A model generated the notes under the pieces. It was given only the letters and a program-made list of their open reading frames with translations, searched no databases and was not told the DNA's origin. From Haloferax marinum (GTDB taxonomy: Archaea; Halobacteriota; Halobacteria; Halobacteriales; Haloferacaceae), in assembly GCF_009674625.1 (NCBI RefSeq), contig NZ_WKJQ01000001.1:1984001-2048000 (forward strand): a stretch of 64,000 nucleotides of DNA, read 5' to 3'. Each line of letters begins with the position of its first letter. Position 1 is the stretch's first letter. Shown piece after piece: positions 1 through 64,000 of the stretch. Made by a program: the position numbers and the translations under genes.

Positions 1-243
1 GAACACCAGTGCGCGCGAGAGCGTCCCAAGCGTTCGGACCGTCGGTGGCCGCTCGAAGACGACGTGTCCCATGACGACGGCGACGACCACAGCGCTGACG
101 GCACCGGTCACGACGTCGAACCAGTCTGTGGGGTCACCGAGGAAGATGTAGAAGGCGAATGCGACGAGTGCAGTCCCGATTCGGGAGCCAATCGCTGTTC
201 TCTTCAGCCCATTCGGGGCAGCGGGCTGGAAGAGTGAACTCAC
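1..243 (-). CDS. Membrane protein, N-terminal part; possible Na+/H+ antiporter subunit E (MnhE-like)
   Basis: The reading frame runs off the left edge, so only about 81 N-terminal residues are visible. It starts at a GTG (241-243); the upstream in-frame stop is at 298-300 and no ATG lies between. Two hydrophobic stretches are visible, around GTALVAFAFYIFLG and GAVSAVVVAVVMGHVVF, followed by FERPPTVRTLG. That layout resembles the start of monovalent-cation/proton antiporter subunit E of haloarchaea, but the diagnostic C-terminal part is outside the window. It diverges from the FNT operon across a dyad at 319-342. The name is tentative; the presence of a membrane protein gene is well supported. 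Confidence 0.5.
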   Translation of the reverse strand, partial: MSSLFQPAAPNGLKRTAIGSRIGTALVAFAFYIFLGDPTDWFDVVTGAVSAVVVAVVMGHVVFERPPTVRTLGTLSRALVF

Positions 244-318
244 GACGTGTCCACCTCTCTGCAGACGTCGACCAGATACCGAACGAACACCTCCATTTCA
301 ATCACACAATGGTACTAT

Positions 319-342
319 CCGAATGGTATATTACCATATCGG
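319..342. promoter_or_regulatory. Dyad-symmetric element between divergent genes
   Basis: Arms CCGA-ATGGTA and TACCAT-a-TCGG flank a TAT spacer; the inner six base pairs per arm are perfect and the outer four match across a one-nucleotide bulge. It lies in the AT-rich gap between the divergent membrane gene ending at 243 and the small membrane gene starting at 459, where promoters for both would sit. An operator for a dimeric regulator is the simplest reading, but no binding protein is identified. Confidence 0.4.
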
Positions 343-458
343 TAAAAAATAGTGCTAATTTATGCTTATCCGGGAACAGAGTACGACTATGGACACGAGC
401 GACCACCTATCAACCAACGCAACGGAACGTCGAGTACCCGGTCCGATGGGGTGAACTC

Positions 459-782
459 ATGGAAGGAAAACGAACCGGAGACGACCGGGTCTGGGCGCTT
501 GCCTTCGGTCTCACTCTCGTGACGATGCCTGCGGTGACGCTGATACTCGCCTTCGCCGTCCTGAGTGCGACCCAAAGTGCCATCGTCGAACAGCTCACTC
601 CGCTCGAGCTCGTAGAGTTGTACGTCGTCGAACTCGTCGCGTTCGCGCTGTTCAGTTACATCCTCTACCGACTCGCGCAGTATGCGTGGGCGCGACACGA
701 TGAACTGGCGAGCGAGCGTGAGACAGTCGAATCGGAGACGGTGACGAACGCAGACCCGGTCGACCAGGAGGCCAGTCAGTGA
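459..782 (+). CDS. Small two-helix membrane protein (hypothetical)
   Basis: This 107-residue protein starts at ATG 459, the first methionine of the plausible frame, which excludes an unlikely basic N-terminal extension. Two hydrophobic helices are visible, near residues 10-35 and 46-66, followed by a charged tail rich in Glu. No family is recognised. It is cotranscribed with and just upstream of the FNT channel gene, so it may be an accessory or regulatory membrane subunit. Its last seven codons (VDQEASQ) lie in a 27-nt sequence repeated immediately upstream of the next gene, where the same bases supply the ribosome binding site. Confidence 0.65.
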   Translation: MEGKRTGDDRVWALAFGLTLVTMPAVTLILAFAVLSATQSAIVEQLTPLELVELYVVELVAFALFSYILYRLAQYAWARHDELASERETVESETVTNADPVDQEASQ

Positions 783-815
783 CAAGCACAGACTCGGTCG
801 ACCAGGAGGCCAGTC
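751..815 (+). repeat. Short direct duplication carrying a Shine-Dalgarno sequence
   Basis: A 27-nt unit at 751-777 recurs at 789-815 with one mismatch (C756 versus T794), offset by 38 nt. The first copy codes the C-terminus of the small membrane protein; the second supplies the GGAGG ribosome binding site seven nucleotides before the FNT start codon. Confidence 0.85.
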
Positions 816-816
816 G

Positions 817-1749
817 ATGAGCCTTCCTCCGCACCAGTCGGTGAATGGCACCGACAGTGGGACGCAACCAGGCCGAGCACGGAGTGGTGCGCCCGCTGCC
901 GGTGAGGCGGTCGGAGACCGGTTTTCGACAGACGAAATCTTCCAGCGTGTCGTCGCCACCGCGGACGAGGAAGTCGAATCTGGGACGCTCAAACTATATC
1001 TGAGCGGGCTCGCTGCGGGCTTCGCGATTACGCTCACTTTCTTTCTGTACGCGACAGGGAGAGCAGCGTTCCCGAACGACGCGACTGGGCTCCTCGCGCC
1101 CCTCCTCTACCCGCTCGGTTTCGTCTACATCATCATGGGACGGTACCAGCTCTACACCGAAAACACGTTGACGCCGGTGACACTCGTGTTGACCCGCGTC
1201 GCGAGCATCCCGTCGTTGCTCCGTGTGTGGGTGAGCGTGCTCGCAGGCAACCTCACCGGTGCACTCGTCGGGACGTTCGTCCTCGCTTCGAGTGGCGTGT
1301 TCTCACCCGCTGCTGCCGATGCCGCGGTCGGTATCGGGATTCAGGGTATCGAGACGCCGTGGTGGGACCTCGTGTTCAAGGCGATGTTCGCCGGCTGGCT
1401 CGTCGCGGGGCTCGTCTGGCTGGAACACGCAGTGAGAGATTCGATATCACGGGTGGTTCTCATCTACCTCGTCATCTACGCGATTCCTGCGTCTGGACTC
1501 TACCACATCGTCGTGAGCTCTGCCGACGTGTTCTACCTCGTGTTTACGGGGAACGTCGCGCTCACGACTGGGCTGTGGGAGTTTGTCGTTCCAGTCCTGC
1601 TCGGAAACACGATCGGTGGCGTGTTCCTCGTCACGCTCATCAACTACGGGCAGACAGAGAACCGTTTCCCCGAGAGCGAAGGCCCGCGTGCGCGACTTAG
1701 TCTCTCAGACTGGTTGTTCAGTCGGGAGATTAGCAAGCCTGGAGAGTAA
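817..1749 (+). CDS. Formate/nitrite transporter (FNT) family channel
   Basis: This 310-residue integral membrane protein has about six helices from residue 63 on. It carries the FNT signature near its end (GNVALTTGLWEF, then LLGNTIGGVFLV, matching the family GN..GG motif). FNT proteins are pentameric channels for small monovalent anions such as formate, nitrite or hydrosulfide; the sequence alone does not settle the substrate. An unusual acidic, Gly-rich N-terminal extension of about 40 residues precedes the fold. The start ATG 817 has an AGGAGG element seven nucleotides upstream. It forms a two-gene operon with the small membrane protein at 459-782. Confidence 0.85.
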   Translation: MSLPPHQSVNGTDSGTQPGRARSGAPAAGEAVGDRFSTDEIFQRVVATADEEVESGTLKLYLSGLAAGFAITLTFFLYATGRAAFPNDATGLLAPLLYPLGFVYIIMGRYQLYTENTLTPVTLVLTRVASIPSLLRVWVSVLAGNLTGALVGTFVLASSGVFSPAAADAAVGIGIQGIETPWWDLVFKAMFAGWLVAGLVWLEHAVRDSISRVVLIYLVIYAIPASGLYHIVVSSADVFYLVFTGNVALTTGLWEFVVPVLLGNTIGGVFLVTLINYGQTENRFPESEGPRARLSLSDWLFSREISKPGE

Positions 1750-2118
1750 ACCAGTCTGCTAGTCAAGTCGCTTTGTGCGGCAACTGGCCAACGTGTGGGC
1801 GTATTTTCCCACGTTCCCGTCCGGGGTGTGCCACGTCGAAATCGATGGGGGAGGCGTCATCGCGTGTGACAGAGCTGTGTTAATCGACGCGTCGTCTGGC
1901 GAGTCGGAGTACAGAACTCCACGCTAACTCCGGTAGACACGAGTTCTCAGTGACGTCTAGCCACCATGCCACGTAATGGCGTCTCCCGTGTGATGCGCGT
2001 GAAATGCTATCGTCGGCACGTTTGTTGGTGGCCGCAGTGTCACTCACACCGCTCTACTCGATATACCAACAGGATATTCCAAAAACATTTCAAACCTCTA
2101 TCTAGTTGGTGAGGTTGA
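1750..2118. other. Intergenic stretch with a degenerate left-type element
   Basis: No convincing gene is visible. Positions 1854-1903 match the sequence that follows the tRNA-derived core at 3659, 15841 and 18290 (gcgtcatcgcgtgtgac, then ttaatc and tctggcga), but the tRNA core itself is missing. The last 60 nt are AT-rich and should hold the promoter of the flavoprotein gene, which has a GGTGAGG ribosome binding site. Confidence 0.55.
1854..1903 (+). repeat. Degenerate left-type island end (copy D), no tRNA core
   Basis: It aligns without gaps to the 50 nt after the core at 15841 and 18290, with most positions identical over gcgtcatcgcgtgtgac and around tctggcga. It is probably a relic of an older integration end, and marks how far left the composite region may reach. 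Confidence 0.5.
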
Positions 2119-3543
2119 ATGTCTAACAAGGCAATAACAAATGGGCAGGTAACCGACGAGGCTGTTTCCGATTTTGCCACGTCTCTCCGTGGCGAGGTCG
2201 TTTCACAAGCCGACGATTCGTACGACGAAGCTCGTTCAGTTTGGAACGGCCTCGTCGACGCGTATCCGACCCTCATCGTCCGCTGTCGAGGCAGCGCTGA
2301 CGTGGCCAAGGGAGTCGAGTTCGCGACGACTCACGACCTGCCATTCTCGGTTCGTGGGGGGGCTCACAACCAGACTGGAAGTTCGATGGTCGAAGAGGGA
2401 ATCGTTCTCGACCTTGCAGGAATCGACCACGTTCGAGTGAACCCTGAGGAACAGGTTGCACAGGTTGGTGCCGGTTGCCGTGCTCGCGATGCACTCATCG
2501 AGACCCAGCACTATGGCCTCGCAATGCCGACCGGAAGTGCAGGAGACGTCGGTATTCCGGGCTCCACACTCGGTGGTGCAATCGGTTGGATGCGCCGAAA
2601 ACACGGCCTCGGTATCGACGCGCTCCAGTCGGTCGACGTCGTCACGCCTAACGGGGAACTCGTCACTGCAAGTGAGAGCGAGAACGAAGACCTGTTTTGG
2701 GCTGTGCGTGGTGGTGGTGGCAATTTCGGTGTCGTCACGAACTTCGAGTTCGAACTGTACGAGGTACCGCCGATCGTCGCTGGTCTCGGGATTTTCTACC
2801 CCGGCGACGACGCCACGGAAGTATTCGAAAACTATCGTAAAGTAACGGCCGACGCCCCAGATGAAGTGACGACGATCGCTCTCAACAGCCACGTCCCAGA
2901 CCTTCCACCGATGCCGGAGGAACTCGTCGGGAAGGACGCTGTCGCAGTCCTGGGCTGTTACATCGGTGACGACCCAGAGGAAGGCATGGAGGCGCTCCAA
3001 CCGTTCCGTGAACTGGCTGATGAGTCGCTTCTCGACATGAGTGAGCCGATGCCGTACCTGATGCTTCACCAACTCGGGACGATGATGTTCCCCGAGGGGC
3101 GCAACTACTGTCACCGGTCGTGCTTCGTGGATGACCTCTCCGATGATCTGATCGACGCCATTCTCGACCACACTGAAGCGGCAGAATCGAACCTGTCGGG
3201 CGTCGGTGTCTGGCAGATGGGCGGCGCAATTAGTGACGTGGATTCGGACGCGACCGCGTACCCGCACCGTGATGCGGAATACATGATTACGGTGGAGGCG
3301 AACTGGGACGACGGCGACGACGACGCTAACATCGAGTGGACCCGTGAGGGTGATGACCTGCTCCGCAGTCTCGGTGGGTACGGTGCCTATGGTGGATTTA
3401 CGGGTGTGGTCGCTCGCGAGAGTGAAAATGTCCCTGAACGCGTCTACGGCGAGAATCTCGAGCGTCTCGCTGATATCAAGGCACGCTACGACGCCTCGAA
3501 CGACCTCGATAAGAACGTAAACGTCGCGCCGGCTGACGACTAA
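2119..3543 (+). CDS. FAD-binding oxidoreductase, berberine-bridge-enzyme-like
   Basis: This 474-residue protein of the PCMH-type FAD-binding family has a C-terminal BBE segment (YDASNDLDKNVNVAP). The flavin-binding RGGAHNQTG motif is near residue 82, with the His that normally carries the 8-alpha covalent FAD link. The second loop reads GDVGIPGSTLGGAIGW and lacks the Cys used for the 6-S-cysteinyl link, so at most a single covalent bond is expected. Substrates of this family (sugars, alcohols, alkaloids) cannot be inferred. It stands alone, ending about 100 bp before the tRNA-like core at 3659, and may be island cargo. Confidence 0.85.
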   Translation: MSNKAITNGQVTDEAVSDFATSLRGEVVSQADDSYDEARSVWNGLVDAYPTLIVRCRGSADVAKGVEFATTHDLPFSVRGGAHNQTGSSMVEEGIVLDLAGIDHVRVNPEEQVAQVGAGCRARDALIETQHYGLAMPTGSAGDVGIPGSTLGGAIGWMRRKHGLGIDALQSVDVVTPNGELVTASESENEDLFWAVRGGGGNFGVVTNFEFELYEVPPIVAGLGIFYPGDDATEVFENYRKVTADAPDEVTTIALNSHVPDLPPMPEELVGKDAVAVLGCYIGDDPEEGMEALQPFRELADESLLDMSEPMPYLMLHQLGTMMFPEGRNYCHRSCFVDDLSDDLIDAILDHTEAAESNLSGVGVWQMGGAISDVDSDATAYPHRDAEYMITVEANWDDGDDDANIEWTREGDDLLRSLGGYGAYGGFTGVVARESENVPERVYGENLERLADIKARYDASNDLDKNVNVAPADD

Positions 3544-3645
3544 CCCGGTACTCTCATTTTTGGACGACTGACTCAGTAGGTGTCAAGCAACCCGCTACAG
3601 TGGTGAACTCTGGTTTCGGTGTGCTCCCGAACTCCGTGCGGGGTT

Positions 3646-3727
3646 GTGAGCGAAGCGAACGGACCCGACGGGAATGCGTTATCGGGTGTGACAGAAATGG
3701 TTTAATCGGAGCGTTGTCTGGCGATTA
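3646..3727 (+). repeat. tRNA-Arg 3'-end repeat, left-type copy A
   Basis: The core acggacccgacggga (3659-3673) equals the last 14 nt of the tRNA-Arg(CCG) gene plus one flanking base. It is followed by the left-type arm (atgcgt, then tgtctggcgatta), which matches the copy at 18290 at roughly 60 of 69 positions. The 13 nt before the core (gtgagcgaagcga) are identical to those before the copy at 15841. It is the most distal core from the tRNA and a candidate outer boundary of the island. Confidence 0.85.
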
Positions 3728-3748
3728 TTGGCGCTCCCTCGAACTATC

Positions 3749-4078
3749 TTAGTAGGCTTCGACGTGCTCGACGACTCGGTCTACGAACGCCTCTTCGAGA
3801 CGCCCCTGCCACGCGACGAAGTCCTCTTTGCGAGGTGAATGAACTGCCTACGGAGAGACGAACGAGTCGCGAGGAACACCACCGACTTCCCACAGGTCAT
3901 CGGTGCGTGGGAGTGAATCGCCGTACTCTTTCGTCGAGATGGCGACGGCGATGTACTGCTGGTCACCGAACGGGTGAGAATCGTTGTCGACGATGAGCCA
4001 CGCTCTCGTTGTGTTTTCCCTTCTCGGTTCACCCGACGACCGACTGTTGTGTCGTATTCGGAGTCCATCCTTCTGTCA
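3749..4078 (-). pseudogene. Decayed PemK/MazF-type toxin gene
   Basis: The frame aligns closely with the intact toxin at 18376-18705: DNDSHPFGDQQYIAVAISTK, DDLWEVGGVPRDSFVSP, then KEDFVAWQGRLEE. A Trp codon has become TAG (3848-3850, just after DSFVSP), and the N-terminal 20 residues are disrupted with no usable start. Spacing from the left-type core is almost the same as at 18290 (75 versus 71 nt), so this is a second copy of the same cassette. The companion HTH antitoxin is absent; homology ends near 4080. Confidence 0.85.
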
Positions 4079-4164
4079 TCACAATGTAACAAGACACACC
4101 AAGGTTCCATAATGGGTATTAGGACATCAAAATAGTTCCAATTCGTTCGCAACAGGTTCCTATA

Positions 4165-4178
4165 CGATACTTTTATAA
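4165..4178 (+). promoter_or_regulatory. Promoter of the peptide transporter/DUF917 operon
   Basis: A purine-containing BRE-like cgatac is followed by the TATA element ttttataa (4171-4178), about 35 nt before the ATG at 4210. This predicts a transcript starting near 4200 with a very short leader. It is the only promoter-like element before the nine-gene operon. Confidence 0.55.
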
Positions 4179-4209
4179 CTCACCATGGTAGTGTGAGAAT
4201 GTATAACGT

Positions 4210-5961
4210 ATGTCGAGAGAAGAATACACACAGAACGACACACGGTCTGGTTCCAAATTGGGCAACGTTAGTGACCAATTCGAGGATTCGAACAGTCGAC
4301 GGACGTTCCTGAAGGCTCTTGGGGTGACAGGCATCGCTGGACTCGCTGGATGTACCGGTGGCGGCGAGAGCTACGACGGCGAAGAGAACGGAGACGAAAC
4401 GACTGCGTCGAGTGGTGGCGGAGAGACTGAAACTGAGGGCTCGGACGATGGTACCGCCGGTAGCTCGACACTCAGGATGAGCGCAACCCAACGGTTTGGC
4501 ACCGTCGACCCTGCAAAAGGAACCGATTATACGCAGGTACTCGCGCTCGTTAATCTGTACGACCCCTTGGTGTTCCCCGATACGGAAGGAAATCTCAAAC
4601 CACACCTCGCGGAAGACTGGACCGTTTCTGACGACAATAAGACCTACACGTTCACGCTCCGAGAGGGGGTGACGTTCCACAGTGGGAACCCCGTACGGGC
4701 CGAGGACGTGAAGTTCTCCGCAGAACGGTTCCTCGATATCAACCAAGGATACTCGTCGCTCCTCGGCAACGTCCTCTCGAAAGAGAACGTAACTGTCGAA
4801 GACGACCGGACAGTCTCGTTCACCCTCGACAGGGTACACTCTCCGTTCCTCGCGACGCTAGTTCTCCTCTTCGTCGTCGACAAGAAAGCGGTCATGGACA
4901 ACGCAGCAGATGGTGACTTCGGCGACCGTGGAGATTACGCGCAGGACTACTTGAACAATAACGACGCAGGCTCTGGCCCGTACGAATTAGCAGGATTCGA
5001 ACGGCAGGCACAGATCTCGTTCAGTCGATACACAGACTACTGGCAGCCGTTCAAAGATGGTGCATACGACAACGTCGTCGTGAAAATCATCACCAAAGAC
5101 CCGACGGTTCGCTCGTTGATGAAGACGGGTGAGCTTGACGTGTCGAGTCAGTACCAGAGCGAGGAGACCTACCAAGCGCTCGCGAAAGAAGACGACATCC
5201 GAGTCGACTCGATTCCGACGGTGACGATGTTCTACTTTAAGATTAACACGCAGAAGTCGCCGACGGACGACCCTGCTGTGCGTGAAGCCATGGCGTACGG
5301 CTTCGACTACGAGACGGCGCGTAACCAAATCGCACCTGGGTCGCTGCCAGCACAAGGTCCATTGGCTCCGTCGTTCGGTGTCCACAACGACGACATCGTC
5401 CAACCGACGTACGACCCCGAGAAGGCAAAGCAAATCCTTGCTGACGCGGGGTACGAAGAAGGTGACATCACCGTCCAGAACACGTACGTGAAAGACTTCG
5501 GCCTCGAGGAGAAGATGGGACTTCTCTTCCAACAGAATATGGACGAGATTGGTATCAACGTCGAACTGAACCCGCAGACGTGGGGGACGATGACGGAACT
5601 CGCAACCAGCGTCGAAAAGACGCCACACGTCAACCAGGTGTTCTACGGCCCGGTCTACCCGTCGCCAGACACCGTATTCTACAACCAGTACCACTCCGGG
5701 ACTGCGTCGACCTGGATGAGCATGGAACATCTCGAGGACTCGAAGGTCGACTCGTTGATCGATGAGGCTCGTTCGACCGTCGACCCCGACACTCGTGGGC
5801 AGTTGTACGCTGACTTGCAGGACCACCTCGCAAACCTGTACCCAGACCTGTTCATCTTCGTCCAGTCGAAGAAACACGCGTTCGCTGAAGACGTCCAAGG
5901 CTACACGTTCCGGCCATCCATGAGCTTCGACTACTGGTTCCCCGACTTCTACCAAGAATGA
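4210..5961 (+). CDS. ABC transporter substrate-binding lipoprotein, peptide/nickel family (SBP_bac_5)
   Basis: This 583-residue secreted binding protein carries a twin-arginine signal (NSRRTFLKAL, residues 30-39) and a lipobox ending LAGCTGG. A Glu/Gly/Ser-rich linker then leads into an SBP_bac_5 domain (from about residue 95: FGTVDPAKGTDYTQVL, LAEDWTVSDDNKTYTF). It would capture an oligopeptide or other amide-type ligand outside the membrane. It heads a nine-gene operon; its stop overlaps the permease start by 4 nt. The DUF917 and hydantoinase partners argue that the ligand is a modified amino acid or cyclic amide rather than ordinary peptides, which is inference. Confidence 0.93.
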   Translation: MSREEYTQNDTRSGSKLGNVSDQFEDSNSRRTFLKALGVTGIAGLAGCTGGGESYDGEENGDETTASSGGGETETEGSDDGTAGSSTLRMSATQRFGTVDPAKGTDYTQVLALVNLYDPLVFPDTEGNLKPHLAEDWTVSDDNKTYTFTLREGVTFHSGNPVRAEDVKFSAERFLDINQGYSSLLGNVLSKENVTVEDDRTVSFTLDRVHSPFLATLVLLFVVDKKAVMDNAADGDFGDRGDYAQDYLNNNDAGSGPYELAGFERQAQISFSRYTDYWQPFKDGAYDNVVVKIITKDPTVRSLMKTGELDVSSQYQSEETYQALAKEDDIRVDSIPTVTMFYFKINTQKSPTDDPAVREAMAYGFDYETARNQIAPGSLPAQGPLAPSFGVHNDDIVQPTYDPEKAKQILADAGYEEGDITVQNTYVKDFGLEEKMGLLFQQNMDEIGINVELNPQTWGTMTELATSVEKTPHVNQVFYGPVYPSPDTVFYNQYHSGTASTWMSMEHLEDSKVDSLIDEARSTVDPDTRGQLYADLQDHLANLYPDLFIFVQSKKHAFAEDVQGYTFRPSMSFDYWFPDFYQE

Positions 5962-6989
5962 AATACTGGCAGTACCTCGTGCGGCGTCTCGCGGGCATCC
6001 TCGTGAGTCTCATCGGTCTCTCGATTATCATCTTCACGACGTCACGGGTACTTCCTGGGAACCCCGCACGAATGGCACTCGGTGCACTCGCATCGGAAGA
6101 ACAAGTTCAGGAACTTGCGGCAGAGATGGGCTTGAACAAGCCAATTCCACTGCAGTACCTCGACTACATGCAGGGGCTGTTGGTCGGTGACCTCGGGACG
6201 AGTCTCGAGACGAAGCAGGCAGTGAGCACCGACATCGTCAACTACCTTCCAGCGACGCTGGAACTCATTACGGTCTCGATGTTCCTCACGGTGGTTATTG
6301 GGATTCCGCTTGGGGTCATCGCCGCACAGAACAAAGACGGACTCACTGACAACGCGACTCGGTTACTCGCATTTTTCAGTGTGAGTGTTCCCGGATTCTT
6401 CATCGCGATTATGTTCCAGTTGATCTTCGGCTATCTTCTGGAATGGCTCCCGATTACGGGGCGTCTCTCAGCAGAGCACGCCGCCGGTGTTTCGAAGTTC
6501 ACCGGGTTCCTCCTCGTTGACACGATACTCTCTGGGAATCTCGCTGCCCATCTCGATGCGTGGGCACACATCATCCTCCCAGCACTCGCCCTTTCGCTGG
6601 CAGGTATCGGACAAGTGATGCGGATTACTCGGTCGAGCATGATCGACGTGAAAGACCAGGATTACGTGGAAGCCGAGCGCGGGTTCGGCCTTCCATCGTG
6701 GCTCGTGACGTACAAATACACACTGAAGAACGCGTTCATTCCAACGCTCACGATCCTCGGACTTCTATACGCGTCACTCCTCGGAAACGCATTCTTGATA
6801 GAACTCGTGTTCACGTGGCCGGGGCTCGCGTCCTACGGTGTCACTGCCGTGCTGAACAACGACTTCAATGCCGTCGTCGGTGTGACGATGACGATCGGCA
6901 TCGCGTTCGTCAGTATCAATTTCCTCGTCGATATTCTGCTGGGTCGTGTCGACCCCAGAATCCGACTTGCGATGGAGGAAGCAACATGA
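5958..6989 (+). CDS. ABC transporter permease, DppB/OppB type
   Basis: This 343-residue inner-membrane permease has the N-terminal YLVRRLAGILVSLIGLSI segment and six helices. The cytoplasmic EAA loop (YVEAERGFGLP, then NAFIPTLTIL) docks the ATPases. The family's PGNPAR motif near residue 33 is intact. It pairs with the DppC-type permease that follows, overlapping by 4 nt (ATGA), to form the channel for the substrate delivered by the lipoprotein at 4210. Confidence 0.93.
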   Translation: MKYWQYLVRRLAGILVSLIGLSIIIFTTSRVLPGNPARMALGALASEEQVQELAAEMGLNKPIPLQYLDYMQGLLVGDLGTSLETKQAVSTDIVNYLPATLELITVSMFLTVVIGIPLGVIAAQNKDGLTDNATRLLAFFSVSVPGFFIAIMFQLIFGYLLEWLPITGRLSAEHAAGVSKFTGFLLVDTILSGNLAAHLDAWAHIILPALALSLAGIGQVMRITRSSMIDVKDQDYVEAERGFGLPSWLVTYKYTLKNAFIPTLTILGLLYASLLGNAFLIELVFTWPGLASYGVTAVLNNDFNAVVGVTMTIGIAFVSINFLVDILLGRVDPRIRLAMEEAT

Positions 6990-7885
6990 GTACAGAATCT
7001 GCAACAGGCTTCGACCGGTTCGTCTCCGAAGAGCGACGCGAACTCTGGCAGCGCTCGTGGAAACGGTTCTCGAGCAGACCGATGAGCGTCATCGGCCTCG
7101 GTATCATCATCGCGGTAATCCTGCTGGCAGTGTTCGCACCGCTTGTCGCACCGTACCCCGAACACGCTGGGAAGTTCACCGACTTCTCGAACACGCTTCA
7201 ACCACCGAGTCTCGAGCACCCACTCGGGACGGACCACGTCGGCCGTGACGTACTGTCGCGTATCCTCTTTGGATACCGACTGTCGCTCATGCTCGTCGGG
7301 GTCGTCCTCGGCTTTGGTGTTCCGGTCGGTGTCCTGCTTGGACTCGTCGCAGGTTACTACGGCGGGTGGGCAGAGACCATCATCATGAGAGCAACTGATA
7401 CAGCACTTGCGTTACCGCCGCTCGTAATGGCGCTCGCCATCACGTCGGCGTTAGAGCCGACGTTGACGAATGCGATGATTGCAATCGCTGCTCTCTGGTG
7501 GACGTGGCACGCTCGCCTCGTCCAGAGCATCGTCGCGAGTGAACGGAGCGAAGAGTACGTGCAAGCAGCAAAGCTCGCTGGCGCGAGTACCCCGCACATA
7601 CTCTTCCGTGAGATTCTCCCAAACACACTCTCGCCAATTCTGGTCAAAGTGACGCTCGACGCAGGGTTCGTCATCCTCATCGGTGCCGGACTTTCGTTCA
7701 TCGGCGTCGGTGTCCAACCACCACAGCCCGGTCTCGGGACGATGGTCAGTCAGGGGACGTCCTACCTCCCGGATTCGTGGTGGGTAAGCGTCTTCTCAGG
7801 GCTCGCAATCTTCACCCTGGTTATGGGGTTCAATATGCTCGGTGACGGGCTTCGTGACCTCTTCGACGTGGAGGTGAACCGATGA
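6986..7885 (+). CDS. ABC transporter permease, DppC/OppC type
   Basis: The 299-residue protein starts at ATG 6986, overlapping the DppB stop; longer in-frame extensions lack homology. It has the N-terminal cytoplasmic segment RSWKRFSSRPMSVIGL, then HPLGTDHVGRDVLSRI, which is the DppC signature before helix 2. The EAA loop is YVQAAKLAGAST..LFREILPNTLSP. It forms the heterodimeric channel with DppB and overlaps the following ATPase gene by 4 nt. Confidence 0.93.
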   Translation: MSTESATGFDRFVSEERRELWQRSWKRFSSRPMSVIGLGIIIAVILLAVFAPLVAPYPEHAGKFTDFSNTLQPPSLEHPLGTDHVGRDVLSRILFGYRLSLMLVGVVLGFGVPVGVLLGLVAGYYGGWAETIIMRATDTALALPPLVMALAITSALEPTLTNAMIAIAALWWTWHARLVQSIVASERSEEYVQAAKLAGASTPHILFREILPNTLSPILVKVTLDAGFVILIGAGLSFIGVGVQPPQPGLGTMVSQGTSYLPDSWWVSVFSGLAIFTLVMGFNMLGDGLRDLFDVEVNR

Positions 7886-8994
7886 AACTCGACGAACCAG
7901 TCGCAACCGACCCACTGCTGACCGTCAAAGACCTCGAAGTCGGCTTCGAATCCTTCGACGGGTTCGCAGAAGTCATCGACGGTGTCAACCTCTCCATCGG
8001 AAAGGGTGAGGTCGTCACCATCGCTGGAGAGACTGGCTGTGGCAAGTCTGTGACGATGAAGTCCATCCTCAGACTCCTGAACCAGCCACCGGCCCGAGTG
8101 AACGGCGAGATAACCTTCGACGGGACAGAGCTACTCTCCCTGTCGGACTCGGAGTTCGAGCGTGTCAAAGGCCAGCGAATGAGCCTCGTCTTTCAGGACC
8201 CGATGTCGAGTCTAAACCCGACGTTCACGATCGGTGAGCAACTCACCGACACGGCACAGTTCGGTGGGGACAGCGACACTGGCGTCATCGAATTCTTCCG
8301 ACGGAAGTTCAGCAGCGAACGCGACGAGGCTCGAGAGCGTGTCTTAGAGATGCTCCGTGAGGTTCAGATGCCTGACCCGGAGAACATCATGGACTCGTAT
8401 CCGTCGCAACTCTCGGGAGGGATGCGCCAACGAGCACTCATCGCACAAGCGCTGTTAAACGAGCCCGACCTCTTGATTGCAGACGAAATCGGGACTGCGC
8501 TCGACGTGACGATCCACGACCAGATTCTCGACCTGCTCAAAGACCTCATCGAAGAACACGACCTGAGTGTTCTGATGATCACGCACAACCTCGGGGTTGC
8601 CAGACAGGTGAGCGACCGCGTCTACGTGATGTATGGTGGTCGAATCGTCGAGACGGCCCCGACAGAGGAGCTGTTCGAGAATCCAAAACATCCCTACACA
8701 CAGGGACTCATCGCATCCATCCCGCGGTTGACTGGCGACGAGATGGCAGAAGGTATCGACGGCTCGATTCCCGAATATCTCGACCCGCCACGGGGGTGCC
8801 GGTTCGCACCTCGGTGCCCGTATGCAACTGCTGAATGTGAACAGGGGCGGCCAGAAATGTACCAGGGAACCAACCAGTCCGGTGTCGAGTGTATTCTCTA
8901 CGATGAAACTGTCGAACTATCAGACCGACCAACTGTCGAAGAGACTCGAAGTCACATGACTCGACGGTCGGGAAGCCTCATGGGGGATGACTGA
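7882..8994 (+). CDS. ABC transporter ATPase, DppD/OppD type
   Basis: This 370-residue nucleotide-binding subunit has Walker A GETGCGKS (residues 49-56), signature LSGGMRQR and an H-loop in MITHNLG. The C-terminal oligopeptide-ABC extension carries a Cys cluster (GCRFAPRCPYATAEC) thought to bind an Fe-S cluster in relatives. The Walker B region reads LLIADEIGTALD where the family normally has DEPTTALD; the catalytic Glu is kept. An insertion near residues 130-150 (FFRRKFSSERDEARER) is longer than usual. It works with the DppF-type subunit encoded next. Confidence 0.93.
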   Translation: MKLDEPVATDPLLTVKDLEVGFESFDGFAEVIDGVNLSIGKGEVVTIAGETGCGKSVTMKSILRLLNQPPARVNGEITFDGTELLSLSDSEFERVKGQRMSLVFQDPMSSLNPTFTIGEQLTDTAQFGGDSDTGVIEFFRRKFSSERDEARERVLEMLREVQMPDPENIMDSYPSQLSGGMRQRALIAQALLNEPDLLIADEIGTALDVTIHDQILDLLKDLIEEHDLSVLMITHNLGVARQVSDRVYVMYGGRIVETAPTEELFENPKHPYTQGLIASIPRLTGDEMAEGIDGSIPEYLDPPRGCRFAPRCPYATAECEQGRPEMYQGTNQSGVECILYDETVELSDRPTVEETRSHMTRRSGSLMGDD

Positions 8995-10075
8995 TATGAG
9001 TGGGTCACTCCTCGCAGTCGACGGCCTCAAGAAGTACTTCCCGGTGAAGGGAGGCATCATCAAACGAACGACAGACCACGTGAAGGCTGTCGACGGGGTC
9101 TCTTTCGACATCGAACGAGGCCAGACACTCGCACTCATCGGTGAGTCGGGAAGTGGCAAGAGTACTGTCGCTCGGACGATAATCGGTCTCCATCGCGCGA
9201 CCGATGGAACCGTAGAGTTCGACGGTGAGGACATCACGAATGCGACCGACGAGCAATTGGCTCGGCTTCGGTCGCGGATTCAGATGGTGTTTCAAGACCC
9301 GACGTCGAGTCTGAACCCACGACGGACGATTGGGAAATCACTCGCAGTGCCGCTGAAGGCACGTGGTGTTCCGAAATCCGAACGCCGTGACCGGGTAATC
9401 GACCTACTCGAACGAGTCGAGCTCAACGACGAGTACTGGAATAAGTACCCTCACGAGCTCTCGGGTGGACAGAAACAGCGCGTCAACATCGCCCGTGCGC
9501 TCGCTGTCGAGCCGGACCTACTGTTACTCGACGAGCCAACGAGCGCCCTCGACGTGAGTGTCCAAGCGAAAATCATCGCGCTTCTCGAGGACCTCCAAGA
9601 AGAGTTCGACCTCACCTACCTCTTCATCACGCACGACCTCTCGCTGGTCCGTAATTTCGCCGACGAGACTGCAGTGATGTACCTCGGTGAGATTCAAGAA
9701 CGGGGGGTGACCGAAGAAGTATTCCAGCGACCGAGACACCCATACTCTCGAGCGCTCCTCTCGGCGATTCCTGTCACAACGGAGGAAGAAGAAGCATACA
9801 AACCCCGTCACGAACCGCTTCGTGGCGAGATACCGAGTCCACGAGACGTCCCATCCGGGTGTCGGTTCCACACTCGTTGTCCGTACTCGACAGATGCGTG
9901 TTCCGCCGAAGAGCCGACGTTCGCGACGGTCGATTCGGGTCCAAGCGTTCGGTGCCACATCTACGACGAGAGCTATCGAGACGAGTTCGATGAGATTCCA
10001 GAAGTGGCTGTTGAGGCCATCACGGACGGTGGAGGAACCGCCGCGAAGCACACAGAACGAGACGTAGAGCAGTGA
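8987..10075 (+). CDS. ABC transporter ATPase, DppF/OppF type
   Basis: This 362-residue nucleotide-binding subunit has Walker A GESGSGKST, signature LSGGQKQRVNIARAL, Walker [15 protein letters not shown], and the C-terminal Cys motif GCRFHTRCPYSTDAC. The ATG at 8987 overlaps the previous gene by 8 nt; an in-frame ATG at 8996 would give two nucleotides of space and is an equally possible start. It completes the five-gene importer. Confidence 0.93.
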   Translation: MTDMSGSLLAVDGLKKYFPVKGGIIKRTTDHVKAVDGVSFDIERGQTLALIGESGSGKSTVARTIIGLHRATDGTVEFDGEDITNATDEQLARLRSRIQMVFQDPTSSLNPRRTIGKSLAVPLKARGVPKSERRDRVIDLLERVELNDEYWNKYPHELSGGQKQRVNIARALAVEPDLLLLDEPTSALDVSVQAKIIALLEDLQEEFDLTYLFITHDLSLVRNFADETAVMYLGEIQERGVTEEVFQRPRHPYSRALLSAIPVTTEEEEAYKPRHEPLRGEIPSPRDVPSGCRFHTRCPYSTDACSAEEPTFATVDSGPSVRCHIYDESYRDEFDEIPEVAVEAITDGGGTAAKHTERDVEQ

Positions 10076-11172
10076 CTACGATGAAAATCACGACAGACAA
10101 TATCGACGACTTCGCCACCGGTGCAACCGTCCTTGGGACGGGCGGCGGTGGTGACCCATATATCGGGAAGCTGATGGCTGAACAGGCCATCGAAGAACAC
10201 GGCCCAGTCGAGCTTATCGACCCACGTGAGGTCCCAGACGATGCTCTCGTCATTCCGAGCGCGATGCTTGGAGCACCCACGGTGATGGTCGAAAAGATTC
10301 CTCGAGGGACGGAAGCCCTCGCAGCGTTCGAGTCTTTAGAGACACATCTCGGCCAAGAAGCGTACGCGACGATGAGTATCGAAGCGGGCGGGCTGAACAG
10401 TACCGTTCCAATTGCCGTTGCTGCGGCACTCGACCTCCCCCTCGTCGACGCTGACGGGATGGGACGTGCGTTCCCAGAAGTGCAGATGGTGACGCTCACG
10501 ATGGGTGGAATCAGTGCGACTCCGATGAGCATCGCCGACGAGAAAGGCAATTCGTTGTTTGTGGACACGATCGACAACGAGTACGCCGAGGCGTTCGCCC
10601 GCGTAACGAGTATCGAGATGGGTGGTGCGTGTATGATTGGAACCTACGCTCTTTCTGGAGCAGAGGTTCGTGAACACGCGATTCTCGATTCGATGTCGCT
10701 CGCACACGACATCGGAGAATCGATCCGAACCGCAAAGGACCGCTCACAAGACCCTGTCGAGTCTGTCCTCGAACTAACCCACGGGTACGAATTATTCGAG
10801 GGCAAAATCGTCGACGTTCAGCGCCGGACCGAAGGTGGATTCGCGGTTGGCGAAGCCACCCTCGAAGGGTTGTCCGACTGCGAGGGTCGCCAACTCACGT
10901 TGAACTTCCAGAACGAGCACCTCGTTGCTCGTGACTCTGCGCACGGAATCCTCGCGAGTACGCCCGACCTGATTACTGTCCTCGACGCGGAAACAGGCGA
11001 TCCAATTACGACCGAGCGCATGGCCTACGGCCACCGAGTTCGGGTCATCGGTATGCCCTGTTCGCCAAAGTGGCGGACCGACGAAGGACTGGACCTCGTC
11101 GGGCCTGAATATTTCAACTACAGTATCGACTACGAACCAATCGAAACTCTCCAAAATCAAATCAATGACTGA
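10072..11172 (+). CDS. DUF917 family protein, copy 1
   Basis: The 366-residue member of the DUF917 family (Pfam now names its domains after S-methyl thiohydantoin desulfurase) carries the glycine motif VLGTGGGGDPYIGK near residue 20. It also has DADGMGRAFPE and EGKIVDVQRRT, which recur in the two paralogues of this operon. The GTG at 10072 overlaps the ATPase stop by 4 nt in keeping with every other junction; ATG 10081 is the alternative. The family acts with hydantoinases on ring-type amides, but the substrate here is unknown. Confidence 0.85.
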   Translation: MTTMKITTDNIDDFATGATVLGTGGGGDPYIGKLMAEQAIEEHGPVELIDPREVPDDALVIPSAMLGAPTVMVEKIPRGTEALAAFESLETHLGQEAYATMSIEAGGLNSTVPIAVAAALDLPLVDADGMGRAFPEVQMVTLTMGGISATPMSIADEKGNSLFVDTIDNEYAEAFARVTSIEMGGACMIGTYALSGAEVREHAILDSMSLAHDIGESIRTAKDRSQDPVESVLELTHGYELFEGKIVDVQRRTEGGFAVGEATLEGLSDCEGRQLTLNFQNEHLVARDSAHGILASTPDLITVLDAETGDPITTERMAYGHRVRVIGMPCSPKWRTDEGLDLVGPEYFNYSIDYEPIETLQNQIND

Positions 11173-12709
11173 CTACAGAATCGGAATCGACGTTGGCGGT
11201 ACGAACACGGACGCGGTCGTAATGAACAGCGACGACGACCTGCTTGCAAAGACAAAAACTCCGACGACAGAAGACATCACCACAGGTATCTTGAACGCTC
11301 TCGATGTCGTCCTCGACGACAGCGGAGTGAGCGAAGACGAACTCGAGTACGTGATGCTCGGGACGACGCACGCGACCAATGCGATTACTGAACGTCGTGG
11401 ACTCAACGAGGTTGGTGTCATCCGAATCGGTGCACCAGCGACTCAGAGTATTCGCCCGCTATTAGAGTGGCCAGACGACTTGGCCGACGCAATCGGGAAC
11501 AACGTCGCCATCCTCGATGGTGGACACGAGTTCGATGGACGAACTCTCAACGATCTCGATGAAGAAGAGATTCGTGAGCAAGTCCGTGAGTTCGCAGACG
11601 TCGACGCCTTCGCTGTGACGAGTGTCTTCTCACCAGTCCGAGACGACCACGAGAAACGCGTCACTGAGATAATTCGAGAGGAAGTCGGAGACGACGTTCC
11701 CGTCTCCGTTTCGAACGAGATTGGGAGCGTTGGCTTGCTCGAACGTGAGAACGCGACGGCACTCAACGCAGCCCTCACAAACGTCGCCGAAGAGGCCGCG
11801 ACTGCGTTCGTCGATGCGATGGACGAGCGTGGAATCGACGCGAATCTCTACTTCGGACAGAACGACGGGACGCTGATGAGCGTCGACTACGCCATCCGAT
11901 ATCCAATCTTCACAGTCGCGAGCGGGCCGTCCAATTCGGTCCGTGGGGCAGCATACCTCTCCGAGGTCGAAAACGGAATCATCGTCGACGTCGGCGGAAC
12001 CACCACCGACGTCGGTGCAGTCACCGAAGGGTTCCCACGCGAAAGTAGCGTTGCCGTCGAGATTGGTGAGGTCAAGACCAACTTCAGAATGCCGGACATC
12101 ATCGCGATAGGCATCGGTGGTGGCTCGATAGTCTCCACCGATGGTGACGTCACTGTTGGCCCACAGAGTGTCGGGTACAAACTGACTGAGAAGGCCAAAT
12201 GTTTCGGAGGAGAGGTTCTCACTGCAACCGACTTGGAAGTTGCCGCCGGGACGATCGATATCGGGCCTGAGACGCCAGACGTCGACCAGACCGTCGTCGA
12301 AGCAGCCCGCGAATACGTCAGAGAACGTGTCGAGCGTGAAGTCGACCGGATGAAAACGAGTGCCGACCCGGTCCCAGTCGTCATCGTCGGCGGTGGGAGT
12401 ATCCTCGTGCCTGATGAGATAGAGGGTGCGAGTGAGGTCTACAAACCTGACCACTACGAAGTTGCGAACGCTGTCGGTGTCGCAATCGCACAGGTGTCGG
12501 GTGAAGTCGACCGCATCTACAGTCTCGACGAGATGAGTCGTGAAGAAGCGATTCAGAGTGCGAAAGACGAAGCAACGGACAACGCCCTCGCCGCAGGTGC
12601 CGACGAAGACAGTGTCGACATCGTCGACGTCGAAGAGGTCCCACTCTCGTACCTTCCCGGCAATGCCGTGCGAATCAAAGTGAAAGCCGCAGGAGCGCTC
12701 GACCACTGA
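11165..12709 (+). CDS. Hydantoinase/oxoprolinase family protein, short HyuA type
   Basis: This 514-residue protein has the N-terminal sugar-kinase-like nucleotide motif IGIDVGGTNTDAVV, a second phosphate motif VDVGGTTTDVG near residue 280, and VPVVIVGGGSI near residue 405. Length fits the short HyuA proteins found next to DUF917 genes, not the 700-residue ATP-dependent HyuA that pairs with HyuB; no HyuB gene is present. Members open hydantoin or 5-oxoproline rings with ATP. It overlaps the genes on both sides. Confidence 0.87.
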   Translation: MTDYRIGIDVGGTNTDAVVMNSDDDLLAKTKTPTTEDITTGILNALDVVLDDSGVSEDELEYVMLGTTHATNAITERRGLNEVGVIRIGAPATQSIRPLLEWPDDLADAIGNNVAILDGGHEFDGRTLNDLDEEEIREQVREFADVDAFAVTSVFSPVRDDHEKRVTEIIREEVGDDVPVSVSNEIGSVGLLERENATALNAALTNVAEEAATAFVDAMDERGIDANLYFGQNDGTLMSVDYAIRYPIFTVASGPSNSVRGAAYLSEVENGIIVDVGGTTTDVGAVTEGFPRESSVAVEIGEVKTNFRMPDIIAIGIGGGSIVSTDGDVTVGPQSVGYKLTEKAKCFGGEVLTATDLEVAAGTIDIGPETPDVDQTVVEAAREYVRERVEREVDRMKTSADPVPVVIVGGGSILVPDEIEGASEVYKPDHYEVANAVGVAIAQVSGEVDRIYSLDEMSREEAIQSAKDEATDNALAAGADEDSVDIVDVEEVPLSYLPGNAVRIKVKAAGALDH

Positions 12710-13794
12710 TGACGGTGGAAATTGGTGTCGAAGAGATAGAAGATATCGCACTCGGGGCGACAGTTCTTGGTACCGGTGGCGGTGGAGACCCCCACGTCGG
12801 GAAACTCGTCGCAAAACAAGCGATCGAAGAGTTCGGTCCCGTCGAACTCGTTCACCCCGACGAACTCGCCGAGGACGCCTTCGTCGTCCCAACAGCACAG
12901 ATGGGTGCACCGACGGTCTCTGTCGAGAAGCTCCCGAGTGGACAGGAGGCAGTCGACTCACTCGAACGTATCGAACGCGAACTCGACCAGGAAGTCGATG
13001 CGACGATGCCGATAGAATGTGGTGGCATCAATTCGACGTTCCCATTTGCAGTCGCTGCTCGCCGTGGACTTCCCGTCGTTGACGCCGATGGCATGGGGAG
13101 AGCATTTCCTGAACTTCACCACGAGACGTTCAACATCTATGGCGTCAGTGGGACGCCTGCCGCAGTCAGTGACGAACGCGGGAATACGTGTCTGATCGAG
13201 ACTGCAGATAACGAGCAACTCGAATGGCTCGCCCGAGGAATCACGGTTAGAATGGGCGGTGTTGCGTACGTTTCTGACTACCCCATGACAGGCACAGAGG
13301 TGAAAGACACCGCAATCCCAGGAACGATGACTCTCGCACGTAACCTTGGTCGAGAACTCAGGAAAGCCGAAGATGATGCGATGGACGCGATCCGTGAGGT
13401 GACGCGGTCTTCCATCTATGGCGAGGCCCAGTCGTTATTCGAAGGCAAAATCGTCGACGTTCAACGCCGAACTGAACAGGGATTCGTATTCGGACACGTC
13501 GACGTCGGCGGACTTGGTCCAGACGAAGGCTCGACGATGCGTATCGAGTTCCAAAACGAGAACCTTGGTGCCCAAGTCGACGGAGAGTACGTCGCAACAG
13601 TGCCAGACCTCATCACTGTCCTCGACCTCGAAACTGGAGGGCCCATCCCAACGGAGAGCCTTCGATACGGCGCGCGAGTCCGCGTTCTCGGGGTCAGAAC
13701 CCCCGAAATCATGCGAACTCCTGCGGCCCTTGACGTTTGGGGACCACGCTCGTTCGGCCTCGAGACGGCCTACAAACCATTGGAGGGTGAATGA
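12709..13794 (+). CDS. DUF917 family protein, copy 2
   Basis: The 361-residue paralogue shares VLGTGGGGDPHVGKL, DADGMGRAFPEL and EGKIVDVQRRTEQGF with copy 1, and is clearly closer to copy 1 than to copy 3. Its ATG shares one base with the hydantoinase stop codon. Having two similar copies on either side of the hydantoinase suggests distinct ring substrates, stereoisomers or a hetero-oligomer; these are inferences. Confidence 0.85.
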   Translation: MTVEIGVEEIEDIALGATVLGTGGGGDPHVGKLVAKQAIEEFGPVELVHPDELAEDAFVVPTAQMGAPTVSVEKLPSGQEAVDSLERIERELDQEVDATMPIECGGINSTFPFAVAARRGLPVVDADGMGRAFPELHHETFNIYGVSGTPAAVSDERGNTCLIETADNEQLEWLARGITVRMGGVAYVSDYPMTGTEVKDTAIPGTMTLARNLGRELRKAEDDAMDAIREVTRSSIYGEAQSLFEGKIVDVQRRTEQGFVFGHVDVGGLGPDEGSTMRIEFQNENLGAQVDGEYVATVPDLITVLDLETGGPIPTESLRYGARVRVLGVRTPEIMRTPAALDVWGPRSFGLETAYKPLEGE

Positions 13795-14909
13795 TGAGTT
13801 TCGACATCCCACAACTAACAGAGATTACTATCGACGATCTCGAAGCACTCGGGACTGGAGCAGGAATTCTCGGTACAGGTGGTGGTGGCAATCCACGTAT
13901 TGGTCGTCTCCGCCTCCAGACGCTCTTCGAAGACGAAGGGTATCCTGATTCGGTCAAGCTAGTTTCACCGAAGGACCTCCCGGCAGATGCAACGGTTGCA
14001 AGTGTCGGTGGGATGGGTGCGCCGACTATCAGCGTCGAAAAGTTCCCAAAAGGAGACGAGGATTACAAATCGCTCCGCGCTATCGAGTCGTTCTCCGGTG
14101 AGACAGTAGACGCCATTATTCCGGGCGGAATTGGAGGCGCGAACAGTATGGCACCGTTATGTGTCGCAGCGATGGCGGACCTTCCAGTCGTCGACGGTGA
14201 TGGCATGGGGAGGGCGTTCCCAGAGCTCCAGATGGACACGTTCTTCATCTACGGTTCGCCCGTGAACTACGCCGCGACGACAGACGAGCGAGGAAACCAA
14301 GTCGTGTACAAAGACATCGACTCTGCGAAGCGCCTCGAAGATTTCGCTCGCTCGATTACGGTACAGATGGGCGGACGGTCAGGGTACGCATTCCCGCTCA
14401 TGACTGGCGAGTTCATCTCCCAGTATGCGATTCCACACACCGTCTCGCTCGCGACTGAATTAGGCCGAGCCGTCGAGAGAGCACGGCAGCAAGGAGCGGA
14501 CCCGGTAAAGGCGAGTCGTGAACTCCTTGGCGGAAAAGACCTCTTCACTGGAAAAGTCGTCGACGTTCACCGCCGTAACAGGGATGGATTCGCAATGGGG
14601 AGCGTCACCCTCTCTGGATTGGACGATGACTCTCGTCTAGAGATCGAGTTCCAAAACGAATTCCTCATCGCCCGAGCAGACGATGATCGCGTTCTCACGA
14701 CGGTCCCCGACCTCATTTGCATTGTCGACAATGATACGGGCGCTCCTGTTATGACCGATGCACTCAGATACGGTCAGCGGGTTCGAGTCCTCGGGATACC
14801 TGCACCCGAACTCCTCACAACTCCAGAAGCGCTCGATGTGATTGGGCCGGAAGCATTTGGATACGAATTGACCTACGAACCACTACCACGAGGTGAAACT
14901 GGCTGGTAA
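13791..14909 (+). CDS. DUF917 family protein, copy 3
   Basis: This 372-residue paralogue has GILGTGGGGNPRIGRL near residue 25, GDGMGRAFPELQMD and TGKVVDVHRRNRDGF. It diverges from copies 1 and 2 (GGMGAPTISVEK versus AMLGAPTVMVEK), so it is probably an older duplication with its own role. Its start (ATGATG, 13791 or 13794) overlaps the previous stop by 4 nt. It is the last gene of the operon; about 155 bp then separate it from the Lrp-type regulator. Confidence 0.85.
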   Translation: MMSFDIPQLTEITIDDLEALGTGAGILGTGGGGNPRIGRLRLQTLFEDEGYPDSVKLVSPKDLPADATVASVGGMGAPTISVEKFPKGDEDYKSLRAIESFSGETVDAIIPGGIGGANSMAPLCVAAMADLPVVDGDGMGRAFPELQMDTFFIYGSPVNYAATTDERGNQVVYKDIDSAKRLEDFARSITVQMGGRSGYAFPLMTGEFISQYAIPHTVSLATELGRAVERARQQGADPVKASRELLGGKDLFTGKVVDVHRRNRDGFAMGSVTLSGLDDDSRLEIEFQNEFLIARADDDRVLTTVPDLICIVDNDTGAPVMTDALRYGQRVRVLGIPAPELLTTPEALDVIGPEAFGYELTYEPLPRGETGW

Positions 14910-15065
14910 CCACGCCAGTTGGCTTGGCCACAGAACGAGAACCGATTTTTTAGACCCTATCCACCGAATCACTCACCACAAATTAGCCGATATGCACAAC
15001 TGTAGTTCCGTTTTGGCTAATTTATTCACCAATAGTTTCAAATCGTCTGATGAATACGATTGTAC

Positions 15066-15599
15066 ATGGAAAATACTGACCTCGGATCTATCAACGGAAA
15101 GTCACACGACCCGGACACGCCGGAGGCAGTACTCGAAAATTATCTCGATGAACACGATTACGAGATCTTTCGGGCACTAAACGCAAATGGCAGAATGTCC
15201 GATACTGAACTCGCAGACCGAGTTGGGCTCTCTCGAACTGCAGTCCGCCGACGTCGTGAAAAGCTTCAAGAAGGCGATGTACTGGAAATCCTCGCAGTAA
15301 TCGTCCTCCAAGAAGCAGACCTTGCAGATGCACAGATTCTCGTCTCGTTCGACCAGCACGTCTCGTCTGACGTGAGAAAGCAATTCATCACGAAGTTGAT
15401 CGACGAGGGACTCGTCTACAATACGAGCTCTTGTCTCGGAGAATACGATCTCACGTTTAGTGCATGGCACACGGATCTCAACTCACTCAAAGAGTACGTC
15501 TGGGACCTCTTCGATGGAGAAGAAATCGTCAACGACTACACCATCATCCCACTGTTGAAAACCTGGAAAGCGTGGGACAAAGAACTGGACCGGCCATAA
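15066..15599 (+). CDS. Lrp/AsnC family transcriptional regulator
   Basis: The 177-residue protein has an N-terminal winged helix (residues 27-70: FRALNANGRMSDTELADRVG, then LSRTAVRRRREKL) and an AsnC ligand domain. ATG 15066 is chosen over TTG 15060. An AT-rich stretch (taatttatt, about 15019-15027) and no clear ribosome binding site precede it. Being alone after the DUF917/hydantoinase operon it is a plausible local, ligand-responsive regulator of it. Lrp-type proteins often sense amino acids, which would suit that pathway. Confidence 0.87.
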   Translation: MENTDLGSINGKSHDPDTPEAVLENYLDEHDYEIFRALNANGRMSDTELADRVGLSRTAVRRRREKLQEGDVLEILAVIVLQEADLADAQILVSFDQHVSSDVRKQFITKLIDEGLVYNTSSCLGEYDLTFSAWHTDLNSLKEYVWDLFDGEEIVNDYTIIPLLKTWKAWDKELDRP

Positions 15600-15688
15600 C
15601 CTGTCTTCACTCGCACACTCTCGTCCGAGTGCCTACTCGATGGGCAAGTGAATCTCTACGCGAATTCTCATGCGGGCGGTTCAGACCG

Positions 15689-15731
15689 ACGCTGTCTGTC
15701 GATTAGAAGAACGACGGTCCCGATGGGATTC
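15689..15731 (+). repeat. Diverged tRNA-Arg 3' end plus downstream flank (copy G)
   Basis: It aligns without gaps to 34211-34253, which spans the 3' end of tRNA-Arg(CCG) and 26 nt beyond it; 35 of 43 positions match (acgctgtc, cgattagaa, cgacgg, gggatt shared). Unlike the other copies it includes the sequence next to the tRNA, so it looks like a scar of a real attachment site. Confidence 0.75.
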
Positions 15732-15742
15732 CCACGAGCAGC

Positions 15743-15797
15743 GTGAGACGGCACTGCCGTCTCACTGGCCATGCGGGCGACTTGTGGGTCGCCCGCA
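15743..15797. repeat. Two adjacent perfect inverted repeats
   Basis: The first has 11-bp arms (gtgagacggca, tgccgtctcac) with a single-base spacer at 15754. The second has 10-bp arms (tgcgggcgac, gtcgcccgca; 15772-15781 and 15788-15797) around a six-base loop. Neither is followed by a T tract. They lie between the tRNA-like relic and the first intact cassette end. Confidence 0.8.
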
Positions 15798-15827
15798 GAC
15801 GACAGCGAGTGGGAAGTCGTCGGGGGA

Positions 15828-15908
15828 GTGAGCGAAGCGAACGGACCCGACGGGAATGCGTCATCGCGTGTGACGAATCTGTTTTAATCAGCGCGTTGTC
15901 TGGTGATT
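15828..15908 (+). repeat. tRNA-Arg 3'-end repeat, left-type copy B
   Basis: The core acggacccgacggga is at 15841-15855, followed by a 53-nt arm. From core to gatt it matches the copy at 18290 at about 64 of 68 positions. Within the arm CGTCA and TGACG form an inverted repeat with a 7-nt spacer, a possible recombinase or accessory-protein site. It opens the VapBC cassette. Confidence 0.87.
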
Positions 15909-15969
15909 TGCGCCGCTCCGATACTGTTCTATGGCCGAGGCCGAAACAGTGGGAGAATAAAAATAATAG

Positions 15970-15993
15970 CGGGAAGATTTTTGATTCTTCCCG
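15970..15993. promoter_or_regulatory. Palindrome upstream of the AbrB-type antitoxin
   Basis: Arms cgggaaga and tcttcccg (8 bp, perfect) surround an 8-nt loop and end 13 nt before the antitoxin ATG. Antitoxins with an AbrB fold usually repress their own operon through such dyads, so this is the likely operator. Confidence 0.5.
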
Positions 15994-16006
15994 TACGAGC
16001 TATGCC

Positions 16007-16273
16007 ATGTCGAAATCGACGGACGAACGGGGTCGAATCTACCTCCCGAAGGACGTCCGGTCACGGTTCGGCGAGCGCTATCGCATCGTCGAACTACCGA
16101 GCCACGTCGCGCTCTTCCCGGTTGACGACGACCCATTAGAGGGACTTCGTGAGGCAGTTGGCGACGCCTTCGAGGAGACTGACGCAGACGAACTCAAAGA
16201 GGAGGCGAGGAGAGCAATCTCCGAAGAAATCGAAGCCGAGGACGAAGAGCGGTCAGCGAATCGAGAGGCCTGA
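16007..16273 (+). CDS. AbrB/SpoVT-type antitoxin (VapB-like)
   Basis: The 88-residue protein has a swapped-hairpin AbrB domain in its first 45 residues (DERGRIYLPKDVRSRFG, then YRIVELPSHVALFPV) and an acidic helical tail that would wrap the toxin. The ATG at 16007 follows a perfect palindrome. It is immediately followed by the PIN-domain toxin gene (3-nt gap). Expected role: neutralise the VapC nuclease and repress the operon. The pair fills a 1.0-kb interval between tRNA-derived ends at 15841 and 16859. Confidence 0.87.
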   Translation: MSKSTDERGRIYLPKDVRSRFGERYRIVELPSHVALFPVDDDPLEGLREAVGDAFEETDADELKEEARRAISEEIEAEDEERSANREA

Positions 16274-16276
16274 TTC

Positions 16277-16678
16277 GTGTACGTCGAGACAGACTTCTTG
16301 ATTGCGCTCGTGAAGAACGAAGACTGGTTGCGCGACTCGGCACTCGAAGCGCTCCAAGAACGCGACGACATTCACACGTCGATTCTGGCCTACGCGGAAG
16401 TTCTCGTTCTCTTCTACGACCGCGAACAGTCTGAGTACGACATCGACGCCCCACGAGCGATTGCGAACCTCCTCGAACTCGTTCCGATTACCCCGAAAGA
16501 ACACGAAGATGCAGTTCTCGCGGCGGCGGCGTTCCTCGAAGAGTATCATCTGACACCGTTCGATGCACTTCACGCTGGGGTAATTGCGACGAGTGGGGAG
16601 GAAGTTCTCTCCAGTGAACAGGACTACGATACTGTTGGCCTCGACCGCACTCCCTTGGAACCCGATAGTGACGAGTGA
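16277..16678 (+). CDS. PIN-domain ribonuclease toxin (VapC-like)
   Basis: The 133-residue PIN-domain protein carries the acidic residues of the family: Asp in VETDFLIAL (residue 5), Glu in YAEVLVLF, and Asp in PFDALHAGV, with a further acidic position in SSEQDYD. VapC toxins cleave RNA, often initiator tRNA or rRNA. The start is a GTG (16277) three nucleotides after the antitoxin stop. Downstream lies the right-type end E, with no other gene inside the cassette. Confidence 0.87.
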   Translation: MYVETDFLIALVKNEDWLRDSALEALQERDDIHTSILAYAEVLVLFYDREQSEYDIDAPRAIANLLELVPITPKEHEDAVLAAAAFLEEYHLTPFDALHAGVIATSGEEVLSSEQDYDTVGLDRTPLEPDSDE

Positions 16679-17213
16679 GATTTAGCTATTGAGTGTCCAA
16701 ACGACCGCTTGTGTGTTTGAATCCCCGAAACCGATAGCTTGTGATGGCCTGTGTCACAGCGCGTGACGAAATCGACCCGCAGGAAAATCTGCAGATTCGA
16801 CGGTTAGAGCGCTCAATCTTTGGTTCTGAAGCTCTCCAGAAATGTACGGACCCGACGGGCTTTCGTGTGAGGGACGAACGGGGTCTAGATTTCAGGAGAC
16901 TGAGGATCTGTATGGCGCATTTTCAACGAGGTCGGTAGACTGTATTTTTGGACTCAGTTCGTTCGATATCTGAATGTTGGTATTTGACCTCTTGACGAGA
17001 ATGGCTCGTTGTCAAATCACCTCCTTACTAGTTGACAAGGAGACTCGCACGCTACTGCTTGTTCAACTTTTTAAAATGGTTTTCACAAATACTGGCCTCG
17101 ATGACTGCAATTCCAAATTCTCCGGGTTGCCCTGTACATGCTGCGCTTCATTCCCCCCATCCCTGATCACATCCAGAGTAAGATATTACTGGGACGAAAC
17201 GAGGATTCAAACA
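16679..17213. other. Intergenic stretch with right-type end E
   Basis: No gene is supported. It contains the right-type tRNA-derived end (16753-16859) and then about 350 nt of relatively AT-rich DNA before the nuclease gene. A reading frame can be extended upstream of 17214, but its composition is unlike the nuclease and it lacks a good start. Confidence 0.6.
16753..16859 (+). repeat. tRNA-Arg 3'-end repeat, right-type copy E
   Basis: The core acggacccgacggg is at 16846-16859. The 107-nt block ending at the core aligns with the block at 19150-19255: both begin with an inverted repeat GTCAC-N5-GTGAC. The last 52 nt match at about 43 positions, including tctttggttct and tccagaa. It closes the VapBC cassette. 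Confidence 0.82.
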
Positions 17214-18143
17214 ATGGGTATCGGGGTCACGGATTTCATCGCTCTTTCTGATGTACGCAGAGAACTTGATTCAGAATACCCGAACCAAGGGCCTGATGTT
17301 ACGGAAGAGCTCCGCGTAGAACACGAAGAACACGACTACACGGTCCTCGGGACTGTTTTTGACTACCTCTGCCATTTCTGGCTCGAACACCGTTGTGAGA
17401 AGACTTACAAACCGAAAAAGTCGCTTGACACTACTATCGCAAGAGCGGAATGGGCTAAGCAGAATTTGCCTACTGAAGACGAGGATTACGAAGATCCACA
17501 TCTTCGAGCAAAGCGAAAGAAAGACGCCTTCGTTCAGACGGGAATGAACGCTGCAGATGCCGTTGATGCAGCTCTGATATTCGCAGGTAAAAACCTCGAC
17601 ATAGGGGAAGGTGGTGAGAAGATTACTGCGAGTTCGTTTGAGGAATCAATTGTAACCGAGTTACAGGACCTCTTTCATATCTTCCGTGGACAGGACGAAT
17701 TTGACGGCGAAATGGCTATCATCAGCCCAGACTTCGGGACTCACTCGTACATTCTTGAGGGAGAAGGTGACTTCATTGTTGACGGCACGCTCATCGACGT
17801 TAAAACGACCGAGTCCCCGTCATTCAAACCCAGTTACTGGAGACAATTACTTTCCTACTATATCCTGAACGACATACACCGCGAAATGGTCGGTGATTCT
17901 GGCGAAATCCCCTATCCAGAACTCGAGAGAGTTGGCATCTACTTTGCTCGATATGGTGTTAGTAAGATAATCAATGTTGACGACATCATCAATTCGAGAG
18001 AAGAATTTGAACGCTTCCGGGCATGGTTCGTTGATCGGGCCATCGAAGAGAACCACGATGGGAGAATAAACTACGACGACGTCCGGGAAATGCTCACCGA
18101 TCCATATGACTTCGAGCGCCAGCGTTCGCTATTTGACTTCTAA
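17214..18143 (+). CDS. PD-(D/E)XK superfamily nuclease-like protein
   Basis: In this 309-residue protein the segment GEGDFIVDGTLIDVKTTE (near residues 184-201) fits the restriction-fold core: an Asp after a hydrophobic strand, then D-x-K on the next strand, followed by a helix with QLLSYYIL. The rest has no recognised domain. The start at ATG 17214 is where compositional and sequence coherence begins. The gene is more AT-rich than the core chromosome and lies alone between a right-type end (16859) and a left-type end (18290). A defence or mobile-element role is inferred, not shown. Confidence 0.7.
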   Translation: MGIGVTDFIALSDVRRELDSEYPNQGPDVTEELRVEHEEHDYTVLGTVFDYLCHFWLEHRCEKTYKPKKSLDTTIARAEWAKQNLPTEDEDYEDPHLRAKRKKDAFVQTGMNAADAVDAALIFAGKNLDIGEGGEKITASSFEESIVTELQDLFHIFRGQDEFDGEMAIISPDFGTHSYILEGEGDFIVDGTLIDVKTTESPSFKPSYWRQLLSYYILNDIHREMVGDSGEIPYPELERVGIYFARYGVSKIINVDDIINSREEFERFRAWFVDRAIEENHDGRINYDDVREMLTDPYDFERQRSLFDF

Positions 18144-18289
18144 TAACGGTTGACCTCTTCAAATCCACTCAAGTCCATGACGACGGGGAGACGTACCGCG
18201 TGGCGTGTTCAAATCGGGTGTCGAGAGGTAAAGACTATTTTATGAACGCCTCATTCTTGTTTACTGAATCCAAGACGTGCTGTGACAGA

Positions 18290-18358
18290 ACGGACCCGAC
18301 GGGAATGCGTCATCGAGTGTGACGAATCTGTATTAATCGGCGCGTTGTCTGGCGATTA
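18290..18358 (+). repeat. tRNA-Arg 3'-end repeat, left-type copy C
   Basis: The core acggacccgacggga (18290-18304) is followed by the conserved left arm ending tgtctggcgatta. The sequence before the core differs from copies A and B, showing that only core plus right-hand arm is shared. It opens the PemK cassette. Confidence 0.87.
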
Positions 18359-18375
18359 GCGACTCTCAGTTCTGG

Positions 18376-18705
18376 CTACTTCAGATACCCTTCGACGTGC
18401 TCGACGACGCGGTCGACAAACGTCTCTTCGAGACGCCCCTGCCACGCCACGAAGTCCTCTTTCCGAGGTGAGTGAACTGCCCACGGAGAGACGAACGAGT
18501 CGCGTGGAACACCACCGACTTCCCACAGGTCATCGGTGAGCGGGAGCGAGTCCTCGTACTGCTTAGTCGAGATGGCGACCGCAATGTACTGCTGGTCACC
18601 GAACGGGTGGGAGTCGTTGTTGACGATGAGCCAAGGTCGTTGTCTGTCGTCGCCGAGTTTGAACGGGTCAGAACTTCGGACGACATCACCACGCCTCGGT
18701 TGCAT
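18376..18705 (-). CDS. PemK/MazF-type endoribonuclease toxin
   Basis: This 109-residue protein has the MazF-like opening RRGDVVRSSDPF, then RQRPWLIVNNDSHPFG and AVAISTK, matching the family beta-barrel. MazF-type toxins cut mRNA at short sequence motifs. The ATG directly abuts the stop of the upstream HTH gene (TAGATG), so the pair is translated together with the antitoxin first. The C-terminus (WQGRLEETFVDRVVEHVEGY) is kept in the decayed copy at 3749-4078. Confidence 0.88.
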   Translation of the reverse strand: MQPRRGDVVRSSDPFKLGDDRQRPWLIVNNDSHPFGDQQYIAVAISTKQYEDSLPLTDDLWEVGGVPRDSFVSPWAVHSPRKEDFVAWQGRLEETFVDRVVEHVEGYLK

Positions 18706-19077
18706 CTACTGCGTGTCCTCGTCTCGTTCGCTCGGATGCGGTGTCTCTGGGGCTACCGAGTCCCATTCGTCGGCGTCGATGCCGCCGTCTTCGTCGTCCA
18801 GTCTGTCGGTCGTGGTGTGGAGGTCGTACGCGGCGGCGACGCGTTCGTCGTCGTCCGTGATTGCCCAGAACTCTCCCTTGTGGCGAACGAGGCTTCGGGC
18901 CTTGAGTCGAGAGAGTGCAGTCCCGACAGTGTTCGGGTCTTCACTGATTGCTGTCGCAATCTCGGAACGGGTGAACGCTTGGTCGCTGTGTGTGTAGAGA
19001 TACGTGACCACCTGTTCGGGAACGCTCGGTCCTCGTGGGAGGTCACCGGACTCGAAGTCGTCGATGCTCACGGGCAT
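18706..19077 (-). CDS. Winged-helix protein, likely antitoxin of the PemK pair
   Basis: This 123-residue protein has a winged-helix core in residues 16-75 (VPEQVVTYLYTHSDQAF, then TRSEIATAISEDPNTVGTAL and RHKGEFWAI), MarR-like. An acidic C-terminal tail (DEDGGIDADEW) is the sort of disordered segment that blocks a toxin. The ATG at 19077 is preferred to an upstream start at 19134, which would add a non-homologous extension. Together with the toxin it fills the interval between the ends at 18290 and 19255. Its antitoxin role is inferred from arrangement. Confidence 0.75.
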   Translation of the reverse strand: MPVSIDDFESGDLPRGPSVPEQVVTYLYTHSDQAFTRSEIATAISEDPNTVGTALSRLKARSLVRHKGEFWAITDDDERVAAAYDLHTTTDRLDDEDGGIDADEWDSVAPETPHPSERDEDTQ

Positions 19078-19149
19078 ACTGCGAAATAGATGTGCTGATG
19101 TAATGAGTGTACTGCTGTACTTTACGTGCTGCACGTCGTCGGTGAATCC

Positions 19150-19255
19150 GTCACGCCACGTGACGGACTCTGATAGTGGGAAGATGTACGATTCGGGGGC
19201 TACAGCGGTCGCTCTTTGGTTCTAAACCGTTCCAGAAGTATACGGACCCGACGGG
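19150..19255 (+). repeat. tRNA-Arg 3'-end repeat, right-type copy F
   Basis: The core is at 19242-19255, preceded by the same block as copy E (106 versus 107 nt), which opens with a GTCAC-N5-GTGAC inverted repeat extended here to CCGTCAC/GTGACGG. After the core, cacacg and cgtgtg form another 6-bp inverted repeat, and the sequence realigns with the left-type arm (cgtgtgacgaa). The recombinase gene starts 97 nt later. Confidence 0.82.
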
Positions 19256-19352
19256 CACACGTAATGCCGTGTGACGAAACCCAGATACCCGACCCTGAAC
19301 CCTACGCAGAGGCACTCTCTCTGGTGATATCACACCCACAAGAGAGCACGCT

Positions 19353-20384
19353 ATGCACTTCGAGTTAGAGCCGATTACCCCAGAAGACGCCGTCGAATCG
19401 TACCTGGAAGAGAAACAATCAGAGTTTGCGGAAGCAACACTCCGCTCTCAACAATCCCGACTCAACCACTTTCTGGAGTGGTGTCGCAACGAAGATCTCA
19501 CGCATCTCAACCCTCTAACGGGACGCGACCTTCATCGATACCGTCTATGGCGTCGAGAAGATGGTGACCTCGCACCCGCGAGTGAGAAAACACAGATGGA
19601 CACCACCCGGGTGTTCATTCGATGGTGCGAATCGATCGATGCCGTTCACACCGATCTTTCGACGAAAGTCATCTCACTCAGTCTGAGTATCGGAGAGAAC
19701 TCACGTGACGTGATGGTGACCGCCGAGGCTGCTGAAGAGATCCTAGACTATCTCAGTACATACGAGTATGCGTCTGAACGGCATGTCTGCTTTCGATTGA
19801 TGTGGCGAGCGGCCCTCCGTCGAGGCGCAGTCGTCGCGCTCGACGTCGAGGATTACGATTCGAACAATCAGTCGCTGGAAGTGAAACATCGTCCTGAGAC
19901 GGGCACCCCACTGAAGAACAAGCAACGCGGTGAGCGGTTCATCGCCTTGTCTGACGAGACGTGTTCGGTGTTGGATGCGTGGATTGGTGATTGCCGCCCT
20001 TCTACAACGGATGAGAATGGCAGAGACCCCTTGCTTTCCACTCCACAGGGACGAGCCCATCCGACGACAATTCAGACGTACATCTATTCGGTGACGAAGC
20101 CGTGTCTGACCACTGGGGAGTGTCCGCATGGCCGTGCGGTTGAGGAGTGCAAGCCAGCGACTGACCGGACCCACGCATCGAAGTGTCCGTCACCGGTGTC
20201 TCCTCATGCGCTTCGTCGGGGTGCAATCACCTACTGGCTCTCGTCTGATATGCCTGAACCGGTCGTGAGTGACCGGGCCAATGTCTCTTCAGAGATTCTG
20301 AAGACACACTATGATCGCCGGTCCAAACAGGAGAAGATGGGGCAGCGTAGGGGCTATCTCGACAATATTCAACGGTCTTGTTGA
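19353..20384 (+). CDS. Tyrosine recombinase/integrase (haloarchaeal phage-integrase type)
   Basis: This 343-residue protein has a SAM-like N-terminal core-binding domain (residues 10-105: EEKQSEFAEATLRSQQSRL) and a catalytic domain. Visible catalytic elements are Arg in WRAALRRGAVVAL, Lys in LKNKQRGERFIAL, H-x-x-R in SPHALRRGA, and the nucleophile Tyr in KTHYDRRS. A Cys/His insertion (TTGECPHGRAVEEC to SKCPSPV) before the HxxR motif is typical of haloarchaeal integrases and may bind zinc. It follows a tRNA-like core by 97 nt, the usual int-att spacing, so this enzyme probably recombines the tRNA-Arg 3'-end sites. Confidence 0.9.
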   Translation: MHFELEPITPEDAVESYLEEKQSEFAEATLRSQQSRLNHFLEWCRNEDLTHLNPLTGRDLHRYRLWRREDGDLAPASEKTQMDTTRVFIRWCESIDAVHTDLSTKVISLSLSIGENSRDVMVTAEAAEEILDYLSTYEYASERHVCFRLMWRAALRRGAVVALDVEDYDSNNQSLEVKHRPETGTPLKNKQRGERFIALSDETCSVLDAWIGDCRPSTTDENGRDPLLSTPQGRAHPTTIQTYIYSVTKPCLTTGECPHGRAVEECKPATDRTHASKCPSPVSPHALRRGAITYWLSSDMPEPVVSDRANVSSEILKTHYDRRSKQEKMGQRRGYLDNIQRSC

Positions 20385-20717
20385 AACCTATTGATTCGAC
20401 ATTTCCCGACTGCAAGGCCGGTGAGAAGCTGTGCAAACATACCATCGGCGCTCCTGTCTGTCGTCAGGTGTGTGAAACGAGCCGTGCCGAATACAGGGCG
20501 CGAATCGGTCACGGTCTACGGGGGGTTCCTGAGTGTTCTCGGGGTGTCAGAGCGTATCCCACGAGTACTGCGTGCAGTAGTTGAGACTGCCTGTCTCAAT
20601 GCATACGGCCGACGCAGTTTGATATTCCACTCAAACACTACTTCGCGCGTCCCTCCCTCGGATATCAGGGCTGGGACAGGCATAACCGTCCAGCGACCCT
20701 CTGACTAAAGAGTCACA
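20385..20717. other. Intergenic stretch downstream of the integrase
   Basis: No gene is supported. It contains one clean hairpin (ttgagac, spacer, gtctcaa; 20581-20599) that could end transcription. GC content rises after it, and the CBS protein that follows has more typical chromosomal codon use. Confidence 0.5.
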
Positions 20718-21926
20718 ATGGATATCTCTGAGATACTCTCCCCGAAATTCACGGAGTTCGATATCGGTACACCGCTCTCGAAGGTCGCCGGAGCGTTCGA
20801 GAATCAGGAACTCGATGCGGTCATCGTAACGGACGGCGACGAGTATCGCGGAGTCGTCAGCCGCCGACAGCTAGCTTCTTCGTCCAACCAGCCCTCGGCA
20901 AAGGTCGGCTCACAGGTACAGCACGTCCCGACGGTCGACCGTACCGAAGATGTCCGCGAAGTCGCACGGCTCATGATCGGTAGCGACGCCAAGACGCTCC
21001 CCGTACTCCGCGATGACCGTGTCGTCGGTGTGGTGACTGGCGATGCCGTCCTCGAAGCTGTCCGGCCGTTCCTCGACGCGGTGACTGTCGACGACGCGTA
21101 CACGGCAGAATTGGTCAGTGCGACCCCTGAAACCACGATCGGGCAAGCGCTCAATCTGCTTCGAGAAGCCGGAATCGCCCATCTCCCGGTCGTCGACGGG
21201 GACGACCTCGTGGGCATGTTGAGCCTGTACGATGTCGTCGAGTTCACGACGCGGGGCGGCAGCAAGAGCCAGGGAGGGTCGTCGGGTGGCTCCGGTGGTC
21301 GCGGCGGTCGCGGACAGAATCGTGGCGGGTTCGGGGCGCGCGAGGGTGATTCCGACCGAATGCTCGATCTGCCGGTACGGAACCTGATGTCCGATACCGT
21401 CGCGACGGTCGAGCGGAGCGCTCCGCTCGACGAGGCCGTCGAGGCGATGTTCGAGCGGGAGATCTCGTCGCTCGTCGTCACGGCCGAGGGGACCGGTGAC
21501 CCGGTCGGTATCATCACGAAGACGGACGTCATCGAGGCGCTCACCTGGGAGCGCGACGACCGGAACGCCGTCCAGGTGTTCGGCCTCGAGCTGCTGGAGG
21601 GGATGGACTACGACGATGTCTCCGCGTTGATCGAGAGTGTCGCCTCGAAGTACGGTGAGATGACCGTGATCAAGGCCAGTATCGAACTGCAGGAGCACAA
21701 GGAGCAAAATCGGGGTGTGCCGCTGGTGCTGGCACGGATTCGACTGGTCACCGACCGCGGCTACTTCACGGCCGATGGCGAAGGATACGGCGCGACGCAC
21801 GCACTCCGTCTTGCCGCGAACGCAGTTGAACGCCAGCTGCTCAAGGGGAAGACCTACGGTGACTCGAAGAAGCATCCCGACACTGACGAGCAGGCACAGC
21901 TCTATGGCTGGTGGCTTGGCGGGTAA
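20718..21926 (+). CDS. Four-CBS-domain protein with HPF/S30AE-like C-terminal domain
   Basis: The 402-residue protein has CBS motifs at about residues 1-55, 65-115, 125-175 (HLPVVDGDDLVGMLSLYDVV) and 218-275, with a Gly/Arg-rich linker (residues 182-206) between the third and fourth. The last 100 residues (ARIRLVTDRGYFTADGEGYG, then ATHALRLAANAVERQLL) resemble the strand-helix end of ribosome hibernation factors. CBS pairs bind adenosine nucleotides, so ribosome inactivation controlled by energy charge is an attractive inference. CBS proteins are known to act as ribosome dormancy factors in other archaea. It seems to be transcribed alone. Confidence 0.8.
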   Translation: MDISEILSPKFTEFDIGTPLSKVAGAFENQELDAVIVTDGDEYRGVVSRRQLASSSNQPSAKVGSQVQHVPTVDRTEDVREVARLMIGSDAKTLPVLRDDRVVGVVTGDAVLEAVRPFLDAVTVDDAYTAELVSATPETTIGQALNLLREAGIAHLPVVDGDDLVGMLSLYDVVEFTTRGGSKSQGGSSGGSGGRGGRGQNRGGFGAREGDSDRMLDLPVRNLMSDTVATVERSAPLDEAVEAMFEREISSLVVTAEGTGDPVGIITKTDVIEALTWERDDRNAVQVFGLELLEGMDYDDVSALIESVASKYGEMTVIKASIELQEHKEQNRGVPLVLARIRLVTDRGYFTADGEGYGATHALRLAANAVERQLLKGKTYGDSKKHPDTDEQAQLYGWWLGG

Positions 21927-21996
21927 TCGGATCGATGTTTACAACCAGATGAGTACCCGTTCTGGCTGGCACTCTCGCAGAGATGCAAGGAGAATG

Positions 21997-22016
21997 CCCA
22001 CGACTTCAGTCGTGGG
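21997..22016. mobile_element. IS200/IS605-type end hairpin, solo remnant
   Basis: A perfect palindrome with 8-bp arms around a 4-nt loop (cccacgac, ttca, gtcgtggg) is of the type at the right end of IS200/IS605 and TnpB-only elements in haloarchaea. No TnpA or TnpB gene is present nearby, so this would be a leftover or unrelated hairpin; it may now serve as a terminator after the CBS gene. Confidence 0.5.
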
Positions 22017-22137
22017 TAACTTGAACGAGCTCTTGGTGCTCGAAGTGGTTGGTATCTCGGTGCCGTGCACTCCGCTCCGCCGACGGACACGAGTCGACGG
22101 CACCCTTGTGAGTTAACCTCTTGCACACCGAATTCGT

Positions 22138-23505
22138 ATGGGCATGGACGTAGTCGACCCGTCGACTGGCGAGCGAGTCGAATCGTACACGGAACACACC
22201 CAGTCGGAGATCGAAGCAGCGCTCGACCGGGCGAATGCAGCGTTCGAAGACTGGCGCCTCCGGCCAGTTCGGGAACGCGAAGAACTGCTTGCAGCTGCCG
22301 GTGAGGTCCTACGCGAGAACAAACGCAAGTACGCCGAAACGATGACTCGTGAGATGGGAAAACCGGTCTCGCAAGCTATCGCGGAGGTCGAAAAGTGCGC
22401 GTGGGGCTGTGATCACTACGCAGAACATGCGAGCGCGTACCTGGAACCCGAAGGACACCCCAGTCCACCGGGGGCGGCGGTCGAAACCGTCTACGAGCCA
22501 CTGGGACCAGTCCTCGCAGTTATGCCGTGGAACTTCCCGTTCTGGCAGGTGTTCAGATTCGCCGCCCCGTCGCTGACGGCGGGGAACGTCGGGCTGCTGA
22601 AACACGCCTCCAACGTCCCCGGCTGTTCGATGGCAATCGAGGAGGTGTTTCGCGAGGCTGGTTACCCCGAGGGAGTCTTCCAATCACTGTTGGTCCCGTC
22701 GGAGTTCGTCGACGAAATCCTCGCTGACGAACGCGTCCGGGCCGCGACACTGACCGGAAGTGGACCGGCCGGGAGGGCCGTCGCGTCGACAGCGGGCGAG
22801 CACCTCAAGAAGACAGTGCTGGAACTCGGCGGAAGCGACCCGTTCATCGTTCTCGACGACGCCGATATTTCGGCCGCCGCAGAGACCGGCGCGTGGGCGC
22901 GAAACCAGAACGGTGGGCAGTCCTGTATCGCAGCCAAACGTTTCATCGTTCACACGGACGTGTATCAGGCGTTCCTCGACCGGTTCACCGAGGTGGTCTC
23001 GTCACTCACGGTTGGCGATCCGATGGACGAGGAGACCGACGTCGGTCCACAGGCCCGTCAAGACCTCCTGGAGTCCCTCCACGAACAGGTAGAGGCGAGC
23101 GTCGAGGCGGGCGCACGGGTCGTCACAGGTGGTGAACCCCTCGACCGGCAGGGTGCGTACTACCCCCCGACAATCCTCGCTGATGTCCCTGAGTCCTGCC
23201 CGGCCGACAGCGAGGAGACGTTCGGACCCGTCGCCGCCGTCTACGAGGTCCCAGACGAGAACGCGGCGATCGAGAAAGCCAACGATACCGAGTTCGGTCT
23301 GGGTGCGAGCATCTGGACCGAAGACCGTGAGCGCGGCGAGCGACTCGCTCGACAGATCGACGCCGGTAACGTGTACGTGAATCAGCTAGTGAAGTCCGAC
23401 CCACGGGTCCCGTTCGGCGGGGTCAAGGAGTCTGGCTACGGCCGCGAACTCTCGAGTGCGGGCATCATGGAGTTCGTCAATCGCAAGACCGTCTGGGTGG
23501 AATAA
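22138..23505 (+). CDS. NAD(P)-dependent aldehyde dehydrogenase, succinate-semialdehyde dehydrogenase type
   Basis: In this 455-residue ALDH-fold enzyme the catalytic Cys263 sits in GGQSCIAAKRFIV, the motif of the Sad/YneI succinate-semialdehyde dehydrogenases, with general base Glu229 in LELGGSDP and PWNFPFWQ near residue 125. It would oxidise succinate semialdehyde to succinate. ATG 22138 or 22144 are both possible. Its stop codon overlaps the start of the thiamine-diphosphate enzyme by one base, implying a two-step pathway with a shared intermediate. Confidence 0.87.
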   Translation: MGMDVVDPSTGERVESYTEHTQSEIEAALDRANAAFEDWRLRPVREREELLAAAGEVLRENKRKYAETMTREMGKPVSQAIAEVEKCAWGCDHYAEHASAYLEPEGHPSPPGAAVETVYEPLGPVLAVMPWNFPFWQVFRFAAPSLTAGNVGLLKHASNVPGCSMAIEEVFREAGYPEGVFQSLLVPSEFVDEILADERVRAATLTGSGPAGRAVASTAGEHLKKTVLELGGSDPFIVLDDADISAAAETGAWARNQNGGQSCIAAKRFIVHTDVYQAFLDRFTEVVSSLTVGDPMDEETDVGPQARQDLLESLHEQVEASVEAGARVVTGGEPLDRQGAYYPPTILADVPESCPADSEETFGPVAAVYEVPDENAAIEKANDTEFGLGASIWTEDRERGERLARQIDAGNVYVNQLVKSDPRVPFGGVKESGYGRELSSAGIMEFVNRKTVWVE

Positions 23506-25085
23506 TGAAGGCATCCGACCTCCTCGTCAGATGCCTCGAAACAGAGGGTGTCGAGTACGTGTTCGGGCTCCCGGGAGAAGAACTCGAGGGCCTGCTGTTC
23601 TCACTTCGAGATTCGGACATCCAGTTCATCCCAGTTCGACACGAACAGGGTGCGGCGTTCATGGCCGACGTTCACGGTCGGTTGACGGGCGAAGCCGGTG
23701 TCTGCCTCTCGACACTGGGACCGGGTGCCACGAATCTTCTCACGGGCGTCGCGGACGCCCATCTGGACAAGTCCCCACTTGTCGCGATTACGGGACAAGG
23801 GGGGCTCGAGCGCCTCCATCAGGAGAGCCATCAGGCCCTCGACATCGTCCACATGTTCGAGCCGGTCGTGAAGTGGAACACACAGATCACCGATGCCGAG
23901 ATCATCCCGGAGTCGGTACGCAAGGCGTTCAAGCTCGCCGAGTACGAGAAACCCGGTGCGACCCACCTCGAGTTCCCCGAGGACGTTGCAGCACAAGAAC
24001 TCGACGCAGAGCCGCTTCCAACTCGGCCACGTGTGCGACGGGCTGCCCCCGACGAACAGTCACTCGACCACGCCGTCGAACTCCTCGAGGACGCAGACAC
24101 CCCGCTGGTGTTAGCCGGTAACGGTGCCGTCCGAACGTCAACATCGAACCGGTTGCGCGAACTTGTCGACCACGCTGGGATGCCCGTCGTCGCGACGTAC
24201 ATGGGAAAGGGAGCGGTCTCGGATCGTCTCGATAATTCGCTGATGACACTCGGTTCCGGACCGCAGTCCGAGGCGTCCACGGCAATCTCACGAGCCGATT
24301 GTGTACTCGCAGTCGGCTACGACATCGCTGAGCACGACCCTCGCTCGTGGAACGCCGACCTCGATAAGGCCATCATCCACGTCGACCACGAGCCTGCAGA
24401 AGTTTACCGACACTACAATCCTGACGTGGAAATCGTCGCGGACATCTCGACGGTCCTCCGAGAGCTACGGATGCATCTCGATTCCGTGTCTGGACCGGAG
24501 TGGTGTCAGGACCTGCGCGAGCGAATCGTCGCGGACGTGCAACGAAAACCCGAGTCAGACGACCCATTCTCGGTGAAACGGACGCTGCCGTTCCTCCGAG
24601 AGGTGATGGCTGACGAAGACATTCTAATCTCTGACGTTGGGAGTCACAAGATGGCGATCGCACAGAACTTCCCCACCTACGAACCCAACACGTGCATCAT
24701 CTCGAACGGGTTGGCAAGCATGGGAATTGCCGTTCCCGGCGGAATCGCTGCCGATCTCGCGACCGATGCGAACGTCGTCGTCGCGACCGGCGACGGTGGG
24801 TTTCTGATGAATGCGGCCGAGATAGAGACGGCCACCCGCCTCGACCTCGGGTATACGATTATCGTGTTCAACGACGACGACTACGGCCTCATCTCGGAGA
24901 ACCAGGTCGCACACACCGGTGAACACTTCGGAACCGAACTGACGAACCCTGACTTCGAGCGATTCGCCGAGAGCTTCGGAATCGATAGCTACCGGCCAGA
25001 GACGTGGGGCGAGGTCGAGACCGTTCTCGAAAATGTCGTTCCTGCGAACGAGATGTCCCTGGTCGAGATCACGCTTGGGCAGTGA
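23505..25085 (+). CDS. Thiamine-diphosphate enzyme, acetolactate-synthase-like; candidate 2-oxoglutarate decarboxylase
   Basis: The 526-residue protein has catalytic Glu47 in VRHEQGAAFMAD and a central domain starting near residue 185. The ThDP/Mg motif GDGGFLMNAAEIETA, followed by FNDDDYGLI, lies near residues 426-455. Sequence places it with catabolic acetolactate-synthase-like enzymes. In the cyanobacterium Synechococcus PCC 7002 an enzyme once labelled this way is 2-oxoglutarate decarboxylase and is encoded beside succinate-semialdehyde dehydrogenase, the arrangement seen here. Acetolactate synthase remains possible, but no small subunit or other ilv gene is near. Confidence 0.8.
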   Translation: MKASDLLVRCLETEGVEYVFGLPGEELEGLLFSLRDSDIQFIPVRHEQGAAFMADVHGRLTGEAGVCLSTLGPGATNLLTGVADAHLDKSPLVAITGQGGLERLHQESHQALDIVHMFEPVVKWNTQITDAEIIPESVRKAFKLAEYEKPGATHLEFPEDVAAQELDAEPLPTRPRVRRAAPDEQSLDHAVELLEDADTPLVLAGNGAVRTSTSNRLRELVDHAGMPVVATYMGKGAVSDRLDNSLMTLGSGPQSEASTAISRADCVLAVGYDIAEHDPRSWNADLDKAIIHVDHEPAEVYRHYNPDVEIVADISTVLRELRMHLDSVSGPEWCQDLRERIVADVQRKPESDDPFSVKRTLPFLREVMADEDILISDVGSHKMAIAQNFPTYEPNTCIISNGLASMGIAVPGGIAADLATDANVVVATGDGGFLMNAAEIETATRLDLGYTIIVFNDDDYGLISENQVAHTGEHFGTELTNPDFERFAESFGIDSYRPETWGEVETVLENVVPANEMSLVEITLGQ

Positions 25086-25371
25086 CACAGCGGTTTCTCA
25101 CCGGAGCTTTCGCGACTCACGCCCGCCTTGTTCGGCGCTCGGTTCCGAGAACAGAGTGTCGGAACGCTCGCGCCTCACGGGAAGGGCGGGACCCTCTCGC
25201 TGTTACAGGTAGTTCATTCTACTTGCAGACTACAGGTCGCGTACCCATCATCCGTTTGTGCTTCGAGTGGACCAGTACGGGTGCTGTCGGTCGTGTCACC
25301 CACATAATGGTAACGCGGATGCGTGTGAAAATATCGCCCCTTGATACAGACACGGGGCGAATGTAGAACAC

Positions 25372-26466
25372 ATGTACGACCCGGTCCCGCTGCAGGTCTC
25401 CACTCTCGGATTCGCGATAGTCGGCCTGCTGGTACTGGTGCTGGCAATCGTCACGATCTGGCAGATGGTGCGATTCGTCGACGCGTACGATAAACAGGCG
25501 CTCACCGTGTTCGGCGAGTATCGCGGCTTGCTCGAGCCGGGCATCAACTTCGTTCCCCCGTTCGTCTCGCGCACGTACACGTTCGATATGCGTACCCAGA
25601 CAATGGATGTGCCCCGACAGGAGGCGATTACGCGGGATAACTCTCCCGTGACAGCGGATGCCGTCGTCTATCTCCGTGTGATGGACGCGAAGAAGGCGTT
25701 CCTGGAGGTCGAAGACTACAAGACAGCGGTTTCGAACCTCGCCCAGACAACGCTCCGGGCAGTCATCGGCGACATGGAACTGGACGACACGCTGAACAAG
25801 CGCCAGGAGATCAACGCTCGCATCCGCAAGGAACTAGACGAACCCACCGACGAATGGGGGATCCGCGTCGAGTCGGTCGAGGTCCGGGAGGTCAACCCCA
25901 GTCAGGAGGTTCAACAAGCGATGGAACAGCAAACCGGCGCAGAGCGGAGACGCCGGGCCACGATCCTCGAAGCACAGGGCGAACGCCGGAGTGCGGTCGA
26001 GAAAGCCGAAGGAGACAAGCAGTCGAACATCATTCGAGCGCAAGGTGAAAAACAGAGCCAAATCCTCGAGGCACAGGGCGATGCGATCTCGACGGTGCTG
26101 CGGGCGAAGTCCGCCGAATCGATGGGCGAGCGCGCGATCATCGACAAAGGAATGGACACGCTCGAAGCGATCGGTCGGGGAGAGTCGACGACGTTCGTCC
26201 TCCCCCAGGAACTCACATCGCTGGTTGGTCGCTACGGCAAACACCTCACGGGGAGCGACGTGGCGACCAATGGGCACCGGCTAGATAGCCTTGGATTCGA
26301 CGCCGAGACCCGCGAACTCATCGGACTCGACGACATCAAGGAGATCCTCGGCGAGATCGACAAGGCCGCCGAGATGGACGTCGAAGAGCTGGAACAGCAG
26401 GCCAAGGCGGTCAAAGACGGGACCCCAAACTCCGTGGGTGCCGACCACGCCGGTGACGGAGCATGA
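25372..26466 (+). CDS. SPFH/stomatin-like membrane protein
   Basis: The 364-residue protein has one N-terminal transmembrane helix (residues 10-33), an SPFH domain (FGEYRGLLEPGINFVPPF, then MRTQTMDVPRQEAITRDNSP) and a long Ala/Glu-rich coiled coil (residues 180-250). Such proteins assemble into ring-shaped membrane scaffolds and control membrane proteases or microdomains. Its usual NfeD partner is not adjacent; a 91-residue protein overlaps its end by 4 nt instead. About 285 nt of apparently non-coding DNA precede it. Confidence 0.87.
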   Translation: MYDPVPLQVSTLGFAIVGLLVLVLAIVTIWQMVRFVDAYDKQALTVFGEYRGLLEPGINFVPPFVSRTYTFDMRTQTMDVPRQEAITRDNSPVTADAVVYLRVMDAKKAFLEVEDYKTAVSNLAQTTLRAVIGDMELDDTLNKRQEINARIRKELDEPTDEWGIRVESVEVREVNPSQEVQQAMEQQTGAERRRRATILEAQGERRSAVEKAEGDKQSNIIRAQGEKQSQILEAQGDAISTVLRAKSAESMGERAIIDKGMDTLEAIGRGESTTFVLPQELTSLVGRYGKHLTGSDVATNGHRLDSLGFDAETRELIGLDDIKEILGEIDKAAEMDVEELEQQAKAVKDGTPNSVGADHAGDGA

Positions 26467-26738
26467 CTTCTGAAGAGAACCTTCCGGCAGACTGGGTGCT
26501 AGAGACCGAGCAGACGACACACGACGAATTCATGGGCCGCGATTATACCACAGTGCTCTATCGCCAGGAACACACCAGAAGCGCGGTATACATCAACGAG
26601 GTCATCGACGGCAGGAACGTTTGGGAATACAACGTGCATCACTCGGGGAGGGACGGTGACCTTGGAACCGCCGCAGACCTGGAAACGGCGAAGCAAATCG
26701 CGTTCGCGTTAATGAACGACTCCAGCGCCAGCGTGTGA
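26463..26738 (+). CDS. Small hypothetical protein coupled to the SPFH gene
   Basis: The 91-residue soluble, acidic protein starts with an ATGA overlap at the SPFH stop codon, so it is cotranslated with it. No family is recognised. It contains a compact stretch of alternating hydrophobic residues (TTVLYRQEHTRSAVYINEV) suggestive of a small beta sheet, and ends with a helix (TAKQIAFALMND). A role with the SPFH scaffold is the only contextual hint. Confidence 0.6.
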   Translation: MTSEENLPADWVLETEQTTHDEFMGRDYTTVLYRQEHTRSAVYINEVIDGRNVWEYNVHHSGRDGDLGTAADLETAKQIAFALMNDSSASV

Positions 26739-26822
26739 TATCCGACGCACCGTCGACGATGGGGTCCCCTCGCCGGATACAATAGATGCGTACGATCACC
26801 CGAACGTGGATCTGATCGGGGC

Positions 26823-27251
26823 TTACCCCTGGGTCTGACGGACGAACTCGTCGAGTTCTGCTTCAATGAGCGTCGAAACCCGTTCGCTATATCGCCAGAG
26901 CGCTGCATTGAGTCGCTCTTCGGTCTCGTCGTCGAGACCGTCTCCGCCACGAAGGACGGAATCTTTGCTGATCTGTGGGTGATAGACACAGACCACACCG
27001 AGTGAGGCATCCGAGCTTGAGGTCCCCGCTGTGTGGATCCCGTATTGGTCAGTTCCCCAGACACCATCGCCGCCCTCTCGCTCCAGTTCAGAGTCGAACG
27101 CGTCGAGCAGTTGTATCTCTTCGGCGGAGAGGATGGGATCGTCACCTTCGAACAGTTCAGTGTACGCCTCCATCCGGGCACTCTTCGTCCACTGTTCCAA
27201 CTGGGAACGCGCCCGTAGTACAAGTTGTCGTTCGTCTGGAAACTCGGCCAT
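26823..27251 (-). CDS. Hypothetical haloarchaeal protein
   Basis: This 142-residue acidic protein starts at ATG 27251 (MAEFPDERQLVLRARSQLEQW); an upstream start at 27308 adds an unlikely extension. It looks mostly helical, with a central HPQISKDSVLRGGDGLDD and a C-terminal amphipathic helix. No motif gives a function. It is convergent with the 91-residue gene and has no operon partner. Confidence 0.6.
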   Translation of the reverse strand: MAEFPDERQLVLRARSQLEQWTKSARMEAYTELFEGDDPILSAEEIQLLDAFDSELEREGGDGVWGTDQYGIHTAGTSSSDASLGVVCVYHPQISKDSVLRGGDGLDDETEERLNAALWRYSERVSTLIEAELDEFVRQTQG

Positions 27252-27430
27252 AGTCAGTAGAGAACGGCCAACCGAATCAACGTTCGTGTGCCTGCGGTCG
27301 GTGGGCAACGGTGGTCACATCCGTGAAATACTCGACGCATCTCCAGTCAGAATTCCTCATCGCCGGTGTCGCTGATGGCCTGTTCGTGACGGAGCAACGC
27401 AGGCCGAAGGGCGAGTTAGGAAGGGGTAGT

Positions 27431-29365
27431 TCACCTCCTGTAGTCCTCGATCAACCCGCCCCGCAGCACGATTTCGACCTGTCGCGGGTTCAATCTGTGC
27501 TCGACCGAGAACGTCGTATCCTGCGTGGCGTTGCGCACGGTGACCTTGCGGCCGTTCTGTATCTCCTCGCGAACGGCCGGCAGTTCGAGGGTATCACCCT
27601 GGTCGATGGCGTCGTAGTCGTCCCGGTCGGCGAACTCGAGCGGCACGATGCCGAAGTTCACGAGGTTCTGCCAGTGGATGCGCGCATAGCTGACCGCCAG
27701 TGCGGCCCGCATCCCCAGATAGTACGGTGCCAGCGCCGCGTGCTCGCGTGAGCTCCCCTGCCCGTAGTTCGATCCGCCGACGACCAGCCACGGTGCTCCC
27801 TGCTCCTGGGCTCGCTTGTAGAATCCCTGCTCGATCTGGTCGAACACCCACTCGCTGATCTTCGGGATGTTCGACCGGTAGGGAAGCACCTCCGAGCCGG
27901 CGGGCATGATCTCGTCGGTCGAAATGTCGTCGCCGACCTTCATCAACACGGGGCCGGTGATCGCATCCGGCACGCGTTCGAACGCCGGGAGGGACTTCAC
28001 GTTTGGTCCTTTCTCCAACTCGCCGCCGGGCGTCTCCGGCGGTGCACTGAGTGCCGACTCGTCGACGATGATTTCCTCGGGCTCAGTCCAGTTTGGATAC
28101 GCAATTCCGTGCGTCTCCTCGAGAGTGCGCGGGTCCGTGATCTCACCGGTGAGTGCGCTGGCGGCCGCAGTTTCGGGACTACAGAGAAAGACGCTGTCCT
28201 CGCGGGTGCCGGTGCGCCCGGGGAAGTTCCGCGGCACGGTTCGAAGGCTGTTCCGGCCAGAGGCAGGTGCCTGCCCCATCCCGATACAACCGTTGCATCC
28301 GGCCTGATGGACGCGGGCACCGCTCGCGTACAGCTTGCCGAGATACCCCATCTCGGTCAGGTTCTGGAGCATCTGCCGGGAGGTGGGATTCACGTCGAAG
28401 CTGATCTCGGGTGGGACTCGCTGTCCATCGACGATCATCGCCGGAACCGCGAAGTCTCGGAGTCCCGGGTTCGCGCTGGAGCCGATGTAGGCCTGGTAGA
28501 TCTCCTCGCCCTGCACATCCGCCACCGGAACGACGTTGCCCGGACTAGATGGCTTGGCGATCATGGGCTCGATCTCGTCGAGTCGAATCGTCTCCGTCAC
28601 GTGGTACTCGGCGTCGTCGTCGGCGTGGAGCGGTTTGAACTCATCCGCACGGTGTTGCTGGGCGAGGAACCGCTCGACGGCGTCGTCGGCCGGGAACACG
28701 GTACTCGTGGCACCCAGTTCGGTACCCATGTTGGCGATGACGTGGCGATCCATCGCGGTCAGCGAGTCCAGCCCAGAGCCGTGGTATTCGATAACGCGCC
28801 CGACGCCGCCGTCGACGTCGTGGCGTCGCAACATCTCGAGGATGATGTCCTTCGCGCTGCACCACTCGGGGAGTTCGCCCCGCAGCTCGACGCCCCACAC
28901 CTCCGGCATGTCCACGTGGTAGGGCTCGCCTGCCATCGCCATCGCGACGTCGAGACCGCCGGCCCCGATAGCCAACATGCCCATCGCACCCGCGGCCGGT
29001 GTGTGCGAGTCCGAGCCGAGCAACGTCTTCCCCGGGACGCCGAACCGCTCCTGGTGGACGGGGTGGGAGACGCCGTTGCCGGCGGGCGAGAACCAGATCC
29101 CCCACTTCTGGCAGGCGCTTCGCAAGAACAGGTGGTCGTCGGGGTTCTTGTTGTCCTCTTGGATGAGGTTGTGGTCCACGTACTGGGCGGAGAGCTCGGT
29201 TTCGAGGTGATCGACCCCCATGGCTTCGAGTTCGAGCATGACCATCGTCCCCGTGGCGTCCTGGGTCAACGTCTGATCGATGTCCAGGGCGATTTCTTCA
29301 CCCGGCTCCATCCGACCCTCGACGAGGTGGTCTTCGATGAGTTTCTCCGTGACAGTCCCTGGCAT
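27431..29365 (-). CDS. Aconitase family hydratase (aconitate hydratase, AcnA-like subgroup)
   Basis: This 644-residue protein has the aconitase domain order: GSDSHTPAAGAMGMLAIG near residue 120, GCNGCIGMGQAP with two cluster Cys (357, 360), and a C-terminal swivel domain with GSNYGQGSSREHAAL. The segment that normally supplies the third cluster ligand (GSCTN) reads GSSANPG, with Ser297 in place of Cys; this seems characteristic of a divergent subgroup but deserves checking. ATG 29365 is chosen. Near the shunt-like pair at 22-25 kb it may extend a TCA-related set. Confidence 0.83.
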   Translation of the reverse strand: MPGTVTEKLIEDHLVEGRMEPGEEIALDIDQTLTQDATGTMVMLELEAMGVDHLETELSAQYVDHNLIQEDNKNPDDHLFLRSACQKWGIWFSPAGNGVSHPVHQERFGVPGKTLLGSDSHTPAAGAMGMLAIGAGGLDVAMAMAGEPYHVDMPEVWGVELRGELPEWCSAKDIILEMLRRHDVDGGVGRVIEYHGSGLDSLTAMDRHVIANMGTELGATSTVFPADDAVERFLAQQHRADEFKPLHADDDAEYHVTETIRLDEIEPMIAKPSSPGNVVPVADVQGEEIYQAYIGSSANPGLRDFAVPAMIVDGQRVPPEISFDVNPTSRQMLQNLTEMGYLGKLYASGARVHQAGCNGCIGMGQAPASGRNSLRTVPRNFPGRTGTREDSVFLCSPETAAASALTGEITDPRTLEETHGIAYPNWTEPEEIIVDESALSAPPETPGGELEKGPNVKSLPAFERVPDAITGPVLMKVGDDISTDEIMPAGSEVLPYRSNIPKISEWVFDQIEQGFYKRAQEQGAPWLVVGGSNYGQGSSREHAALAPYYLGMRAALAVSYARIHWQNLVNFGIVPLEFADRDDYDAIDQGDTLELPAVREEIQNGRKVTVRNATQDTTFSVEHRLNPRQVEIVLRGGLIEDYRR

Positions 29366-29655
29366 AGAGTAGAGATACGTCGCTTGCCCACTTTGCTCTT
29401 CGGCCACGATTCGACTACACTCGCCCAGGCAGGAAGATACGGGCGGCCGCCACAGCATTGTGAGACTAATTGGGGCACCCATCCATGATGGTCCTCGATG
29501 ACGTCGCGCCCAACTTCCGGGTTCGCAGCGAGAAGTCTTGGAATGACTGTTCGAAGCTGCTCTTTCTCACGTTCGTGCTTCGCCGTGAACCCTCGTACAT
29601 CCCCGTCGGAATCTCACCATCTCCGTTCCCTCGAAGACAGCAAGTGTCCGATGGG

Positions 29656-29913
29656 TTACGCGTCTCCCTCAGACTGATACGGTTCCCCGACCGCTTTCCG
29701 TGGAAGTACGTTGTGGAGTGCGGACTCGATATCAGCAGCCGATTCGAACGACTCAAGTGACGTCTCAGAAACCAATTTGCCCAGGTTTGTATCACCGTCA
29801 GCCAATATCAACCTGACATCAGAGAGTTCCTCGGATGCTGTAGACCGTCCGATGGGATACTCGATTTCATCGAGCACGGTCGAAATATCACTGAACTTAA
29901 TTTCGCGAGCCAT
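29656..29913 (-). CDS. DUF5789 family protein
   Basis: The 85-residue acidic protein has the typical family frame: MAREIKFSDI start, EYPIGRSTA, ILADGDTNLG, SFESAADI and the invariant-looking end LPRKAVGEPYQSEG. The family is restricted to haloarchaea and has no known function. The gene is alone. Confidence 0.82.
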   Translation of the reverse strand: MAREIKFSDISTVLDEIEYPIGRSTASEELSDVRLILADGDTNLGKLVSETSLESFESAADIESALHNVLPRKAVGEPYQSEGDA

Positions 29914-30353
29914 ACTCGCAGCTACGTCCGGGAAGGGGATAAGTCCCGTAACTGGTGTGACGAACAGTCTCCGGTGATTGAGATTCTCGGCAGTCCTTTT
30001 GATCGGTGAAATCTACGTTATCGACCGATTCTATCGAGCTTCCGGTTATGTTCAATAGAGAACGGTGTTCCACGGAAATTCCACAGGCCATGCACACAGG
30101 AAGCGTGGAAGGCCACACGTAGTTTCCCACAAACGGACGAGTGGGGCCGGAACAATGTTATGCAGAGACGAGTTTTTGAGTACTCGGCTGACATCGGCCA
30201 TCAGGGGAGGCGGTTCGTCTACATTCACTCGTATGATAAAAAGTGACTATCGACGCAAAGATGCGCAGGTTTCGAGTGTCACTCACATAATCAAAATCTT
30301 CTCACGTGTAAAATTCGCTGCAATTGATGCACCTCTGGAGAGAGGGATGTAGT
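29914..30353. other. Intergenic stretch, about 440 bp
   Basis: No gene, repeat or strong hairpin is evident. The last 100 nt are AT-rich (ataatcaaaatcttctc) and probably hold the promoter for the downstream HTH gene. Confidence 0.4.
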
Positions 30354-30689
30354 ATGTCGAACGACAGTCTCGACGCGTGTCTCCACCTTGTCGCCGACAA
30401 GAACCGACGACGAATCATCCACCACTTGCGCCACGAGGCTGACGAGACCACGACGGTTGACGAGATTGTCGACCAGTTCCACAGTAGTGGTTCTGACTCC
30501 AAGAACGACCCACTGCAGGACCGGAAAAATCTCTTCATTCAATTATACCATGTCCACCTGCCGAAGTTGGCAGAATACGGTATCGTCGAGTTCGAACACA
30601 GAACCGGAACCGTCCGGTACCACCCCAACGAACAGGTCGAGACAGTGCTCGACTCGCTCTCTGAGGCAGTGTCGCTGCCGAATCCCTGA
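30354..30689 (+). CDS. Winged-helix protein of the DUF7344/ArsR-like type
   Basis: The 111-residue protein has LHLVADKNRRRIIHHLRHEA at residues 10-29, followed by TTTVDEIVDQF and YHVHLPKLAEYGIVEFEHRT. This is the characteristic order of the small haloarchaeal winged-helix regulators (DUF7344). It probably binds DNA as a dimer. ATG 30354 is chosen over 30324, which adds a short unlikely extension. It heads a cluster made only of regulators. Confidence 0.8.
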   Translation: MSNDSLDACLHLVADKNRRRIIHHLRHEADETTTVDEIVDQFHSSGSDSKNDPLQDRKNLFIQLYHVHLPKLAEYGIVEFEHRTGTVRYHPNEQVETVLDSLSEAVSLPNP

Positions 30690-30779
30690 TGCTGACGTCA
30701 CTCAACTGGAGACGACAGGTCTTCCAGAGCGGTGATTCGATGCTGCCAGATTCGCCTGGTGTCACTCCGATTCGTGTCG

Positions 30780-31091
30780 CTAGTCGGCCGGTTGGACGAC
30801 GACGATCCCATTGCTCTGAACAGTTACACCATGGCCAGCGAACTCGAACGAGACGGTAGTGACTCCGTCAGTCGAGTGACACCCACTGGAATCAAAGAGC
30901 GCATCGAGGGCGTCTGGGTCGACCGTATTGTATAACAGTTCGAGCGCCGTGGGCTCACGATTTGCCGCGATTGCGACAGTCTCGATAACCGCTGTACTCG
31001 GGGCCTGCGTCGACCAGTCGTACTCGGCTCGAATGACACCGTCCGCATCCGTACCCGGGCTGTGGTCGTCTCTCCTATCGAAGCCAGTCAT
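30780..31091 (-). CDS. HalOD1 output-domain protein, copy 1
   Basis: In this 103-residue protein the HalOD1 (halobacterial output domain 1) pattern is complete: STAVIETVAIAANREPTAL, then YNTVDPDALDALF, VSFEFAGHGVTVQSNGIVVV. These small domains are usually found downstream of haloarchaeal sensors, but their biochemical role is unknown. It lies directly downstream of, and on the same strand as, the TrmB-family gene at 31191. Confidence 0.83.
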   Translation of the reverse strand: MTGFDRRDDHSPGTDADGVIRAEYDWSTQAPSTAVIETVAIAANREPTALELLYNTVDPDALDALFDSSGCHSTDGVTTVSFEFAGHGVTVQSNGIVVVQPAD

Positions 31092-31190
31092 GAGTGATAC
31101 CGCCAGTACGTCGGTGCAGGCGTCTGGCCATGCAGATTACGGTAGTACAGGTTCACGCTGTCGATGGTCGAGTTGTTCTAGTGAATGCAG

Positions 31191-31988
31191 TCAATTTGGA
31201 TTCTCCGTGTCGAGTCGCCAGGTGAAGATAGCCTTCAGAACCACGACCAGACTGTTCGTGTCACCCTCGCCCCAGATGGCGGTTTCCGACCGCGGGTCAG
31301 ACGGACTCGCGTCCTCACCGTTGACGAGCGCGCTCACGAGAGTTTTTCGCCCGTCGACCATCATGAGTCGTCCCGCCGACGTGTCCGACCAGACCCACAG
31401 CGATTCGAACATCGTCGCGCCGGGAATCTCCTCTTGAATGTGTTCTTGGACCTCCGCCGACACCCCGGCGAGATGAATCGAAACACCCCGCTCTGCGGCC
31501 TCGCCCAACCCGTCGATTAACTCGTCCGTGAGGAGGTCCTCGACGGTCATGTAGACGAGTTCCTCTTCCGCGCTCGCGATGAACTCCAGAACTCGCTCCG
31601 TGACCGCCGTCTGCCCGTCTACCGTCCAGACGCCGCGTTGTTCGGCCCGTCGTTCGGTGGGTTCGAGTTCACTGAGCGCCGTCTGGAGGAGTTCCGCGCG
31701 GTGTTCTAGCTCGTGTACGAATGTCCCACTCGCGGTTTCGGCGGAGATTGCCCAGAACTGCTTGGGCGACGATTGGAGGATATCGACGAGTCCCCGGTCG
31801 TGTAACTCGTCGATTGCGTCGTATACTCGAGTGCGTGGCACCTCAGACACTTGGCTGACGTCTCTGGCTGTCCCCGTGCCGAGGCTCGCAAGCGCGACAA
31901 ATGTCCGCGCGGCGTAAGCACTCAACCCGAACCGTTCGAGTTGCTGAATCGCGACGGACTGTGGGTCCTCGTCTGGATTGTTACTCAT
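31191..31988 (-). CDS. TrmB family transcriptional regulator, copy 1
   Basis: The 265-residue protein has an N-terminal TrmB winged helix (LERFGLSAYAARTFVALASL, then VPRTRVYDAIDELHDRGLVDI, residues 17-70). A coiled linker and a phospholipase-D-like effector domain (RGVWTVDGQTAV, EEELVYMTVEDL) follow. TrmB proteins respond to sugars in characterised cases, but no sugar transporter is adjacent. It is transcribed divergently from a second TrmB gene at 32380. Confidence 0.87.
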   Translation of the reverse strand: MSNNPDEDPQSVAIQQLERFGLSAYAARTFVALASLGTGTARDVSQVSEVPRTRVYDAIDELHDRGLVDILQSSPKQFWAISAETASGTFVHELEHRAELLQTALSELEPTERRAEQRGVWTVDGQTAVTERVLEFIASAEEELVYMTVEDLLTDELIDGLGEAAERGVSIHLAGVSAEVQEHIQEEIPGATMFESLWVWSDTSAGRLMMVDGRKTLVSALVNGEDASPSDPRSETAIWGEGDTNSLVVVLKAIFTWRLDTENPN

Positions 31989-32379
31989 CGGTCAGGCGGA
32001 TGTGGGTCATTGTGAGTCCAGCCACGGAGAGCGTCCGAGCGGAACGAAGCAGTGCGGTGGGTGGGACATAGAATTGGCCCGCGTACAGGTACAATGGTTG
32101 GCCTTCACCCGGTATACCTCTTTTGTGATTAAACGGGTGACACTCTATACTCTCGTGTATTCATGGTTCGATGCTGAGAAACCCAGAGCCGCCTCTTGTC
32201 ACTAATATACTCACAAAACGGTTTTGCTGAATCCGCATATGAAGCGGTTCCAGACGCTTACACCTCCCATCTCACCTCTCGTCCACATTCTCTGTCCAAA
32301 ACTGAGTGACAATACCTATCCGTATCGGGAGCAAACTAATTTGAGAATCACTGGGGAACACCCCGTGAGGTTGGGACAC
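31989..32379. promoter_or_regulatory. Divergent control region between the two TrmB genes
   Basis: It contains a perfect 7-bp inverted repeat tcacccg/cgggtga (32105-32111 and 32134-32140) spaced by 22 nt, surrounding an AT-rich core (tcttttgtgattaaa). The related string gataaaccgggtgaa occurs upstream of the HalOD1 gene ending at 33214 (33556-33570, other strand), so it may be a shared operator. No small gene is supported. Confidence 0.45.
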
Positions 32380-33183
32380 ATGACTACTACTGACAGTTTG
32401 GAGGACGCAATCGAAGTCCTCCAGCAACTTGGCTTGAAAGAATACGAGGCGCGATGTTTCGTCGGCCTGTCCCGTCTCCACACGGGAACAGCAAAGCAAT
32501 TGAGTGAGATGACGGAGGTTCCCCGAACGCGGGTGTACGATGCGATTAGAGTGCTGGAGGCGCAAGGCCTGGTCGAAATCCAGCACTCGAGCCCGCAGCG
32601 GTTCCGGGCGGTTCCGCTCGACGAGGCGACCGAGACACTGCGCGACCAGTACGAAGGTCGCGTCGAGCGACTCCACAATGCGCTGGACTCGGTCGAAATC
32701 ATCGACGGAGACGAGGAGAAATCCGTCCAGCAGGTGTGGGCGATGTCCGGGCGCACCGCGATTGAAAATCGGACGGACCAACTCATCGAGAAAGCGTCCG
32801 AGGAGATTGTGCTGGTACTGGGCGACGAGTCACTGCTGACCGAGGAGCTCGTTGCCAGACTCAACGACGCCGTTGCCGACGTCGATCTTCTCATCGGCGC
32901 GCTGACGGAGTCGCTTCAAGACCAGATCCAAACGGCGGTGCCGGACGCCACGACGTTCATCTCTGGTCTCGAGTGGCTACACGGCGAGAACGCTTCCGAA
33001 GACGAGACGGCAATCGGCCGACTCCTCCTGACTGACCGCTCGACGATCCTCGTGAGTTCTATCATGCCCGGCAGCAAAGAGGAACAAGCAATCTTCGGCG
33101 AAGGGTTCGGGAATGGTCTCGTCGTAATCGCTCGGCGACTCATGGCTCAGGGGTTGTTGACCGCTCGTGACCCCAAGCAGTGA
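32380..33183 (+). CDS. TrmB family transcriptional regulator, copy 2
   Basis: This 267-residue paralogue of the gene at 31191 has the same domain order, with near-identical recognition helix VPRTRVYDAIRVLEAQGLVEI and then HSSPQRFRAVPLDEA. The phospholipase-D-like half (WAMSGRTAIENRTDQL, EIVLVLGDESLLTEEL) ends IFGEGFGNGLVVIARRLM. ATG 32380 is chosen because the upstream extension contains no domain sequence. With the divergent first copy it may form an autoregulated pair. Confidence 0.87.
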   Translation: MTTTDSLEDAIEVLQQLGLKEYEARCFVGLSRLHTGTAKQLSEMTEVPRTRVYDAIRVLEAQGLVEIQHSSPQRFRAVPLDEATETLRDQYEGRVERLHNALDSVEIIDGDEEKSVQQVWAMSGRTAIENRTDQLIEKASEEIVLVLGDESLLTEELVARLNDAVADVDLLIGALTESLQDQIQTAVPDATTFISGLEWLHGENASEDETAIGRLLLTDRSTILVSSIMPGSKEEQAIFGEGFGNGLVVIARRLMAQGLLTARDPKQ

Positions 33184-33213
33184 TTTCTAGGGACGCGGCC
33201 ATCGGCTGAGCCG

Positions 33214-33516
33214 TCACCAGATGCAACTATCAGAGGGTTCTTGATCACGTTCGTCGCAGAAACGGTCTTCTAGCAACTGGAGAGTGAGATACTCGCCATT
33301 GTCGATCGTGATGTAACACTCGTTGTAGACGAACGAGAGACGCCCACCCGTCCGAGGTGTTCCGTCGTATCGCGGGTCGAACAACGTATCTAACGCAGCG
33401 GGATCAACGACATCTGCCAGCGGTCGGAGGGAACGTGGTTCACGGCCTTCGACTGCGCTCACCGCGCGTACGACAGCCGTGCTGACCGATTCGTCCGGTC
33501 CGAGTTCGTACTCCAC
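33214..33516 (-). CDS. HalOD1 output-domain protein, copy 2
   Basis: The HalOD1 pattern is clear: SVSTAVVRAVSAVEGREPRSL, LADVVDPAALDTLF, GGRLSFVYNECYITIDNGEYL. GTG 33516 is proposed because ttttat lies about 24 nt before it, the haloarchaeal spacing for a leaderless transcript; TTG 33573 would add 19 residues. It is convergent with the second TrmB gene, mirroring the first TrmB-HalOD1 pair. Confidence 0.8.
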   Translation of the reverse strand: MEYELGPDESVSTAVVRAVSAVEGREPRSLRPLADVVDPAALDTLFDPRYDGTPRTGGRLSFVYNECYITIDNGEYLTLQLLEDRFCDERDQEPSDSCIW

Positions 33517-33675
33517 AATATAATGTGGTGCTGGACGATAAAAGACTACGTAGTATTTCACCCGGTTTATCAAAACAGGTTTCGGGAAGGCGGGCTTGAT
33601 GTGCGTGTTGGCACCGTTCAGGGAGATGGGGTTCTACGTGACTCGCCAGACTGGGGCGACCCCCGTGATGTGGCA

Positions 33676-33834
33676 TTACGAACTTGAATCGCGGGACGGT
33701 AACAGTTCGTTTCTCTCCTGTCTCGGGGTGGTGTACTTCAGAATCGCGTGGTCACCACGGGACCGGTCGTGCCGATAGCCGAACTTCTGGAGGACCTTGA
33801 CGATTTCCCGGCCGGAGAAATCCCGCGAAACCAT
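33676..33834 (-). pseudogene. Truncated HicA-type mRNA interferase
   Basis: The 52-codon remnant begins MVSRDFSGREIVKVLQKFGY and continues RSRGDHAILKYTTP, the HicA fold start with its Gly-Asp-His catalytic motif. After TTPR the frame is lost: the expected RTVTVP continuation is present one frame over (KRTVTVPRF), then homology ends. So a frameshift plus loss of the C-terminus is likely. It follows the HicB gene by 3 nt. Confidence 0.72.
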
Positions 33835-33837
33835 CAC

Positions 33838-34044
33838 TCAGGAGTCGAACCACGGTGCGTCGGGTTCCGGGGCCGGCGTGTCGTCGTCGTCACGGGCCTC
33901 GTTCGTCAATTCGACCGCCTCGTCGAGGTTCGCTAACGCCTCCTGTCGGGTAGAGCCTTGACTTGCGACGCCTGCTTCCTCGTCGATGGCCGACCACCAG
34001 CCGTCGTCTTCCTCGATGAGGCGTATCTCGCGCCCGGTACTCAT
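33838..34044 (-). CDS. HicB-type antitoxin
   Basis: The 68-residue protein has the partial RNase-H-like HicB fold (IRLIEEDDGWWSAIDEEAGV, then ASQGSTRQEALANLDEAVEL) and an acidic tail. Starting at ATG 34044 removes an unlikely 26-residue extension. Its toxin partner immediately downstream is broken, so the antitoxin is now an orphan. It lies about 190 bp from the tRNA-Arg 3' end, at the tRNA-proximal edge of the accessory region. Confidence 0.8.
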   Translation of the reverse strand: MSTGREIRLIEEDDGWWSAIDEEAGVASQGSTRQEALANLDEAVELTNEARDDDDTPAPEPDAPWFDS

Positions 34045-34235
34045 ACACCAGTGTGAGTGGATGCACGGCGAAAGCGTTCGGCCGTCTTCACAAGTGAGCG
34101 TGTGACTATCTAAATTGCCCACGTCCTACTCGGTAGAATCACGTGAACCGAGTCCGGTACGAATCGAAACGAACTCTACGAGAGTTCGTGATTCGAGGGG
34201 GTACAATCCTACGCTGTCGAGCGATTAGAACAGCG

Positions 34236-34250
34236 ACGGACCCGACGGGA
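34236..34250 (+). repeat. tRNA-Arg 3'-end core, resident copy
   Basis: The sequence acggacccgacggga overlaps the last 14 nt of the tRNA gene and is repeated at 3659, 15841 and 18290, with a 14-nt version at 16846 and 19242. It is the presumed chromosomal attachment core. Confidence 0.85.
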
Positions 34251-34309
34251 TTTGAACCCGCGACATCTTGGTCCGGAACCAAGCACTCTGTCCACTGAGC
34301 TACGGGCCC
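34237..34309 (-). tRNA. tRNA-Arg (anticodon CCG)
   Basis: A complete 73-nt cloverleaf is visible: acceptor GGGCCCG/CGGGTCC with one G-U pair, D arm GCTC/GAGT, anticodon stem CTTGG/CCAAG with loop TTCCGGA, T arm GCGGG TTCAAAT CCCGT, discriminator G. No intron and no encoded CCA. The anticodon (34274-34276) reads CGG codons. It is the anchor of the island on its 3' side. Confidence 0.97.
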
Positions 34310-34371
34310 TCAGCGAACAGAGGTACACGACACCGACGTAAAACCATTGTGGAACCCACGCTGGCGGTCGA

Positions 34372-35838
34372 TTACGTACCGGAAGCGTCGGCGTCGATGA
34401 CGCTTTCTTTCCACGTACCACGGGTGAACCACGCCGTCGCTGCGATGGCTCCGAGAATCTGGCCGGTCGCCATCCCGAGCCAGATTCCCGTCTCGGCGAA
34501 CCCGAGTTGGAACGACAGCAGGTAGACGATCGGGACGCGCCCAAGCCAGAGTGCGAGGAGCGAAAAGCCGAGTGCAGTCTTCGTGTTTCCGGCCCCGCGA
34601 TAGGCACCGAGGACGACCTGCAACACGCCGATGAACCCGAACTCGAAGGCACGGATTCGGACGTACTGCACACCGAGGTCGATGGTCTGTTGTGCCGACG
34701 CGGTGCCAGTCGAGATGAAGAACCCGACGATAGGTTCGGCGAAGACGTAGGCGAGGACGCTGATGACGACCATCACACTCGCACCGACTTTCGCCGCCAA
34801 CCAGACGGCACTCTCGGCGCGGTCGGGTTTCTGTGCACCGAGGTTTTGGCCGACGATCGTGTTGGTCGCACGGCCGAGACCGAGTGCAGGGAGGAACACG
34901 AGTGACGTGAGGCGGTTCCCGAGACCGAACGCGGCGACGACCTCTGGTGCGAAGGTGACGACCATCGCGGTGAGGGTGATGAACCCGAGTGCCGTCGCGG
35001 ACTGTTCGATAGCACTCGGGACGCCGATATCGACGATTTTCTTGATGTATTCGAACTGCGGGCGGAAGTCGGCGAGTTGGACGTCGGGGCCGGCGGAGGT
35101 TCCGAAGATGACGTAGATGCCGATGACGGTGGCGACGCCACGCGAGAGAACTGTCGCGTAGGCCGCGCCCGCAACTTCGAGCCCCGTGAAGCCAGTCGCG
35201 GCGAGGAGGCTCGATTCGACCTCACGGAGACCGAGCATGCCGAACAGCGGATTCGACTCGAAGCCGAAGATGAAGATGGGGTCGATGACGACGTTGATGA
35301 CGACGCTGATGAACATCACGACCATCGGTGCTCGAGTGTTGCCGTAGCCACGCATGAGCGCCGAGAAGACGAAGAAGCCGAAGAGGAACGGCAAGCCGAG
35401 GAAGAACACACGCATGTAGTCGCCGGCGAGGGGGACGACCTGTCCGGCCGTCGCGGGTGAACTCGGGAGGACGCCGAGCATGGCGTCGGTGGCGAAGAAG
35501 CCGATGATACCGACGGTGATGGCGATGAGGGTGATGAACGTGAGCGTCTGGCCGGCGACGGTTCCTGCGGAGCCTTCACTCTTTGCGCCGGTGTACTGTG
35601 CGACGAGCGTACTCCCAGCGACGGTGAATCCACCGCCGACGGAGATGAGGAGGAAGATGAGCGGGAACGCGAGGCTGATTGCGGCGACGGCGTCGGTCGA
35701 GAGTCGACCGAGCCAGACCGTGTCGGCCAGATTGTACGCCACTTGGAGGAGTTCGGTGACGATAATCGGCCACGCGAGTTCGAACATCGGGCGTTTGAGG
35801 TCACCTTCGGTGAGGGAACCTCCTTCGGGGACAGACAC
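34372..35838 (-). CDS. MATE family efflux transporter
   Basis: The 488-residue, roughly 12-helix membrane protein shows the two-fold MATE pattern: FELAWPIIVTELLQVAYNLA with DTVWLGRL near residue 40, and the second-half equivalent after SAIEQSATALGFITLT. The GYGNTRAPM loop after helix 5 recurs as YRGAGNTKTAL near residue 420, as expected for an internal repeat. MATE pumps export cationic drugs or metabolites with Na+ or H+. It is monocistronic and is the first core-like gene right of the tRNA. Confidence 0.92.
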   Translation of the reverse strand: MSVPEGGSLTEGDLKRPMFELAWPIIVTELLQVAYNLADTVWLGRLSTDAVAAISLAFPLIFLLISVGGGFTVAGSTLVAQYTGAKSEGSAGTVAGQTLTFITLIAITVGIIGFFATDAMLGVLPSSPATAGQVVPLAGDYMRVFFLGLPFLFGFFVFSALMRGYGNTRAPMVVMFISVVINVVIDPIFIFGFESNPLFGMLGLREVESSLLAATGFTGLEVAGAAYATVLSRGVATVIGIYVIFGTSAGPDVQLADFRPQFEYIKKIVDIGVPSAIEQSATALGFITLTAMVVTFAPEVVAAFGLGNRLTSLVFLPALGLGRATNTIVGQNLGAQKPDRAESAVWLAAKVGASVMVVISVLAYVFAEPIVGFFISTGTASAQQTIDLGVQYVRIRAFEFGFIGVLQVVLGAYRGAGNTKTALGFSLLALWLGRVPIVYLLSFQLGFAETGIWLGMATGQILGAIAATAWFTRGTWKESVIDADASGT

Positions 35839-35913
35839 TGAACCTGTGAAACACGCGGCGTGCGTTTCAACCCGTCGATACCTGTCTTCGGCTACTGGAC
35901 GTCCAGACGCGCC

Positions 35914-35966
35914 GTATCAGGAACCACGTACGGTATCAGGAACCACGTACGGTATCAGGAACCAAT
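35914..35966. repeat. 19-bp tandem repeat, about 2.8 copies
   Basis: The unit gtatcaggaaccacgtacg starts at 35914, 35933 and 35952; the third copy breaks off after gtatcaggaacca. It lies between the MATE gene start and the ferredoxin gene end, where it could bear on MATE transcription. Confidence 0.85.
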
Positions 35967-36031
35967 ACCGTAGACGAGGGTCTCGACTCAGTCGGTGAGG
36001 AGAGGAAAAACGAAGTGGTGGGTCCGAGTCG

Positions 36032-36616
36032 TTACGGCGCTTCGCCAGTCTCGATGGAGAAGTCGGCCTTCGGGTAGGCCACACAGGTCAGGGTGTACCC
36101 GTTGTCCATCTCGCCTTCGGAGAGCGTCTCCTGCTTGAAGTGCGTCACGTACTCTTCGGCCGGGCCGTCCGTAATCTTCGCGGCACAGGAGACACACGAA
36201 CCTTGGCGGCACGCGTACGGGAGGTCCATCCCAGCGTCTTCACCCTGGTCGAGGATGGTCTCGTTGCTCGCCAGTTCGATGGTCTCGCCTTGCTTGACGA
36301 ACTCGACCTCGAAGTACTCGACTTCGTCTTCGGGCATGTCGGCGGGACTCGGTTCTTCTTCTGCCGCTTCCTCGCCTTCGAGTTCGGCACCTTCTTCGCC
36401 ACCGGCGATTGCACCAGCGACCCCGCCACCACCGATGGAGCGGTTCATTGGTTCGGGGAAGTCGGTCTCCGGGACGGTCGCCGCACGGCGCTCGAGGACC
36501 TCTTGCGTGATGTCGGCGGTTGGTTCCCAACCGGTGCCCTTCGAGAAGTGCAGGGCGACGGTGAGGAGTACCAGGACTAATCCGGCCCCGACACCCACCA
36601 GACTGATGACTGCCAT
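36032..36616 (-). CDS. Membrane-anchored plant-type [2Fe-2S] ferredoxin
   Basis: The 194-residue protein has an N-terminal transmembrane helix (residues 3-22, VISLVGVGAGLVLVLLTVAL) and a Gly/Glu-rich linker. A C-terminal ferredoxin domain carries the Cys ligands in YACRQGSCVSCAAK plus YTLTCVAYP. ATG 36616 is chosen because upstream codons show no signal or domain. It would deliver electrons at the membrane face; the partner is unknown. No operon partner. Confidence 0.87.
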   Translation of the reverse strand: MAVISLVGVGAGLVLVLLTVALHFSKGTGWEPTADITQEVLERRAATVPETDFPEPMNRSIGGGGVAGAIAGGEEGAELEGEEAAEEEPSPADMPEDEVEYFEVEFVKQGETIELASNETILDQGEDAGMDLPYACRQGSCVSCAAKITDGPAEEYVTHFKQETLSEGEMDNGYTLTCVAYPKADFSIETGEAP

Positions 36617-36774
36617 GAGGGCGGATATGGAGGGAGGGGTTAAGGAAATTGTGATTGTGTCGCCGTCTCGTGACGGGTGATTCTGCCACGGAGACGCCAC
36701 GTTGGATGATATTCCCGAAATATTGTGGGGTGTCTCCCCTCGTGTCGATTCACGCGACTGTTCGTGTGCGTCGT

Positions 36775-37674
36775 TTACTCGTCTTTCCGCACGACTTCGT
36801 GACGACCGAAGCCGTACCGAAGCCGGTTGGCGAGACGACGCGAGAAACGGTCGTCGGCGCGCGACCCGAAGCGCTCTGCGAGTGACTGGTAGATGAGCGG
36901 AACGGGAACTTCCTGTTCGAGCGCTTCTTGAACCGTCCAGGTACCCGTCGAGCCACCGGAGATGTGGTCGTCGACGTCGCCGAGGTCAGTTCCTTCTTCG
37001 CGGAACGCTTCCTCACAGAGTTCGAGGAGCCACGACCGAATGACTGCGCCGTTGTTCCACGTACGGGCGACTGCTTCGAGGTCGAGGTCGTAGCGACCCT
37101 CTGCGAGCAGTTCGAAGCCCTCACCGTACGCCTGCATCAGCGCGTACTCGACGCCGTTGTGGACCATCTTCACGTAGTGACCGGACCCTGCTTCGCCCAT
37201 TCGGTCGTGACCGGCGGGGCCGGTCGCGACGGCGTCGAAGACGGGCGTCATCTCGTCGTAGGCCCACTGTGGGCCACCAATCATGAGCGAGAAGCCGAGT
37301 TCGGCACCCGCGGGGCCGCCCGAGGTTCCGCAGTCGAGATACGCCGCGGAACACGCTTCGGCGCGACGAACCGACGCTTCGAAGTGCGAGTTCCCGCCGT
37401 CGACGACGACGTCGTTCTCGTCGAGGTGTGGGTCGAGGTCGTCGAGCGTCGCGTCCACCGCGTCGCCTGCGGGAACCATGAGCCAGATTCGCTTGTCGTC
37501 GCCGAGTCGGTCGGCGAGGTCTGCGACGCTGTCTGCGGGTTCGGCCCCCGCGTCGGCCGCTGCTGCGACGGCCTCTTCGGAGAGGTCGAAGGCGACGACG
37601 TCGTGCCCGGCATCGAGCACTCGGTCGACTACGATGCGTCCCATCCGGCCGAGGCCGATGACGCCTAGTTGCAT
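36775..37674 (-). CDS. gndA: 6-phosphogluconate dehydrogenase (decarboxylating), short archaeal type
   Basis: The 299-residue enzyme has the N-terminal Rossmann motif GVIGLGRMGRIVVDRV, GGNSHFEA near residue 95, GTSGGPAGAELG and the catalytic Lys in HYVKMVHNGVEY (near residue 170). It oxidises and decarboxylates 6-phosphogluconate to ribulose 5-phosphate, the step of the oxidative pentose phosphate pathway used by Haloferax. Length equals the short archaeal form rather than the 470-residue bacterial form. ATG 37674 starts directly at the Rossmann strand. Confidence 0.92.
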   Translation of the reverse strand: MQLGVIGLGRMGRIVVDRVLDAGHDVVAFDLSEEAVAAAADAGAEPADSVADLADRLGDDKRIWLMVPAGDAVDATLDDLDPHLDENDVVVDGGNSHFEASVRRAEACSAAYLDCGTSGGPAGAELGFSLMIGGPQWAYDEMTPVFDAVATGPAGHDRMGEAGSGHYVKMVHNGVEYALMQAYGEGFELLAEGRYDLDLEAVARTWNNGAVIRSWLLELCEEAFREEGTDLGDVDDHISGGSTGTWTVQEALEQEVPVPLIYQSLAERFGSRADDRFSRRLANRLRYGFGRHEVVRKDE

Positions 37675-37781
37675 ACGACGGAGTCGTCTGCGGGGGGAGG
37701 TAGTGGTTGTGGTTTGGCCCGTCGGGCGGCACCGACGGGGCGACGGTGCACCCTCGGCCACGCCGTCGCCAGACGCCGACG

Positions 37782-37789
37782 TTTTTATT
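37782..37789 (+). promoter_or_regulatory. TATA box of the M29 aminopeptidase gene
   Basis: tttttatt centred about 25 nt before the ATG at 37810, with no ribosome binding site in between, indicates a leaderless transcript. Confidence 0.6.
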
Positions 37790-37809
37790 CCACCACGCGA
37801 GGTGCGCGT

Positions 37810-38910
37810 ATGGACGAACGTATCTACGAACACGCCGAGGTGCTCGTCGATTGGAGCGCACGAATCGAAACTGGCGACGACGTCGTCGTCTCGGTCGGTG
37901 AGGGGGCCCACGACCTGGCCGTGGCCGTCGCTGCCGCACTCGGTGACCGTGGCGCGAACGTCGTCACGACGTACGCCTCCGAAGAGGTTCAGCGAGCGTA
38001 CCTCCGCGCACACGACGGTGACTTCGAACTCCCCGACCACGAACTCGCGCTCTACGAGGCCGCAGACTCGGTGTTGTTCCTCGGCGGGACACGAAACTCG
38101 GCCACGTCGGCCGACGTGTCCACCGAGAAGCGACAGGCGTACGGCCGCGCCACGGAAGCGGTTCGTGAAGCACGCATGGACACCGACTGGGTCTCGACGG
38201 TTCATCCGACGCGCGCGATGGCCCAACAGGCCGGCATGTCCTACGAGGAGTACGCCGACTTCGTCTACGACGCCGTCCTCCGCGACTGGGAGGAACTCGC
38301 GGACGAGATGGCGAACATGAAAGAGATTCTCGACGCGGGGTCCGAAGTTCGAATCGTCAAAGAAGACACCGACCTCACGATGTCTATCGAGGGCCGAACC
38401 GCCGTCAACTCCGGGGCGTCAGTCGTCTACGACTCGCACAACCTCCCCTCTGGAGAGGTGTTCACCGCACCCGTCGAAGACGCCGTCGAAGGCGAGGTGT
38501 TCTTCGACGTGCCGATGACGCTCGAAGGCCAGCGTGTCGAGGACGTTCACCTCACGTTCGAAGGTGGTGAAGTCGTCGAGTTCAGCGCGGGACAGGGTGA
38601 AGACGCGCTGGCAGGCATCCTCGACACCGACGACGGTGCGCGCCGTCTCGGAGAACTCGGTATCGGGATGAACCGCGGTATCGACCGCTTCACCGACAGT
38701 ATTCTGTTCGACGAGAAGATGGGCGACACCATCCACCTCGCCGTGGGGCGCGCGTACGACGCCTGCCTGCCCGAGGGCGAAACAGGGAATCAGTCTGCGG
38801 TTCACGTAGACATGATTACCGACATGAGCGAGGATTCGTTCATCGAAGTCGACGGTGAAGTCGTCCAGCGCAACGGTATCTTCCGGTGGGAATCGGGGTT
38901 CGAAGCGTAG
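37810..38910 (+). CDS. M29 family aminopeptidase
   Basis: The 366-residue metallopeptidase of the thermophilic aminopeptidase family has metal-ligand elements in order: Glu in LPSGEVFTAPVED, Glu in ILFDEKMGDTIHLA with the following His, and SAVHVDMITDM near the end. The family uses two metal ions in a dimer and removes N-terminal residues from peptides in the cytoplasm. It is transcribed away from gndA and appears leaderless. Confidence 0.9.
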   Translation: MDERIYEHAEVLVDWSARIETGDDVVVSVGEGAHDLAVAVAAALGDRGANVVTTYASEEVQRAYLRAHDGDFELPDHELALYEAADSVLFLGGTRNSATSADVSTEKRQAYGRATEAVREARMDTDWVSTVHPTRAMAQQAGMSYEEYADFVYDAVLRDWEELADEMANMKEILDAGSEVRIVKEDTDLTMSIEGRTAVNSGASVVYDSHNLPSGEVFTAPVEDAVEGEVFFDVPMTLEGQRVEDVHLTFEGGEVVEFSAGQGEDALAGILDTDDGARRLGELGIGMNRGIDRFTDSILFDEKMGDTIHLAVGRAYDACLPEGETGNQSAVHVDMITDMSEDSFIEVDGEVVQRNGIFRWESGFEA

Positions 38911-39066
38911 TCAACTGCCACGTAGCCAACTGTGGCGCTCGGTCGTTCGAGAGCAAGTGCTCTATAAATAACAAAACGCAGTCATATCAGAGTAATAGAC
39001 TACTATTCTGATTTGTTACACGGTAACTCGGTGCTTACTGAAGTCCGTCGACGGGGTAGTTTACGT

Positions 39067-39534
39067 ATGACCGTATCTGGCCGAACGAGGCGGCGGTTCC
39101 TTCAACTGGCAGGGAGCGGGGCTGTGATTACGATTGCAGGCTGTCTCGGTGGGGGTGGTGGTCAACAGGGAACGGAGACGACCACTGAGGAGATGGAAGA
39201 CGAACACGAGGAGGAACTCCCGGAGGGCGTCTCCGAAGAAGAGTTCGAGCGCGGGCCGGTCCCGGAACCCTATCGGATGGCACTGTCGCAAGCGAACGAA
39301 CAGCGCGACCCCGAGATATTACTCTCCAAAGCAGACGTTCAGTTCCAAGAAGCCGACGACGCTTTCGAGGCAGGACTCGCGGTAGAAGGGACGAACTGCG
39401 GGAACTGTGCGGAGTACATCCCGGATATAAACGGCGACGGCTTCGGTGCCTGTGCGAAAGTCGAGGGGTACGTCGACCCAGAAGACTGGTGTGTGCTCTG
39501 GGAATCTATCGAAGAAGCGGAGGCAGAAAGCTAG
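39067..39534 (+). CDS. High-potential iron-sulfur protein (HiPIP), exported lipoprotein
   Basis: The 155-residue protein has a twin-arginine signal (RTRRRFLQLAG) and lipobox IAGCLGG, a Glu-rich linker, and a C-terminal HiPIP domain. Its four Cys are in NCGNCAEY, GACAKVEGY and EDWCVLWE. Tat export of a folded Fe-S protein and lipid anchoring outside the membrane fit a soluble electron carrier. ATG 39067 puts the signal peptide at the N-terminus; a TATA-like tataaataa lies about 105 nt upstream. Confidence 0.87.
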   Translation: MTVSGRTRRRFLQLAGSGAVITIAGCLGGGGGQQGTETTTEEMEDEHEEELPEGVSEEEFERGPVPEPYRMALSQANEQRDPEILLSKADVQFQEADDAFEAGLAVEGTNCGNCAEYIPDINGDGFGACAKVEGYVDPEDWCVLWESIEEAEAES

Positions 39535-39543
39535 TCTGGTATC

Positions 39544-39798
39544 TCACTCTTGTGCCACGCCGATGTTCTTCAACATCCCGCCACAGAGTGGACAGAGCTG
39601 TTCGTGGACGCCGTGGCCGGAGCGGTAGCCACAGACGATACACTCGTACCAGTTGCGCTCGACGAGTGCGACTGTCGGCCGTTCGACGAGTTCTTCGGTC
39701 CGCCGTTCGACCAGTTCGGTTGGCTCCGGTTCGACTAGTTCTCTCGTCTCGGCTTCGACGAGGTCTGCAGGCTCACGAGTGACGATATCTTCGGTCAT
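39544..39798 (-). CDS. Zinc-ribbon/rubredoxin-like small protein
   Basis: In this 84-residue protein the C-terminal half holds two CxxC pairs (ECIVCGYRSG and LCPLCGGML), typical of rubrerythrin-like rubredoxin domains. The N-terminal half is a run of imperfect acidic repeats (ADLVEAETRELVEPEPTELV). It ends only 9 nt from the convergent HiPIP gene. Redox or zinc binding is likely; the partner is unknown. Confidence 0.8.
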   Translation of the reverse strand: MTEDIVTREPADLVEAETRELVEPEPTELVERRTEELVERPTVALVERNWYECIVCGYRSGHGVHEQLCPLCGGMLKNIGVAQE

Positions 39799-39922
39799 GG
39801 GTCTCCCTATGCTGTGCTAGGAGTTAACTGTTGACATAGCCGCTCGAACCGGTGACCGTTCCGAAATCGGGCGTTTCGCCCCGATTCACTAGGACTGGTC
39901 CCCAGACGCGCTTTCGACGTAC

Positions 39923-39930
39923 TTTTTATT
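39923..39930 (+). promoter_or_regulatory. TATA box of the rpS6e gene
   Basis: tttttatt is centred about 25 nt before the ATG at 39952, consistent with a leaderless ribosomal-protein mRNA. Confidence 0.6.
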
Positions 39931-39951
39931 GGCGAACGTTTTCATCCGCGC

Positions 39952-40350
39952 ATGGCAGAATTCATGGTCGTCGTCGCCGACCCCGACTCCGGCGAGACCC
40001 ACCAGTTCGACGTTGAAGGACAGGACGCAAACCGATTCCTCGGCCGCGACCTCGGTGACGAGGTCGACGGCGGTGCCGTCGGCCTCGACGGATTCACGCT
40101 CGAACTGACGGGCGGTTCCGACAAGGCTGGCCGTCCGATGCACCCCGAAGTGCCCGGTACGAGTCTCAAGGAAATCCTCAGCGAGGGCGGCATCGGCTAC
40201 GCGCCGTCCCGTGACGGCGAGCGCAAGCGCGTCACCGTCCGTGGCCGCCAGGTCTCCGAAGAGACCGTCCAGATCAACGCAAAGGTCGTCGAAGGTGGCG
40301 ACGTCGCCGCCGCACTGGCCGACGACGAAGACGAAGAAGCAGACGAATAA
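39952..40350 (+). CDS. rps6e: 30S ribosomal protein S6e
   Basis: The 132-residue protein shows the archaeal S6e pattern: [45 protein letters not shown] and [20 protein letters not shown]. It is a component of the small ribosomal subunit. The C-terminus ends in an acidic tail (DDEDEEADE) as expected in halophiles. A TATA box lies about 25 nt upstream. The next gene starts 22 nt later on the same strand. Confidence 0.95.
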
Positions 40351-40372
40351 GCCTTCTCGCTTCTCTCTGTTC

Positions 40373-40810
40373 GTGCCTGAGCAACTACCCTCCGACCATC
40401 CGTCGGTCCAGACGTTCCGAGCGCACATCGCCCGTAGCGGCGGGACTCGCCGTCCCTGTCTGCGTGTCCCCGACGACGTCCCCGCCGAAGAAGGGGACTT
40501 CATCCGTCTTCACCTCGACGGGACGGCGTACCACGCCCGGCTCGCTTCTGACGCGTCTGGGTTCGTGATTCGTGGCGCGTACGACAACAAGCGACTCGCG
40601 CGCACGGCCGGCGAAGGTGAGAACCGACTCGTCGAGTGGTGTCGCGAGAACGACCGCGGGCCGGACGATGCAGTCGAGTTCGACGACCTCGACGGCGGGT
40701 ATCAGTTCGGCCTCCGGGTGCCCGGTGTTCGAACAGTCTATCGCATCACAGAGCGTCCGAACGACTCGCTTTCGAGTATCGCCGAGAAGTTCGGGTTGTC
40801 CGACGAGTAA
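40373..40810 (+). CDS. DUF7112-type haloarchaeal protein
   Basis: The 145-residue protein has SVQTFRAHIARSGGTRRP, then GDFIRLHLDGTAYHARL, GAYDNKRLARTAGEGENRL and a C-terminal VPGVRTVYRITERPNDSLSS. This resembles a small haloarchaeal family of unknown function encoded after rpS6e. The start is GTG 40373, 22 nt after the S6e stop, suggesting cotranscription. Confidence 0.72.
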   Translation: MPEQLPSDHPSVQTFRAHIARSGGTRRPCLRVPDDVPAEEGDFIRLHLDGTAYHARLASDASGFVIRGAYDNKRLARTAGEGENRLVEWCRENDRGPDDAVEFDDLDGGYQFGLRVPGVRTVYRITERPNDSLSSIAEKFGLSDE

Positions 40811-41167
40811 CCGGACACTGGTCGGCACCTGAGCGCCCCCCACCCGAGAACGACGAGCGGATGCGCTATCGTGAGTGTCACTGCCGTTAGCGGCGCTTTG
40901 GTCTCTCTGTGTCCGGTCTCTCTTCTTCCATTCTGCTGCCTCTCTTCTTCCATTCTTCTCTTTCTGTCCTCTCTTCCTGTCGTGTGCCGAATCGCCGCCG
41001 AAACGTTCACAAAGTGATTAACAGTGTCATATATAGTCTATAGAGAATACTTATGTGGGGGTAACGACGAGTGGACAATCGACCGATGGTCTCTGAAAAA
41101 CACCCAACGTCACGAGTGTGCACCGCTTCGTCACGCACCACTCACGCAGGAGGGCGGTGGTGAGTCG
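40811..41167. other. Intergenic stretch with pyrimidine-rich tract and AT-rich promoter
   Basis: Positions about 40900-40980 are a CT-rich low-complexity tract with the unit ctcttcttccattct repeated (40919-40933, 40942-40956). An AT-rich segment (catatatagtctata, near 41029-41043) follows and may be the promoter of the MgtC-like gene, leaving a leader of about 100 nt. No gene is supported. Confidence 0.55.
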
Positions 41168-42418
41168 ATGACGCAGGTCGACGTGGCGTCAGTCCCGATT
41201 AGCCCACAGATTACACGACTGTTCATCGCGGCCGCGCTCGGCATGTTTCTTGGCCTCGAACGCGAGTGGTCACAGAAATCTGCCGGGATTCGAACGTTCG
41301 CGCTGATGAGTCTCATCGGCGCGATCTCGATGACGGTCGGCAACGACGTCCTTCTCGCATTGGGTGGCATCCTCGTCTTGTTACAGACGGCACTCCTCGG
41401 TGCCGACGGACTCCTCGACGAGGAGAAACCCCGAAGCCTCTCGTTGACGACGTCTGCGTCGTTGTTCGTCGCCTACAGTTCGGGGGTGATGGTCGCTGCC
41501 GATTACGTTCTCGAAGGGGTAGTTCTCGTCATCATCTCGTCGCTCCTGTTGGTGCTGCGGCGCGAACTCCACCAGTTCGCGTGGGGGCTGTCGAAACAAG
41601 AAGTCAAGAGCGCCGCCGAGTTTGCGATTCTGGCCTTCGTCATCTACCCGCTCTTGCCCTCGGAACCTGTCGGCCCGTGGGACGCGATTCAGCCTCAACT
41701 CGTCTGGCTACTCGTCGTTGCCGTCAGTGGCCTTGGGTTCGTCAACTACGCGATCATGCAACGGTACGGGAGCAAAGGTATCGCGATTACGGGCTTCTTC
41801 GGTGGCTTAGTCAACTCGACTGCGGTCATCGGGGAGTTCGCGAACCGTGCCGAACGAAACACGGATATCCTCACACTCTCGGTCGGCGCAGTTCTGCTTG
41901 CAGACGCAGCGATGGCCGTCCGCAACCTGTTCCTCGTCGGTGTGTTCATCCCGGACGTCGTTCCCGAAGTAGGGACACCACTTGGCGTCATCGCAGTCGT
42001 CGGCATCGCGTCGTCGGTGTACCTCACCGACTGGGACACCGAACTGCACCTCGACTTCGACTCGCCGTTTAGTCTCTCGAACGCACTCAAGTTTGGAGGG
42101 CTGTTCCTCGTCATCCTCGTCGTCTCTGCGGGGGCACAGCAGTTCTTCGGTGCGGCAGGGTTGATTACCACGAGCTTCTTGGGTGGTCTCGTTTCGAGTG
42201 GGTCGACGACGACGACTGCCGTGACGCTCTATCTCGCCGGGCAGGTGTCAGCGAAGGTCGCCGCGGCCAGCGTCCTCGCCGGGACCACTGCGAGTATCAT
42301 CGTCAAAATCGTCTTGGCTGCGAGTATCAATCGGTCACTGTTCAAACCCGTCGCAAAGATGAGCACGCTGCTCATCACGGTTGGAATGGTGAGTGGCGGG
42401 CTGTTATATCTGTTCTAA
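41168..42418 (+). CDS. MgtC/SapB family membrane protein with DUF4010 domain
   Basis: The 416-residue membrane protein of about 12 helices has an N-terminal MgtC-like domain (RLFIAAALGMFLGLEREWSQ, AGIRTFALMSLIGA) and a DUF4010 half (GFFGGLVNSTAVIGEFANRA and SFLGGLVSSGSTTTTAV). Members are found in many bacteria and archaea; their transported species is not known. ATG 41168 has a GGTGGTGAG ribosome binding site. It stands alone upstream of the phosphonate-type transporter. Confidence 0.85.
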   Translation: MTQVDVASVPISPQITRLFIAAALGMFLGLEREWSQKSAGIRTFALMSLIGAISMTVGNDVLLALGGILVLLQTALLGADGLLDEEKPRSLSLTTSASLFVAYSSGVMVAADYVLEGVVLVIISSLLLVLRRELHQFAWGLSKQEVKSAAEFAILAFVIYPLLPSEPVGPWDAIQPQLVWLLVVAVSGLGFVNYAIMQRYGSKGIAITGFFGGLVNSTAVIGEFANRAERNTDILTLSVGAVLLADAAMAVRNLFLVGVFIPDVVPEVGTPLGVIAVVGIASSVYLTDWDTELHLDFDSPFSLSNALKFGGLFLVILVVSAGAQQFFGAAGLITTSFLGGLVSSGSTTTTAVTLYLAGQVSAKVAAASVLAGTTASIIVKIVLAASINRSLFKPVAKMSTLLITVGMVSGGLLYLF

Positions 42419-42467
42419 CAAGATTTCTGTTGATTTCGATTAAGGGGAATAATTGAACTTTGGTACC

Positions 42468-42506
42468 GTATATATCGCTATATACTCATTCATAACGTTT
42501 ATTAAG
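42468..42506 (+). promoter_or_regulatory. Promoter and dyad operator of the phosphonate-type ABC operon
   Basis: A perfect inverted repeat gtatata-tcgc-tatatac (42468-42485) is followed by a TATA element tttattaa (42498-42505), about 32 nt before the ATG at 42534. A regulator bound to the dyad would sit just upstream of TFB/TBP, suitable for activation or blocking. Confidence 0.55.
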
Positions 42507-42533
42507 AATGTACCTTGTTGTGACGGTATAGCT

Positions 42534-43691
42534 ATGGAGAAACGAAACATCAGTCGACGGTCTATCCTTTCAAGTAGTGCAGTTGCAATGACAGCAGGTC
42601 TCGCTGGATGTATCACTGGCGATACGAGCGAGAGTTCCGGCGGCGACTCCGGATCTGAGGGTGGCGACTCGTCTGGCGATTCGTCCGGTGACTCCGGGTC
42701 CGAACAGTCCTACGACTTCGACCCAGCGAACCCGACGTTCCCACAGCCGATGCAGGCGCTCATCCAGACGGGCTTCGAAACTGGCTCGCTCTCGGACCTC
42801 GAGAACATGGAATCGCGCGACGAACCCCGGTACGGCGACCCAGTGCAGGAGACGCCGTCTGACGAGGGCGAACTCCTCGACCCCGACAAACTCGCGTTCG
42901 CGATGACGCCGACCGAAGACCCGGCGGCGTACCGAACGACGATGCAACCGCTGATGGACAACATCGCGAAGGAGACGGGGAAAGAAGTCGAGTACTTCCC
43001 GCTTCAGTCCTACGCGTCCCAGGTCGAAGCGATGCGCTCCGAGCGACTCCACGTCGCAGGATTCTCGACGGGCCCAACCCCGTTCGCTGTCAACCTCGCG
43101 GGTGCCGTTCCGTTCTCGCTGCAGGTCTCCGAGGAAGGCGACTTCGGCTACCGCCTCTGGCTGGCCACGCAGGCTGACAACGACGAAATCGACGCACTCG
43201 AAGACCTCGAGGGCATGCGCGTCGCGCACTCTGAACCCTCGTCGAACTCCGGCAACCAGGCACCGCGCGCACTCTTCGCCAACCAGGGCGTCGTCCCCGG
43301 CGACGATTACGAAGTTGCGTACTCCGGCGGCCACGAACAGAGTGTCCTCGGCGTCGCCAACGGTGACTACGACGCTGCACCGGTCTGCAGTACGTGTGTC
43401 ACGCGTGTCGCGAACTCCGGTAACCTCGACCCCTCGAAGATCAAGGTCGTCTGGGCGTCCAACCCGTTCCCGACGACCAGCTTCACGTACCGCTACAACC
43501 TCACGCCTGAGATTCAAGAGGGCATCCGCGCTGCGTTCCTCGACTACGACTACTCCGACACGCAGATCGCAGAGACGTTCGAAGGCCGTGGCAAGTTCAC
43601 TGAAATCGACTACGCAACCGCGTACGACATCATCCTCCAGATTCAGGAGAACAACGGCGTCGAATACGAGACGGGCAACCTCGGCGAATAA
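42534..43691 (+). CDS. phnD: Phosphate/phosphite/phosphonate ABC transporter substrate-binding lipoprotein (PhnD-like)
   Basis: The 385-residue protein has a twin-arginine signal ([10 protein letters not shown]), lipobox LAGCITG and Ser/Gly-rich linker. A PhnD-type domain follows from about residue 115: [20 protein letters not shown], then [17 protein letters not shown] and the [16 protein letters not shown] loop that binds the phosphonyl group in relatives. No C-P lyase, phosphonatase or phosphite dehydrogenase genes are adjacent, so the true ligand is open. First gene of a five-gene operon. Confidence 0.9.
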
Positions 43692-43732
43692 GGCGCAGTC
43701 CGCAAAATCGAATTCACGCACCTCAAAATTTT

Positions 43733-44533
43733 ATGCTGAACGTCAAAGACGTAGAAAAAGTATACGACTCCGGTGACCGTGCCCTCAAGGGCCTCTCGAT
43801 GGAGGTCAGTGGCAACGAAATCGTCTCGATTATCGGCCCGAGTGGTGCCGGTAAGAGTACGCTCATTCGTTGTATCAATCGGCTCACCGAACCAACGTCG
43901 GGCGAGATTTGGCTCGACGACACCGAGATGACTGGCCTTTCGAGCAAGGAACTCCGTAAAACCCGCCGAGATATGGGGATGATTCACCAGGAGTTCAACC
44001 TCGTCGAACGCCTGACCGTGATGGAGAACGTTCTCTCCGGGCGACTCGGCTACATGAGTACCTGGGACGCGTTCCGACGAAACTTCGATAGCGAAGACAT
44101 CGCCACCGCACGTGAAGTGCTCCGCCGTGTTGGCCTCGAAGGCGTCGAAAACAACCGCGCAGACGAACTCTCGGGTGGACAGCGCCAGCGTGTCGGTATC
44201 GCTCGCGCCGTCATCCAGCGGCCGAAGATTCTCCTCGTCGACGAGCCAACCAGTGCACTCGACCCCGAAACGTCGGTCGAAGTGATGGACCTCCTCACCG
44301 AGATTGCCCGTGAAGACGATATTCCCGTCCTCATCAACATCCACGAAGTCGACCTCGCGACGGAGTACGCTGACCGCGTCGTCGGTCTGAGCGACGGCGA
44401 ACTCGTCTTCGAGGGTGCTGCAGACGAACTCGACGAACGCGCAAAGGACGTCATCTACCGTGGTGGCGAGACGCGAGAAGAGCGCGACGCCGCGAAGGCA
44501 GCGGCCAACCGGTCTGCAAGCGCGGGGGAGTAA
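43733..44533 (+). CDS. phnC: Phosphonate-type ABC transporter ATPase
   Basis: The 266-residue ATPase has Walker [10 protein letters not shown] (near residue 36), signature [15 protein letters not shown], Walker [13 protein letters not shown] and switch His in NIHEVDLA, close to PhnC. It energises the two permeases encoded next. The gene begins 41 nt after phnD, and its stop is 3 nt before the first permease start. Confidence 0.92.
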
Positions 44534-44536
44534 GCG

Positions 44537-45349
44537 ATGGCAACCCAATCCGGATCGATGGACGGCAGTTGGGAACGTCCAACTGCGTTCTACAACCGGA
44601 CGACGAAGTACATCGTCTACGCCCTGATTACGGGGTTCGTCCTCTACAGCTTCTGGGACATTCGCGTCTCACCTGAGCGGTTCGTCCGTGGTATCGGCGC
44701 GGGTATCACCCTCGTCTCGAACATGCTGCCACCGGCAGTGACGCCGATGCAGTTGGACTTGATGGTTCAGGGGATTCTCGAGAGTATCCTCATGTCGATC
44801 ATCGCGACGACACTCGGCATCATCGTCAGCGCACCTGTCGCGTTCATGGCGGCCAACAACCTCGCTCCCCGGCCAATCTACTTGGCTGGTCGGAGTATCA
44901 TCGCCGTTACACGGTCGTTCCACGAACTCATCGTCGCCATCGTCATGGTGAAAGCGGTTGGTTTCGGTCCGCTTGCTGGCGTTCTCGCGCTCGCGTTCAA
45001 GACGGTCGGCTTCTTCGCGAAACTCCTCTCTGAGGAGATCGAAGATATCGACACGGGGCAGATGCACGCCATCGAAGCAGTCGGTGGGAGTCGGATGCAG
45101 GTGTACCTCTTCGGTGTCCTGCCGCAGGTCATCCCGCGCATCATCGGCTTGTCCATCTACCGTCTGGACATCAACCTCCGACACAGTACGGTCGTCGGCA
45201 TCGTCGGCGCAGGTGGGATTGGGATTACCCTTCTCAACTCCTTCCAGAAGTACGACTACCAGTACAGTTCGATGATTATCCTCGTCATCGTCGCCATCGT
45301 CATGGTCGGCGAAGCGGCGAGTGCGTACGCCCGCCGGAGGGTCCAATAG
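44537..45349 (+). CDS. phnE: Phosphonate-type ABC transporter permease 1
   Basis: The 270-residue PhnE-family permease has five to six helices, with the interaction loop EAVGGSRMQVYLFGVLPQVI near residue 180 and GAGGIGITL near residue 230. The following permease begins at the next base after its stop, so the two are encoded as a pair, probably a heterodimer. Confidence 0.9.
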   Translation: MATQSGSMDGSWERPTAFYNRTTKYIVYALITGFVLYSFWDIRVSPERFVRGIGAGITLVSNMLPPAVTPMQLDLMVQGILESILMSIIATTLGIIVSAPVAFMAANNLAPRPIYLAGRSIIAVTRSFHELIVAIVMVKAVGFGPLAGVLALAFKTVGFFAKLLSEEIEDIDTGQMHAIEAVGGSRMQVYLFGVLPQVIPRIIGLSIYRLDINLRHSTVVGIVGAGGIGITLLNSFQKYDYQYSSMIILVIVAIVMVGEAASAYARRRVQ

Positions 45350-46168
45350 ATGTCGAACGAATCAGAACTGTCCCGGTCGAGTGGGACCGCAGAGTGGGAA
45401 CGTTTCGATTCGCGCGAGCGACTTGTTCGCTATCTGCTCGTCTTGGGCACGCTCGTCGTCCTCGCCGTCTCCTGGCGGCAGATGGAGATCAACTACTCGT
45501 ACGTCGCGTCTGCACCGACTGAAGTGATGGACCTCGTGACGCGGATGTACCCACCGAACGTCATGTACACCCGCGAGATCGTGGGCCCACTGCTCGAGAC
45601 CATCAACATCTCGATTCTCGGGACGGCACTCGCGATCGTCCTCGCAATTCCGGTGGCGTTCCTCAGTGCGAGTAACACGACGCCCAACCGGTGGACGTAC
45701 TTCCTCGGCAAGTTCATCGTCTCGTTCACTCGCTCTGTCAACGTCATCATCTGGGCGCTCATCTTCGTCGTCCTGTTCGGACCGGGTGCCCTCGCAGGCG
45801 TGCTGGCTATCGCAGTCCGCTCTGTGGGATTCACCGCGAAACTCCTCGGAGAAGCAATCGAGGAGATCGACCACGGTCCAGTCGAGGCAATCTCCGCGAC
45901 TGGTGCATCGACGCTCGACACGTTCGTCTACGGCATCGTGCCGCAGATTAAGCCGGCGTTCATCAGTGTCGCCACCTTCCGGTGGGACATCAACGTCCGT
46001 GCGTCGACCATCATCGGATTCGTCGGTGCGGGTGGCATCGGTGTCGCCCTGCAGACGAACATTAACTACTTCAAATGGGACGCTGTGCTCACCATCCTCA
46101 TCGCGATTCTCGGAATCGTCCTCGTGAGTGAGGGCATCTCCGCGTACCTCCGCGGAAAGGTGAGTTAA
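45350..46168 (+). CDS. phnE: Phosphonate-type ABC transporter permease 2
   Basis: The 272-residue PhnE paralogue has the same interaction loop (EAISATGASTLDTFVYGIVP) and GAGGIGVALQ, preceded by a cytoplasmic N-terminus. It is about as divergent from permease 1 as expected for an old duplication. The HAD hydrolase gene follows after 5 nt. Confidence 0.9.
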   Translation: MSNESELSRSSGTAEWERFDSRERLVRYLLVLGTLVVLAVSWRQMEINYSYVASAPTEVMDLVTRMYPPNVMYTREIVGPLLETINISILGTALAIVLAIPVAFLSASNTTPNRWTYFLGKFIVSFTRSVNVIIWALIFVVLFGPGALAGVLAIAVRSVGFTAKLLGEAIEEIDHGPVEAISATGASTLDTFVYGIVPQIKPAFISVATFRWDINVRASTIIGFVGAGGIGVALQTNINYFKWDAVLTILIAILGIVLVSEGISAYLRGKVS

Positions 46169-46173
46169 GACAG

Positions 46174-46950
46174 ATGTTCGAGAGCGCACTCCTCGACCTC
46201 GATGGCACGGTCTACCGCAGCAACGACCTGCTTCCGGGGGCCTCCGAGGGAATCGACGCCCTTCGGGACGCGGGGGTGCGCGTCCTCTTCGTCTCGAACA
46301 ACCCGACGCGAACCCGGTCGGCGTACGTCGAGAAACTCACGAACCTCGGCATCGAAGTGACCGTCGAAGACATCATCACCTCTGCGTGGGTGACTGCGAC
46401 CTACCTCGCGACAGAACACCCCGAGAAGCGAGCGTTCGTCGTCGGAGAAGACGCCTTACGTGACGAACTTCGACGGGCGGGCGTCGCGATGACCGACGAC
46501 CCGGCCGACACTGACGTCCTCGTCGCGTCGATGGACCGGTCGTTCGACTACGAGACGCTGACCGCCGCCCACGACGCACTCGACGACGAGACGCTCTTCG
46601 TCGCGACCAACCCCGACCGAACCTGTCCGGTCAGAGACGGCGAAATCCCCGACGCTGCAGGGATGATTGGTGCTATCGAAGGCGTCACTGGACAGTCACT
46701 CGACGCAGTCATGGGGAAGCCATCGTCGATTACCGCCGACGCGGCGATGCACCGACTCGATTCGGGGACGCCCGAGTCGTGTCTCATGGTGGGTGACCGC
46801 CTGGAGACAGACATCAAGACGGGCCTCGACGCAGGGATGCAGACGGCACTCGTCCTGACTGGCGTGACGTCTCGGCACGAACTCGACTCGGCACCGTACA
46901 CGCCGGACTACGTCTTCGACTCGCTCGGAGACGTTCGCGAGTTGGTGTAA
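46174..46950 (+). CDS. HAD-IIA family sugar-phosphatase-like hydrolase (NagD type)
   Basis: The 258-residue HAD phosphatase has motif I LLDLDGTVYRSND (residues 6-18), motif II FVSNNPTRTR, Lys in MGKPSSITAD and motif III MVGDRLETDIKTG. NagD-like enzymes hydrolyse small phosphate esters. Being the last gene of the phosphonate-type transporter operon suggests it dephosphorylates the imported compound or a product of it, which is inference. Catalytic residues are all present. Confidence 0.87.
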   Translation: MFESALLDLDGTVYRSNDLLPGASEGIDALRDAGVRVLFVSNNPTRTRSAYVEKLTNLGIEVTVEDIITSAWVTATYLATEHPEKRAFVVGEDALRDELRRAGVAMTDDPADTDVLVASMDRSFDYETLTAAHDALDDETLFVATNPDRTCPVRDGEIPDAAGMIGAIEGVTGQSLDAVMGKPSSITADAAMHRLDSGTPESCLMVGDRLETDIKTGLDAGMQTALVLTGVTSRHELDSAPYTPDYVFDSLGDVRELV

Positions 46951-47027
46951 GAGCGTCGGCGCACGCAGTCTGGAGATACTGGCGCGTACCGACTCGAACG
47001 CGTCGCTGACGCGTACCGACCCGAAGA

Positions 47028-47699
47028 CTACGCCGGTCGCACGTCCGCGAGAACTTCGAGAACCCCGTCTGCGTATTCGTTCTCGGTCACGTAGTCTGCT
47101 GCGTTGCGGGCCTCGTCGGCGGCGTTCGCTACGGCAGCAGCGTGGCCGGCAACTTCGAACAGTTCGACGTCGTTGGCCGAGTCGCCGATTGCGACGACCG
47201 ATTTGGGGTCGATGTTCAGCGTCGAGCAGGCCGCTTCGAGTCCAATCCCCTTGTTCACGGTGGCCGATTTCACGTGATAGGCGTAGCCTGTATCGACGAC
47301 AATCTGGTCGTTCGCAGTGGCGATATCTTCGAGTTCGTCGAGGGGAGTGGTACGGTTCACCGAGAGTTCCGTCTCTCGCCATCGGTTGTGGGTGTCGACG
47401 TCGCCCCACCCGGTTCCGTACCCCGCCTCGTCGAGTTCTTCTGTGACGCGCCGTGCGGCCGCGTCGTCGCCGACGATGGTCGCTTCGTCGTCGACGAGGA
47501 CGACACCCCCGTTCTCGGCGATGACTCGCTCTGGGACGCCGATGAACTCACAGAGTGCGACGGGGTAGGGAAACGACTTCCCCGTCGCGATGATGACCGG
47601 CGCGTCCCACTCTCTGAGTGGGTCGAAGACGCGCGGGTCGATACCGCCGTCAGGGCGAGTGAGTGTGCCATCGATGTCGAGGGCGAGTGGCGGCGTCAT
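47028..47699 (-). CDS. Phosphoglycolate phosphatase, archaeal HAD type
   Basis: The 223-residue HAD-IIB enzyme has motif I ALDIDGTLTRPDGGI, IATGKSFPYPVALCE, Lys in SATVNKGIGLEAA and motif III VAIGDSANDVELFE. The archaeal phosphoglycolate phosphatase family matches in length and motifs. It hydrolyses 2-phosphoglycolate or related esters. It converges on the NagD-like gene, 77 nt apart, so two different HAD phosphatases are neighbours here. Confidence 0.87.
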   Translation of the reverse strand: MTPPLALDIDGTLTRPDGGIDPRVFDPLREWDAPVIIATGKSFPYPVALCEFIGVPERVIAENGGVVLVDDEATIVGDDAAARRVTEELDEAGYGTGWGDVDTHNRWRETELSVNRTTPLDELEDIATANDQIVVDTGYAYHVKSATVNKGIGLEAACSTLNIDPKSVVAIGDSANDVELFEVAGHAAAVANAADEARNAADYVTENEYADGVLEVLADVRPA

Positions 47700-47868
47700 A
47701 CTGGCCTCGTCTGCGTGGTCGTGTGGTGGCGAATCGTGAACATGAGTGGACCCACGAAGTGGTGATATTTGACTGTCCTGTCTGTGGATTACGACGCTCG
47801 GACTCCACCACAACCTATCCCGCCGCAGATACATGCCGCTTTTACGGCGTGATTTCCCTAGACGGGAT

Positions 47869-48294
47869 ATGAGCAAGGTAACGGAGTACCTCGCGGGCGA
47901 GCGTCTCGACGACGTGGCGCTCTTTCTCACGCACGAGTATCTCGACAGTGAAGGCAAACTCCCGAACATGGGCGAGGAAGTCGAAAACGGCTACATCCTC
48001 GTCGTCCCCGGTGACGATGGCCGTCGCGCGTTCGCGGCGGGGACCGGAATGGACGCGATGCAGTTCGCCAAGACGGCGATGGACAACGACGGCGACATCG
48101 ACCGTGACATGAGCGGTGGCGTCTGTCCCGACGCGGAACCCGACGAGAACCACGAGACGAAGTTCATCTTCTCGTTCGCAGAGGCACAGAACGAAGAAGT
48201 CGGCGGCATCTACGAGGAGGGCGACGTCATCCACGCCTACGCGAAGTGTACCTGCGGGACGGCGTACTCCGACCGCTGGGTCGTCGAGGAGTAA
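47869..48294 (+). CDS. DUF5807 family protein
   Basis: This 141-residue haloarchaeal protein has LAGERLDDVALFLTHEYLDS, then GEEVENGYILVVPGDDGRRA, and a C-terminal YAKCTCGTAYSDRWVVEE that includes a CxC pair. Function is unknown. ATG 47869 is chosen; the 12-residue upstream extension seems spurious. It is convergent with the DHH gene. Confidence 0.8.
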   Translation: MSKVTEYLAGERLDDVALFLTHEYLDSEGKLPNMGEEVENGYILVVPGDDGRRAFAAGTGMDAMQFAKTAMDNDGDIDRDMSGGVCPDAEPDENHETKFIFSFAEAQNEEVGGIYEEGDVIHAYAKCTCGTAYSDRWVVEE

Positions 48295-48327
48295 TCCACC
48301 AGACGGCGGACTCGACAGTAACGTAGC

Positions 48328-49572
48328 CTACCGTTCCGTCTCGATATCTTCGTCTTCTTCGGGCATCTCGGCGACGCGTTCGAACGCGTTGAGGATGACT
48401 CGCTTCGTCGTCGCGCCCTGCGTCGTCCAGTGGTGAGCGTAGTCGAGCATGTCGTCGTAGATGTCGGGTTTGCACCCGGCGGCCTTCGGGTGGCCACCGC
48501 CGTTGACGAGGCCAGCGACTTCGTGGCAGCGTTCGAAGTCGTCGGACCCACGGATACTCGCACTGCCGGCGGGTTTGACGACGACTGCGGCGTCGGCGCC
48601 TTTCTCGCGAAGTGCGTCCGCAACTTCGTTTTGCGAACAGCGGCCGTAGGTGATGCCGATAGTCCAGTCTCCGACCGTCTTCATGTCGGCGCGGTCGACG
48701 GCCGCTTCGATGAGGTTCTCCTTTTCGACGCGTCGGTGGGCGATGTACTCCTCGACGACCGGCGGGAGGTCGGCACCGTAGGCACCGACGATAGCGACGT
48801 ACTCCTCTTTCGAGGTCCAGTACGCGTAGTCCGCGAGGTCCTGACTTCGCTCGTCTTCGTTCAACCAGAGGTCGTGGTCGCGGGTGACTTCGGCGAGTTC
48901 GACGAAGCGCTCGTCGAAGTCGTAGTCGAGTTCGCGGAGTGCGACGTCGGTCGAACACTCTTCGTCGGACTCACCGACGACGAGTTCGACACCTGCGTCG
49001 CGGACCTTCTTCTCTACGTCGGGTTTCCACTGGTGGTGGTCGAACCACCGAATCTGGCCTGCTACCTCGGCGAGGGCTTCGAGTTCGTCTTCGACGTACT
49101 CGTATCTGTCCGGACAGAGGTCACAGACGAACACGTCGATTCCTTCGGGCGCGTACTCCGCGACGCGGAGCAGGTCGTCTTCGAGCGAGTACGGACTCGA
49201 CCCGACGAGTGCGACCGACGATTTGGGCCGTTCTTCTTCCTCTTTTTCTCCCTCGTCGAGTTCGAGCGCGGCGTCTTCGTCGTCTTCGTCGTCGTCGGTT
49301 TCATCCTCGTCGCCGAGTCGCTCTTCGATGCGCGCTTCGAAATCTTCGACGTCGAGTGCGGCGTCGTACACCTCACGGATGAGTGCGACACACCCGAGGC
49401 CGTCGGCGTCGGTGTCGGTGACGACGGCGACCGACGCCTCTTCGAGTTTCTCTCTGGCGCGTTCTTCGGCACGCGATTCGTCGAGCGAGTCGGGATAGAA
49501 AAACCCTGCTCCTGGGAGGACAGATTTGCGGGGGAGCGAGAGTCGAGAACTGTCGATAAGCTCGTCTTCCAT
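48328..49572 (-). CDS. DHH/DHHA1 family phosphoesterase
   Basis: This 414-residue protein has motif I VAVVTDTDADGLGCVALI (near residue 48), a hyperacidic insertion at residues 88-112, VCDLCPD, the DHH motif in RWFDHHQWKP, and C-terminal DHHA1 with LVNGGGHPKAAGCKP. DHH proteins are Mn-dependent phosphoesterases that act on nucleic acids, nano-RNA or cyclic dinucleotides. The acidic insertion between the metal motifs is longer than usual. Nuclease or c-di-AMP phosphodiesterase are both possible. Confidence 0.87.
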   Translation of the reverse strand: MEDELIDSSRLSLPRKSVLPGAGFFYPDSLDESRAEERAREKLEEASVAVVTDTDADGLGCVALIREVYDAALDVEDFEARIEERLGDEDETDDDEDDEDAALELDEGEKEEEERPKSSVALVGSSPYSLEDDLLRVAEYAPEGIDVFVCDLCPDRYEYVEDELEALAEVAGQIRWFDHHQWKPDVEKKVRDAGVELVVGESDEECSTDVALRELDYDFDERFVELAEVTRDHDLWLNEDERSQDLADYAYWTSKEEYVAIVGAYGADLPPVVEEYIAHRRVEKENLIEAAVDRADMKTVGDWTIGITYGRCSQNEVADALREKGADAAVVVKPAGSASIRGSDDFERCHEVAGLVNGGGHPKAAGCKPDIYDDMLDYAHHWTTQGATTKRVILNAFERVAEMPEEDEDIETER

Positions 49573-49650
49573 ACCTGGGGGTCGGACGCGACGGGGAAAA
49601 CTCCTGCCGATTGTCTCGCTGCGCGCCCGTGTGACTCAGTCGTGGCCGAG

Positions 49651-50121
49651 TTAGGCGGTTTCGTCTTCGAGCCCTTCGAGGAGCGTGTCGGTCGAGCCTT
49701 CTTCGAGTTGTCGGACCGTCAACACCGGCACCGGACAGGTGCGGACGACTCGCTCGGCGACGCTCCCGATGAGGAAGCGATTTTCGCCGTGTCGGCCACG
49801 CGTCCCCATCGCGACGAGGTCGGTGTCGACTTCGCGGGCGTAGTTCGCAATCTCGGCGGCAGGTCGGCCTTCCCGCACTGCGAAGGTCACGTCTCGTTCC
49901 GTCTCCGCCTGCACGTCTGCCAACGCCTCCTCGCTGCGTTCGTGAAGCGCCTCGCGCATCTCGTCGCGGAGTCGCTCCGGTGCAGTCTCTACGTCGCCAG
50001 CGTCCACGACGTACAGTGCGTGGACCGACGCGTCGAAGCGCTCGGCGAGGTCCACAGCGACGCGAATCGCCCGGCGAACGCTCGCAGAACCGTCTGTGGC
50101 GATGACGATGGTGTCGAACAT
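49651..50121 (-). CDS. Universal stress protein (UspA family)
   Basis: The 156-residue protein has the start MFDTIVIATDGSASVRRA and the ATP-binding loop GTRGRHGENRFLIGSVAERV, the G-2x-G-9x-G-S/T pattern of nucleotide-binding Usp proteins. TATA-like tttata on the minus strand (50146-50152) lies about 28 nt before the ATG, so the gene is probably leaderless. It diverges from another Usp gene at 50221. Confidence 0.9.
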   Translation of the reverse strand: MFDTIVIATDGSASVRRAIRVAVDLAERFDASVHALYVVDAGDVETAPERLRDEMREALHERSEEALADVQAETERDVTFAVREGRPAAEIANYAREVDTDLVAMGTRGRHGENRFLIGSVAERVVRTCPVPVLTVRQLEEGSTDTLLEGLEDETA

Positions 50122-50220
50122 ATCCACGGATTCTGCGTGCGACGGTATAAAACCCGTCCGGGTCGGTGGCGCTGGCTCCGTGGAGTGAGTTTTTTGTCGT
50201 CCCCCGACGGAGGTGGGGAC

Positions 50221-50676
50221 ATGCCATCGCGCCCGCTCTCTATCGACCTCGTCCTCGTGCCGGTCGACCAAAGCGAGGAAGCGACGCGTGCAGTCAGATA
50301 CGCCGTCGCAATCGCGGCCAAATACGACGCCGCAGTCCACGCTGTGCACGTTCTCGGAGAGGACGTCGTCCGTGCCATAGAGCAGGGCGTCGTCGACCAG
50401 GACGCCGTCGCCGAAGACAGCAAAGTCGTGACCGATACGGTCACCGACCTCGCCCACGAGACGGGCGTCCCTATCACGACGTCTGTCGCCTACGGATTCT
50501 CGCCGACGAGCAAACTTCGCCACCCTGGAAGTGTCGTCCTCGACACCGCAGAAGAAATCGACGCCGACTTCGTGGTCGTCCCGCGCGAACCCGTCTCGGG
50601 CGACCCCGGCGAAGTGCTCGCGAAGGCGGCCGAGTACGTCCTGTTGTACGCAAGCCAACCCGTACTGTCGGCCTGA
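50221..50676 (+). CDS. Universal stress protein (UspA family), divergent
   Basis: The 151-residue protein has the Usp start LVLVPVDQSEEATRAVRYAV and VHVLGEDVV. The C-terminal nucleotide loop is altered (PREPVSGDPGEVLAKAAEYV) and lacks the G-2x-G-9x-G pattern, so it may not bind ATP. Transcribed divergently from the Usp at 49651. Confidence 0.83.
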   Translation: MPSRPLSIDLVLVPVDQSEEATRAVRYAVAIAAKYDAAVHAVHVLGEDVVRAIEQGVVDQDAVAEDSKVVTDTVTDLAHETGVPITTSVAYGFSPTSKLRHPGSVVLDTAEEIDADFVVVPREPVSGDPGEVLAKAAEYVLLYASQPVLSA

Positions 50677-50685
50677 CGACGATTC

Positions 50686-51228
50686 CTACTCGTCCGGTTC
50701 GGCGAGGCGAATGGTCATCTCTAACTCGAAGCTCTCGGCGTCACTCGTCTCGAAGCCAACGTTCTGATAGAGGTTTACCGCCGCGCGGTTCCACCGTTCG
50801 ACCGTCAACCACACCTTTTCGACGCCCGAGACGCGCCCGTGACCGAGCAGCGCCTTGATGAGTCGCGTCCCGATACCCGAGCGCTGGTAGGACTGGTGAA
50901 CGAAGATGGCGAGTTCGTACGCATCACCGTCGGGGACGAGTGTCGCATGACCGGCCACTTCGTCGCCATCCCACGCGACGACGTTCAGACAGTCGTCGCC
51001 GAGGATGTTGTCTAACCAGTCGCGGATGCGGTCTTCTCGCCCCGGTGGGATACCCTGTGCCCGGTCTGCGGGGTCGAACGAATCGTACATCTCGACGAGT
51101 GCTTCCATCTCTTCGTCCGACCCATCGTAAGCTCGCACCGCTATGGTCCGCTCTTCTTTGTCGGTAAACGAGAGCGGTGGTGCTTCGTAGGGGTCCGCGA
51201 CGGCGTCTGAGTAACTTCGGGTACTCAT
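50686..51228 (-). CDS. GNAT family N-acetyltransferase
   Basis: This 180-residue GNAT fold has motif A FVHQSYQRSGIGTRLIKALL (acetyl-CoA pyrophosphate loop RSGIGT) and motif B RWNRAAVNLYQNVGFE. An N-terminal extension of about 30 residues precedes the domain. The acceptor cannot be predicted. Its start overlaps the end of the upstream Usp gene (51225-51593) by 4 nt, so the two are cotranscribed. Confidence 0.88.
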   Translation of the reverse strand: MSTRSYSDAVADPYEAPPLSFTDKEERTIAVRAYDGSDEEMEALVEMYDSFDPADRAQGIPPGREDRIRDWLDNILGDDCLNVVAWDGDEVAGHATLVPDGDAYELAIFVHQSYQRSGIGTRLIKALLGHGRVSGVEKVWLTVERWNRAAVNLYQNVGFETSDAESFELEMTIRLAEPDE

Positions 51229-51593
51229 CGTACTAGAGTTACGGTCACGTGGGAGTTGAGGAGGACGAACTCCGCGATACTCCCGATCTGAATCTTCCCC
51301 ATCGGACTCGTCTCACCGCCGCCCAGCACGATTTGGTCGAAGCCTTCGTTCTCTGCGAAGTCGACGAGTTCGCTTCCGGCGTCGCCTTCGAGGTGAAGGA
51401 CGTCCGCCTCGATTCCGAGGTCGTCGAGGACGTCGGTCACTTTCGATTCGATGTCGTCTCGCGAGCGTTCGACAGACGGGTTCTCGACGATAGCGATGGT
51501 GAGGTCGTCGTCTGCGTCCGCTGTTCGTTCGACCGTCTTTTCGAGCGCTCGGATGGAATCGTCGCTGCCGCCGATTCCGAGCAGTACCTTCAT
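51225..51593 (-). CDS. Universal stress protein, short form
   Basis: The 122-residue protein has MKVLLGIGGSDDSIRALEKT at the start and the nucleotide loop GGGETSPMGKIQIGSIAEFV. The protein is shorter than usual for the family (about 140-160). It is the third Usp gene within 2 kb and shares an operon with the acetyltransferase. Confidence 0.85.
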   Translation of the reverse strand: MKVLLGIGGSDDSIRALEKTVERTADADDDLTIAIVENPSVERSRDDIESKVTDVLDDLGIEADVLHLEGDAGSELVDFAENEGFDQIVLGGGETSPMGKIQIGSIAEFVLLNSHVTVTLVR

Positions 51594-51714
51594 GATTCCC
51601 ACTGTCGCACGGGCGATAGAAAACGCTTGCCCGAATTTTCCACGCCTCACCCTGAGGCGGTGGTGTCCTCGTCGTCGCGGAACGCTTTTCGGCCCGGCCA
51701 CGGTACCCCGCGGT

Positions 51715-52578
51715 ATGACAGACGAGCACGGCGAATCCGACGGGATTCCCGCAGGCGAACGCGAGCGGGAAGACGTCGAGGGAGTGGGTGACGCGGGCGA
51801 ACCCGACGACGATACGGTCGGCACCGACACGGTGGAAGACTCGGTCGAATCAGTCGGAGACGCCGAAGACGCCGAAGACGCCGAAGACGCCGTGGAATCC
51901 GATTTCGAAGCGGAAGCAGAAACAGAGTCAGACACCGAAGCGGGAGCAGAGTCAGACACCGAAGCGGGAGCAGAGTCAGACACCGAAGCGGGAGCAGAGT
52001 CAGACACCGAAGCGGAAACAGAGTCAGACACCGAAGCGGAAACAGAAGCAGAATCGGACACTGAAGCACAACCTCACGTCCCCAAAGACGTCCAGAAGTA
52101 CGCCCGATTCAAGAAGGTCGATGGCGCGCAGTACGACCGCGTCAACGACTTCCTCCGCGACCGGACCTACGTGACTGCGCGCGAGTGGGCTATCGCACGG
52201 TTGTGTGCCGACTTCCGCACGGAGACGGGCGTCGAGATGACCAAAATCGGTGAGAACCTCCCCGAACTCGTCCCGTTCATGACCGACACCTACACCCCGC
52301 AGGCGGTCAACCAGGCACGGTCTGCGTTCCGCGACAAGGTTCGCAAGTCGGGTGCGACGTTCCTCTACGGCGCGATGTCCGGCTTTTTCACGGCCGAGGA
52401 ACTCGACGAGATGATGTACGAGGTCACCGAAATCGCGAAGTTCCTCCTCGAAGTCGAGGGCGTCGACCTCTCGGTCGAAGAAGAACTGGAAGCCGAAGAG
52501 CGCATCTCCAGTGTCATGCGCGAAGTTCGCGAAGCGAGTACGGAACTGCGGAACGAAGAACTCTCGAACGACGATTAA
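51715..52578 (+). CDS. DUF5806 family protein with acidic tandem-repeat N-terminus
   Basis: The 287-residue protein has two parts. Residues 1-125 are extremely acidic and contain 8-residue repeats (ESDTEAGA) coded by a 24-nt tandem repeat. Residues 128-275 form the conserved haloarchaeal DUF5806 domain (VQKYARFKKVDGAQYDRVND, VEMTKIGENLPELVPFMTD, VNQARSAFRDKVRKSG). The function of the domain is unknown. The gene ends with a 4-nt overlap into the convergent gene at 52575. Confidence 0.83.
   Translation: MTDEHGESDGIPAGEREREDVEGVGDAGEPDDDTVGTDTVEDSVESVGDAEDAEDAEDAVESDFEAEAETESDTEAGAESDTEAGAESDTEAGAESDTEAETESDTEAETEAESDTEAQPHVPKDVQKYARFKKVDGAQYDRVNDFLRDRTYVTAREWAIARLCADFRTETGVEMTKIGENLPELVPFMTDTYTPQAVNQARSAFRDKVRKSGATFLYGAMSGFFTAEELDEMMYEVTEIAKFLLEVEGVDLSVEEELEAEERISSVMREVREASTELRNEELSNDD
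51925..52044 (+). repeat. 24-bp coding tandem repeat, five copies
   Basis: The unit gagtcagacaccgaagcggg plus agca starts at 51925, 51949 and 51973 as identical copies; copies at 51997 and 52021 end gaaaca instead. Degenerate partial copies continue to about 52065. The period of 24 nt keeps the frame. Confidence 0.9.
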
Positions 52579-53096
52579 GGGAACAACGGGTCGGGGTCGG
52601 ACTGCACGAGTTCGACGCGCTGGTCGGCCTCGACGGGTCGGACGTACAACCGTAACTCGCTCTGTTCGCGGGCTTTCTGCGCCATCACGTCCACCGAGTC
52701 GAGCGCGTAGTAGAGCGGAACGACCACGGCTTTTCCTTCGTCGGCGGCCTGGACGACCGAGACGGCGAACACCGTCCCACCCTCACGGGCGCGATAGACG
52801 TCGTACCTGTCGAACGCGGCGCTCTCGGCCCACTCGGAGAGCGTCTCGAACTCCCGCCCTGGGACGAGTACGTCGAACCCGACGCGGTCGGTCGCGTCCG
52901 GAAGGTTCGCCGGCGGCAACACCGTCACGTCACCGGGGTGGAGGACGAGCGTCTCCCACCCTTCAGACTCGTACTCCTCGGCCGTCGATTCGGCGTCGTC
53001 GACGACTGTCTCCCAGAACTCGAGTACGCCTTCGAGTGCGTGCGGTTCGCCCGCGTTCGGACCACGACTCCGTGGCGGCGTCTGCTCGTCGGTCAT
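52575..53096 (-). CDS. DUF7529-type haloarchaeal protein
   Basis: The 173-residue acidic soluble protein has VLEFWETVVDDAESTAEEYE, then GWETLVLHPGDVTVLPP and PLYYALDSVDVMAQKARE, resembling a haloarchaeal family of unknown function. It overlaps the convergent DUF5806 gene by four base pairs and is followed upstream by the divergent-free pyrC region. Confidence 0.7.
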   Translation of the reverse strand: MTDEQTPPRSRGPNAGEPHALEGVLEFWETVVDDAESTAEEYESEGWETLVLHPGDVTVLPPANLPDATDRVGFDVLVPGREFETLSEWAESAAFDRYDVYRAREGGTVFAVSVVQAADEGKAVVVPLYYALDSVDVMAQKAREQSELRLYVRPVEADQRVELVQSDPDPLFP

Positions 53097-53183
53097 GTGT
53101 GTCGTTCTCTCGGTGTGTCCGACGGGAAAAGGATTCGTTTGTCTCTCTGTGCGATACCGAACCCGGACCGCGGGTCAGTACCC

Positions 53184-54473
53184 CTACGCCCGAACGTTCT
53201 CGCCGGTGACGTCGCCGAACGAGTCGCCGTCCCAGACCAGCTCGCCGCGGAGCATCGTCCACTCGGGGAAGACGCCGGTGAACCCTTCGAACGGCGTCCA
53301 CCCGCACTTCGAGTGGAGGTCCTCGCCGCGGATGTCGCGGGCGGCGTCGAGGTCGTAGAGGGCGAAATCGGCGTCTGCGCCCTCCTCGATGCGACCCTTC
53401 TGCGACAGGTCGAAGATATCCGCCGGATTCGTCGCGACCACGTCGCGGACGGTCTCGAGCGACAGGTCGCCTTCGACGGCCGCACCGAGGAGGAGCGGAA
53501 CCATCGTCTCGACGCCGGGGACGCCACTCGGTGCGTCGAGGAGTGACTGGTCTTTCTCGTCGACCGTGTGCGGTGCGTGGTCGGTCGCAACCACGTCGAT
53601 ACGGCCGTCTGTGAGGCGCTCGAACATGGCTTCGCGGCGTTCTTCGGAGCGGAGTGGCGGGTTCATCCGGCCGTAGGTTCCGAGGTCCGAGAGGTCGTCA
53701 CGCGAGAGGAACAGGTGGTGCGGCGTCACCTCACAGGTTGCACCGCCGTCGCGGGCGGCGTCGACGCCCTCGGGCGTGCTCGTGTGGGCGATGTGAATCT
53801 GTGCGCCCGTCTCGCCACCGACACGGACTGCACGTTCGACTGCCGCCGCTTCGGCCTCGGCACGGCGGTAGGCGCTCCACGCGTCGGCGTCGGCGTCGCG
53901 GCCGATTCCACCGAGGTCACCCTCGATAGCCGATTCGTCGAACAAGTCGGCGTCTTCGGCGTGGACGGTCACGGGGACGCCCGCTTTCCCCGCACGTTCG
54001 GCAGCGGTCGCGAACAGGTCGGCGTCGATGCCCATGTCTCCCGTCGAGTCGGCGAGGAACACCTCACCGAGGGCGAACAGTGGCCGGTCGAACAGACTCT
54101 CGGGGTCCCAGTCCGGCGTGACGCCACCGTTGATGCCGTAGTCGATACACGAGTTCACGGCCCTGTCGGCCTTCGCGTCGAACCCTGCACCGGTCGTCGT
54201 CGTCGGGTCGGTGTTCGGTTGGTCTGCAACCGTCGTCACGCCGCCTGCTGCGGCGCTCTGCGACCCGGTTTCCCACGTCTCTTTCTGTTCGAATCCCGGT
54301 TCTCGGAAGTGGACGTGGACGTCGATTGCACCCGGCAGAAGGAGCTTTTCGTCGGCGTCGATGGTGTCTTCGTCGGCGACCGAGTCGAGGTCACCGACTG
54401 CGTCGATGCGTCCGTCTTCGACGCGGACGTCCACCACGCGTCCGTCGGCCAGCGTCGCGTTCGCAATTCGCAT
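53184..54473 (-). CDS. pyrC: Dihydroorotase
   Basis: The 429-residue amidohydrolase has the metal site DVHVHFREPGF (near residue 53), carboxylated-Lys region, HAEDADLF, IAHTSTPEG and the catalytic Asp in VATDHAPHT. It closes carbamoyl-aspartate to dihydroorotate in pyrimidine synthesis. ATG 54473 is chosen over 54488 because it begins at the first beta strand. It is monocistronic here, with no other pyr genes in the window. Confidence 0.93.
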   Translation of the reverse strand: MRIANATLADGRVVDVRVEDGRIDAVGDLDSVADEDTIDADEKLLLPGAIDVHVHFREPGFEQKETWETGSQSAAAGGVTTVADQPNTDPTTTTGAGFDAKADRAVNSCIDYGINGGVTPDWDPESLFDRPLFALGEVFLADSTGDMGIDADLFATAAERAGKAGVPVTVHAEDADLFDESAIEGDLGGIGRDADADAWSAYRRAEAEAAAVERAVRVGGETGAQIHIAHTSTPEGVDAARDGGATCEVTPHHLFLSRDDLSDLGTYGRMNPPLRSEERREAMFERLTDGRIDVVATDHAPHTVDEKDQSLLDAPSGVPGVETMVPLLLGAAVEGDLSLETVRDVVATNPADIFDLSQKGRIEEGADADFALYDLDAARDIRGEDLHSKCGWTPFEGFTGVFPEWTMLRGELVWDGDSFGDVTGENVRA

Positions 54474-54533
54474 AGGTTGGGGTGCCACGCGCCGACTCGT
54501 AAGTGCGGCGGTTCGGGAGATACACCCGAACGC

Positions 54534-55223
54534 TCATGGCTGGATATCGCTCGCGTCTTCGATTCGGGTCTCTGCGTCGCCGACGAAGACTGATTCGAGC
54601 GCCTCGCAGACCGCGTCTGAATCCCCTGGCCCACCAGCGGTGTCGACGCTCCCGACCGAGTCGGGGTCGAACGGCATGTCGATTCCCTCGTAGATTGGAA
54701 CGAGAACGTCTGCGATTTCGTCGCGGTCGGTGACGACGACGACACCGGAGACCAACGCGGACGACTTTCTGACGCGCTGAGCGATGCCGCAGAGTTTCCC
54801 GCCGGCTTGGACCGAGTGGTCACCGGGACAAAACGAGTGAGGTGGCTCACCGCGTCGCGCAGGGACGCCGAGGGTTCGAAGCGCACGGACGACTGCCGTC
54901 GTGGCCGCCTCGTATCGCTCGTCGAGGCCGACACGGGTGTCGTCGATGGGGACCGCGTGGGCGAACGCGACGGTGGTTCCAGTGTAGGCGACGGCGCGTC
55001 CGCCGACGGAGCGTTCGAGCGCCGGGAATCCTCGTGATTCGGCGGCGGCGACTGCCTCGTCGTAGCGGGGTGCACGGGTGTCGCGCCGACCGAACGCAAT
55101 CTGTCGGTGTGGCGTCCACGCACGGAAGGCGGGTTCACCCGTCTCGCCTGTCTCTCGGAGCATCGTCGCCGTGACCGCTCGGTCGGTCACACTGTCTCCT
55201 GCCCGGCCGCGGATGACGCGCAT
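54534..55223 (-). CDS. Lipoate-protein ligase A family protein
   Basis: The 229-residue protein has the ligase/transferase fold: RAWTPHRQIAFGRRD, LERSVGGRAVAYTG and the catalytic Lys in QAGGKLCGIAQRV. Such enzymes attach lipoate or octanoate to lysine of carrier proteins. A separate small C-terminal domain is absent, as in archaeal two-part ligases. The divergent gene starts 55 nt away at 55278. Confidence 0.87.
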   Translation of the reverse strand: MRVIRGRAGDSVTDRAVTATMLRETGETGEPAFRAWTPHRQIAFGRRDTRAPRYDEAVAAAESRGFPALERSVGGRAVAYTGTTVAFAHAVPIDDTRVGLDERYEAATTAVVRALRTLGVPARRGEPPHSFCPGDHSVQAGGKLCGIAQRVRKSSALVSGVVVVTDRDEIADVLVPIYEGIDMPFDPDSVGSVDTAGGPGDSDAVCEALESVFVGDAETRIEDASDIQP

Positions 55224-55277
55224 ACGTGGCAGAAACACCCCGACGTACCTAAGAACATCCGTCCCGTCCCGACGACC

Positions 55278-56186
55278 ATGCTGGGTCTCCCACGGTCGGT
55301 TATCGCCCCTTTCGAGCGGTTTTCGCTCTACAACTCGCCGTACCCTGCCCACGACAGCGGGTGCGCCATCGACCTCTACGTCGACGCCGACGACTCGGTT
55401 GCTCGGTCCCCCGTCGCGGGTGTCGTCCGCGAGACGCGAACCGTGCGCGCACCCGACAAACCGTACGCGCACGACGACGAGTATCTCGTCCTCGTCGACG
55501 TCGACGCTGAGGCGACCGGACTGCAGTGGACCGGCCCTGCCGACAGCGACCCACGCGAGGACCTCGTCGCCCGGATGCTCCACGTCGAACCGAGTGTTTC
55601 GGCAGGCGACACCGTCGAGGTGGGCGACCCACTTGGCCGACTCGTTCGGTCGGGGTTCTTCGCGCCGTGGGTCACGAACCACGTCCACCTCGGGTTTCGC
55701 CCGACGACGGCGAACCACCACCGCGCTCGTGGGTCGCTCCCGCTCTCGGTGGACGTGGCCGTCTCGCCACTCGACTGGGACGGCCGTGGAACCGTCGTCG
55801 AAGTCGGTGAGACGTACGTCGTCCTCGACCGACCGAGGCGCGAGGGCGACGCCGACACAGAGACGTTCGTCGGTCTCGGAAGCGACGAAGGCGTCGTTCT
55901 GGACGGTGGTCTCGCTCACTACGCACACGGCGGGACACTCTCACCCGTCACCGCCGACCAGTCGCTCTCGTTGCTCGGTGCCACCGTCGGCCGGGCGAGG
56001 GGGCGCGACGTTCCATGGGGTGAGTTCGACGTACTGGCGAACGGCGACCGAGCAACTGGGCTGTCGCTTTTTGCGTCACGCGGGACGTTCGGAACGAAAG
56101 TCGTCTATCCCGGTCACGATTTCACCCTCGGTGACGACGTTTCGGTCTCGATTCGACCGAGTGACGACCCGGTTCGACTCGGCTAA
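55278..56186 (+). CDS. M23-fold-like haloarchaeal protein
   Basis: The 302-residue protein's N-terminal half resembles the lysostaphin-type fold: YPAHDSGCAIDLYVDADDSV, then ARSPVAGVVRET and NHVHLGFRP, giving His/Asp and HxH positions like those that bind zinc in M23 peptidases. Archaea lack murein, so peptidase activity on peptidoglycan is not expected. The second half (from residue 160) has no recognised domain. The start ATG 55278 follows a clear break from the divergent ligase gene. Confidence 0.65.
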   Translation: MLGLPRSVIAPFERFSLYNSPYPAHDSGCAIDLYVDADDSVARSPVAGVVRETRTVRAPDKPYAHDDEYLVLVDVDAEATGLQWTGPADSDPREDLVARMLHVEPSVSAGDTVEVGDPLGRLVRSGFFAPWVTNHVHLGFRPTTANHHRARGSLPLSVDVAVSPLDWDGRGTVVEVGETYVVLDRPRREGDADTETFVGLGSDEGVVLDGGLAHYAHGGTLSPVTADQSLSLLGATVGRARGRDVPWGEFDVLANGDRATGLSLFASRGTFGTKVVYPGHDFTLGDDVSVSIRPSDDPVRLG

Positions 56187-56411
56187 CCTCTCGGTGTCGG
56201 ACCTGTTCGGGAGTCGGTCTCTCGTGTCGACTGCGTGTGCCCGAACCCCGAGTTGGTATTCAACTGAGACGAATTCACTGTCGAACCTGAACTTAAGCAC
56301 CTTGATAATGAAAGACATCGCCTCCGGAACCAATATGTTGCAATTTCCCTTACGCACCTGCGGTCGTGAGATACAGTAAGGCTCCCCAAAGAGAAATGTG
56401 GGAAACGAACA

Positions 56412-57119
56412 ATGCCCCTTACAGTTGGGACGATGGGTGACGCCCCTCCCGTCACTGGCTACGAAGTCGAACTCGGGTGTCCACTCGACGGTTCGTATCT
56501 CGGTGCTGCGTTGGAGGACTCGGACCTCGAGATCGTGTTCGTTCCGGGCGTTCAAACCTCGGAGACGCCAGTTCCCTACTTCACCGCTCAGGGGCCAGAC
56601 GTCGACGTCGTCGACGACCTACTCGAGTCACACGCTGGTGTCGAGGAGTACGAACTCGTCGCCGATGGACGAGAAGAACGACTGTATCGATGTCGGTGGG
56701 TGATAGAAGAAGACGGTATCATCTCGACGATTCGGACGCACGACGGAATCGTCAGACAGATGGAAGGGTCGAGCGATGGGTGGGTTCTGTCGGTCTTCTT
56801 CCCGACGAACGAACACGCCGCGCAGTTCCACGACGCGTGTCTCGAACAGCAGATAGCCATCGACATCCGTCGCGTCGAACGGTCGCGTCTCGACAGGCGA
56901 CAACTTCCCAACTACGGACTCTCGGAAAAGCAACTGACTGCGCTCGAACTCGCGTTCGTTCGAGGCTACTTCGAGACGCCCAAAGAGAGTTCGCTCACCA
57001 ACATCGCAGCGGAGATCGACATCTCCGAACAGGCGTTGTCACAACGACTCCGCCGCGCCCTCAACCATCTGGTCGAGTCGGCTATCGACGGCGGCGAATA
57101 CGAGTCCACGAAAGAGTGA
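56412..57119 (+). CDS. Bacterioopsin-activator-type HTH regulator (HTH_10)
   Basis: In this 235-residue protein the C-terminal 55 residues form the HTH_10 domain (LSEKQLTALELAFVRGYFET, IAAEIDISEQALSQRLRRAL). The first 170 residues form the usual unassigned sensor-like part. These regulators are abundant in haloarchaea and control local genes. The start is ATG 56412, with ATG 56433 possible. A hairpin (57180-57203) follows the stop. Confidence 0.87.
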   Translation: MPLTVGTMGDAPPVTGYEVELGCPLDGSYLGAALEDSDLEIVFVPGVQTSETPVPYFTAQGPDVDVVDDLLESHAGVEEYELVADGREERLYRCRWVIEEDGIISTIRTHDGIVRQMEGSSDGWVLSVFFPTNEHAAQFHDACLEQQIAIDIRRVERSRLDRRQLPNYGLSEKQLTALELAFVRGYFETPKESSLTNIAAEIDISEQALSQRLRRALNHLVESAIDGGEYESTKE

Positions 57120-57179
57120 GACGCTGTGATGTTTGGGACGCAACGAATCACAGGGCGTGTCAGTAAGACGAATACCACA

Positions 57180-57203
57180 GAAGACGGTTCGTAAGCCGTC
57201 TTC
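57180..57203 (+). terminator. Hairpin downstream of the HTH_10 gene
   Basis: Perfect 8-bp stem gaagacgg/ccgtcttc with an 8-nt loop, 60 nt after the stop codon. No T tract follows closely, so a terminator role is only suggested. Confidence 0.35.
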
Positions 57204-57365
57204 GGTCGGCATCGCGTCTATTTTGGTGCCTCTGACGTGTAGAACATCTCACATACTTGGAATATAGATGTCTCTTGTCAGAGCAAGGGTTATTTAACCA
57301 ACCGATGGTGAGCGGGGGGAGACGCTACGTCGGTACCGAACCAGTCGACGACGTCTCGGTCGGGA

Positions 57366-58493
57366 TTACGCGTCGTCGAAGTAGTCGAGATACTGCTCGA
57401 CGAACGTTCGGACGTCCTCGTACGTCGGTGGCGTTCCGTTGCGGACGAAGTAGCCTGCGACGGCGTTTCCAACGACGAGCGATTCTGCTCGCCCGAGGCC
57501 GAGAACGTGCCCGAGTGCGAGGCCAGCGTTGAAGTGGTCACCAGAACTCGTGGTCAACACAGGGTCGTCGGTGCGAGGGACGCCCACACGTTCGACACCC
57601 TCGTCGTCGACGAGGTACGCCCCGTCGATACCGTGACCGACGAACCGGGTAACTCCGAGGTGGTCGAACGCGGCGCGTGATTCTCGTTCGAACGTCTCTT
57701 CTTCTGTGCCCGCAAGTTGCGCGAGATAGCGCGTCTCGTACCGGTTCGCAGAGACGACGACGTCCACCACGTCGTCGAGTGCAGACACCTGGGCGACGCC
57801 TTCGGAGACGACGTCGGGTTCGCGCTTCCGGAGGTCACCGGGGTCCAAGAGAAGCGTCTCCGGTGGATTCGAGAGCGTCGGCCAGAGCTCTTCGCGGATT
57901 CCACGTGCGACGTCGGGGAGTTCGGGCATCTCTGACCAGTACCCCATCCCGAACAGTTCTGTCCCATCGACGAGTTCGGACAGTCGGTCGACTCCGACCT
58001 GCGATTCGAGCTGTGCCCAGTCGAGTCGAATCTGCACGCCAATCTCGGTGAGCATCAGTTTCCCGTCACTGAACTCGACGGCATCGGTGTATCCCGGCGA
58101 CCCGAGCGTCTCCAGCGGGAACGCTCCGAACTCGTCGACGAACGGTTCTTCTGGTGGGTCACCGAGACACCCGACGATTGCTGGGTCGAACCCCATCTCT
58201 CCGAAGGCCCGAGCGAGGTGACTCACGTGTCCGCCGGTACGGACGCCCTCCTGAATCCACTCGAACGAGAGCGAACTCTCGGCTTCTACCGACGCGTTGA
58301 CTCGGTCGGCGAACGCTGCCAACGTCGGGACTCGGTCGAACTCGTCTGCAGACTGTCGCTCGGAGACGACCTCGCGAACTCGGTCGATGTATCCGTCGAA
58401 ACCGAACACGACGCGTCCGCCGTCGACCGACGGCGGGAGCGCGTCACGACAGGATTCGACCGCTCGTGTCGTCGTTTCGTCTGGTCGGTCCAT
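57366..58493 (-). CDS. PfkB family carbohydrate kinase
   Basis: The 375-residue ribokinase-fold protein has N-terminal VVFGFDGYIDRV, a GGHVSHLARAFGEMG substrate loop, and the C-terminal nucleotide motif TTSSGDHFNAGLALG, in which the catalytic Asp of GDxF is kept but the usual GAGD reads SSGD. The substrate (sugar or nucleoside) is not apparent. It appears to be a single gene, transcribed toward the HTH_10 gene. Confidence 0.85.
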   Translation of the reverse strand: MDRPDETTTRAVESCRDALPPSVDGGRVVFGFDGYIDRVREVVSERQSADEFDRVPTLAAFADRVNASVEAESSLSFEWIQEGVRTGGHVSHLARAFGEMGFDPAIVGCLGDPPEEPFVDEFGAFPLETLGSPGYTDAVEFSDGKLMLTEIGVQIRLDWAQLESQVGVDRLSELVDGTELFGMGYWSEMPELPDVARGIREELWPTLSNPPETLLLDPGDLRKREPDVVSEGVAQVSALDDVVDVVVSANRYETRYLAQLAGTEEETFERESRAAFDHLGVTRFVGHGIDGAYLVDDEGVERVGVPRTDDPVLTTSSGDHFNAGLALGHVLGLGRAESLVVGNAVAGYFVRNGTPPTYEDVRTFVEQYLDYFDDA

Positions 58494-58553
58494 ACCCCGG
58501 AGTTGGCAATGGCCCGAATTAGGTTTTTACTCTGCTGGCGAGGTTCGCACCGG

Positions 58554-61154
58554 TTACGACTTCGGTTGCGTCGTGATTTCGAACCGTGCACCGCCGTCGT
58601 CACTGTCGGAAAACCAGACGCCCCACCCGTGGGCATTGACGACGCTCTGGACCACGTTGAGGCCGAATCCAGTTCCGTCGTCGCTCGTCGTGTACCCCGC
58701 TTCGAAGATTCGGCGCCGGTCGTCGGGCGAGATTCCGGGCCCGTCGTCTTCGACGTAGAACCCGATTCGGTCGTCGAGTGGGCCGATTCGAACTCTCACG
58801 TCGTCGCCACCGTGTCGAACCGCGTTGGACACGAGATTTTCGAGCAGTTGTTGTAGGCGTCCCTCGTGGGCGTCTATCGGTACGTCTCGTTCGATTTCGA
58901 GCGTCGCCTTCGGGGCGTCTGCTGCGGCAGTCTCCCACGCGTCTCTCGCGACTGTTTCGAGTGATAATCGCTCGACTTCCTCCACAGTCTGGCCATTTTG
59001 AGCCAACGCCAGCACGTCTTGGATGATTGCGCCCATCCGGTCGTGGGCGCGAGCGACCCGCTGGAGTGCGTCGCTGTCGTGTTCTTCGCGGGCGAGTTCG
59101 AGATAGCCCGTCGCGACGTTGAGCGGGTTCTGTAAGTCGTGGGAGACGGCCGACGCGAACGATTCGAGCTGTTCGTTCTGTCGGGCGAGTTCGCGCTCGC
59201 GTCTTCGGAGCAGTTGTTCGCGTTCGACTCGGTCGAGTGCCGCACGAGCGTTCGACGACAACACTTTGGCGAGCGCCACTCGCTGGTCTGCCAGCGTCCC
59301 TTCGGTTCGCGCCCCGACGAAGAAGACACCATAGTCGGGGATGGGGACGATGAACTCTTCTACCACGTCCTCACTCGGGTTGTACCGGCGTGGGTCCGAG
59401 TCGACCTCACCGTAGAACCGAACGTTCCCGGACTCGAACACCTCCCACGAGAGGCCTGTCCCCCGCGGTAACGTCGGTATCTCACCAAACACGTCTTCGG
59501 CCTGTTCGGTGAACTTCGTCGGAACGAGCGCATCGCGGGACTCGTCGTAGAGGAGCACCCCACAGAGGTCGTACTCGAGGACGTCGACGCCCGCCTCACA
59601 GACGACCTCGGCCACTTCTTCTTTGCTCGTCGCGGCGCTCAACCGCCGGGTCGAGGCGTGGAGGGCGTTGAGTCGTTCTTCGTATCGCTTTCGTTCCGTG
59701 ATGTCCGACGAGAGGCCGACTACACCGGCGACCGCTCCCGTGTTGTCGAGGATCGGTGTGATGGCGAACTCGATGACGAACTCTCCGGTGGTGAGAGAGA
59801 GAGTCAACTCGAGTCGTTCGCCATCGCTCTCTCCCGCGAAAATCTCTTCGAGTACGTCGATGAGTCGTGTGTACTGGTCGTCGTCGAGGAGCCCATATTC
59901 ACGTGCGACAGAGACGTGTTTGCCCACGAGTGCGTCGCGAGAGAGTTCGATTCGCTCCGACGCCGCTTCGTTGATGTACTGGATGACGCCGTTCTCGTCG
60001 CCGACGTAGGCACCCTGCTGGATGGACTCGACTATCGTCTCGTAGTGCTGGAGTCGCTCTTCGTAGGTCCGCCGTTCGGTGACGTCCCGAGAGGTGACGA
60101 CGAATCCACCGGCCGACATCCCAGTGTGACTGGCACCCACCGACTCTAACCATCGCCACGACCCGTCTGCGTCTCGGTGACGATATCGGAGCGGTTCGTT
60201 GGCACCGTCTTCGCGTTCTACCGCGTCTTCGAACGCCGACATGACCATCTCCCTGTCGTCTGGGTGGACGAGGTCTTTGATGTGCGTACCGACCAACTCG
60301 TCTTGGTCGAATCCGAGGACGTCTTCGATAGACGGACTCTGGTATTTGATTCGCCCGTCGGCACCGACGAGCGTCACGACGTCTCGCGCGAGTTCGACGA
60401 GGCTCCGGAACTGGGCCTCGGTCCGTCGCTGGTCGGTCAGGTCACGAATCGCGACGAGGACGCCGTATCCGCCGCGATAGTCGATATCTTGGACGTTAGC
60501 CGAACACTGGTGAACCTGACCGTCTGTATCGACGATTCGAACGTCGTAACTTTCCGGGGCGTCGTCGCCACGTCGCCGACGCTCGGAGATATCGCTGACC
60601 TCCTCTCGGTCGTCGGGGTGAATGACGTCCAACACCGTCGTCCCGTCGAGTTCCTCGTCGGTGCGGCCGGTCAGGTCGGTGAGTCGGCGATTCCAGAACT
60701 GAAACTCGCCGTCCTGTGCGACGAAGATGGCGTCGTGGCTCTGCTCGACGATGGTACGGTACAGTGACTCCCCTTCTCGGGTCGAAATCACCTGCTCGGA
60801 GAACGTGATAGTCGACTCGACCCGACAGGCGAACGACTCTGCGTCTTCGACTACGCTCGCCCGCTCGATTCCGAATACACCGCCTCCGAGGTGCGCTGGA
60901 GTCGCGTCGTCCGGGTCGTCGACGAGGACGTACACTGGAATCGACCCGACGTGGTCGCGGAGGCTTGCCGCAAACTCCGTGTTCGAGTTCTCCTCGGGGA
61001 CGTCGTCTACGACGATGCCTCCAACTGCATCGTCGAGCGTCTCGAAGACCACCGGTTTGCTAGCGGTGATTTCGACGTCGAACCCGCGTCGCTCGAGAGC
61101 GGCGGCGAGGAACGCGACATCTTCACCGACGAGGATGACGCGGGATTCGTTCAT
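58554..61154 (-). CDS. Multi-sensor histidine kinase (PAS x3, GAF, HisKA, HATPase)
   Basis: The 866-residue protein has an N-terminal receiver-like segment (residues 1-110, without the canonical phospho-acceptor Asp context). PAS domains follow at about 125-240 (ESLYRTIVEQSHDAIF), 250-370 and 375-495, then GAF at 510-650. HisKA has SHDLQNPLNVATGYLE, and HATPase has ENLVSNAVRH and GTGFGLNVV. No transmembrane helix is visible, so it is a cytoplasmic sensor. No response regulator gene is adjacent; the nearest neighbour, a thioesterase, is divergent. Confidence 0.92.
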   Translation of the reverse strand: MNESRVILVGEDVAFLAAALERRGFDVEITASKPVVFETLDDAVGGIVVDDVPEENSNTEFAASLRDHVGSIPVYVLVDDPDDATPAHLGGGVFGIERASVVEDAESFACRVESTITFSEQVISTREGESLYRTIVEQSHDAIFVAQDGEFQFWNRRLTDLTGRTDEELDGTTVLDVIHPDDREEVSDISERRRRGDDAPESYDVRIVDTDGQVHQCSANVQDIDYRGGYGVLVAIRDLTDQRRTEAQFRSLVELARDVVTLVGADGRIKYQSPSIEDVLGFDQDELVGTHIKDLVHPDDREMVMSAFEDAVEREDGANEPLRYRHRDADGSWRWLESVGASHTGMSAGGFVVTSRDVTERRTYEERLQHYETIVESIQQGAYVGDENGVIQYINEAASERIELSRDALVGKHVSVAREYGLLDDDQYTRLIDVLEEIFAGESDGERLELTLSLTTGEFVIEFAITPILDNTGAVAGVVGLSSDITERKRYEERLNALHASTRRLSAATSKEEVAEVVCEAGVDVLEYDLCGVLLYDESRDALVPTKFTEQAEDVFGEIPTLPRGTGLSWEVFESGNVRFYGEVDSDPRRYNPSEDVVEEFIVPIPDYGVFFVGARTEGTLADQRVALAKVLSSNARAALDRVEREQLLRRRERELARQNEQLESFASAVSHDLQNPLNVATGYLELAREEHDSDALQRVARAHDRMGAIIQDVLALAQNGQTVEEVERLSLETVARDAWETAAADAPKATLEIERDVPIDAHEGRLQQLLENLVSNAVRHGGDDVRVRIGPLDDRIGFYVEDDGPGISPDDRRRIFEAGYTTSDDGTGFGLNVVQSVVNAHGWGVWFSDSDDGGARFEITTQPKS

Positions 61155-61267
61155 ACTTCTACGAAATTCGGGTGTGGTATATATCTCACGCCCACTCTCA
61201 CGGCACGTCGCCTCGCGACGAGATGCGGACCGTCGGTTACATGCAGTCCGGTCTACTGGTTCGAGAT

Positions 61268-61753
61268 ATGACCGACGAGTTCCCTGCCGAGGCGGCGGCC
61301 ATCGTCCAACGGCATATCGAGGAGGAACACGGCTACCTCTCGTGGCTCAACACCCGCGTCGACGCCATCGAACGCGGCCGACTCGTGATGACGATTCCGT
61401 ACGACGAGAAACTCACGAACACGGTTTCACCGCCCACGATTCACGGCGGCATCGCCGCGACGCTTATCGACACGGCAGGCGGTATCGCCCTCCGAACGAT
61501 GCTCGACGACCCACTCACTGGCGGCGTCGCCACCATCAACCTCAACGTGAACTACCTCCGTCGCGCGTCTGGCGACTTGACGGCCGTTGCCGAAGTCATC
61601 CGTGCAGGTGGCAGCGTCGGCGTCAGCACTATCACCGTCGTCAGCACCGACCCGAAAGAAGACGCCGACATCGCGAGACGGCAGTCGCCTTCGACAGAGT
61701 GGGACGACGCCGTCGCCACCGGACAAGGCGCGTACCGACTGTTCAGAGAATAA
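61268..61753 (+). CDS. PaaI-type thioesterase (hot-dog fold)
   Basis: The 161-residue hot-dog-fold protein has the active-site region PTIHGGIAATLIDTAGGIAL and NLNVNYLRRASG, typical of PaaI/YbgC-like acyl-CoA thioesterases acting on aromatic or medium-chain acyl-CoA. ATG 61268 avoids a long extension that overlaps the promoter of the histidine kinase. It converges on the isochorismatase gene. Confidence 0.87.
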   Translation: MTDEFPAEAAAIVQRHIEEEHGYLSWLNTRVDAIERGRLVMTIPYDEKLTNTVSPPTIHGGIAATLIDTAGGIALRTMLDDPLTGGVATINLNVNYLRRASGDLTAVAEVIRAGGSVGVSTITVVSTDPKEDADIARRQSPSTEWDDAVATGQGAYRLFRE

Positions 61754-61780
61754 CGCGACTCCGCTCGCAGGGTTGGCCGC

Positions 61781-62353
61781 TCACTCGAACTCGATTTCGT
61801 CGAGCGTCGTCGTCTCACCGAACAACCAGTCTGCGTGGTCGACGGCGTACGTTTTGTGCGCTGGTTCGATGTACCCGAGGGCGTCCGTGACGAGGACAGG
61901 CCGATAGTCTCTGAGACCGGCACTGCCCGCAGTGTGGAGGACGCAGACGTTCGCGAGCGTCCCACAGATGAGCAGGTCGTCGACACCGTGCGCGTCGAGC
62001 CAGCCGTCTAACTGCGTCTGGTAGAACGCGTCGTAGGTGTGTTTCTCCAGGACGAGGTCGTCGTCGTGCACGTCGAGGTCGTCGTGTAACTCGGCGTCCC
62101 ACGTCCCTTCGACGACGTGTTCACCCCACCGCTCGAACTCGTCGTAGTAGTGGGCGTCGTCGAACTGCTCCGGTGGATGTACGTCTTGCGTGTAGACGAC
62201 GCGAGCGCCGGCCTCGCGGGCCATCGAGACGAGGTCGGTCACGGTGTCGATAGCCGTCTCGCTCGCCGGCGCGAACAGGCTCCCGTCCGGGTGGCAAAAG
62301 CCGTTCTGCATGTCGACGACGACGACGGCCGTTCGTGTCGGGTCGAGTCTCAT
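61781..62353 (-). CDS. Isochorismatase family hydrolase, nicotinamidase-like
   Basis: In this 190-residue protein the catalytic triad is visible: Asp in VVVDMQNGF, Lys in VLEKHTYDAF, Cys in LANVCVLHTA preceded by the cis-peptide GTL. HP-type metal residues (DVHPPEQF) fit nicotinamidase/pyrazinamidase better than isochorismatase. It would release nicotinic acid from nicotinamide for NAD salvage. ATG 62353 starts at the first strand. Confidence 0.87.
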   Translation of the reverse strand: MRLDPTRTAVVVVDMQNGFCHPDGSLFAPASETAIDTVTDLVSMAREAGARVVYTQDVHPPEQFDDAHYYDEFERWGEHVVEGTWDAELHDDLDVHDDDLVLEKHTYDAFYQTQLDGWLDAHGVDDLLICGTLANVCVLHTAGSAGLRDYRPVLVTDALGYIEPAHKTYAVDHADWLFGETTTLDEIEFE

Positions 62354-62494
62354 AGCCGACTGTTTCGTTGGAACGACCAAAACAGTACACACCGTGCGGA
62401 CTCGCCGCTTACGACTCGGCCATCGTCGCGGGCGCTGTCGGTTTCGGTACCTGAATCGGATAAGGTACTTCCCTCCTGAGGCTAACAGTACGGT

Positions 62495-63955
62495 ATGCGA
62501 ACGACTGGCTTACGCGCCATCTTTGTCGCTTTCCTCTTGCTTCTCGCTGGGTGCGCCGCTCCGACGGCGACACCCGGTGCGGCGGGGAGCGACAACGCTC
62601 CCCCCGCGACTCCAGCCCCCGACCGAGACGGGTTCGAAGACCCCGACACCGACGTGCTCGGGTGGGAGGACGGCTACTGGTACGACGAACCGATTGCAGT
62701 CGACCAATCTGACGGGCTGAACGACTCCGAACTCGAAGCCTACGTCGCCCGTGGGATGGCCCGTGTCGAACACATCCGGGAACTCGAGTTCCAACAGTCG
62801 GTCCCCGTCAACGTCATCTCTCGCGAAGACTACCGAAGCAGCAACGCAGACCGGTCTGGCTCTCCCGACTCGGAGTTCAATCGCTGGAACGACCAGGTGT
62901 GGGAAGCGCTGTTCATCACCGGCGAATCGACCGGGAGCGGAGAGGCTATCACCGAGACGACAGGCAGCGCTGTCCTCGGATTCTACTCACCGACAGACGA
63001 CGAGATAAAGATCGTCACCGATTCGACTGGTGCGCCGACGATAGACAACGCCACGCTGATTCACGAACTCGTCCACGCGCTGCAGGACCAGAACTTCGAC
63101 CTGACCGACGAGCGCTATCGCGGACAGACGCAGGACGGTGAGCTCGCAGTCAGCGGCGTCGTCGAAGGCGACGCGAAACTCGTCGAACTCATGTACACCG
63201 AACAGTGTGCGTCCGGCGCGTGGGACTGCGTGAGTACACCTGCTGCCAACGGTGGCGGCGGTTCGTCCGGAGACGGTGGCGGACCGAACCTCGGTATCCT
63301 CCTCACCATCTTCCAACCCTACTCCGACGGCCCCGTCTACATGAACGCGCTCTACGAGGACGGTGGCTGGGAGGCGGTCAACGACGCACTTCGCAACCCA
63401 CCGGTGTCGTCCGAACAGACCATCCACGTCACCGACGAGGAACCGGTCCCCATCGCGTTCGAAGACGAAGGGACGAACGGGTGGGCGACGTTCCCCGAAC
63501 AGGGTGTCGAAGGCTCTGACACCGTCGGTGAGGCGTCTATCTACGCCATGTTCTGGTACCAAGCCCGCGTGTCCGGTGCCGAGACGGTAGACCCGCGGTC
63601 TATCGTCGACACGAACGCGCAGTACGACACGTACAACTACGACGCTGCGGCCTCCGATGGCTGGGGGAACGACCGACTGTTCCCGTACCGCAACGAAGCG
63701 GGCAGCGAGACGGAGTATGGCTACGTCTGGGTGACGCAGTGGGACTCCGACGGTGACGCTCAGGAGTTCGAGGACGCGTATCTGAACATCCTCGATGCGA
63801 ACGGTGCGACCCAGCAGGCAGACGGCATCTACGTCATCGAATCGGGTGAGTTCAACGACGCCTTCCGGGTCGTCCGAACCGGTGACCGTGTCGTCGTCGT
63901 CAACGGACCAGAACCCGCCGACATCGACGAGATTCGGCCGAGTCTCGCGTCGTAA
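62495..63955 (+). CDS. Hvo_1808-type surface lipoprotein with HExxH motif
   Basis: The 486-residue protein has a Sec signal with lipobox (FLLLLAGCAAPTA) and a Pro/Thr-rich linker. A large extracellular domain holds LIHELVHALQDQNFDL (near residue 188), an HExxH zincin motif, then a Gly/Ser-rich loop (GGGGSSGDGGG). The family is annotated as a haloarchaeal surface protein; the zincin motif suggests metallopeptidase activity, which remains to be shown. The gene ends 45 nt from the window edge and is complete. Confidence 0.85.
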   Translation: MRTTGLRAIFVAFLLLLAGCAAPTATPGAAGSDNAPPATPAPDRDGFEDPDTDVLGWEDGYWYDEPIAVDQSDGLNDSELEAYVARGMARVEHIRELEFQQSVPVNVISREDYRSSNADRSGSPDSEFNRWNDQVWEALFITGESTGSGEAITETTGSAVLGFYSPTDDEIKIVTDSTGAPTIDNATLIHELVHALQDQNFDLTDERYRGQTQDGELAVSGVVEGDAKLVELMYTEQCASGAWDCVSTPAANGGGGSSGDGGGPNLGILLTIFQPYSDGPVYMNALYEDGGWEAVNDALRNPPVSSEQTIHVTDEEPVPIAFEDEGTNGWATFPEQGVEGSDTVGEASIYAMFWYQARVSGAETVDPRSIVDTNAQYDTYNYDAAASDGWGNDRLFPYRNEAGSETEYGYVWVTQWDSDGDAQEFEDAYLNILDANGATQQADGIYVIESGEFNDAFRVVRTGDRVVVVNGPEPADIDEIRPSLAS

Positions 63956-64000
63956 CCCAACTCCACACTGCCGGGACGCTTTTCTCTCCTCGCGTTCCGT

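Follow-up and report, generated by a model that had tools for sequence, protein, structure and literature searches.

A horizontally acquired long-loop HibA paralogue, a probable ribosome hibernation factor, in Haloferax marinum

The window analysed here is a 64,000-nucleotide stretch of Haloferax marinum DNA (contig NZ_WKJQ01000001.1), and coordinates are positions within it unless stated otherwise. On its forward strand, an intact open reading frame of 402 codons begins with an ATG at 20718, ends at 21926 and encodes a complete, 402-residue long-loop paralogue of HibA, as judged from the ORF call, PDB sequence matches, tree and alignment. Its start methionine coincides with that of its homologues in the alignment. 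From the N-terminus, the protein consists of CBS1 to CBS3 (residues 1-178; 20718-21251; Pfam CBS and alignment), a Gly-rich loop that carries the insertion and joins CBS3 to CBS4 (residues 180-213; 21255-21356; alignment and AlphaFold2), CBS4 (residues 214-276; 21357-21545; Pfam and alignment), a predicted HPF-fold domain (residues 285-378; 21570-21851; AlphaFold2, Foldseek and homology to 9l96_a and 9sr9_H) and a C-terminal tail ending in GWWLGG (residues 379-402; 21852-21923; alignment). In agreement with a preliminary description of this DNA, which had recognised four CBS motifs in a single 402-residue protein, Pfam reports four CBS stretches in the full-length sequence (E = 2.9e-38) and no other domain. 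The same description had likened the C-terminus to HPF and proposed structure prediction as a check. By score, the isolated C-terminus misses membership of the S30AE/HPF family PF02482 (14.2 bits, E = 0.075, against a gathering cut-off of 23.7 bits), but the fold is nevertheless shared: an AlphaFold2 model built from ten aligned C-terminal domains has a strand-helix-strand-strand-strand-helix topology (mean pLDDT 74), and nearly all of its top Foldseek matches in the PDB are YfiA, HPF or RaiA, the best being YfiA/HPF on ribosomes. These bacterial proteins are about 12-19% identical to the window domain in the fold matches and, unlike the window protein, carry no CBS module. The motif ANAVERQLL (residues 367-375), which had been taken for the end of the HPF-like segment, is indeed the final helix of the predicted fold, but a further 27 residues follow it. 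The full-length AlphaFold2 model, resting like the first on a shallow alignment, has a mean pLDDT of 66 and a pTM of 0.45, with values below 50 across residues 179-213 and low confidence for residues 377-402 as well. Its fold search returned AMPK-gamma-like structures and archaeal CBS proteins, including the ribosome-bound Dri (Pyrobaculum calidifontis) and SriA-D (Methanosarcina acetivorans), which come from ribosome structures and are among the top fold matches to the CBS part. In contrast to the window protein, both consist of CBS modules only and lack an HPF/RaiA domain, as described for Dri (PMC13324472) and as judged from chain length and match for SriA-D.

Two PDB sequences match the window protein over its full length. 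The first, 9sr9_H, is P. abyssi HibA, which aligns to residues 2-376 (E = 1.2e-36); the second, 9l96_a (E = 3.6e-115), is identical over all 405 residues compared to WP_004060604.1, encoded on the H. mediterranei plasmid pHME505. The HibA paper of April 2026 (PMC13324472) describes four CBS domains joined to an HPF/RaiA domain, and the P. abyssi (Q9UYR4; PDB 9sr9, 9sra-9srf) and T. barophilus (F0LKU5) proteins share with the window protein not only this architecture but also a CBS3-CBS4 loop and (S/T)xxD motifs in CBS3 and CBS4. The proposed fusion of a CBS tetrad with an HPF-like ribosome-binding module is therefore correct, on the strength of the HPF-fold model and of full-length homology to a ribosome-bound protein, but it is an already published design and not the distinct one it was thought to be. 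According to PMC13324472, cryo-EM places the C-terminal domain of P. abyssi HibA in the mRNA/tRNA channel of the 30S subunit and its CBS module at three positions on the 50S subunit, while a loop (residues 190-207) enters the peptidyl-transferase centre (PTC) and contacts 23S rRNA. HibA inhibits translation, and knockout of the T. barophilus homologue delays regrowth and reduces 70S ribosomes (PMC13324472). In 2025, H. volcanii HVO_2384 was noted as a haloarchaeal relative that has an RHF-like domain (PMC12607858); judged from its mass, it is probably of the canonical haloarchaeal type. A canonical protein is also encoded in the H. marinum genome (P0003); it has the same domain order as the window protein at 42% identity, but differs in its 17-residue loop, its tail ending in RGQLLRKLNEL and its near-universal occurrence.

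What sets the window protein apart, and was not part of the preliminary description, is a longer loop, a different tail and horizontal mobility. The loop was compared in an alignment of 15 haloarchaeal core HibAs, 15 other archaeal HibAs and P. abyssi HibA with 22 long-loop members. It is 17 residues long in 30 of the 31 canonical proteins (15 in the remaining one), as against 36 in the window protein and 29-42 in the long-loop members, so that the Gly/Arg stretch is an insertion lying immediately ahead of the PTC-loop tip. Most of the 22 long-loop members also end in GWWL or a variant thereof, with an RGY end in two (L018 and L020), a tail that is typical of long-loop HibAs and differs from the canonical ones; it is in loop and tail that the two types differ consistently. 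The H. mediterranei protein WP_004060604.1 is likewise a plasmid-borne long-loop HibA with a GGFGAREG motif and a GWML tail, but it belongs to a separate long-loop lineage, has a 42-residue loop with fewer glycines and, at about 49% identity, is a paralogue of the window protein and not its orthologue. The Gly-rich stretch previously described as a Gly/Arg linker exists (glycine makes up 44% of residues 180-213, which also include five Arg/Lys), but it lies between CBS3 and CBS4, where it aligns with the P. abyssi PTC loop, and not at the CBS/HPF junction. A generic RGG-type RNA-binding or phase-separating linker, unconnected with a PTC loop, would fit the loop sequence itself (GGRGGRGQNRGG) and the disorder that AlphaFold2 predicts across it. 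This alternative is unlikely in view of the alignment with the PTC loop and of the residues that are actually conserved. Within the close clade, K183, S184, Q185 and G187 are invariant, as are G203, G204, G206, R208 and G210, and in most long-loop members the variable part is flanked by QGG on one side and GG[FY]G[AE]R[EA]G on the other. Although R195 and R202 are mostly kept, R198 occurs in the window protein alone among 23 aligned close relatives, and the other long-loop paralogues are Gly-rich without RGG repeats; we rejected the RGG-protein reading on this pattern of arginine conservation. Because the linker sits where the HibA loop touches 23S rRNA in P. abyssi, contact with RNA is nevertheless plausible by analogy.

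CBS1 and CBS2 lack the (S/T)xxD motif, as they do in P. abyssi HibA, while CBS3 contains it at S169-D172, invariant in 23 aligned sequences, and CBS4 at T267-D270, where it is conserved. In P. abyssi HibA, ATP or AMP binds between CBS3 and CBS4, with a Kd of 12 uM for AMP and the CBS module, and neither nucleotide alters ribosome binding more than scarcely in vitro (PMC13324472). Adenylate control of the window protein, as in a nucleotide switch, is a conjecture from these motifs.

The analysis establishes the homology to HibA, the predicted HPF fold, where the loop lies and how long it is, the conservation of the protein, its spread by horizontal transfer and the presence of a haloarchaeal relative in deposited large-subunit structures. 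The window protein is most readily read as a hibernation factor that blocks idle ribosomes, sends its loop to the PTC, protects the ribosome through stress and is released on recovery. We put the probability of this reading, drawn from sequence and structural models, at roughly 0.85. The 36-residue Gly-rich loop would reach into the PTC and might continue into the exit tunnel; a ribosome bound in this way would be inactive, shielded from decay and freed on recovery, and AMP or ATP may sit between CBS3 and CBS4 beside the loop, possibly with a regulatory effect. The longer loop may also reinforce the 50S end of the complex, such that free 50S subunits could be held in addition to 70S ribosomes. 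Weighing against the model, P. abyssi HibA without its two HPF-domain insertions inhibits translation as before (PMC13324472). A role outside hibernation, for example sensing adenylates for DNA maintenance or regulating transcription, could be argued from the replication and recombination proteins with which P. abyssi HibA was pulled down (PMC13324472), from the co-purification of H. volcanii HVO_2384 with a Pat2 variant (PMC12607858) and from HhpR, a CBS protein that regulates transcription. We regard it as very unlikely, given that residues of the HPF domain are strongly conserved and that structures of the large subunit include a long-loop paralogue from a haloarchaeon.

These structures bear on which particle the long-loop proteins bind. 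The H. mediterranei long-loop HibA is a chain in four PDB entries (9l96, 9l98, 9l9c and 9l9v), which identifies the CBS chain of those entries. Haloarchaeal uL2 is present in all four and aIF6 in 9l9c and 9l9v, while sequence searches with uS3, uS12 and uS19 returned no chain from any of them. With a large-subunit protein present and the three small-subunit proteins not found, the entries look like large-subunit structures, and long-loop HibAs may thus also cap free 50S subunits; the published account records no 50S:HibA complexes for P. abyssi (PMC13324472). Our literature search found no paper on this series of entries. Going further, long-loop HibAs could be specialised 50S-storage or anti-association factors, anchored by the loop and capping free 50S along with aIF6, instead of acting chiefly to stabilise 70S as P. 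abyssi HibA does. The loop and tail differences agree with this alternative, whose chances we place a little short of even: purifying selection has retained the HPF domain, which is a module for 30S binding, and the 50S particles in these entries may derive from 70S ribosomes that dissociated during preparation, or the entries may be 50S-only models.

The H. marinum genome encodes three HibA paralogues, the window copy included, and beside the two others the window copy may have a specialised role or be redundant. Of 60 sampled genomes from the family, 59 contain a HibA match, including all 53 of high quality. The short type is nearly universal in this sample and about 40-44% identical to the window protein, while the window type is sporadic, at 87-93% identity, and was not found in the two congeners sampled. 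The window clade (tree support 100/100) spans five haloarchaeal families at 79-93% identity, with members from Haloferacaceae, Haloarculaceae, Natronomonadaceae, Haladaptataceae and Natrialbaceae intermixed. Among plasmid records, 42 match the window protein, 23 of them at at least 80% identity, and no canonical haloarchaeal HibA is among the plasmid matches listed. In six other genomes that each hold both an accessory and a core HibA, the accessory long-loop copies lie at a dS of 0.29-0.56 from the window copy, as against 0.80-1.18 for the core HibAs, with a dN/dS of about 0.1 for the accessory copies. The window gene is best explained as a horizontally acquired long-loop HibA paralogue, one of a group whose copies are sporadic and often plasmid-borne. 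A tyrosine recombinase/integrase ORF (19353-20384, forward strand; Pfam Phage_integrase, E = 4.9e-8) ends 333 bp upstream of it, an arrangement consistent with arrival via a mobile element. A viral origin was considered and dropped, as there was no match to a phage record and IMG/VR yielded no confirmed relative. That the gene is a functionless plasmid passenger in decay might be read from its sporadic presence and from fragments in relatives (G019, G022 and L063), but the low dN/dS, the frames intact across five families and a conserved upstream element make this scarcely credible. Beside the integrase, two reverse-strand ORFs (18376-18705 and 18706-19134) resemble by eye a PemK/MazF-like toxin and a winged-helix protein, respectively; neither has a match in Pfam.

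The upstream element (20673-20717, forward strand) consists of (T)GGACAGGCATAACCGTCC followed by a CTAAAGAGTCAC-type stretch reaching the ATG. It is about 45 bp long, has a GGAC..GTCC inverted repeat flanking a CATAA box, is common to nearly all members of the window clade and is absent 5′ of all other HibAs examined. Reading TGGACAGGCATAACCGTCC...AGAGT-AC-ATG, the element travels with the gene and is possibly a promoter plus operator. A regulon sharing the element was rejected: besides this single exact copy, the genome holds one three-mismatch match, apparently inside another coding frame, and the other HibA paralogues lack the element. About 4.9 kb downstream of the HibA gene lies a gene for a DUF7539 (PF24383) protein (26823-27308, reverse strand; HMM match 26841-27233). 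ORFs of the DUF7539 cluster, whose window member is partly a different reading frame overlapping this gene, lie downstream and convergent within about 6 kb in 16 of 30 loci. Across the 60 genomes, 8 of 25 DUF7539 copies have a long-loop HibA less than 10 kb away (about 0.08 expected at random, the copies being non-independent) and none of the 25 is near a core HibA. DUF7539, on which our literature search found no paper, is possibly a partner of long-loop HibA or fellow cargo. Three DUF7539 copies are present in this genome, and two of them, at genome positions 1335109 and 2010841, lie less than 5 kb from long-loop HibAs. A conserved operon was rejected: the annotated plasmid neighbourhoods differ, and recurrence in the main clusters checked was limited to genes for DUF7539, DUF5789 and universal stress proteins. 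The neighbours of the pHME505 long-loop HibA gene (L068, 6001-7221) include a universal stress protein gene.

Relative to published HibA, the window protein thus differs in its Gly-rich loop of 36 instead of 17 residues and its GWWL tail, and it is accessory and horizontally mobile. New here is the mobile subfamily of long-loop HibAs, together with a hint of a free-50S location; the available text of PMC13324472 does not include that subfamily and mentions no haloarchaeal paralogues or plasmid copies. Long-loop HibAs might form a distinct, plasmid-spread class whose loop and GWWL tail are retuned for free 50S with aIF6, and which would amount to a transferable second dormancy programme, with a promoter element of its own and DUF7539 as a linked gene in the window clade; we advance this tentatively, with the odds leaning against it. 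Hibernation factors are usually regarded as core genes that are inherited vertically. Sporadic plasmid HibA paralogues, kept under purifying selection and altered in the loop that enters the PTC, suggest that a capacity for ribosome dormancy can be transferred. They also provide natural loop variants for probing the role of the PTC loop, and suggest a HibA-family role for many haloarchaeal plasmid genes annotated as "CBS domain-containing protein". Elsewhere in the window, two S-Me-THD domain proteins are encoded on the forward strand (10072-11172 and 12709-13794), near an oligopeptide ABC transporter ATPase gene (8987-10075).
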